Source: a virus. Taken from it: a stretch of DNA of 33,883 bases. The translations under genes and the position numbers were made by a program. Below the pieces are notes generated by a model, which was given only the letters and a program-made list of their open reading frames with translations, was not told the origin of the DNA and ran no database searches. This document shows, piece by piece, positions 1-33,883 of the stretch. The first letter of the stretch is position 1, and every line of letters begins with the position of its first letter. Where the stretch lies: IMG/VR virus record IMGVR_UViG_3300031659_000044, positions 1 through 33,883 of that record, one strand, 5' to 3'.

Positions 1-266
1 CTAATATTTCCAGCATCTTGTAACTTTTGGCGCTCTCTTGGTAAAAACTCTTTACTTGTCACATCTCTATTATAAGGAAATCCTAGCATTGCAGAATCAT
101 CCATTAATTCTTTATGTACACTGAATGCTTTTGGTATTTTTTTACCTTCTTCATCCCATATACGATTTCCATAATTAAAAAAAGTTATAAAGTGATATTT
201 GCCATCATCTGTTTCTACACAGACACCTGGGCTATTTAGCGAAAAGTCAATTCCTATGTTAATCAT
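1..266 (-). CDS. RuvC/RNase H-fold protein, 3'-truncated by window edge
   Basis: An open frame starts with ATG at 266-264 and runs 88 codons off the left edge without a stop. The first residues, MINIGIDFSLNSPGVCVE, match the first beta-strand motif of RNase H-fold nucleases such as RuvC (hydrophobic-GIDxSxxSPG), in which the Asp (D7) is a catalytic metal ligand. Family knowledge suggests a Holliday-junction or branch-cutting nuclease, or another phage RNase H-fold enzyme, but the remaining acidic residues lie outside the window. The start follows the stop of the 118-aa gene by 5 nt. Its leader contains AATATAAATAGA and no Shine-Dalgarno sequence. The fold is likely; the precise enzyme is not established. 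Confidence 0.6.
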   Translation of the reverse strand, partial: MINIGIDFSLNSPGVCVETDDGKYHFITFFNYGNRIWDEEGKKIPKAFSVHKELMDDSAMLGFPYNRDVTSKEFLPRERQKLQDAGNI

Positions 267-271
267 TCTAT

Positions 272-628
272 TTATATTCTCTTACCAATAACTGCACCTA
301 GCGCAGCACCAACAAGACGTGAAGTTAGTAAATCATATAAAGCACCCTTTTCTATACCTAAAACTTTTGCTACTGCCTTACCGAGAGTTTTCCCTAAAGC
401 AAATCCAGTTAAACCACCAAATATACTTCCTAAGATACCTTCATTTATAATTTCTTCAACAACAGTCTCTAAATCTTTTCCATTTTTATGATCTTCCATA
501 ATTCTATCTACAGCCGTATCAATTGCAGCATCCTGTTCTTCAGTTAATTCATGCGATTCATTTAATAGATTTTGTATATCTATAGCATCATTATTATTTT
601 CAGTAAGATAATCTTTAAAAGTTTTCAT
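272..628 (-). CDS. Small protein with capsid-targeting-like leader and glycine-zipper C-terminus (candidate internal head protein)
   Basis: This 118-aa protein begins MKTFKDYLTE, which closely resembles the MKTYQEFIAE leader that targets T4 internal proteins (IPI-III) into the prohead. The acidic N-terminal half contains five matches to the (L/I)-x-E cleavage rule of the T4 prohead protease gp21: L8TE, L22NE, L28TE, I43ME and I61NE. The last match ends just before a hydrophobic glycine-zipper region (residues 64-118, GILGSIFGG onwards) with two possible membrane-interacting helices. The reading I favour is a precursor that is packaged into the head and cut to a membrane-active or core peptide. 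Alternatives are a holin or an unrelated membrane protein. It follows the tail tube gene and is preceded by an AATATATAA element. Confidence 0.55.
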   Translation of the reverse strand: MKTFKDYLTENNNDAIDIQNLLNESHELTEEQDAAIDTAVDRIMEDHKNGKDLETVVEEIINEGILGSIFGGLTGFALGKTLGKAVAKVLGIEKGALYDLLTSRLVGAALGAVIGKRI

Positions 629-643
629 TTAGGTTCTTTATTT

Positions 644-655
644 GTTTATATATTA
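644..655 (-). promoter_or_regulatory. Candidate late promoter element upstream of the 118-aa gene
   Basis: On the minus strand this reads TAATATATAAAC, 16 nt upstream of the ATG at 628 and overlapping the stop of the tail tube gene. The identical 12-mer lies before the 89-aa gene at 28636, and its AATATATAA core precedes four other genes. It resembles the T4 late promoter TATAAATA. It could instead be an A-rich translation leader. Confidence 0.4.
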
Positions 656-1207
656 GTCTATGTTAACTGTGACATCCAAAATGTTATAAGTAAACTCCAT
701 ATCAAAAGTTTGAAATTCAACAGTGTTACTTGAAAAGTTTAAATCTAAAGCTCCTATATTTGAAATAAACATATTCTTTAATTGGATAGTCACAAAGACA
801 GTTCCATCTGCATCTAGCATTTGAACACCTACACCTTCTGGTAAATACGGATGCTTCCCACTTAACTTATAGTAATAATCAAACATTTCTACAGCCATCC
901 AATAATTAACATAACCATCAAATGCTTGCATGGTAACTGTCATTGATTTATCAAATAATTGCTGAGCAGGTATACTAGATCTAAATGCACGAGTATTACC
1001 AGGATAATCTGTCTGTGTTACTGGATCAAATGATGGCCCAGGCAAGTTAATAGATTGAATTCCATAGTTCCAATAATCAATAGGTTCTTTTATTAACCCA
1101 CCAGGTATTCTTGTTAAAAAAGGTTTATATTTTTTAGCAATAGCATCAGGTATAAAGTTCCTAGGGAAGTCAAATTTAAATTGATTATTTCTTGCACTTA
1201 GTATCAT
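653..1207 (-). CDS. Tail tube protein, T4 gp19-like
   Basis: This 184-aa protein has the length and strand pattern of the T4 gp19 tube-protein family (T4 gp19 is 163 aa). The N-terminal half carries a proline-rich loop and a segment that reads as oligomerisation surface (PAQQLFDKSMTVTMQAFDGY). The C-terminal half shows the family hallmark: a strand ending in DADG, then V-rich and F-rich strands (VTIQLKNMFISNIGALDLNF, later FDMEFTYNILDV). The product would stack as rings inside the sheath to form the inner tube through which DNA passes. The start codon is preceded directly by TTTTATAAACT and no Shine-Dalgarno. The sheath gene normally lies next to the tube gene but is not adjacent here. Confidence 0.8.
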   Translation of the reverse strand: MILSARNNQFKFDFPRNFIPDAIAKKYKPFLTRIPGGLIKEPIDYWNYGIQSINLPGPSFDPVTQTDYPGNTRAFRSSIPAQQLFDKSMTVTMQAFDGYVNYWMAVEMFDYYYKLSGKHPYLPEGVGVQMLDADGTVFVTIQLKNMFISNIGALDLNFSSNTVEFQTFDMEFTYNILDVTVNID

Positions 1208-1210
1208 AGT

Positions 1211-2170
1211 TTATAAAATTTCATTATTTGGCCCTTTTACTATAGTTGTACTTGTATTATTACCAATCGTATAATTTTGTAAATTTTTTGCTGCATTTTT
1301 CCAAAACCCTGGATCAATTGCTCCGGTTCCTGCAACAGTAACAGCTTCAACCATAGCTCTTTTTTGTTGATTAGCAAGTTTCTGTTCTTCTACAGCCTTA
1401 TTCACTGCCGCTGTTCTTCGTTGCATTTCTTGTATTTTTGTAGATTTTAAATCAGCAGTTAATTCTGCTATTTCATTTGCCATCTCTGTATTGTTTTGTT
1501 GTAGTGATAAAATAGTAGCATCATTACTAATATCATTAATAGTTGATTTTTTAAGTGTTCTCTTAAGTTCAGTGTTCTCTTCTTTTAATATAGCTAATTC
1601 AGTACTATATGATTCTCTTTGTTCTTCAATCTGAGATAATAGTGTAATTCTGTTGGCCGCATCAAATGCTAACCAAATACCTTGATATAAAACAGACTCG
1701 TCAGAAATTGATCCATCATCAGGGCTAATCATTCTAGTTGAAATATAAAAGTTTTCATTATCTAAAGCTAATATTTTCTTACTATCAGATCTAGATATTC
1801 TAAATAATACTTCACCTTTTGATAAATCAACTTCTTTAACTTGAGTATGATTTTTAATGTCTATCTCATCAGTAGTACCAATAAAAGTTATATAAATAGT
1901 TCCTACATTAGTTAAATCTATTGGAGTATCTTCACCTTCAATAGTATCAAACATAGTAAATAGAAAATAATCATCAAACGGCGATATTCTAATTATACCA
2001 TCACCTTGTGGTAGTGGAGATTCATTAACTGCTAGATTAACAAATTTTTGAAAATATTCTTTCTTAATTTTAGTTACCGCTACGTTATTTCTTATACCTC
2101 CTGTCGGTTGTTTAGTATTAGCTTTCTTTTTAACCAATTCAGCTTCAGTGAGTTTCTTTTGTGCTGCCAT
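1211..2170 (-). CDS. Virion-associated protein with long C-terminal coiled coil
   Basis: I do not recognise a named family for this 319-aa protein. Residues 1-50 are basic and low-complexity. Residues about 50-165 form a compact beta-rich domain with short strands and acidic loops. Residues about 170-270 are heptad-like (SQIEEQRESYSTELAILKEE onward), predicting a long coiled coil, and the last 40 residues are a flexible tail. The gene sits 3 nt after the stop of the tail tube gene's upstream neighbour and 3 nt ahead of the tube gene in transcription order, so it is probably co-translated with structural proteins. A trimeric fibre, a connector or a tail-completion role would all fit. The coiled coil is clear; the function is not. 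Confidence 0.6.
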   Translation of the reverse strand: MAAQKKLTEAELVKKKANTKQPTGGIRNNVAVTKIKKEYFQKFVNLAVNESPLPQGDGIIRISPFDDYFLFTMFDTIEGEDTPIDLTNVGTIYITFIGTTDEIDIKNHTQVKEVDLSKGEVLFRISRSDSKKILALDNENFYISTRMISPDDGSISDESVLYQGIWLAFDAANRITLLSQIEEQRESYSTELAILKEENTELKRTLKKSTINDISNDATILSLQQNNTEMANEIAELTADLKSTKIQEMQRRTAAVNKAVEEQKLANQQKRAMVEAVTVAGTGAIDPGFWKNAAKNLQNYTIGNNTSTTIVKGPNNEIL

Positions 2171-2173
2171 TTG

Positions 2174-3643
2174 TTATTGTTTTTTTATTTCATTAAATCG
2201 CAAAGATCCTGGATTATTTGCAGTCGTTCCAAAGCTAGGACGTGGTATTGTTTCTTCTGTTACAGTTTGGATTTTAACTGGTGCTATGGCTACTTTGACA
2301 TTTAATCTATCTCTAAATGCAGTTACATATTTTGTTTTTACAACTAATTTCTCTGTGATTTGTTCAGATGTATCTGCATTGCTATCAGTTGAAACTGGTG
2401 TTCTAGTACCAACTACTATTTGTTTACCTGTATCATTATTAATCTGATTATATACATTCGCAACAGTTGGGACAACTCCTAAATTAAGTTGTATCATTTG
2501 CCTGCCATATTGCTGAGTTAAGAATGATGTTAACTTAGCATTCTTAATAATTTGAGTGGCATCAGCTTTATTGTATAATCTTAATACATAATTAATTGAA
2601 AATGAAATTGCAGAGTTTGCATTTTTAATAATTGGCCTAAATAATATAGGTTCATCAAAATCTTGAGTCTGTGAAATTACCTGGAAGCTTGTTTGTGTAA
2701 ATACTGTTCCTATTTGTTCTGTTACACTTATTTCATGAAATACTACATAATCCCCACCGCCTGTTGAATTTAACTGTGCAATAAAATTAGCAAAAGTGGA
2801 TCCTGTAACTTCTCCTGATAATTCAAAGTAATCACCTGCTGTAGATTGTATTACCTTAGCATATAAGTTGTCATAGATATCTCTATTTAATATTGATACA
2901 GAATTAATTTCTTGCATCTCATAAAAGCTATATGCATTTTGTACAATAGTTTCATAAATTCCACTAACCTTTAATGTTATTGGTGGTGACGGTAAAAATC
3001 CTTGGCCTTCCGTTATCTTATAAGCCAAACCATTTGAATCTGTTGCATCAAACAATTCATTTGCATAAAACAGTGAAGGTATTTTCCATTCAATATAACT
3101 AGCATATAATTTATCAGCTAACAATAACGGATCAGGATTTAAAGTTGGTGTATCCAATTTACCAAAATTAACTGATGCAAAGTTAAGCATTACACCATCT
3201 CTTCTTGGTGCCAACACCTCGGCAACCAGACCATCATATCCAGCAAAATTATATCCTGCTACAAAATGAAGTCTTACTGTGTCATATTCTATATTAAGAT
3301 TAGGACTAAACGTTTGTTGGAGATTTGCAGTATCTGTCAAGAAATTTACTGAATCATTATAAGGAACTCCAATGCTAGTATTTAATGAAACATACTGTGT
3401 TTTATTAATGTTATTAGTAACAGCAGATTTATCTCGGTAATTACCTTGATCTGTCCACAATTGTGGTATTGCTGGTGAATCATCTACGTCTGTATTAAAT
3501 AGATAAGTACCTTTAGTTTGTGTGTCTCTCATCAACTCTATTGGATAAGTTCCAGTATTAAAAGTTGTTGGTGCAGTCTGACTAGTATAGATGTATTCTA
3601 TAAGTATGCCTTCCGATATTTGTATAAACCTTGATGATTCCAT
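2174..3643 (-). CDS. Large beta-rich virion structural protein, function unassigned
   Basis: This 489-aa protein begins MESSRFIQISEGILIEYIYT and is rich in beta-forming and Asn/Thr/Gly residues throughout, with no signal peptide, membrane segment or enzyme motif. Residues about 110-190 (VRLHFVAGYNFAGYDGLVAE and following) and about 270-360 look like two beta-sandwich domains. The C-terminus from about residue 400 is low-complexity and probably extended. Proteins with this kind of N-terminus occur in large T4-like phages of Bacteroidota as unnamed virion proteins; that recollection is not verified here. Its place between the 261-aa membrane protein and the coiled-coil protein points to a tail, neck or baseplate part. 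Confidence 0.6.
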   Translation of the reverse strand: MESSRFIQISEGILIEYIYTSQTAPTTFNTGTYPIELMRDTQTKGTYLFNTDVDDSPAIPQLWTDQGNYRDKSAVTNNINKTQYVSLNTSIGVPYNDSVNFLTDTANLQQTFSPNLNIEYDTVRLHFVAGYNFAGYDGLVAEVLAPRRDGVMLNFASVNFGKLDTPTLNPDPLLLADKLYASYIEWKIPSLFYANELFDATDSNGLAYKITEGQGFLPSPPITLKVSGIYETIVQNAYSFYEMQEINSVSILNRDIYDNLYAKVIQSTAGDYFELSGEVTGSTFANFIAQLNSTGGGDYVVFHEISVTEQIGTVFTQTSFQVISQTQDFDEPILFRPIIKNANSAISFSINYVLRLYNKADATQIIKNAKLTSFLTQQYGRQMIQLNLGVVPTVANVYNQINNDTGKQIVVGTRTPVSTDSNADTSEQITEKLVVKTKYVTAFRDRLNVKVAIAPVKIQTVTEETIPRPSFGTTANNPGSLRFNEIKKQ

Positions 3644-3657
3644 TCTATTCTATTTAT

Positions 3658-4443
3658 TTACCATTGTAAAAGCTTTGGATTCCATGAAACACCAAGTCCT
3701 ATATACGGACCAAATGTTCCATCACCTGATATTCCCATTCCTAAATTGATCCCAAAACCAAATGGCTTTCTATTTTGCAACTGAAGGCTTTTAAATTCAG
3801 AGCTTTTTCTATCAATCATTATTCCTTGTGTATTATTAAAAGTAGTTCCTGGATAATCAGAAATTAATTTAATAAAAATTTCTTTGGTTTCCATGTCCTG
3901 TGATAGCGTAGCATCTAACCATATATTTTGCTTAAGTCCAATTGTTGCAGATCCAAAAGTTAAACTATCTACAAATCTATAAGGTAAATCTACATCTATA
4001 GATCTTGAACTCTTTTGCCAATTATTTAATGATGTAAAACTTAATATAGAATTAAAACTTTGTTTGCCTTGTTTTATTAAAGTATCTTTAGTTATAACTG
4101 GTACTTTAATAATCTTTTCTTCTATTATAGTTTTATATTTAACAATAGTAATAGGAGGTCTTCCTTGTTCATAGTCTAAACTATCTCTTAGCTGTTCTAA
4201 TGATAAAGTTAATCCTTTAATTTCACCAACTGACTCACCTTTCTTATTTACATAATTTTGTATAGTATCATTGGCTGCAGTTAAATTATTCTGAAACCTG
4301 GTTACTTCACCCTTTGCATATTCGGTTTCATTACACTGCCTAACTAATAAAAATAATAGCACTACAATACCACCCAACAAAAACATTCTTGTGTTCTTTG
4401 GGTCTGTTAGAATACCCAGAATATTTTTTAAAATTAATATCAT
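3658..4443 (-). CDS. Membrane-anchored coiled-coil protein with C-terminal outer-membrane-like strand pair (spanin-like candidate)
   Basis: Residues 19-34 of this 261-aa protein form one strongly hydrophobic helix (FLLGGIVVLLFLLV). They are followed by a heptad-containing segment (about 44-95), a short beta/charged linker rich in IIxxxI patterns, and a C-terminal domain ending PYIGLGVSWNPKLLQW. The ending alternates glycine and hydrophobic residues like outer-membrane beta-hairpins. This architecture is common in phage and prophage lysis regions of Bacteroidota, where a spanin-like role bridging inner and outer membranes has been suggested. C37 after the helix is not in a proper lipobox (VRQC), so inner-membrane anchoring is more likely than lipidation. 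The ATG overlaps the stop of the 78-aa gene by 4 nt (ATGA), which suggests translational coupling. Spanin is an inference. Confidence 0.55.
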   Translation of the reverse strand: MILILKNILGILTDPKNTRMFLLGGIVVLLFLLVRQCNETEYAKGEVTRFQNNLTAANDTIQNYVNKKGESVGEIKGLTLSLEQLRDSLDYEQGRPPITIVKYKTIIEEKIIKVPVITKDTLIKQGKQSFNSILSFTSLNNWQKSSRSIDVDLPYRFVDSLTFGSATIGLKQNIWLDATLSQDMETKEIFIKLISDYPGTTFNNTQGIMIDRKSSEFKSLQLQNRKPFGFGINLGMGISGDGTFGPYIGLGVSWNPKLLQW

Positions 4444-4676
4444 TCTTTTATATACTTAAGTAGCTTATTAGGTGTTACCTCGGACGCTCCATATTTTTTT
4501 GCAATTTTTTGAATAAACTTAGTTTCTTTATTTTTCATGGCATCTACTTCTTCAAAGAGTCCATCTCGTTTTTTTGCTAAACTTTGAATACTCTTTTGCA
4601 TTAGATCTAGGGAAAGTTGAATTTCTCTATACCTAATTATAAAACCATTTAAATCTTTTATTTCTTTCTCTGTCAT
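4440..4676 (-). CDS. Small coiled-coil protein coupled to the spanin-like gene
   Basis: This 78-aa, highly charged, mostly helical protein has heptad-like spacing over residues about 10-55 (LSLDLMQKSIQSLAKKRDGL) and a basic C-terminus. It has no membrane segment or signal peptide. Its stop overlaps the ATG of the 261-aa membrane protein by 4 nt, so the two are probably made in coupled amounts and may interact through their coiled coils. It lies between the collagen-like fibre gene and that membrane protein. A small fibre chaperone is another possibility. No family recognised. Confidence 0.5.
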   Translation of the reverse strand: MTEKEIKDLNGFIIRYREIQLSLDLMQKSIQSLAKKRDGLFEEVDAMKNKETKFIQKIAKKYGASEVTPNKLLKYIKE

Positions 4677-4688
4677 TTTGTTATCTTA

Positions 4689-7565
4689 TTAAGTGTTTAA
4701 TGTTCTTGATGTGTTAATACCCAAAGCCTTCGCTTCTAGTATTCTCCAGCCATATTGAATGCATCCATTTACACCACTAGTTCCGTATGCCCCAGTGTTA
4801 TCTTTAGTCCATGTTTTCTGTAAACCACCGTCCCATACCATATTTATTACTATTGACTGTGTAATATTTAAATCAGCATCACCACCGGTAGTTATGTTTT
4901 GGAGCTGATAATAATTTCTCTTTCCATCATTACCGCCAAACCCAGCAGTATTAGTAGGGACTCCGTTATTTTGATCATACCAACCAGTACTAGCTAAAGC
5001 AGCAGGAGTTAAACCTGTTCTCATGACAGGAATATTTAATCTTATATTTCCATACCAGTAAGCTTCAAAACCAACTTGAGGATTACCTTCTGTAAAACCT
5101 GCTCTTAATGCATAATTATCAAAAAACACAGTAACCTGTTGGCCTGGGTATGATCCAATTGGAAATTGAAAACTGTTATCTACATTAGGTGGAGTACTTG
5201 GTGTTGTAGGTGGTGCTGAAGCTACTGTAGTTCTTCGTCCTACACCATTACCAAAGGAAAGTACTACTATAGGTTGAAGCTGATCTGTGGTTGGCATGCC
5301 AATGACCAAGGGCTGATCATCTTGGAGAGCTACATCACTCCTGTAATCAAAACCATATTGCGGACCGCTAACAGCAGAACCTGCTGGAAAATTAGTTTGG
5401 TTAGCCAGCGTTGGTGAACTACCAATTGGCTGTGCATATGTGGTCGCAGAAGTGAGCTGATACGGTTGTTTGTTTCCAGCAGCGTTATGTCTACTACTTC
5501 TTTTCCATACGAATATTCCTGCTACTGCAGTCTTATTCATATTAGTACTAAAGTTTTCAAAGTATGGGTTAATATTAGACGCATTAGTTCTAACCGAAAA
5601 ACCTAATGTGCGATCTACTGCATTAGTATTTCCAAATACGTATGGGACTATTGGTTGTGTTTCATTACCTAAAACCACAGCAGCTGCCCGAGGTTCTCTA
5701 TATGGTAATTCAGCTGTATTAGTTCCTGCAACTTGATTTAAAGATTCCCATGCTTCATACCTAAATCCAGGTTTAACTCGAACAACTTTAGCACCGCTTG
5801 GCCCAGTATCAACTCTCCTAAACATACCCTCTGCATTGTTTACAGGTATTGCGGCTAAACTATTGTATTGGCTAGTCACTGCATTTTGTAGCAGATTTAA
5901 ACCACCACCTTCACCAGTCCAAGTTTGTGTTCCTACAAATCTTGTAACTGGTTCGTTACCAGTATTAGGTGTAAAATCAAGACTAATGCTAGGGAGATTT
6001 AAAGGACCTCCTCCTTGGTATTCTAACTTAATTTGGTTATTACTCTGGAGTATTACATTTCCTAAGTTTACAGAACCTAAACTTGGTCCCATTTTATTTT
6101 GTATAGTTATATTGCTTCCAATCAAACCAGCCGGAAGACCAGTCTCATTCTGGCTAATATCAATATCACCCTTTGCAAACATATCAATATCACCATCTCC
6201 ACCACCACCTGCGGCAATAGCTATATCAGTTTGTGCACTTATTACTATTTCAGAATCTGCAGATATTTGTACTTCATCATCAGAATCTACAAAAATAGAA
6301 GTACTATTGGTTGTAATAAGAGATATGTTCCCGGCCGAAGAAGTAAGAGATATGGCCCCAACTGAATTGGCAAGTATACCACCACTGCCTGATGTTAAGT
6401 CAATAGCACCATTAGATCCACTTACTGCAGTGTCTAATATTAATTTCCTACCAGAGTATAAGGCAACATCTTTAGTCGTAGAACTAATCATTCTAATTTC
6501 TCCTGCCTGTAGTTGCCAATTACCAGTTTGTAATCCTTGGTTTGTGACTAGCGTAATGTTAGCAGTATTACCAGCTTCTAATAATGTAGAACTTATCGTA
6601 CCTTGTGTTATTGTCTTAAATACATTTCCATCTCCATTTGACGCACCTGCCCCAACATTAATTTCAAAGTTAGAATGCTGCCCAGCAAATAAAGGTACAC
6701 TTGGTCCAACTCCTGATTGAAATAATGTATCATAACCAGCACTAAAATACTGAGACCGTGTTCCACTAATCAACTCAAAACCTCTTAAGTCAGATTGGCT
6801 TGTTGGTGTAGTTGGATTCTTTGGTACATTAATAACTATCTTATCATCTATACCAATACTAATATTACTTAGCTGGGAAGGGTCAAGCTGTTCATATTTA
6901 TCAGTTAGCCCAGGCGTTATTCCCCCATGAAAAACTATACCTCTAGTTTCGGAATTTCTCTGGTGTATTAGTAAGGAGGTATTTGTTGAATCATTACCTA
7001 CAATAATAGTATCTGGTACAACATAAGCAGCAGTAAGAGGTATACCCGTTAACTGTTGTGCATTTGAACCAACACCACCGATTAACACAGAAGGAACACC
7101 TTCGTTTGTAGCAGTTGCGCCATTATTAAGACCTATAGGTCCATTATATCTTATGTTTTGTTCGTTGATGGTCGGTGCTCCTATAGTTGCACCAAATCCT
7201 CCACCACTACCCTTAGGACCAACCGGCCCTTGTAAATTCGTAGTTGTAAGAATCCATGCCGTACCATCATATTCCCAAACATCACCATCTGTTGATAGCG
7301 GTGGTACAGTTTGGCTATCTTGTAAGTAGTAATCACCAATTCTTAATTCTGGTGCTACTGTTATTGTAGTAGGATCAACTAAACCATCGTACCAAGTACT
7401 TCCTTTTGGGCCTCTTCCACCAGCTGGCCCAGTTGGACCTTTGGGACCAACAGGACCTACCGGTCCACCACCATTAAGTAGTAATTGATCAAAATTAAAA
7501 TTAGTCTTATCGACTAGCTGTGAAATAGTATCCGATGCTATTATTTCTTGTATAGTGATTGGCAT
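4689..7565 (-). CDS. Long tail fibre with collagen-like triplets and beta-repeat shaft
   Basis: The protein has 958 aa. Residues 1-30 (MPITIQEIIASDTISQ...) form an anchor shared with the 213-aa protein at 18359-19000. Residues 34-56 are collagen-like with eight G-x-y units, starting GPVGPVGPKGPTGPAGGRGP. A second short collagen stretch at 113-121 (GPVGPKGSG) follows a WYDG...GDYYL...W insert typical of phage collagen fibres. Residues about 190-500 carry short repeated strands rich in Ser/Ile/Gly (for example AGNISLITTNSTSIFVDS), suggesting a trimeric beta-helix shaft. Residues about 560-958 are globular with Trp and Tyr, the likely receptor-binding or C-terminal head region. The combination points strongly to a fibre; the receptor is unknown. 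Confidence 0.75.
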   Translation of the reverse strand: MPITIQEIIASDTISQLVDKTNFNFDQLLLNGGGPVGPVGPKGPTGPAGGRGPKGSTWYDGLVDPTTITVAPELRIGDYYLQDSQTVPPLSTDGDVWEYDGTAWILTTTNLQGPVGPKGSGGGFGATIGAPTINEQNIRYNGPIGLNNGATATNEGVPSVLIGGVGSNAQQLTGIPLTAAYVVPDTIIVGNDSTNTSLLIHQRNSETRGIVFHGGITPGLTDKYEQLDPSQLSNISIGIDDKIVINVPKNPTTPTSQSDLRGFELISGTRSQYFSAGYDTLFQSGVGPSVPLFAGQHSNFEINVGAGASNGDGNVFKTITQGTISSTLLEAGNTANITLVTNQGLQTGNWQLQAGEIRMISSTTKDVALYSGRKLILDTAVSGSNGAIDLTSGSGGILANSVGAISLTSSAGNISLITTNSTSIFVDSDDEVQISADSEIVISAQTDIAIAAGGGGDGDIDMFAKGDIDISQNETGLPAGLIGSNITIQNKMGPSLGSVNLGNVILQSNNQIKLEYQGGGPLNLPSISLDFTPNTGNEPVTRFVGTQTWTGEGGGLNLLQNAVTSQYNSLAAIPVNNAEGMFRRVDTGPSGAKVVRVKPGFRYEAWESLNQVAGTNTAELPYREPRAAAVVLGNETQPIVPYVFGNTNAVDRTLGFSVRTNASNINPYFENFSTNMNKTAVAGIFVWKRSSRHNAAGNKQPYQLTSATTYAQPIGSSPTLANQTNFPAGSAVSGPQYGFDYRSDVALQDDQPLVIGMPTTDQLQPIVVLSFGNGVGRRTTVASAPPTTPSTPPNVDNSFQFPIGSYPGQQVTVFFDNYALRAGFTEGNPQVGFEAYWYGNIRLNIPVMRTGLTPAALASTGWYDQNNGVPTNTAGFGGNDGKRNYYQLQNITTGGDADLNITQSIVINMVWDGGLQKTWTKDNTGAYGTSGVNGCIQYGWRILEAKALGINTSRTLNT

Positions 7566-7575
7566 TTCTTTTTCT

Positions 7576-10500
7576 TTATTTTTTAACTATAGTAACACTA
7601 AAACCAAACGATTCAGAGAAACCTGTTCTTTTATTATATATTAGCCTTAAATCAAATGGGTTTGTATTTATGGTTTTTGATGATACACTAGTATTAATTA
7701 TTAGCCCTGCTTTTGTTTTATCTTTATTTGTTAACTCAGCAGTCGTATAATTAGATGGCGTTTTTTCTCTACTTGCTAATGTATAAAATTCTACTTTGTC
7801 TATTTTATAAAGCTTTAAAATATTTTCCTTTATATACTGATTTACATCATCATCTAAAGTTTCTAAATCACCCCAACCATATAGCTTATTAACATACTTT
7901 TCAAACTGAGCTTTAATTGGTATAAACAAATATTCTATTAATCTTTTTTGATTAAACAAGTAAAAATCAATAGTAGGTGATGATGGCACTTTCTTAATAA
8001 TCTTTGTTTGTTTTACACCTTTTGTTAGTATTTGTTTCTTGTTTAAAGTAACTGATGGTGTATCTTTATACATAAATGTACCATCTATTAAATCAGGTTG
8101 TTTTATAGCTGACTTTACAAACGGATCAGGTTTAAATGTTTCTAAAATTATAGTCTCTGGAACTTTTAAGTATTTAGAACCAAAAAATGATTTTCTTTCT
8201 AGCATTGATCTTGTACCAATAACTTTTTCTAGTTGAGACTTATCTATACTTTTGGTAAAATAAGAAGGTTCCCAGTTTGATGAAAATACATAAAAATCTT
8301 TATAGTCAATTCCTATTTCATTAATAAGAGGATATAGGCTAGGGAATGCACTTTCTCTAGATAGTTCTAATACTGTAGATGGATCTTGTTCATTTACTTT
8401 ATGATAAAAGAAATTAGGTATCTGCCCAAACTTAGCATCAGCGCTATTGAATTGAGTATTCTTAAACTTACACAGTTCTAATACTTTTAGTTTATATGCC
8501 TCATCTTCAACACCACCTGTAATATCAAAATCTATATTCTGATAAGGATCTCTAAATGAAAGTAACGGCAATGCATACGGTGAGTAATAACCAGCATGTC
8601 TGGCAATCGGTGTTAAGTTTGGTGTTTTTTGTAAAGATAGATCATAACCTACTACATCAGTTAAATTAAACGCAGTTGGTTTATTCGGATCAGGTAATAC
8701 TCCAACATAAATAGATTTAAGAATATCAGCCTGTGCCCTAAGCTCTACACCAAATGTTTGTGCTAACGTACCATCAGCATTCTTAACTTGTAAACCATCA
8801 CTTGAAATAGTTTCGTATATTATACTAGGATCACCTAAATTAACTGCATTAAAAATTTGACCAAAGCTAATAGCATTTAATCTATTTGTAAATTGAAGAT
8901 ATCCATTATTATCAACCACATAAGATGCATTTGATAATTTAAACTGTGATGGTATTGGGGTTGGTAAGGTTATTGGTGTACCGTCTGACAAAAGACTTGA
9001 GCATATAAATTGACTAGACGATATTACTTTTTGTATACCCCCAATTGTGTAATTTATTCCATTTATAGTAAATTTTATAATACCATAAGAACCATCTTCT
9101 AGTACCCTTAAGTCATTTAAAAAATTAGGCTCAATCCCATTAACATCAGCAATCCCATTTATTGTATATAATTGTGTAGCAGCATTATAGGTAGAATTTT
9201 GGAATGTTAATGCACCACTTAATGGATTATCAGTGTAATCATATGTTCCACCTGTTATAATAGGTTCACAATCTGCATCTACTATAAATGAACTATTTAA
9301 AGAATATAAAGATGTCCTATCTATTATAGAGTCACCAGAATTGTTTAAGCATTCATCTACGTAGTTTACTGAAATTAACATAACCAAAGTTTTCCACTTT
9401 TCATTTTTAATAAACTTAATTTGGTTATCAGGTTTGTCAGGTAAATTAGGTACTAATATTGCAGAAAAACGATAATCATTAAAATTACCATTTCTAACAT
9501 AAGATAATGATCTTGCATTAAAATCAGGTTTTTCTGTACCTATTGCCTTTGGTTTTGCAATAACTCTAACACCTCTTAAAAATGCCTCAGAAAAATTCTT
9601 TTCATCTCCACCACTAAATCTACCATATCTTAATTGCCTATCAATCTCAGTAATGCCTCCCGTTGTAAATTTTTGTACAATAAAATAATCATTAAAATTA
9701 TCTACAGTAACATCTTGAAATGTACTATCAGTTGGTGCAGTGTCAATATAACTCCAAGAACTCTTAATAGCATCCTGTGTAAAGTATTGTGGAAATTCAG
9801 ATAAGTAATACCATTCATGTGTAAAGCCACTAGCTTCTTGTACTATATCCCATTTTGATGGTGCAAAGTTATTTAAACCAAAGGCTAAATTAACATCTAA
9901 TCTATATGGGTGATTTCTTACGTCTTTACCGTCATTAATCCATGCCCACTTATTAATATATGGTGCAATTCTTGATACACTAGCTAAAGAAGTTAAATAA
10001 TTTTCTTCTAACCTAACATATTCACTTGTGATGTACTCATCATCGGGGTTTTGGTCTTCTGCATCATTTAATAAACCAATAAGATTATAAAAACCGCCAT
10101 TGGTATAAAAATCTCTAATTTGTGGATTTGTGCTCACACCTACATAATCAGTTGCAGTACCGGGTGCTGTTTGGTTATATTCAGCATACTCATAATTTAA
10201 TTCACCTTCTTCGCTATATAGTGTACTATAAAAGTCAAAATCAAAATCTCTTACATCAAAAAATGAAAATCTACCAAATGATGGTTTGTAATCTGAATAT
10301 AGTGCAACTTGACCAGACCTTGTAACCATTATTTGATTATCATTACATGTTATTACTACGTACTTATCAATATCAGTGTAACCTATAATTTTATTAAAGC
10401 CATCATATATAGGTTCTTCTGTATAAGGTACCCAATCGCCAATAGTAGCATAGCCACCAGTGGTTTGTATAAAATTGCCTTTTATAAATCTATCTTGGTC

Positions 10501-12204
10501 ACCTAATTCAACCTTTAACAAACCATTAGTTACATCATTTCCACCAACAAAGTTTTTATTTGGGTCTGCTGTTGTAGTTGTAGGGTAAGATTGTATTTGT
10601 GTAAATTGTTCAGGATATGCAATATCCATTTTAAAATTTAATTGATTAAATCTACTACCACTAAATCTAGATTTAATATAAACTGTATTATCATTATAAG
10701 TTGCAGAGAAAAATCTAATATTTTCATCTATACCTAGGTTTATTGCAGACGTTAATGATTGTGCAATTTCCTGCACAGTTCCGTTAGGATTAAAAAAAGT
10801 TTCAAATGATTTACCTGGTATTGGTGATAGTGTACTGTTAGCTGTTAAAACTCCAGTTAAAGTTAACCCATCATATAAAGATATTTGAGACCCTTCGGTT
10901 ACATTGTTTAATATTTTTAAATACATTTGAGCAAAGCCCTCATGGCTAATTATACTTGCGTTTGCAAATGTATCAGGTTCTTTATATCCAGTAAATAAAG
11001 ATATGTCTACTTTAGTATCAAATAGTCTAATTTGATTTTTGTCCCAGTTAGAACCTTTTTTAATTGTATGAAAATCATCTTCTTTATCCTTAACATAAAA
11101 AACAGATTCTACTGCATTAACACGACTAGGTGTTGGTAACCCAGTAACTGTAGTTGTTTTAGCTGGATCTAAAAATAATAAAATACCATTTTCATTTGTA
11201 ATTTCAAATGGTGTATTTAAATATTGTGAAACCTCAGTGATAGTTTTTATTTTTGGTAATTGGCTTTTTTCTGTATTTTTAAAAAACCCCTCTCCTGATA
11301 TATCAAATTGCCCTTCTTCCACTTCGTTGACATACATACCAAAATATCTATTAATTGAATAATCATCAGCAGTTGGATCATCAAATAAGAATTCCAAATT
11401 TAAAAGATTAGCTAAAAGTACACCATTATTTTGAAAGCCTTGTGTAAACAGATACTCATCTTGCATAATAGTTGAATCTTTAACAACCATATCATCATAT
11501 GCAAAGTTACCACTACTAGTAAACCCGCCATATTTATATGATATACCGTTCCACATTATAGGCTCATCTTTTCGCCATGTCATGTTAAGTGGTACTTCTG
11601 GAAAAGTTTCTTGATTTCTATAATTTCTAATATAAGAACCTAGGGCAGTACCTTCAGTTAAATCAAAAGTTTTAATTGCTGTACAATTTTCTAATACTTG
11701 TTTAGAAAAATTAGCAGATGTTTGTGCATTAGTAGAATTTTCATTTTCAGTAGCAGCATTTATATTATTTACAGCAGCTGGATTATCAAGCCTAAATATT
11801 ACAAAGGCGCTAGGCATTTGATCATTTAACCATAGCGGTGCAAGAGTACCTAAACTTTGTGGATATGATTCGGATGCAACAGATCTAGTTCCTGCCGCAT
11901 AAAACATTTCATACTGGTTTTTATAATTTGATAATACTGCAGTGTCTTCATATTCTTGAAATATTTCATATGCAGCTTCTATTGGAAATTTACCACTATC
12001 AAAAAATCTAAAGACATCACGATCATAGGTACTAGTACCGTCAACCTTAAAGGCTTTAAATTTCTGAGAAGCTAATCTAGTGTTAGCACTAAATGATTCT
12101 AAGTAAATATCTGTTCCATCAGATACCACCTTAACATTCCCTGTTAATTTAGGATTAGTCCTTGCAATACTATATGACGCTTTGTCAAGTAATTTTTCAG
12201 CCAT
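7576..12204 (-). CDS. Giant virion protein (1542 aa), probable baseplate/fibre-network component
   Basis: This is the longest gene in the window. The N-terminus (MAEKLLDKASYSIARTNPKL) and following FKAFKVDG...YDRDVFRFF region resemble an unnamed virion protein I associate with large T4-like phages; this is a recollection, not a search result. The body is beta-rich with many Tyr/Asn/Asp residues. Around residues 470-520 there is a segment of the form EIAQSLTSAINLG...NTVYIKSRFSG, a small fold seen in several phage baseplate and fibre proteins. The last 200 residues are Lys-rich. No catalytic motif, signal peptide or membrane helix is visible. Size and position between the collagen-like fibre and the 1304-aa protein suggest a peripheral baseplate or fibre scaffold. 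A 9-bp inverted repeat covers its start. Confidence 0.6.
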   Translation of the reverse strand: MAEKLLDKASYSIARTNPKLTGNVKVVSDGTDIYLESFSANTRLASQKFKAFKVDGTSTYDRDVFRFFDSGKFPIEAAYEIFQEYEDTAVLSNYKNQYEMFYAAGTRSVASESYPQSLGTLAPLWLNDQMPSAFVIFRLDNPAAVNNINAATENENSTNAQTSANFSKQVLENCTAIKTFDLTEGTALGSYIRNYRNQETFPEVPLNMTWRKDEPIMWNGISYKYGGFTSSGNFAYDDMVVKDSTIMQDEYLFTQGFQNNGVLLANLLNLEFLFDDPTADDYSINRYFGMYVNEVEEGQFDISGEGFFKNTEKSQLPKIKTITEVSQYLNTPFEITNENGILLFLDPAKTTTVTGLPTPSRVNAVESVFYVKDKEDDFHTIKKGSNWDKNQIRLFDTKVDISLFTGYKEPDTFANASIISHEGFAQMYLKILNNVTEGSQISLYDGLTLTGVLTANSTLSPIPGKSFETFFNPNGTVQEIAQSLTSAINLGIDENIRFFSATYNDNTVYIKSRFSGSRFNQLNFKMDIAYPEQFTQIQSYPTTTTADPNKNFVGGNDVTNGLLKVELGDQDRFIKGNFIQTTGGYATIGDWVPYTEEPIYDGFNKIIGYTDIDKYVVITCNDNQIMVTRSGQVALYSDYKPSFGRFSFFDVRDFDFDFYSTLYSEEGELNYEYAEYNQTAPGTATDYVGVSTNPQIRDFYTNGGFYNLIGLLNDAEDQNPDDEYITSEYVRLEENYLTSLASVSRIAPYINKWAWINDGKDVRNHPYRLDVNLAFGLNNFAPSKWDIVQEASGFTHEWYYLSEFPQYFTQDAIKSSWSYIDTAPTDSTFQDVTVDNFNDYFIVQKFTTGGITEIDRQLRYGRFSGGDEKNFSEAFLRGVRVIAKPKAIGTEKPDFNARSLSYVRNGNFNDYRFSAILVPNLPDKPDNQIKFIKNEKWKTLVMLISVNYVDECLNNSGDSIIDRTSLYSLNSSFIVDADCEPIITGGTYDYTDNPLSGALTFQNSTYNAATQLYTINGIADVNGIEPNFLNDLRVLEDGSYGIIKFTINGINYTIGGIQKVISSSQFICSSLLSDGTPITLPTPIPSQFKLSNASYVVDNNGYLQFTNRLNAISFGQIFNAVNLGDPSIIYETISSDGLQVKNADGTLAQTFGVELRAQADILKSIYVGVLPDPNKPTAFNLTDVVGYDLSLQKTPNLTPIARHAGYYSPYALPLLSFRDPYQNIDFDITGGVEDEAYKLKVLELCKFKNTQFNSADAKFGQIPNFFYHKVNEQDPSTVLELSRESAFPSLYPLINEIGIDYKDFYVFSSNWEPSYFTKSIDKSQLEKVIGTRSMLERKSFFGSKYLKVPETIILETFKPDPFVKSAIKQPDLIDGTFMYKDTPSVTLNKKQILTKGVKQTKIIKKVPSSPTIDFYLFNQKRLIEYLFIPIKAQFEKYVNKLYGWGDLETLDDDVNQYIKENILKLYKIDKVEFYTLASREKTPSNYTTAELTNKDKTKAGLIINTSVSSKTINTNPFDLRLIYNKRTGFSESFGFSVTIVKK

Positions 12205-12242
12205 TTATCTTTCACTTTTTTTATTTATTCACCAAAGATAAA
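12204..12242 (-). promoter_or_regulatory. Inverted repeat in the leader of the 1542-aa gene
   Basis: TTTATCTTT at 12204-12212 and AAAGATAAA at 12234-12242 are perfect 9-bp inverted copies separated by 21 nt. In the mRNA this hairpin would reach the A of the start codon of the 1542-aa gene. The intergenic gap here (63 nt) is among the longest in the window. The stem is all but one base-pair pairs A-T, so it is weak, and a translational role is only possible. No GC-rich terminator is seen. Confidence 0.3.
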
Positions 12243-12267
12243 GTTAAAATAAATCTGAAGTATAACC

Positions 12268-15200
12268 TTACAGATCTGCCTGAATACCACTAAATGAACT
12301 AGCGCTTCTACCACCTCCTGCACCTGCGGTGCGAGTTATTGAAGTTTGCGATATTGAAGGTCGTAGTGTTGCTACTACTTTTTCTAAATCACTCAGTCCT
12401 TTAGTAACTGTTGCTTTAGGGAAGTTATCAATGCTTAATCTATCAGACCTGTATTTAGCAGAAACTTGGATATCAAATTGAACAGCATCTGTATTATCTG
12501 GAAATAAATCAAAACCTATTCTTTTAGCATAAGTAAGATTAACAGTAGATCCTGTAGAATCACCTCCAATGTTCCCTAGGCCACTACCTGTAATAACTCC
12601 AAAATAGTCAGTCATTCTATATTGAAATACTAATGGAACACTTATTGAATTCTGCTGGCCAAATACAACAGCCTTTGTCGATTGTAAAGAATTACCATCT
12701 ACTTGAATATTTTCATGATCATCTGAAGATATAAAAAGATAAGATCCACATGATTGTTTACCTAATAAATATTGATCAAATCCATCAAATGAAGTTTTTA
12801 CATTTCTAGAAAATCCAACATAATTAGGATTAGCAGTATCATTCCAAAGATTTGCTAAATTTGCTGTTGTTAATGATGGACTAGGTTGTAATGATTGCGC
12901 CTGGAATGGTGCTGCAAAAGCAACTGGGTTTAATGAATTAGACAATGTTTGTAATTCTTTAACATTTTCATTTAAGTAAATTGCTTGCTGAGTTCCAAAA
13001 GTTTCAGACGATGTTATTGGTGCAAATTTAGATTGTCTAAATAACAAAGCAGCAGTACCTACACCGCTACTATACCCAGGACCAATGTTTGTGTTTATTG
13101 TACAATCTATCCCACCTGCAGGTATACTGCTTGGTAAAGTTTGTGTATCACCAGTTAAAGCAATATATGCTTTTCTATATGCAATATAATTTGTCAAGGA
13201 TGGGTGTGCAAGTGAAACAGAAACTACATCATCACTAGTAAGATAAGCTGCTCTTGCCGTTGGAAAACCACTTGCATCAAAACCTCCACCCCAGATAAAT
13301 TCATTGGATATTGGTAAAGTTGTTGTTGCAGAATTTGCATTATAAAAATTCTCGGCAGTATCTAAGTTAATTGTATATTCTGCTGCTGTTGGATTTATGT
13401 AACTATAAAAGTTATCGTCGTTTGATACATCACTATATCTACTATAAATAAACTGATTCTTATTCTGGGTAGACTGATATGGTGGTAGTGAAACCATTTG
13501 CCCATACTTTGAAGTATTAGTAACATTAGGATTAGTTAATAAAATAGGTGTAAGATCATACTTTCTAATAACATTATAATCTACATCATCAGACCTATAC
13601 GTTGCCCTTTGTGCTTTGATTTGATTGGTTGCACTATTGTCTAACCATGGGTATGTTGCTGGTAAAATTGTAGATCCTGATTCTATTGAAGTTACATTTG
13701 TAGTTGAATAAGATCCAGGATTCTCTGACTGGTTTACCATTCTCGCCCTACCTCCTGCAACCCTAGCAATTAATTGTAGCGTTGTTTGTGCAGCATTAGC
13801 GATATTAATAAAATATGTTTTGGTTACTACTGCTCCTCTAGGTTCATCTAAACCATCTACTTCTTGAGAATAAAACCCTGCAAAAATATTAGTAGTAGAA
13901 TTCCTTCTTAAATTATAAGTATTACCAGTATCATCAACTAATGTAGTGTTTAATTCACCAACTGCATTATTTAATATTTCAGCAAATAAATCTAATTGAT
14001 TTTGCATTTCATTTAGCTTTGTAAATAAATCAATTGGTGTTTGATTTTCTGATAGAAATCCTGATGCTATAACTGGGGTTGAGTGGGCAAAATATGTTTC
14101 ATTAGCAGTAAATGAACTACTTAAATGCGTATTAATTCCTTTAGCTTCTAAATCTTCTTCTAATGCAACTTTTGCAAGATCTTCTTGATTTTGTGCTAGT
14201 ATAGATTCTAATGCATTATCTGAACTTAAGTCTGCTGGGAATTCAACTCTAATAGCTGGGCTCCATTCACTTTCTAGTGGATTTGCTGGCCATCCTGCCT
14301 CAGATATAGATTTTACTTCTATTTCAACCTGCTCTCCTTTTCTAATAGGAATGTCTAATTGATTAATATTAACTGAATCAGCATTATCATCATCAATAGG
14401 AGTCCATTCATATAAACCTGTGATTGCGTTTTTTGTTCTAGGTCTTACTACACTATCAACAATAATGTAATTTGAAAATGCACCTTGGCTCGTACCACTA
14501 CCATCAGTATACGCAAATTGGTCTACTGGGTTAGCTGCACCATCGGCAGAAAGATACCTATAACGATATTTAAATTTTACTATGTCTTGTACACCTGTAG
14601 CAGGGGCTGACTTTTCTTGTGGTATTGCCCAAAATCCGCGAACTCTATATTTAGGTGATATACTACTAACTGAGTTGTCTTTGCTAAATGCATCTATCTC
14701 TGTAACTACAGATGAGTAAAGTTTTGCCTGTGATGCTCTCTCGGTAATTAATCCTTGTAATGCATTCTTGTCAGCATCACGTTCAACTTCAGTTGAATAA
14801 TTAGTTGTTTGTATTTTTGTTCTACTTTGTGATATTGCAACATCCAATTCAGTCACTGTAGACTGAACAGTATTTTTTTGATTATTTAAATCTTTAAGTT
14901 GTACAATAGTATCTGAATTACTAACCTGGCCATTAATCAAAGACACTGTAAAATCATCAGCTGATAATACTGGTTCATTAGGTATTAGACCTTCTCTGCT
15001 AGTAGGAATCTTATCTTGTGCAAATGATAACAGATATCTACCAAAGTCAACTGCATTTTGTTGATAATAATCAGCTAAATTTTGTTGAGTACCACTGGCA
15101 TCAATTGTATTTAAATCATTAGTGTAAAAACCGCTACCAGGCGACCAGTTAACTGCTGGTATTTTTGAATTAGGATCAATAGGTTTTACAAAAGTTACAC

Positions 15201-16182
15201 ATCTTTCATTAAAACCTACAGTAACATCAACCTCCAATAAATCATTTAAAGAAGAGCCAACCTTTAATACATCTGCCCCAATACTGATAGTTCTTGAGCC
15301 TTCCTGTAATCTCACTGTTACTGAATTTGTGCTTGAGTCAATTTGTGTTACGGTATATCTTGTGTCAATTGGTGTAGACACAACCTCTAAACTATCGCCA
15401 ATTTTAAGCTGCACAGTATCAGAAAAATCTGCCTCTGTATCTGTATAAAATATTTTATTAAGCTTATATAGCTTTTGTGTAGTTTTTTGTTCGACACCAT
15501 TAATAGTTTCAGTTATAACTTCCTCACCTATCCTTATTACGCTAAAATTACCAGAGAATCTTTTGTCCCTAGGTGGTAAATCTACAACGGCTTCATCTAA
15601 CACATATGATATATTCTTTTCTACAATATTTTGCAAAAAGGTATTATAATCAATTTCAGAATTTCCATTATATTGATTTTCAAAAAAGTTAATTTTACTC
15701 TGGCTATTGGTATCTAAAATATAACGCTGTACAATAGCCCGCTCAGTGTCAATAGGGGCCTGTCCAGTAATATCAAATGAGATATACAGTAATGGATTAA
15801 TAAGTTCTTCAAAGAACCAATTAGGCTTTATATTGAATTCACTAATTGAATTAATTGCAGTTAAGTCTGCGGCCTCTGTTGGTAATTGTGCCAACACTAA
15901 TTTTCTAAATGTACCATCTGGTAATCTTATAGAGCTATTAGCATCATTAAAATTAGTTATAGTATTTATGTTTGTATTTAACCTATCTACTGAATTTTTT
16001 AAATATCCAAAACTAGGTATAGTAAGCCTAGAGTTAGTTCCATCATTATTTTGTATATTAACAGTTACAGAATCTCTGCTTGAAGTAATCGCTTGATTAA
16101 CTTTCTCAAAGCTCTCCAGTGAATTGTTAAAGAGTCTTAACAGTTCTGGAAGCAAAGTTTGTATTGAATTATTTTCAGCCAT
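12268..16182 (-). CDS. Giant virion protein (1304 aa) with FN3-like domain and coiled coils
   Basis: The N-terminus (MAENNSIQTLLPELLRLFNN) is helical. A beta-rich region follows, then a heptad-rich coiled coil at about residues 425-495. Residues about 505-645 look like a fibronectin-III-type domain (KFKYRYRYLS near the start, SEAGWPANPLESEWSPAIRV near the end). Further helical segments lie at about 650-675 and 724-745. The C-terminal half is beta-rich with several Ser/Gly loops and ends in a flexible Ala/Gly/Ser tail. FN3 modules are common in phage tail-tip and baseplate proteins that touch carbohydrates. This gene belongs to the row of three large proteins after the wedge genes and is probably a peripheral baseplate part. 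No homologue named. Confidence 0.6.
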   Translation of the reverse strand: MAENNSIQTLLPELLRLFNNSLESFEKVNQAITSSRDSVTVNIQNNDGTNSRLTIPSFGYLKNSVDRLNTNINTITNFNDANSSIRLPDGTFRKLVLAQLPTEAADLTAINSISEFNIKPNWFFEELINPLLYISFDITGQAPIDTERAIVQRYILDTNSQSKINFFENQYNGNSEIDYNTFLQNIVEKNISYVLDEAVVDLPPRDKRFSGNFSVIRIGEEVITETINGVEQKTTQKLYKLNKIFYTDTEADFSDTVQLKIGDSLEVVSTPIDTRYTVTQIDSSTNSVTVRLQEGSRTISIGADVLKVGSSLNDLLEVDVTVGFNERCVTFVKPIDPNSKIPAVNWSPGSGFYTNDLNTIDASGTQQNLADYYQQNAVDFGRYLLSFAQDKIPTSREGLIPNEPVLSADDFTVSLINGQVSNSDTIVQLKDLNNQKNTVQSTVTELDVAISQSRTKIQTTNYSTEVERDADKNALQGLITERASQAKLYSSVVTEIDAFSKDNSVSSISPKYRVRGFWAIPQEKSAPATGVQDIVKFKYRYRYLSADGAANPVDQFAYTDGSGTSQGAFSNYIIVDSVVRPRTKNAITGLYEWTPIDDDNADSVNINQLDIPIRKGEQVEIEVKSISEAGWPANPLESEWSPAIRVEFPADLSSDNALESILAQNQEDLAKVALEEDLEAKGINTHLSSSFTANETYFAHSTPVIASGFLSENQTPIDLFTKLNEMQNQLDLFAEILNNAVGELNTTLVDDTGNTYNLRRNSTTNIFAGFYSQEVDGLDEPRGAVVTKTYFINIANAAQTTLQLIARVAGGRARMVNQSENPGSYSTTNVTSIESGSTILPATYPWLDNSATNQIKAQRATYRSDDVDYNVIRKYDLTPILLTNPNVTNTSKYGQMVSLPPYQSTQNKNQFIYSRYSDVSNDDNFYSYINPTAAEYTINLDTAENFYNANSATTTLPISNEFIWGGGFDASGFPTARAAYLTSDDVVSVSLAHPSLTNYIAYRKAYIALTGDTQTLPSSIPAGGIDCTINTNIGPGYSSGVGTAALLFRQSKFAPITSSETFGTQQAIYLNENVKELQTLSNSLNPVAFAAPFQAQSLQPSPSLTTANLANLWNDTANPNYVGFSRNVKTSFDGFDQYLLGKQSCGSYLFISSDDHENIQVDGNSLQSTKAVVFGQQNSISVPLVFQYRMTDYFGVITGSGLGNIGGDSTGSTVNLTYAKRIGFDLFPDNTDAVQFDIQVSAKYRSDRLSIDNFPKATVTKGLSDLEKVVATLRPSISQTSITRTAGAGGGRSASSFSGIQADL

Positions 16183-16205
16183 TATTTAGGTTTCAATTTT
16201 ATTAT

Positions 16206-18335
16206 TTATTTAACTATATCATATACGAATGTTAACACGCCTTGTTCTGTACAAATTAAATCAATGATCGGAATCGTGCTTATTTCTGCATTAGGTATAG
16301 TTGCTGCTAATTTTCCATAAGATCCAGTATTTAATCTGCTTGGTGAGTCTGTAAATATTCTTATATTTCTAGATCCCATAAGAAGATCATTATTAGCTGT
16401 GATTCTTAATGTTTGGCCAGTCTTCCAAGTAACTGCAGTATCATCAATAAAAATATCTAAATTACCGCCTGCTTGATTAATTGTATCTAACCTTAGCATA
16501 TTTGTATATGTACCTAATGTTGTAAACACCTTCGGTGATACTACATTTAAATTTAACGGTGCAGTAGTTGTTATTTGAACTTCTGAACTATCAAACATTA
16601 GCATTAAATTATACGCTTGAACATTATTAGATACATGTATTTGATTAGGAGTATTTGTATCAACTGTAATACCAGAGCCTTGCCTAACAACAGCTGTATT
16701 ATATTGTAACGTAGTTGAAACTTGACCATTTGCTAACATTTGAATTTCATCTGAATTCTTAGCAATTAAATCCAATAGTGTAGTGCTACTTGCAAAAGCT
16801 AACGATGCATTATCAAGTTGAGCTTGTAAATTATTAATTTGTGATTGCAAAAATGCAGAAGTACTAACGGAATTTAATGTGTTTTCTACTGCTGCTAATC
16901 TAACCTCTATATCAGCAATCTCTAATTGCTGTCTTTGGAATATTTGTGAAGATGTTTGCAGTTGCGCAGTTGCATCTGAAAACAATCCCATTGAAAAGGT
17001 ATTGTAATCATTAATAATTGTATCAATACCTGCACTCCCAGGAGATGCATCAAATCTTAGATTAATTTTAAATCCATAACTGTTACCGTTTTGGCCAGTA
17101 ACTGGGTTAGGTTTATATTTTGGATATCTTTGTATAAAACCACCATCAGTTGTTGGTGTTACATTATCTAATAATAATAAGCCATATAAGTTAGTAGTTG
17201 TTTTAGTAGAATCACTAAGATCTACCATATCATAATAAACTAATACTGCATTAAATTCAAATGATGCAGATGAACTCGTACCATTAAATTGAGGAATTGT
17301 GCTTACTGTATTATCAGCTACAATCTGCTCATAGTCATTAGGATTAAAGTCTACACTAATTCCATCTAGTTCACTTCTTAAATATGCAGATCCATTATAA
17401 CCTGTTGGGTTATTATAATCAGCTTTATATTTTATGATTTCAGCATTAAGTACACTTTCAAATGTACTAGGCTCTGTAAAGTATGCATCAGTAATAGAGC
17501 TTGTTGATCCTGGGCCTAACCCCATCCAATCTGCATTAGGATCAGTATAACCTGCAGGGCCGGCTCCTTGTAACTGATTGTCATAATCATAGAATGCACT
17601 TATGCTTAATCCCTGTGGATGCACTGTTGCAGAATTCCTACCTAATATAAATTCAGCATTTGGTCCTGTACCTTGTATTGTTAATGATGGTTGGTAATTA
17701 GCATCAGAAACTGAATCAAAGAGGATAGTAGGAGTTCCACCTACTTCCGTTGGTACATTAATATACAATTCTGTATAAGCCTCTCCGGCCTTATCTACAT
17801 TATTTACAATATCAATTTCACCAATATATTTTACTACTCGCCTATACTGTCTTGATCCAGTTGTTACTTCATCTTCTTCTACAAATCTTAAACCACTTGC
17901 AGTACCTGATTGCTCTAATACAGTAGCTTCTCTAAATCTTAACGCTCCACATTCCTTCAACCATTTAAAGAATACTCTTTCAGTCACAGATAAGTTTGTG
18001 GTGTTATCATAAGATACATCACTAATAATAAGCTCTTCTATATTTAGCGCGTAATTTTGAAGACTTTCAGTAAAGTTAACATTAGGATCTCCTTTTAATC
18101 CACCATTCCATATAGCACCATCGATAGTATCAAACTGCATATAGTTTTCTTTGTTACTAAACGTAGTAGGATCTATCTTATCAAAGTCTGGTAAATTTAA
18201 AAGCACAAACTTAGAAAAGACTAATTTCAGACCATCGTTATTGAGGGTCCTAGATAAGTCTTTTGCAGCCGAAGAAAATGTATAAAAAGTTCCTCCGTCT
18301 GCTTGTGGTGTTCTGATTAAGGGCGTTGTTGCCAT
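16206..18335 (-). CDS. Virion protein (709 aa) with central coiled coil and C-terminal beta domain
   Basis: The N-terminus is MATTPLIRTPQADGGTFYTF, and residues 1-130 may be a globular attachment domain (VFSKFVLLNLPDF; FFKWLKECGALRFRE). Residues about 130-455 are beta-rich. Residues about 462-520 are a coiled coil (IFQRQQLEIADIEVRLAAVE), and the last 170 residues form a compact beta-rich domain ending in LTFVYDIVK. This layout of attachment head, shaft, trimerising coil and distal beta knob fits a short fibre or a wedge-peripheral protein such as T4 gp8, gp9 or gp10, but I see no specific signature of any of these. It follows the 213-aa fibre-like gene. Confidence 0.6.
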   Translation of the reverse strand: MATTPLIRTPQADGGTFYTFSSAAKDLSRTLNNDGLKLVFSKFVLLNLPDFDKIDPTTFSNKENYMQFDTIDGAIWNGGLKGDPNVNFTESLQNYALNIEELIISDVSYDNTTNLSVTERVFFKWLKECGALRFREATVLEQSGTASGLRFVEEDEVTTGSRQYRRVVKYIGEIDIVNNVDKAGEAYTELYINVPTEVGGTPTILFDSVSDANYQPSLTIQGTGPNAEFILGRNSATVHPQGLSISAFYDYDNQLQGAGPAGYTDPNADWMGLGPGSTSSITDAYFTEPSTFESVLNAEIIKYKADYNNPTGYNGSAYLRSELDGISVDFNPNDYEQIVADNTVSTIPQFNGTSSSASFEFNAVLVYYDMVDLSDSTKTTTNLYGLLLLDNVTPTTDGGFIQRYPKYKPNPVTGQNGNSYGFKINLRFDASPGSAGIDTIINDYNTFSMGLFSDATAQLQTSSQIFQRQQLEIADIEVRLAAVENTLNSVSTSAFLQSQINNLQAQLDNASLAFASSTTLLDLIAKNSDEIQMLANGQVSTTLQYNTAVVRQGSGITVDTNTPNQIHVSNNVQAYNLMLMFDSSEVQITTTAPLNLNVVSPKVFTTLGTYTNMLRLDTINQAGGNLDIFIDDTAVTWKTGQTLRITANNDLLMGSRNIRIFTDSPSRLNTGSYGKLAATIPNAEISTIPIIDLICTEQGVLTFVYDIVK

Positions 18336-18358
18336 GTATAGTTTTTATCTTTTAATTA

Positions 18359-19000
18359 TTATGATATTACATATCCTACTCCACCTACTAAGAACCAAAC
18401 AGGTATACCTGATCCGTTATCAACAGCTAAGAGATGTACTGTTTCGCCTATTGCATTCAATGTTATATCATTATTAGTAGCACCAGGTAATACCAAGTTA
18501 TTTGCTACTCCGGTAATTTTAACACCACCACTACCTTCTGTATAGATAAAGAAAATTTCTTGTCCTATACTTCCACTATATAAAGTAATATTTATGTCAG
18601 TTCCAGTTGCATTACCAACTCTATTCATGGTATATGCAGGAATAGCTGTGCTTGTTCCTACTAATATTGTGTTACCCCCAGCAAAAGTATCATTTAGTGT
18701 CTGTATGTTTGTATCATTTCTAAATACACCTGCACCAGTCATATTTAAATTACCAGTCATTTTAACATTTGTTAAGATATCAAAAGTACTAGCATTTATA
18801 TCTAGTAATATTGTACTTAAACCTACTCTTAATGCTTCTGAAGAAAGATTATTTAAATTAGTAATAGTTCCAGCCGATGGTGAAAAGTATACTTCCATTG
18901 AATTAATCTCGCTTGCAAGAACATTAAAGTTGTCATTGATTACCAGCCTTGAGCCGGATAAGGAATCAGTTCCTAATATTTCTGTTACGCTAATTGCCAT
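18359..19000 (-). CDS. Short fibre-like protein sharing an anchor with the collagen-like fibre
   Basis: The first 28 residues of this 213-aa protein (MAISVTEILGTDSLSGSRLV then INDNFNVL) align with the start of the 958-aa fibre: I-(S/T)-(V/I)-x-E-I-(L/I)-x-(S/T)-D-(S/T)-(L/I)-S, then N-x-NF-xx-L. This N-terminus probably docks both proteins on the same baseplate or on equivalent sites. The rest is short-strand, Ser/Thr/Gly/Asn-rich sequence with a compact C-terminal domain (about 110-213) ending GGVGYVIS. The ATG overlaps the end of the gp7-like gene by 11 nt, implying coupling to the wedge protein. Function as a short fibre, adaptor or fibre tip is inferred. Confidence 0.6.
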   Translation of the reverse strand: MAISVTEILGTDSLSGSRLVINDNFNVLASEINSMEVYFSPSAGTITNLNNLSSEALRVGLSTILLDINASTFDILTNVKMTGNLNMTGAGVFRNDTNIQTLNDTFAGGNTILVGTSTAIPAYTMNRVGNATGTDINITLYSGSIGQEIFFIYTEGSGGVKITGVANNLVLPGATNNDITLNAIGETVHLLAVDNGSGIPVWFLVGGVGYVIS

Positions 19001-22000
19001 TTTGTTTTATTTGTTTTATATTTAAGATGTTTCTACCTTTTTTATATTTATTCCCATTCGTATCAGTAAGTTCTAATGTTATCATATACTTCCCTGGGTC
19101 TTTAAAAAGATATGTTAAATACTTGCTTTCAAAATATATATCAGCCACTGATGAGTTAGTAGTATTAGAGATGGTCCATTTAGGCTCTGCTTTACCAACA
19201 ATTCTACATTTATCATAAACAAACATTGCCCATGTCATCGGTGGCAATATCTTTCCATCATTAATAAATTTAGCCGTGTTCCATGTTGGGTTGCTTGATA
19301 TACTTTGGCTTGACTTATATATTCTACTTAAGCAACTGCTGGCAGAATCAGTAATACCTGTTCCGCTTTCACAAATTCTATCACCATTAACATCAACCAT
19401 ATCTACTGATTTAAAATCTCCAAACTTACCATAATATCTAGATACAGCTTGTACATAAATTTGACTACCGCTTGCATTCATAACAAGATTGTAGACATAC
19501 TTATTAATTATATCATTAGTGCTTACATTAAGTTGATTAACAGCCTCACTTAAAGTATTAATAGTAAAATCAAAATATTCAGTACCTGTTACGCCATTGT
19601 CATCTACAATTTTTAAATAACTATTAGGCTGTATTTGGCTAAATTCAAAAAATGCAGGTGTGTCTCCGGTTGTTGCAGTCATATCCCACCATAAATGATA
19701 TGTATTATTCCATATAGAACTTTTTGTATTTAAATTTTTCCATTGGTAAGGTCCGCTAAAACTAGCCTTACCATTATTCTGATAATTCATTAATTGAAAA
19801 TCAGTACTAGTTCCTATACCAAAAGTATTTAATATTGCATTAACTCTATCTAAAGAATCATATAAGCTCGGCGTTTCCTCATCCCATGTAACAGAAGGTT
19901 CGATTGGTAAATTCCATAAAGATCCATAATCATTCCAATTGTATTTACCATCAGCATTCCATGTATATGTTCTCTTTCTGCTTTGGTACCATCCTGAATA
20001 TTCTACTTCTCTTTCGTCTACACATATTGCTGAATGTTTAACTGATGAAGAAATATTATTATATAAATCAAATAATTTCATCTCTACATTATAATCCCCA
20101 ACATACGGTAAAGTAATAGGTAAAGTTCCATAAGTTCCAATCTCTCCTCTTATATTAAAATAATATGCAGGGGATACATCAGAAGCATCCTTATAAATAG
20201 TCCATTCAATTTCTGTAAAATTACCAGATCCTATACCATCCCAAGTAAATAGAATCTCTCCTGGTAATTGCGTTTCAGTATAAGCCCCACCGCTTGCGCT
20301 GTTAACTAACTCAACAGATGGTACAAATCTATTAACATCATTACCATAAGACCTAATACATGGCCCAATGTCATTTGTTACTTGTGACCAATCAAACCAT
20401 AACCACGGATCAGTTTGTGTAGTTTTTAATAAGGCTACTTGATTATATAAAGAAGTTGTTATTGACTGTATAGTATCACCAGCAATTACAGTATGGGTTG
20501 CACCTGTTGATGTTGCAGGGTCTGTTAGTTTATAAATATCACCAACATTAGCCCCTTGTACATTAAAGTCAAAAGTAAAGAAATCATTTGCATTAGTTAT
20601 TTGATCCCATGTACTAGCTATGTTATTCCATGTTATATTATTAAAGCTATCATTTGTTAAGGTTATTAGAGCTCCTGATTTAACACCAGGCTGATCTGGT
20701 AAACTTCTTGATGATTCACCTTGTACATATTCAGCTAATGTTCTATTTAAGTTTGGTGCATATCTTGAAAAGTAAGCAGCATAAACTCCAGCAACTGCAT
20801 TAACAGTAACACTCCCACCATTTTGTAAAGTACCTAATACACTATTGGCATCAGGCCCTATTGGTGGTGGTGGTAATGTATCACCTGGTGCATACGGTCC
20901 CATAACCATATTTTGACCTATTGCTGCATTACCAACATTCAGTGGTGAAATGTATGCATTTGCAAAATTCACAACAGCATCATTAACACTAGCTTGCTCT
21001 TCTGCCGATAGTGGACCAACATATGCGTTGCAGTCATTTATGATTGCTTGATTTATAATAGCAGATTCTTCTAAACAAAACGAATTAAAAGTTCTTAAGT
21101 CTTCTAAGTACGTACATGTGCTAGGTGAAACTTTAAAATCTGTATTAATTCCTACTTTAATTGTATTTGTGTCATTCCTACTAATCGTGTTAGTTACTTC
21201 CAATAAACCAAAATAATCAGCCTCTGCTGTTATATCTTTAATGTGAGCATTTAGTGGTAAATATTCTTTTTCTAATTTTCTTTTTAATCCAAACAGTTTA
21301 ATTAAAACTTCTTCTATAGTAAAGTCTTGTACTTCTTCAGTAACTGGTAAATCCTCATCTGTGAATTTATCAGGATTAATTTTATTAATTCTATAAATAA
21401 GACTAAACATGCTAGTCTTTCTAAAGTTTTTATTTGGTAAAGTTATTTTAAGATCATTAAACTGTGCAGTAGGTGCAAATAAATCAACGCTATTACTTTG
21501 AATATAATTTCCAAACTGTGGAGAATTTGCATTTACATTTTTCCAGAATTCTTTAACCTTTAAATTGTTATAACCGAAAAACTTTATTGCATTTATTAAA
21601 CCCTTATAAGAACCTATGAATGGATAGATGTTACTACCTTCCATCATAATTTCTTTACGCTTTAAATTTATCTCTACAAAATCAGGTAATGCTTCTTTTA
21701 AATTAGTATCTCTAAAAATTGTACTATCAGATGCAATAACATTATACCCCATATTTTGAGTCATAACTCGCAGTCTCTCGTCTTCTTCAATGCTCTCCGC
21801 CCATATAGTAAATTCTGCAATTGTAGTATTGGTACACTTATCAACAATTAAAAGTTTTCTCTTGTATGTATTTTCTGTCTCTGATGAAAACGCTACATTA
21901 AGTTGCAATGCTTCAGACTTTATCTTATCACTAACAATAAAACCTTCTGGGTTTATTGTTTGGCTAGGATCATCATCCAATGGCACAGACAATGAATCAT

Positions 22001-22355
22001 ATTTAACCAACGGAGGTCCGTCCTGTTCTTGTACTAATGCAGATTGTGTACCAGTATTAAAATCTTTATTAAATTGAAAAAGAAATATTTCATTAGGTTG
22101 TTGTGTCTCCCATTCAACATCCCAACCACATTCACCAGTTATATCAGCAGCATCATGTGGATATCCATATTCAAAAGTATTACTCGTTGCATTAATCATT
22201 TTTTCCAAAATGAATAATTGCCCTACTTCAAATAAGTTAATAGAAACTTGAGGCAAAAATATGTCACCGTACCACATGTCAGTAGTACTGTCATATTCCA
22301 TGTTATAATTTTTTCCTTCTTTATCAAAGAAAATTAAATGTTGCCATCTATTCAC
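18990..22355 (-). CDS. Baseplate wedge protein, gp7/tail-protein-I-like, with extra beta and PKD-like domains
   Basis: This 1121-aa protein follows gp25-like and gp6-like genes in the order known from W-J-I baseplate operons. T4 gp7 has a similar size (1032 aa). Residues about 225-270 (INLKRKEIMMEGSNIYPFIG then YKGLINAIKFFGY) match the helical core of tail protein I. Downstream are Trp/Asn-rich segments repeated with variation (WNNIASTWDQI, YNWNDYGSLWNL, KSSIWNNTYHLWWDM). The C-terminus (FKDPGKYMITLELTDTNGN) resembles a PKD/Ig-like strand pair. The start is GTG at 22355; an in-frame ATG at 22301 (codon 19) is an alternative. The protein would form wedges with the gp6- and gp25-like proteins. 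Confidence 0.65.
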   Translation of the reverse strand: MNRWQHLIFFDKEGKNYNMEYDSTTDMWYGDIFLPQVSINLFEVGQLFILEKMINATSNTFEYGYPHDAADITGECGWDVEWETQQPNEIFLFQFNKDFNTGTQSALVQEQDGPPLVKYDSLSVPLDDDPSQTINPEGFIVSDKIKSEALQLNVAFSSETENTYKRKLLIVDKCTNTTIAEFTIWAESIEEDERLRVMTQNMGYNVIASDSTIFRDTNLKEALPDFVEINLKRKEIMMEGSNIYPFIGSYKGLINAIKFFGYNNLKVKEFWKNVNANSPQFGNYIQSNSVDLFAPTAQFNDLKITLPNKNFRKTSMFSLIYRINKINPDKFTDEDLPVTEEVQDFTIEEVLIKLFGLKRKLEKEYLPLNAHIKDITAEADYFGLLEVTNTISRNDTNTIKVGINTDFKVSPSTCTYLEDLRTFNSFCLEESAIINQAIINDCNAYVGPLSAEEQASVNDAVVNFANAYISPLNVGNAAIGQNMVMGPYAPGDTLPPPPIGPDANSVLGTLQNGGSVTVNAVAGVYAAYFSRYAPNLNRTLAEYVQGESSRSLPDQPGVKSGALITLTNDSFNNITWNNIASTWDQITNANDFFTFDFNVQGANVGDIYKLTDPATSTGATHTVIAGDTIQSITTSLYNQVALLKTTQTDPWLWFDWSQVTNDIGPCIRSYGNDVNRFVPSVELVNSASGGAYTETQLPGEILFTWDGIGSGNFTEIEWTIYKDASDVSPAYYFNIRGEIGTYGTLPITLPYVGDYNVEMKLFDLYNNISSSVKHSAICVDEREVEYSGWYQSRKRTYTWNADGKYNWNDYGSLWNLPIEPSVTWDEETPSLYDSLDRVNAILNTFGIGTSTDFQLMNYQNNGKASFSGPYQWKNLNTKSSIWNNTYHLWWDMTATTGDTPAFFEFSQIQPNSYLKIVDDNGVTGTEYFDFTINTLSEAVNQLNVSTNDIINKYVYNLVMNASGSQIYVQAVSRYYGKFGDFKSVDMVDVNGDRICESGTGITDSASSCLSRIYKSSQSISSNPTWNTAKFINDGKILPPMTWAMFVYDKCRIVGKAEPKWTISNTTNSSVADIYFESKYLTYLFKDPGKYMITLELTDTNGNKYKKGRNILNIKQIKQNGN

Positions 22356-22361
22356 GCTTTA

Positions 22362-22631
22362 TTAATTTATTTTTTGGTACCATTTAGGAACTGCAAAGTT
22401 AAAATAGATTCTTAAGTATTTTACTCTATTAATATAGAATACCATTATAGGATTTAAATAATTCTCCAAGAATTTTTTTAAGTGACGATTTCCAAACATA
22501 TAACTAGACATAGTATTTCTTAATAAATTATCAGCATAATCATACCCAGTGTTCTTTAAGACCCAACCCTCTTCTCGTGTTGCTCTATATAAGCTAGGAT
22601 ATCCTGTATTGTTATTTTTTACTGTTGCCAT
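22362..22631 (-). CDS. Small basic protein between the gp6- and gp7-like wedge genes
   Basis: This 89-aa protein is basic and aromatic, with Tyr/Asn-rich helical segments (YADNLLRNTMSSYMFGNRHL then KKFLENYLNP) and a C-terminus of YFNFAVPKWYQKIN. It has no signal peptide, and the only hydrophobic stretch (PIMVFYINRV) is short. It sits 1 nt after the gp6-like stop and 6 nt before the GTG of the gp7-like gene. Co-translation with two wedge proteins suggests a small wedge or assembly component. I do not recognise the family. Confidence 0.55.
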   Translation of the reverse strand: MATVKNNNTGYPSLYRATREEGWVLKNTGYDYADNLLRNTMSSYMFGNRHLKKFLENYLNPIMVFYINRVKYLRIYFNFAVPKWYQKIN

Positions 22632-22632
22632 A

Positions 22633-24489
22633 TTAATTGTCTTTTAGTGCATTTATTGTTGAAGTGTTTTGTAACCTACCAGTATTTAAGCCAGCCGAAT
22701 TAGCACCTGTTGCAATAGTAGTACCTCGGTTTCTTTTAACACTGTTGTATTTTTCTTGCTGTATTTTATTATAAAGATTATTTTGAATAGCCTCTTTAAA
22801 GAATACATTTAATGAACTAATTTTATTAGCTTCTGGGATTGGTTCATAATAAGTACCATTCCTATCTTCAAAACCACCTCTTATTATTGCTATATCATTA
22901 TTTTCAATTACAATATCACCAAAACTATCTAATCCTAATTGTGGATCCTCACCTTTCTTTAATACGATTTTTTTATTCTCGATTAATACTCGTTGGTCTG
23001 TAATAGGATCTGTTCCATAAACAGGAATTTCATAATAACCATCTCTAATAGCATTTTCATTTTCTTCTGAAATAAAGAAAACATTTACTGAATCAATGCC
23101 GTCTACATTTTCTATTATTGAAATAATGTCAGATCTTGGAATGTTATCTCTTCTATTTACATTTAGGAAATATTCATCTAAGTTTTTTCTTATTTCAATT
23201 CTTATCTCATCTTTATCATAATTCTCAAACCATCTAACTACAATATTTAAAGCATACTTTTTAATAATAGGATCTACTATTCTAGTTTCGGCAGTGACAA
23301 CTTGCCTACCGCTTTTATTTAATATTTCATAAGTCATTTCCTTTTCAGCTACAGTCATAGTAAATTCAACTTCAGGTATACTAAAATAATCAATATCACT
23401 TGTTAGCTTCTTCTTTATATCTGGGACTAAGAATAAGTAAATAACATTATCATCATCTAAGTATTCATCGTTCTTTGTATTATAAGCATCTATAAAAGAC
23501 CAAAAGTCATACTTACTTAAATAGTAAATATAATTGTTAGGGTTTGCTAATACGAATGAATTACTTGCATACGGTGCAATCAATCTAGTAAAGGCAGGAT
23601 CTTCAGAATCAGAACCAAACATTGGATTTCTTGTAATGTTCATAGAAAGAATTTCATTTAAATCTACTTCTTCACCAGATGCATCTGTGCCTGGGTCTGA
23701 AAATTTCATATCTATTTGTTTACCACCTATATTACCAGCAGCACCTCTAGTTTTTATGTATGTAATTCTAATACGTGAACCTAGTGCTGGGGAAATACCA
23801 AATTGGCTAGTTCCAAAAAACACGCTTAATCCACCAGTTACACTAGTTTTTACCATTGCAGCTTTTTCATTAGCATTCATATCATATATAGAATCAACAA
23901 GTTTCCATAATTCACCGTCTACAAAAACTTCAACTAAATATTGATCAGTAGGATCCTTTGTAATTAAATTATAACTCTGTAATGGTAAACCTGATCCTGT
24001 AAAACTTTGCTCATCTTTTTCTCCTTGAATTATTTCAACATTAACAAAAGACTTTGTGGTTTTATCTAATCTTATAAAGTCACTATTAAATTTTAAAAAA
24101 TAAGTTAAATTATTTTGGCTAATTTCTAAACTAGCACCATTCATAATTTGTACATAATCTCCATTAAGGAGGGTAGACGCACTTGTATTTAATCGCAATC
24201 CAATTATACCTCTTGATGATATACCTCGTGTAGGGTCGTGCCCAGTCAATCTAGATAACCCATAGATTGATTCTATATTTCTAGCTCGAGATATATTAGA
24301 TTCTGTTGCTATAGATTCTATATAAAAGAATATTAATTCTCCTAAATTTGACACTACTGTTAATATTTGACCAAACGGTGATGCAGGTGTAAATGTTTCT
24401 ATTGCCTGGTCATAAGTACGCTGGAGGTATTCAAATGAATCCTCAAATAGCTCTGTTGCTTTTATTCTTGTTTTACTAAAAAATGACAT
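22633..24489 (-). CDS. Baseplate wedge protein, gp6/J-like
   Basis: This 618-aa protein is close to T4 gp6 in length (660 aa). The N-terminus (MSFFSKTRIKATELFEDSFE) leads into helices with the family-like pattern FTPASPFGQILTVVSNLGEL and RARNIESIYGLSRLTGHDPT, seen in baseplate J/gp6 proteins. Residues about 90-240 form a beta-rich domain. Residues about 395-460 carry a mixed alpha/beta segment (YALNIVVRWFENYDKDEIRI) like the conserved core before the C-terminus in gp6. It probably forms the inner ring of the baseplate, dimerising around the hub and joining the gp25- and gp7-like proteins. The stop lies one nucleotide before the next gene. Confidence 0.8.
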   Translation of the reverse strand: MSFFSKTRIKATELFEDSFEYLQRTYDQAIETFTPASPFGQILTVVSNLGELIFFYIESIATESNISRARNIESIYGLSRLTGHDPTRGISSRGIIGLRLNTSASTLLNGDYVQIMNGASLEISQNNLTYFLKFNSDFIRLDKTTKSFVNVEIIQGEKDEQSFTGSGLPLQSYNLITKDPTDQYLVEVFVDGELWKLVDSIYDMNANEKAAMVKTSVTGGLSVFFGTSQFGISPALGSRIRITYIKTRGAAGNIGGKQIDMKFSDPGTDASGEEVDLNEILSMNITRNPMFGSDSEDPAFTRLIAPYASNSFVLANPNNYIYYLSKYDFWSFIDAYNTKNDEYLDDDNVIYLFLVPDIKKKLTSDIDYFSIPEVEFTMTVAEKEMTYEILNKSGRQVVTAETRIVDPIIKKYALNIVVRWFENYDKDEIRIEIRKNLDEYFLNVNRRDNIPRSDIISIIENVDGIDSVNVFFISEENENAIRDGYYEIPVYGTDPITDQRVLIENKKIVLKKGEDPQLGLDSFGDIVIENNDIAIIRGGFEDRNGTYYEPIPEANKISSLNVFFKEAIQNNLYNKIQQEKYNSVKRNRGTTIATGANSAGLNTGRLQNTSTINALKDN

Positions 24490-24502
24490 TCAATTTTCTT
24501 TT

Positions 24503-24865
24503 TTAAAAAAGAGCCCCTATAACTCTTTGTTCATTTACAAATATATCAACCAATGCACCATCTCTCTCTGCAGTTGAAAAAAAGCTTACTGAACAATTAA
24601 CTGTAAATCCAGCTATGTTAGGTAAGCAGTATGCGGTAATTTGATTATTAATCTGGTTTTGTATAGTGTTTTCATTTAATACTAATGAAAATATTAAATC
24701 ATTTAAATTTGCACCCATACCTGGTGCACCTAATACATCTCCTTTCCTAGTAAATAAACAATTTTCTATCTTTAAAATTAACTGTGATAAAGTATCGCTT
24801 ACTTCTAAAGTATTATCATTATACTTAGGTGCCTCTATATCTCGGCTATAGATATCTCTTATCAT
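24503..24865 (-). CDS. Baseplate wedge protein, gp25/W-like
   Basis: This 120-aa protein has the length and fold signature of the GPW/gp25 family (T4 gp25 is 132 aa). Family patterns include ILKIENCLFTRKGDVLGAPG, where the usual TxxGE/R turn appears as TRKGD, then MGANLNDLIFSLVLNENT. The product is a lysozyme-like fold that clamps the gp6-like ring and primes sheath assembly. It has no peptidoglycan-cutting active site. Its position immediately before the gp6/J-like gene supports the call. An AATATATAA element lies 20 nt upstream of the ATG. Confidence 0.8.
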   Translation of the reverse strand: MIRDIYSRDIEAPKYNDNTLEVSDTLSQLILKIENCLFTRKGDVLGAPGMGANLNDLIFSLVLNENTIQNQINNQITAYCLPNIAGFTVNCSVSFFSTAERDGALVDIFVNEQRVIGALF

Positions 24866-24885
24866 TATAAAACACTAATTTTTTA

Positions 24886-24894
24886 TTATATATT
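24886..24894 (-). promoter_or_regulatory. Candidate late promoter element upstream of the gp25-like gene
   Basis: The minus strand reads AATATATAA followed by TAAAAAATTAG. It ends 20 nt before the ATG at 24865, inside a 61-nt gap. It is one of five intergenic copies of the same 9-mer. It may begin a transcript for the wedge genes. Confidence 0.4.
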
Positions 24895-24926
24895 CTCTTT
24901 TTATTTAATAGCTTTTATATTATAAA

Positions 24927-25790
24927 TTATCCGGTGAAAAAGTAATCAACACCTTCATCTCCTTTTATTTCTTCAACCACCCGGTCAACTTCTTCTCTAC
25001 CTTCTGAAGATATCATATCATAATTAATTGTAATATTACCTGGAAGATTAAATGAAAAAGTTCCTAATATTCTAGACAGTTGTATTTTAGCCTGTCCCAT
25101 AACATATCTTTGGAATGCTTCATCTTCAAATAATGCACAGTCTGGTATAGTTGAAAATATTTCAAATATAACAGCTCGCTTTGGTAATTCACCTTGAAAT
25201 CTAAATTTCTTAGTTAACCTATTATAAGTATATGATATTTGTGGTAAAAGAACTTGTCTTGCCTGATCCATAAACATTGAGTTAATTACATAATACATAA
25301 GATTTTCACTACCCATACCTGCACCATATACATCGTCATAAATAAACTTATCAATTGAAAAGTCAACGTCCCCTGCATTAAAGCCATTACTACCAAAACC
25401 ACCATCTTCACCACTAAAGCCACCAATTTCAAATACAGCATTAACTGAATAAACCCTAGATGGCATTTGTACTATTCCTCTAGGATTTTTAATATTATCC
25501 TTGTTAGTTATAGTTTCTCGATTAGCTCCACTACCATAAGGTACACCTTGTTTAAAATCAGCTTTATTAAGAGTTCCTGCAGGTAACGCAATATACATCT
25601 GCTCTACACTATCTTCATATATTTTATAAAAATATTTTTTTGCTCTTTGTATAATATTGTTTATTTCCTTTTTAGGAACCGTGAATGGAATCTGACATGC
25701 GATAGTAAGATCTTCATTAACTAATTTAATTAATGCATCTAAGCATGCTGCTTCATCAGGATCATTACAGTAAGTATTCTTATTAGCCAT
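24927..25790 (-). CDS. Conserved virion structural protein of unknown role
   Basis: This 287-aa protein starts MANKNTYCNDPDEAACLDAL. It carries stretches I associate with a widespread but unnamed virion protein of large contractile phages: IPFTVPKKEINNIIQRAKKY near residue 40, a YDDVYG/GMGSENLMYYVINSMF region around 150-170, YNRLTKKFRFQGELPKRAVI around 200, and FNLPGNITINYDMISSEGRE close to the C-terminus. That link is a recollection and unverified. No membrane segment or enzyme motif is visible. The gene lies between the amidoligase and the gp25-like gene, suggesting a baseplate or tail-completion role. Confidence 0.6.
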   Translation of the reverse strand: MANKNTYCNDPDEAACLDALIKLVNEDLTIACQIPFTVPKKEINNIIQRAKKYFYKIYEDSVEQMYIALPAGTLNKADFKQGVPYGSGANRETITNKDNIKNPRGIVQMPSRVYSVNAVFEIGGFSGEDGGFGSNGFNAGDVDFSIDKFIYDDVYGAGMGSENLMYYVINSMFMDQARQVLLPQISYTYNRLTKKFRFQGELPKRAVIFEIFSTIPDCALFEDEAFQRYVMGQAKIQLSRILGTFSFNLPGNITINYDMISSEGREEVDRVVEEIKGDEGVDYFFTG

Positions 25791-25796
25791 TTTAAT

Positions 25797-27089
25797 TTAT
25801 ATTTTTTCTATTTCTATAATTTCGGTATTTTCAAAATTTGCAAATTCAGTAGCTCTACCCTTTCTAAATATACCACCTTCCATATCTCCACTGAAAACGC
25901 CACGAGGTCCAAAGACATAAGAATCTTTTACTGCTACATGTCTACTTACATAGGAATCTTCTATCTTAGAATCAACAGTATCAGTAGCCCCAAAAAGATT
26001 ACACTCAAACATTGATGAATTAATCAATTCAGTACTGAATATATCACAGCCTATAATATTACCTTGTATTTTACAATCAACAATATCAATTCCATTTATC
26101 TCAAAACATTTCATTAGTTCAGCATTCTTAAGTTGCATTTTACCAGTATCAGCATCATAGTTAATTAACCCCTCTTCTAAACCAGCCTTTGTTAACAACT
26201 CAAATATTTTTGTTCGCATTTTTGGATAAAAGGTTTCGATTATTTGATCATAAGTATTTAGATCTACCATTAATTTAATCTTAGGATACTTTTCTTTAAA
26301 TGCAGAATAAGTTTTATATGATTCAATTACACTTCTGTGTTTTTCTAATAATGAATCTAATATTTTTAAATCATTTTCATTATATACAGGATCTGCTAAA
26401 CTTTCATAAAGAGACAAGACAAAATGCTCAGTCATGTTTAATATTGTGTTATACTTCTTTTCATAATCAGCACCACCTAAATATCTAAACTCAATGTAAT
26501 TCTTTGGTAATTTTGAAAAGTTTACACCATAATATTTTTCAGTAACAAACATATAGTTTTTCCACAACCTTTTTTCAGGAGATGGCTGAGTCATGCCACT
26601 AAGAGGTACAATAAATTTTATAGATTTAGCATAAACAGAATCTCTCCTGTTTGGGAATGCTTCATATACTGCTTCTTCATTAAAGTTAAGTACAAATTTA
26701 CCAATGTCTAAAGATGATACATTAGTATTTGGTCCTAATTTCTTTCCATCAAAAGCAACATTAATATGAATACTACATCGCTCATTAGTGGATCCATTTT
26801 CACGGATCCACTTTAGAGTTTTTGCTATAATAAGTTTTGATTCAACAAACGGCATTGGCCCAGTCACCAATTCAATCATACCAGATCCACCAGAATTGTC
26901 GGGTTCTAATTTAAATATTTCGTCGGTTGGGGTAAATTCACTGTGAGCCTTTTCTTCTACTCTTATTTCTTTGTTAAGAGCTTGTGACATACTTCTTTTA
27001 ACCTCAGTCATCCCTTCATTAGCAAAGAATTCAAATTCTATGCCAATCTTAGATCCGTATATTGCGTTTAGTTGTTCGTTAGTGTACAT
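25797..27089 (-). CDS. Amidoligase of the glutamate-cysteine-ligase-like fold with C-terminal beta-helix-like tail
   Basis: The 430-aa protein has the motif series of the COOH-NH2 (amidoligase_2-type) ligases: GIEFEF (16-21), EPDNSGGSGMIELVTGP (62-78), CSIHINV with H108 (105-111), and YIEFRYLGG with E200 and R202 (198-206). Family enzymes use ATP to join an amine to a carboxylate through an acyl-phosphate. Residues about 320-425 are a pentapeptide-repeat-like run (IDIVDCKIQGNIIGCDIFST), suggesting a right-handed beta-helix that could bind a filament or surface. The substrate is unknown: peptidoglycan stem peptides, a virion protein or a small molecule are all possible. The gene follows the S1-domain gene and has its own AATATATAA element. 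Confidence 0.75.
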   Translation of the reverse strand: MYTNEQLNAIYGSKIGIEFEFFANEGMTEVKRSMSQALNKEIRVEEKAHSEFTPTDEIFKLEPDNSGGSGMIELVTGPMPFVESKLIIAKTLKWIRENGSTNERCSIHINVAFDGKKLGPNTNVSSLDIGKFVLNFNEEAVYEAFPNRRDSVYAKSIKFIVPLSGMTQPSPEKRLWKNYMFVTEKYYGVNFSKLPKNYIEFRYLGGADYEKKYNTILNMTEHFVLSLYESLADPVYNENDLKILDSLLEKHRSVIESYKTYSAFKEKYPKIKLMVDLNTYDQIIETFYPKMRTKIFELLTKAGLEEGLINYDADTGKMQLKNAELMKCFEINGIDIVDCKIQGNIIGCDIFSTELINSSMFECNLFGATDTVDSKIEDSYVSRHVAVKDSYVFGPRGVFSGDMEGGIFRKGRATEFANFENTEIIEIEKI

Positions 27090-27103
27090 ATAGTTCCTGA
27101 TTT

Positions 27104-27114
27104 GTTTATATATT
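27104..27114 (-). promoter_or_regulatory. Candidate late promoter element upstream of the amidoligase gene
   Basis: The minus strand reads AATATATAAAC followed by AAATCAGGAACTAT and the ATG at 27089. The core ends 16 nt before the start codon. The 14 bases read on the plus strand (tttgtttatatatt) are identical to those upstream of the 118-aa gene. The AGGA 6 nt before the ATG is the only partial Shine-Dalgarno match I noticed. Confidence 0.42.
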
Positions 27115-27130
27115 CAAACCAGAATTGTTG

Positions 27131-28273
27131 TTATGCCACGTTCATAGTAATCTTTCTATCACTAACATTTACACTACCGATCTTAATATTAATAATATCA
27201 CCTTTAGAAAGATTTGCTTCTTTAAGTTTAGATTTATGGATTAGGCCACTAATTCCTTTTTCTAATTCAACAAAGGCACCGTACGAAGTAATTTTTGTAA
27301 CTTTACCTTCAGTAATCATCATAGGCTTGTATTTTTCATCTATACCATCCCATAAGTCAATCTTAGGTCCTAGTTGGCTTAATATGATTTTCTTTTCAGA
27401 AATAATTTCTTTGGCCCAGAACTCGATTGAATCTCCAGGTTTTATATTACCTTTATCTAATGATGTAATTGTTTCTTCTGTTAATTCAGCCTTAGGTATT
27501 AGCCCAGTTAAACATTCATCAAATTGAGCAAAGATACCAAATTTAGTAGTTCCTGTTACAAAACCAGTTCTTGATTCTTTTATAGTTTCTTCTAATTGAT
27601 CAAGAGTAACAGGAATCATAGTTCTTAAATACTCTCTGTGAGATACTACAATAGTATCTTTTTCTTTTGAAAATATAATTGGCATTACTATAATCTCTTT
27701 ACCAACTAATGAATTAAAATCATGTAATTTATTTAGCCCACCTAATGAACCTGGCATAAAACATTTAATTCCTGCAATGTCTACCCAATAACCACCATGT
27801 ATAAGTTCTTTTACTATTGCAGTAAAACCAACTGTTTTGTTACCAATAGCATCTTTCATTTCTTTTAATTTAACTTCCATTATTGCATCGCTAATAGAAG
27901 CAGTCACATCATTAGTTTTAGGATTAGTTTTAATTTTTACATCAATCTCCATACCTATTTCTAATTGTTCAACAATATAGTCTGGTTCTTTAACTAATGA
28001 ACAGTATGCAGTATGCTTTGCGCCAATATCAACAAGAGCTCTAGATTTATCAGCTGCCATAAATGAAATTACTCCTCTTGTGGTATAGGCAATACGATCT
28101 TCTGTTAATTGGGTTTTAGTAAGTGTAGCATCAGTAAGACCATACATATCTAATACATCAGCTGCATATGATTCATTACTTAATAATTTGGTACCATGCG
28201 GTACTTGTACTTTTACTACTTTCGTATCCCACGGATCATCGCTTAATTGAATGGTGATTTCTTGTTCTCTCAT
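27131..28273 (-). CDS. Four-S1-domain RNA-binding protein resembling ribosomal protein bS1
   Basis: The protein has 380 aa in four OB/S1 units at about 58-130, 143-213, 232-300 and 314-380. The last is canonical (ITEGKVTKITSYGAFVELEK, GISGLIHKSKL). The second has HGGYWVDIAGIKCFMPGSLG, which matches the GGFTVELNGIRAFLPGSL signature of a bacterial bS1 domain. Cellular bS1 is usually longer, with four to six domains, and recruits mRNA to the 30S subunit. A phage copy could bring A/U-rich, Shine-Dalgarno-less phage messages to host ribosomes, or bind RNA as in replicase or anti-nuclease roles. It lies in the baseplate operon after the spike genes, separated by the window's longest gap. S1 homology is clear; the role is inferred. 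Confidence 0.85.
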   Translation of the reverse strand: MREQEITIQLSDDPWDTKVVKVQVPHGTKLLSNESYAADVLDMYGLTDATLTKTQLTEDRIAYTTRGVISFMAADKSRALVDIGAKHTAYCSLVKEPDYIVEQLEIGMEIDVKIKTNPKTNDVTASISDAIMEVKLKEMKDAIGNKTVGFTAIVKELIHGGYWVDIAGIKCFMPGSLGGLNKLHDFNSLVGKEIIVMPIIFSKEKDTIVVSHREYLRTMIPVTLDQLEETIKESRTGFVTGTTKFGIFAQFDECLTGLIPKAELTEETITSLDKGNIKPGDSIEFWAKEIISEKKIILSQLGPKIDLWDGIDEKYKPMMITEGKVTKITSYGAFVELEKGISGLIHKSKLKEANLSKGDIINIKIGSVNVSDRKITMNVA

Positions 28274-28366
28274 TATTTTTTTGTTTGCGTAATTATTATA
28301 GATTATATATTATGTATGTATATGTGCATTTATTATTTTACATAGCACAGGTGAATTTGTTTAAGA
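28274..28366 (-). promoter_or_regulatory. Longest intergenic gap, leader of the S1-domain gene with candidate promoter
   Basis: This 93-nt, strongly AT-rich gap precedes the S1-domain gene. It carries TAATATATAA on the minus strand (core 28303-28311), 29 nt before the ATG, followed by an A-rich run directly before the start. TGTGC (28323-28327) and GCACA (28345-28349) can pair but over only 5 bp. No GC-rich terminator is present. It is the best place in the window for a separate promoter. Confidence 0.45.
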
Positions 28367-28636
28367 TTATGTAACAGCACCTGTACCAGCACCTGCTTGT
28401 GCGACAGCTGAACCTGCAGTAACTACTGCTGTTGTTACCAAACCGGTTTTTATAAAAGCATCTACTGCCGGTGCGGCCACTGTCCCAAATACCGCACCTG
28501 CTGCATTTGTAGCTGCAACTGATGAATCCACCCCACCATTACCAGTTTGATCAAACTTCTTGTATTCATTCATTGCATCGACAAAGGCTTTTGCTAATGC
28601 TGCTTGTAAAATTGGTTTTCCTATGGATAATGGCAT
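28367..28636 (-). CDS. Small Ala/Gly/Val-rich protein following the spike gene
   Basis: This 89-aa protein starts MPLSIGKPILQAALAKAFVD, a helical segment, followed by a short polar stretch and a hydrophobic Ala/Gly/Val/Thr C-terminus (AAGAVFGTVAAPAVDAF, then GTGAVT). It has no His or Cys, which argues against a PAAR-type metal-capped spike tip. It lies 26 nt after the spike gene in transcription order, so a spike-associated or hub-plug role is plausible. A small holin-like membrane protein is the alternative. No family recognised. An AATATATAAAC element lies upstream. Confidence 0.5.
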   Translation of the reverse strand: MPLSIGKPILQAALAKAFVDAMNEYKKFDQTGNGGVDSSVAATNAAGAVFGTVAAPAVDAFIKTGLVTTAVVTAGSAVAQAGAGTGAVT

Positions 28637-28653
28637 AATTAAATATTTTTATA

Positions 28654-28665
28654 GTTTATATATTA
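28654..28665 (-). promoter_or_regulatory. Candidate late promoter element upstream of the 89-aa gene
   Basis: The minus strand reads TAATATATAAAC, identical over 12 bases to the element before the 118-aa gene. It overlaps the stop codon of the spike gene, and its core ends 19 nt before the ATG at 28636. The leader continues TATAAAAATATTTAATT. Confidence 0.4.
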
Positions 28666-29601
28666 ATCAGTTGTATTCTTAGAACTTAAAGATGGCGCAG
28701 CCACTGACATTGGCGGAGATGTTGGCCTACCTGCATTACCTATATGAGTATGTGAATCAAATATACCTGCAAATGTATCACCCTTAATAACAGCCTCTGC
28801 TGCTGCTTCACCTAATTTAATTCTTGGTGAATTAATATGAGTTTCACCAGTTGCAGTAATCTTTGCATTTACACAATTAATATTTGTATCTGCTGTTGCA
28901 TTAACTATAAAATTAGTATCTGTATTTATGACTGTATCATTTCCACTATTAATCGTAAAAACAGCAGAATGAGTAAATGTTATATTTCCATCATTAAGCA
29001 TTACAATAGAGTCACCGTTTGCATTTATTATTTCAACTGAATTATCTGGTTTTATATTAACAGTAGTTGGACCTTCCGTTGTTGTATAATCCATCATTAT
29101 TCCTTTTTCTTCTGTAAAGAAAATTTTAACATGCTCACCTTCTCTATCGTTTGTTACTTCCGAAACACCATCCTGTAACTCACCAGTTAAACCGAATGCA
29201 GTATCATATATTAATACATGTGAATTTTGGTATGATGCTTCTATCTCTCCTTTAGTTTCATCTGAAGGGTAAATGTTTTCATGATAAACTGGCTGATAAA
29301 AATTTCCATTGTCAAAAGTGATTCTAACAATAGATCCTAGTTTAGGTATTTCAAACTTACCACTACCAGTAGCACTCCCACCATACATTAGCTGATGAGG
29401 TCTTGCCCAAGGTAAAGTTGCAGTAGGAATCTTATACGCACTTTCAGGATCTTCAGGATCTACTCTGTCATCCATTTTTCCGTATACTCTTATCTTGCAT
29501 CGACCTTCAAAAATATCATCAACAGTATCTTCTACGATACCAACCCATTGAGTAGTTCTTAAATCATCTGCGTTAAAATTTGCTGGATTTACTTTTCCCA
29601 T
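28663..29601 (-). CDS. Baseplate central spike, gp5/VgrG-like, without lysozyme domain
   Basis: The protein has 312 aa. Residues about 12-110 form an OB-fold domain (QWVGIVEDTVDD...GRCKIRVYGK, then GSIVRITFDNGNFYQPVYHE). Residues about 180-275 are short alternating strands (INANGDSIVMLNDGNITFTH, then AVFTINSGNDTVINTDTN), the pattern of the trimeric beta-helix spike. The end has SHTHIGNAGRPTSPP, with an HTH tri-residue motif that may bind metal near the tip. T4 gp5 (575 aa) has a lysozyme domain inserted between OB fold and spike; none is present here. The ATG overlaps the upstream stop by 1 nt (TAATG), suggesting tight coupling. Confidence 0.8.
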   Translation of the reverse strand: MGKVNPANFNADDLRTTQWVGIVEDTVDDIFEGRCKIRVYGKMDDRVDPEDPESAYKIPTATLPWARPHQLMYGGSATGSGKFEIPKLGSIVRITFDNGNFYQPVYHENIYPSDETKGEIEASYQNSHVLIYDTAFGLTGELQDGVSEVTNDREGEHVKIFFTEEKGIMMDYTTTEGPTTVNIKPDNSVEIINANGDSIVMLNDGNITFTHSAVFTINSGNDTVINTDTNFIVNATADTNINCVNAKITATGETHINSPRIKLGEAAAEAVIKGDTFAGIFDSHTHIGNAGRPTSPPMSVAAPSLSSKNTTD

Positions 29602-31061
29602 TAGTTAAATATATTTGATGAACTTAAACTATCGTCTAATCCTGGCCCTGACGGTCCAAACGCGCTAATGCTTTTTATATTACCTATTGATGAAGTCACT
29701 GGATCAAATACAGAAGTATCTCCACTTAATGTATTATTATTAGGTACAGTTTCTCCTAGTGGATTCTCACCGATAGAGGGCTGCGGTTTACCTGCAAAAG
29801 TTTGAACATCATTACTTTGTACAGCTGCGCCTAATGCAGCATTCAAAAGACCTTGTGGGTTTGCTAATGTTCCTAATATTTGATTTCTTAAACCAAATAC
29901 ATTACCTAAAAGAGTTCCTTGTATCGCGCTAGATACTGTTCTTCCAATTTTATTCACTGCACCATTGGCTGCATTCATTAATTGGTCTTTTGCAAAATTC
30001 TTTAGAGCAGATTTAATACCACCCTTTGCAGGTCGCTTATCTTCAGGTAATCCTGCATCAATACCAGAATAGCTAGAAATTAATTCCATATTACCATAAT
30101 TCCACTTAATCTCAGATGTAGTAATATTACCTCCAGTATTAGTCACACCATCAAATGCCTTACCGCTCGCTCCTGCATCAAACATACACTCTTGAAATTT
30201 AAATCTAACATTCGAGGTATTTTCATTTACATAATCTATTGTATTTGTAGATGTATCACTAGGGTTTAGCGCCTTTATCCAATTTCTTACTGTTTTAAAT
30301 TTTCTTATTTCATGAACATCTACATACACAGTAAACCTCATTAAATTATTAGGTAAAACCATTCTCTTGTATCTTACATCATAAACGGCCATTCTATATA
30401 AATTAAATAGAGCAGTCATTTTTAAATCAATTGCTTCTAAGCAACCAATAGCAACACCTTCGGTACCAGTAGAACCTGTAAACGGATCTTCTGAAAAATC
30501 AATTGATTTTTGCCATGATTCCAACAAACCTGTTATTGTTTGAAAATAATATGGCCGTGTTTTAACAACCTCTTGTAAACCTTGTACGAAAGCCACTAAA
30601 TACTGAGCTCGGTTTTCTTCACCGACTGCTTTAAGATAAGCAACAGCAGATGGTGCATTTTCATACACTGCTGGTGGATCAGTAGGATCAGCTGGTTTAG
30701 CAGAACCAAGAAAATTAGAAATTCCAGTTAATCCTGTTAATGCAGCACCTGGGTCATCTAATAATTTATCTATTTTTCCAAATACATCATCACCAAACTG
30801 GGTTTTTGTTTGTGGTGCACCTTTTGTAGCACCATTAAATAGCGGGGATGTAATATCAAACATTAAGCTAAATCCTAAATATGTAGGGTCATCTAATGAA
30901 GTAACTCCATTATTTCCACTACCTTGTGCTGTTGTAGAATTTGCTACAAACCTTTTTGCATAATCATAACTAGATGGGAATGACTTTCCACCGAGCAAAG
31001 AACCAAATGGTCCTACTGCTTGCGATAATGCTTGCGTTCCAGTTAAATCAGTTAAAGGCAT
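29601..31061 (-). CDS. Baseplate/tube-junction protein candidate with tail-tube-like domain
   Basis: In this 486-aa protein, residues about 1-150 are Gly/Ser/Pro-rich and include YLGFSLMFDITSPLF. Residues about 150-340 form the core (RPYYFQTITGLLESWQKSID, MRFTVYVDVHEIRKF and FKFQECMFDAG), whose strand pattern resembles tail-tube-type folds used by tube initiators such as T4 gp48 and gp54. The C-terminal 140 residues are hydrophobic and Gly/Asn-rich and may be extended or packed in the hub. It lies between the hub and spike genes. The gp48/gp54 assignment is inferred from position and fold hints and is not certain. Confidence 0.55.
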   Translation of the reverse strand: MPLTDLTGTQALSQAVGPFGSLLGGKSFPSSYDYAKRFVANSTTAQGSGNNGVTSLDDPTYLGFSLMFDITSPLFNGATKGAPQTKTQFGDDVFGKIDKLLDDPGAALTGLTGISNFLGSAKPADPTDPPAVYENAPSAVAYLKAVGEENRAQYLVAFVQGLQEVVKTRPYYFQTITGLLESWQKSIDFSEDPFTGSTGTEGVAIGCLEAIDLKMTALFNLYRMAVYDVRYKRMVLPNNLMRFTVYVDVHEIRKFKTVRNWIKALNPSDTSTNTIDYVNENTSNVRFKFQECMFDAGASGKAFDGVTNTGGNITTSEIKWNYGNMELISSYSGIDAGLPEDKRPAKGGIKSALKNFAKDQLMNAANGAVNKIGRTVSSAIQGTLLGNVFGLRNQILGTLANPQGLLNAALGAAVQSNDVQTFAGKPQPSIGENPLGETVPNNNTLSGDTSVFDPVTSSIGNIKSISAFGPSGPGLDDSLSSSNIFN

Positions 31062-31084
31062 ATTACTATTTGTTTTTATATTTA

Positions 31085-32596
31085 TTAGGTCGTTGCAACA
31101 TACTCACGTCGCTGTAATCTTAATTTCATTCTTAAAGGTCCTGGTTCAGTATAAATATATTCTACACCAGAAACAACATAAAATCCTGTTAAGAATTCAT
31201 TAAGAACTCCATTTTGATTATCAGGTGATGGATTATTTTGTCCATCTTCACCTGTTCTATCTTGTAATGGTCCCCCTCCTTCTTCTTGATCTACACCATC
31301 TAAATTATTTGCTGGTTTTAATATAGTTTCCTGAACTGTTGCAGCATACTCCATAATCTTACAGAATATTCTACTACATCTTGTTATAGAAGGGTTAACG
31401 GTATCTAATTCTATAATCATTCCCATCTTATTAATCTCTGAATTATTTTGATAATTTTGAACTGTAGCATATTGAAATTCAGGATGAACATTGTCACCTT
31501 GTGTTCCTAAATATTTGTATTTAACTTGATCATTCCTAGGACCTTCAACCTCACCATTTACAATTCTACCTTTCGTTGCTGGGACCATACCTGGTGTGTC
31601 ATTAGTTATAGGATCTACAAATTCACTAATCCATTCTTTAGCTTCTAAATCCCAATATTGTGTATACCTTTTGTAACCGTTTGCTTTACTAATTTCACCA
31701 CTCTTATTAACCATTTCATATTTAGAAATGTAACCAGAGCCACCTTGAAACTGAATCATATTACTTAACATATATGGCATAGGCGTTTCTTCTACAGTAT
31801 CTGCACCACTTTCACCGACAGTATCAGATGCATTGGTTGGAAATGTTGACATAGCCTCTATTGCACCTTCTTGACTAAACAATTTATTAACATCGACCAT
31901 AGTTAAATAATAATAAGGATCGATGTAACTTGTAAAAAAAGATTCATCGCTTAAATAACTGTTAGCAACGATATCTTGGATCCATGTTTCTGTAGTATCA
32001 TTAGGATTAGTCCAATTCATAGAATCATCAGTTTGTTCAACATTAGATGCATAACCTAATTCCATTGATTCTGCAATACTTAAAAGTGCATCCCAGCTTG
32101 TAACCTCTTCTTGGTATTCAACTGTTTCTGTAAATAATTTTGGAACAAACATTCTACCTGTAATTAAATATTGGCTCGGGCTCTCTCCACCACCACCGCC
32201 TACTGGTTTGCAATCAACAACAGAAAAATCTATTCTTATAGGCTTAAATGTAGTCTCGTCACCTTGTGATCTAATATTAACTTGTATAAGATCGCCATCT
32301 TTAGGATAATGTCTTGCTGTAAATAAAGCATCATTATCAGCAAATTTTATTTTACATGTAGGGTAAAATAAATTATTATTTAATATGAATAACTTTAACT
32401 TATCTGCTTGTACGTTATACCCATTAATTATAATAGTAGGTATAGCAGTAGAAGATTTAGATAGAGGTTCTTTGGAAGTTTCCCCATCAGAATTATCAGT
32501 ACCACTCTCTACATCAGGTATTGATAATGGATCTAGCTCCAATGCTGGTTCTATGATCGTTAATATATTTCTGTCAACTATAGTATCTCCTGCCAT
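31085..32596 (-). CDS. Baseplate hub protein, gp27/gpD-like
   Basis: This 503-aa protein (T4 gp27 is 391 aa) has an N-terminal Asp/Ser-rich tail of about 50 residues, followed by a first tube-like domain (IIINGYNVQADKLKLFILNN, then FYPTCKIKFADNDALF). The middle shows the hub-type pattern TWIQDIVANSYLSDESFFTS followed by YIDPYYYLTMVDVNKLF, typical of gpD/gp27-family hubs where the partner spike sits in a trimeric ring. The C-terminus ends GFYVVSGVEYIYTEPGPLRM, another strand-rich segment. Its neighbours are the LysM protein and the tube/spike genes. The hub assignment is well supported by order and pattern. Confidence 0.7.
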   Translation of the reverse strand: MAGDTIVDRNILTIIEPALELDPLSIPDVESGTDNSDGETSKEPLSKSSTAIPTIIINGYNVQADKLKLFILNNNLFYPTCKIKFADNDALFTARHYPKDGDLIQVNIRSQGDETTFKPIRIDFSVVDCKPVGGGGGESPSQYLITGRMFVPKLFTETVEYQEEVTSWDALLSIAESMELGYASNVEQTDDSMNWTNPNDTTETWIQDIVANSYLSDESFFTSYIDPYYYLTMVDVNKLFSQEGAIEAMSTFPTNASDTVGESGADTVEETPMPYMLSNMIQFQGGSGYISKYEMVNKSGEISKANGYKRYTQYWDLEAKEWISEFVDPITNDTPGMVPATKGRIVNGEVEGPRNDQVKYKYLGTQGDNVHPEFQYATVQNYQNNSEINKMGMIIELDTVNPSITRCSRIFCKIMEYAATVQETILKPANNLDGVDQEEGGGPLQDRTGEDGQNNPSPDNQNGVLNEFLTGFYVVSGVEYIYTEPGPLRMKLRLQRREYVATT

Positions 32597-32602
32597 AATC
32601 TA

Positions 32603-33145
32603 TTACTTTGTAGTCTTTCTATTTCTTGTTGGTAAGTTTGCACCTAATAAGATCTCACCGCCTCCATATATTTTAGCATCTTGTCCTTGCTGTAGCATAT
32701 TCGGTGGTATGGGAGTCTTAACACCAGTCTTTTTTGTTTTGGCTTTTTGTATTAATCTTTGTATTCTTGATTGGTCTTGTTCACTTTGTCTATCTGTATT
32801 AGTATATTGTGCTAATTGTACACTTGGGCGACTTATAGGATTAGGTCTTCTGTAAGCTAAATTAGGTTGAGCTAAATTTGGTATTACTAAGATATCACCT
32901 TCGGATACGCTGAATGGATTAAAGATATTATTAACAACACAAATAGCATCTATGTTTTGACTTCCGCCAAAATATAATTCAGCTATTTTATCAATACGAC
33001 CAGCTTGGTCTTGAGTAACATAATGTATACCCTTAACACCTAGCTCTCTTTTATAAGTAAATGAAGGCGCAGTTAAATCATAATATAATTCACCTGTCTT
33101 TTCGATAGATAAAGTATTTTTTAGTGTAAGAGATTTAATATTCAT
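32603..33145 (-). CDS. LysM-domain baseplate protein, gp53-like
   Basis: The protein has 180 aa (T4 gp53 is 196 aa). Residues about 41-90 form a LysM-type module: IDKIAELYFGGSQNIDAICV, then NNIFNPFSVSEGDILVIPNL. This follows the D-x-IA-xx-YG ... N-x-I-xx-P ... G-x-x-LxIP pattern seen in baseplate LysM proteins, which clamp wedge or hub contacts rather than bind peptidoglycan. The C-terminal 90 residues are basic and Gln/Lys-rich, probably extended. It precedes the hub gene by 6 nt. A P2 gpX-like or hub-linking role is the main alternative. Confidence 0.7.
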   Translation of the reverse strand: MNIKSLTLKNTLSIEKTGELYYDLTAPSFTYKRELGVKGIHYVTQDQAGRIDKIAELYFGGSQNIDAICVVNNIFNPFSVSEGDILVIPNLAQPNLAYRRPNPISRPSVQLAQYTNTDRQSEQDQSRIQRLIQKAKTKKTGVKTPIPPNMLQQGQDAKIYGGGEILLGANLPTRNRKTTK

Positions 33146-33158
33146 GTTATAATTTTTT

Positions 33159-33883
33159 TTAACCGTTAATCATCATAGATGTTACGTTGCTTATTAATGC
33201 TGGATCTATCGGACTACCAGATCCACCAGGTGGCGTGGTTGCAACTAAACTGTTATTCATCGATGCTGCTGGTGCTGCGTTTGTAGATGCTCCTCCTAAA
33301 TTACTAGATCCTGACAAAGCATAACTGCTACTACCTGGTTTAGTAGATCCATAAGTAGCTACATCAATACCTGCTAAATTAAGTATATCTTCTTCACCGC
33401 GAGCAGACGCATAAATCCTACCTTGTCCTGCATTAAACATATTTTCTATGTCACCCTTATCTCTTGGTTTACCGTGCTTTAAATCTATCTCAAATTTAAC
33501 TTCCATTGGAAAATCATCATACCCTAAACCTTTACCTAGAGTCATTGTTGAGTTATCACAAATCATATTTCCCATCATTGCTATGGGGTTAAGAGGATTA
33601 CCGATAGTTATATGCCAATCACCAGTAGGTTCACCACTAATGAATGCCTTTGTTGCCACTGTACCAGTTTGCCCACCTACTTGACTTCCTAAAAATCCTC
33701 CAAGCATATTACCTAATAAAGTTTTACCTACAGTCTTTAAACCGTCTACAATACTGTTTGCATCAAAGTTACCGCTTGAATCACCAAACAAACCTTTCAT
33801 ACCAGTTTCAACATCAGTAACTACGCTTCCCATATAACCTGCAAAATCACCATTCCTTAATTTACTTACATCACCGAATTGGC
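33159..33883 (-). CDS. Tube/baseplate-junction protein candidate, 5'-incomplete
   Basis: The frame is open from the stop at 33159 to the right edge. The first in-frame ATG (33833) has no convincing leader, and 16 further codons without a stop precede it (ending NGDFAGY), so the true start is probably outside the window. Near the middle it has WHITIGNPLNPIAMMGNMIC, then GYDDFPMEVKFEIDLKHGKP and RDKGDIENMFNAGQGRIYAS, a pattern I associate with tube-like baseplate proteins of large phages. The Ser/Ala/Gly-rich C-terminus is flexible. It may pair with the 486-aa protein as a second tube initiator. Role inferred. Confidence 0.5.
   Translation of the reverse strand, partial: QFGDVSKLRNGDFAGYMGSVVTDVETGMKGLFGDSSGNFDANSIVDGLKTVGKTLLGNMLGGFLGSQVGGQTGTVATKAFISGEPTGDWHITIGNPLNPIAMMGNMICDNSTMTLGKGLGYDDFPMEVKFEIDLKHGKPRDKGDIENMFNAGQGRIYASARGEEDILNLAGIDVATYGSTKPGSSSYALSGSSNLGGASTNAAPAASMNNSLVATTPPGGSGSPIDPALISNVTSMMING

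Follow-up and report, generated by a model that had tools for sequence, protein, structure and literature searches.

What does a predicted amidoligase do in the middle of a phage tail module? Amidoligases of phages are commonly interpreted as enzymes that act on small molecules or on the cell wall, and the gene studied here lies between a homologue of ribosomal protein bS1 and a homologue of the T4 neck protein gp13. We analyzed it in IMG/VR record IMGVR_UViG_3300031659_000044, of which the whole 33,883-nucleotide stretch was used (the window). Genes are referred to by letter: r (bS1), q (the amidoligase/beta-helix gene), p (gp13), o (gp25), n (gp6), and t (gp5). The open reading frame of q has exactly the coordinates given in the initial annotation; it lies on the minus strand, starts with ATG, and is 430 amino acids long. 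Compared with close relatives, pN/pS is about 0.07–0.2 in both of its domains.

Table 1. Features of q and its neighbors in the window, with the basis for each assignment
Feature	Position	Strand	Basis
q, whole gene (amidoligase + beta-helix protein, 430 aa)	25797..27089	-	ORF call; pN/pS
q residues 1-306, predicted glutamine-synthetase-fold amidoligase domain + helical extension	26172..27089	-	model pLDDT 91; GS Z 11.7
q residues 317-430, predicted pentapeptide-type beta-helix + C-terminus	25800..26141	-	model; Pfam; homologue model Z 10.2
q motif 1 GIEFEF, residues 16-21 (E18, E20)	27027..27044	-	E18 210/213, E20 212/213
q motif 2 EPDNSGGSGMIELVTG, residues 62-77 (D64, S66, E73)	26859..26906	-	each 210/213
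q motif 3 SIHIN, residues 106-110 (H108; HxN, not HxH)	26760..26774	-	H 152/213, Q 58/213
q motif KYYGVN, residues 185-190 (K185, N190)	26520..26537	-	210/213; LUZ24/tf equivalent KYSALN
q motif 4 EFRY, residues 200-203 (E200, R202)	26481..26492	-	210/213
q R409, beta-helix cap (GGIFRKG)	25863..25865	-	invariant in 209 active homologues, lost in dead clade
r, bS1 homologue (domains 1-4), 380 aa, 41 nt upstream of q	27131..28273	-	PDB profile E 3.8e-58; NCBIfam S1 models
p, T4 neck protein gp13 homologue, 6 nt downstream of q	24927..25790	-	PDB profile E 6e-8
o, baseplate wedge gp25-like	24503..24865	-	phrog_43 E 1.8e-4; conserved synteny
n, baseplate wedge gp6-like	22633..24489	-	phrog_219 E 9e-25; tblastn to annotated baseplate wedge genes
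t, baseplate hub gp5-like (OB domain), further upstream of q	28663..29601	-	phrog_430 E 1.8e-11, phrog_37871 E 5e-13

Predicted fold and active site of q

The q protein itself gave no Pfam match in a profile search. Amidoligase_2 (PF12224) matched 7 of 21 q homologues at E < 1, and homologue L152, which is 37% identical to q, scored 26.0 bits, above the gathering cut-off of 22. Profile–profile comparisons of q with two-sequence profiles, one of Escherichia coli GlnA/PuuA and one of the LUZ24/tf amidoligases, were not significant; both profiles were too thin, and we therefore used fold and Pfam evidence instead.

Structure prediction had been proposed as a check on the initial annotation, which read q as an amidoligase fused to a pentapeptide-repeat-like beta-helix. 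An AlphaFold2 model built on 52 diverse homologues (mean pLDDT 91.3) has a glutamine synthetase (GS)-fold amidoligase domain followed by a beta-helix of period five. The model superimposes on glutamine synthetases with a Z score of 11.7 (rmsd 3.4 Å over 180 residues), covering residues 1 to 236. Of the predicted viral structures, A0A6J5PQ40 (BFVD) matches best, followed by many phage proteins named "Amidoligase enzyme." The modeled beta-helix spans residues ~317–420, with strands of about three residues at a five-residue period from ~340 to 377 and more strands up to 420. Pentapeptide_4 matched q homologues with a best E of 5.6e-6, and the best score, 26.8 bits, is below the gathering score of 38; the model of a divergent homologue matched the pentapeptide protein NP275-NP276 with a Z score of 10.2 over 131 residues. 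The q homologues that we examined at full length also retain the beta-helix. The proposed domain architecture is supported. We conclude that q has a predicted N-terminal GS-fold amidoligase domain, with conserved residues at the putative metal, ATP, and carboxylate sites, and a predicted C-terminal pentapeptide-type beta-helix.

That catalysis should be expected, as the initial annotation held, is borne out by the alignment: eight predicted catalytic residues (E18, D64, S66, E73, K185, N190, E200, and R202) are each found in 210 of the 213 distinct q homologues, and E20 in 212; some of these homologues are only ~26–30% identical to q. Going by motif order and fold, these residues would be equivalent to the metal and phosphate ligands of GS. 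The further statement that all four amidoligase motifs are intact holds in substance (ExE, DxS...E, and EFR are present), but motif 3 reads HxN rather than HxH. Its partner position is Asn or Ser/Gly in the family, compared with a second His in canonical enzymes such as LUZ24 gp18. H108 itself is His in 152 of the 213 homologues and Gln in 58, and the Gln copies form one group (L158 and L183–L250), in which every other active-site residue is kept. The variation in motif 3 suggests that metal binding may differ from that in the canonical enzymes.

Inheritance of q with neck and baseplate genes

All convincing genes in the window lie on one strand and constitute a tail module. The initial annotation had called this setting unusual for a small-molecule enzyme, and the description is apt: q adjoins the gp13 homologue p and is without the partner genes of small-molecule phage amidoligases. 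A small protein encoded at the module's far end (653–1207, minus strand) matches the tail-tube profile phrog_45 (E 6e-9). A PADLOC search gave no defence-family match.

Relatives of q are encoded in at least 566 IMG/VR stretches, a number that places the architecture far beyond chance. Within the clade of the window, the order of the genes surrounding q hardly varies. To avoid bias, we anchored a scan on gp6, independently of q, and obtained 80 loci. q was found in 75 of them, or in 75 of the 77 that could be evaluated once we had excluded three of the five q-less loci, which end short of the q position. At locus L254 (gp6 at 10001), the bS1 gene is followed directly by gp25 and gp6, and both the amidoligase and the neck gene are missing there. 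Pairwise distances for q track those for the bS1, gp13, gp25, gp6, and gp5 genes (Spearman 0.89–0.95 across 38 non-redundant loci), and each of 15 large records holds exactly one full-length q. Among annotated phage records, matches of nearly full length come only from uncultured huge phages (462–735 kb; 29–40% identical), and where huge phages have a reshuffled gene order q often still lies near tail or neck genes. In a scan of genome contigs, the sole match was a phage-like contig of a metagenome-assembled genome, giving no sign of a cellular source for q. We conclude that q is a core gene of its clade; according to the locus comparisons and models, it is passed on together with neck and baseplate genes as a single core unit.

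By gp6, the closest cultured relatives are Bacteroidota phages (Lak, Tenacibaculum, PAU, Flavobacterium, and Chryseobacterium phages); the host of PAU has since been reassigned to Sphingobacterium (PMC3738902). Phages that carry q are likely to infect Bacteroidota. No q copy was detected in the six of these relatives that we tested (PAU, pT24, PTm1, MaF61, MA9V-1, and Lak-A1), which indicates that contractile-tail assembly as such does not need q. Candidates at the gp25/gp6 position in PAU, PTm1, pT24, and MA9V-1 (for example, PAU gp14) were rejected because they showed no similarity. The gp13-like neck gene of Lak-A1 (MK250016, 342538–343260) reads through eight in-frame TAG codons, which fits the stop-codon recoding of Lak phages.

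Two counterpoints bear on a role in the tail: a place in a tail operon does not always mark a gene as structural, and the link to r could point to translation instead. The main rival to a ligase acting in the tail is that q modifies the translation machinery, for example the adjacent bS1 homologue or its ribosome, much as RimK acts on ribosomal protein S6. We judge this unlikely, and the evidence runs in both directions. r is a full-length homologue of bS1 domains 1–4 immediately upstream of q, and it is present in 70 of the 75 gp6-anchored loci that carry q; the five exceptions are three short, cut contigs and two loci with a dead enzyme (described below). It is also present in all five huge-phage records with q (462–735 kb), even when unlinked, while no S1 domain occurs in five cultured relatives that are complete and lack q. 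The genes of the window are nearly devoid of Shine-Dalgarno motifs, and such motifs are rare in huge phages with rpS1 (PMC7162821). Against a link to translation, r occurs without q in Lak-A1, L254, and the L333 record, its C-terminus is not conserved, and q remains tail-linked even in huge phages that have r elsewhere. The co-occurrence of q and r could be explained by shared descent alone. A joint loss of r and the active site was considered and is weakened: the records with the dead enzyme are incomplete, probably including the largest, from which the otherwise widespread neck gene is missing as well, so that the missing r carries little weight.

Two further observations concern these genes. 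Full-length, unlinked r orthologues are found in huge phages and in Lak-A1. Only 1 of 24 window genes is preceded by a Shine-Dalgarno-like motif, and that gene is q; such a motif precedes q in 72 of 179 related loci.

A clade without the active site and the proposed role of q

Two of the gp6-anchored loci carry a q homologue in which nearly all catalytic residues are replaced (E18S, D64K, S66N, E73I, H108K, K185D, N190D, E200T, and R202K). A dedicated scan recovered five contigs of this clade, 47–100% identical to the query copy; the catalytic set is lost in all five, and in all five the gene lies beside gp6, with q transcribed divergently from gp6 (dead-clade labels L259, L260, and L367–L371). 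Between the two closest distinct copies, which are 97% identical, pS is 0.28 and pN 0.015 (ratio 0.056), indicating strong purifying selection on the protein. The model of the dead-clade protein retains the fold (pLDDT 83, GS Z 11.3). No second q copy was found in the two dead-clade records checked, both of which are incomplete. By its predicted active site, the dead-clade q is a natural pseudoenzyme. Because it is kept beside gp6 under purifying selection, the q protein would have a non-catalytic role at least in this clade.

This natural experiment also helps to sort the conserved residues. We took the positions that are at least 95% conserved in the 209 active homologues and split them according to whether the dead clade keeps them. 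With this split, the predicted catalytic set stands apart from structural residues, and a single residue of the beta-helix joins it: R409, which every active homologue has and the dead clade has lost. The pattern, which represents one evolutionary event, is suggestive of a coupling between R409 and the active site.

Could the enzyme fold be a fossil throughout, with the protein serving only as a tail or neck component or an assembly scaffold? The five-contig pseudoenzyme clade, its position beside gp6, and the strong purifying selection on its closest pair all favor such a role, as does one dead-clade q (L260) that heads a unit of tail-fibre-like ORFs. Extended to the whole family, this explanation leaves unaccounted for the active-site residues that are invariant across ~30% identity outside the dead clade, and we find it quite improbable. 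The initial annotation had held that a purely structural role elsewhere would speak against its proposal of an active enzyme; such a role is indicated in one branch, that of the five contigs, whereas the lineage of the window retains the catalytic residues, and catalysis there looks retained.

Nearly all copies of q keep the active site, yet one branch retains the protein with that site destroyed, so a part in virion assembly is more probable for q than one in ordinary metabolism. The reading that we prefer, tentatively and with somewhat less than even confidence, is that q encodes a late protein of the tail module: its ligase would act on a protein substrate, and it would also have a non-catalytic binding role. 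The ligase would use ATP to convert a carboxylate, either a protein C-terminus or a Glu/Asp side chain, into an acyl phosphate, and the activated carboxylate would then be joined, as the neck or baseplate is assembled, to an amine that either belongs to a protein or is delivered to one. The beta-helix would dock the enzyme onto its protein partner. R409 probably reaches the active site or the substrate, because it vanishes only where the active site vanishes. Binding or scaffolding would not need catalysis and may be all that remains in the pseudoenzyme clade. A narrower version, which we consider rather unlikely, is a dedicated ligase of tail or neck morphogenesis, guided by the beta-helix, that adds an amino acid or an isopeptide link to a virion protein, with the sister pseudoenzyme clade acting as a scaffold only.

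A search of the proteins neighboring q for a conserved C-terminal acceptor residue gave no clear candidate. A link to folate polyglutamate in the T4 baseplate was considered and dropped; a review of the T4 tail does not mention it. If the preferred reading is true, enzymatic modification of a virion protein during tail assembly would add a new step to phage biology, as would modification of a virus-recruited ribosome under the translation alternative. The catalytic set together with R409, always present in active copies and missing from dead ones, offers a precise mutational test.

Relation to known systems

Amidoligase_2 members are already known in phages, and q is a new variant of this known enzyme family in a new setting: an amidoligase as a core gene of a neck and baseplate module, on hundreds of aquatic and huge-phage contigs, mostly from uncultured big phages. 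The family combines a targeting-like domain fused to an amidoligase with a natural, catalytically dead clade. In the open-access literature, we found no paper describing the fusion, its conservation in the tail module, or the pseudoenzyme clade. A 2025 study of large aquatic Bacteroidota phages lists "glutamine synthetase" genes in nine genomes (PMC12619734).

The closest known systems include LUZ24 gp18 and phage tf gp21 (Amidoligase_2, PF12224), which have the motif order ExE / DxS...E / H / RRDS / KY..xN / EFR in common with q; predicted phage enzymes of this family also have a GS-like fold, as q does. A further alternative is that q is an amidoligase of the LUZ24/phiEco32 type, acting on a small molecule or the cell wall, that sits in a late operon by chance. 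The shared enzyme family and motif order speak for this, and a phage amidoligase with a GATase has been suggested to counter superinfection by modifying the cell wall (PMC10580990). However, the LUZ24/tf amidoligase genes lie in early clusters with genes for a COOH.NH2 ligase, a GATase, a RimK-like protein, and a gamma-glutamyl cyclotransferase. q differs in its late tail module with conserved synteny, in the absence of GATase, COOH.NH2-ligase, and RimK partners, in its HxN in place of HxH, in its pseudoenzyme clade, and in its C-terminal beta-helix, which is not seen in the LUZ24/tf-type enzymes examined. GATase_6 (glutamine amidotransferase) was absent from all 16 large q records searched, and control genomes were positive. 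We think a chance placement of such an enzyme very doubtful.

The glutamine synthetases (GlnA and PuuA) resemble q in the fold of the catalytic domain, with Z scores of up to 11.7, at ~10% identity and with only the GS catalytic domain matched. A parallel in genomic position is the "Amidoligase enzyme" of Atu_ph07 (AUZ94978.1), whose catalytic domain is 26.5% identical to q and whose gene adjoins the portal gene in a structural region. Unlike q, it has no beta-helix, is 500 aa long with an insertion, has other neighbors, and is missed by the q-family profile. Pentapeptide-repeat proteins (NP275-NP276, AlbG, MfpA, and Qnr) share the beta-helix of five-residue period, whereas in q the repeats are degenerate, score below the Pfam gathering score, and are fused to an enzyme. 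A full-length counterpart is A0A6J5PQ40, an uncharacterized protein of an uncultured Caudovirales phage (BFVD), whose predicted structure matches that of q over its full length (TM 0.90, 24% identity) and which is apparently a database member of the q architecture.
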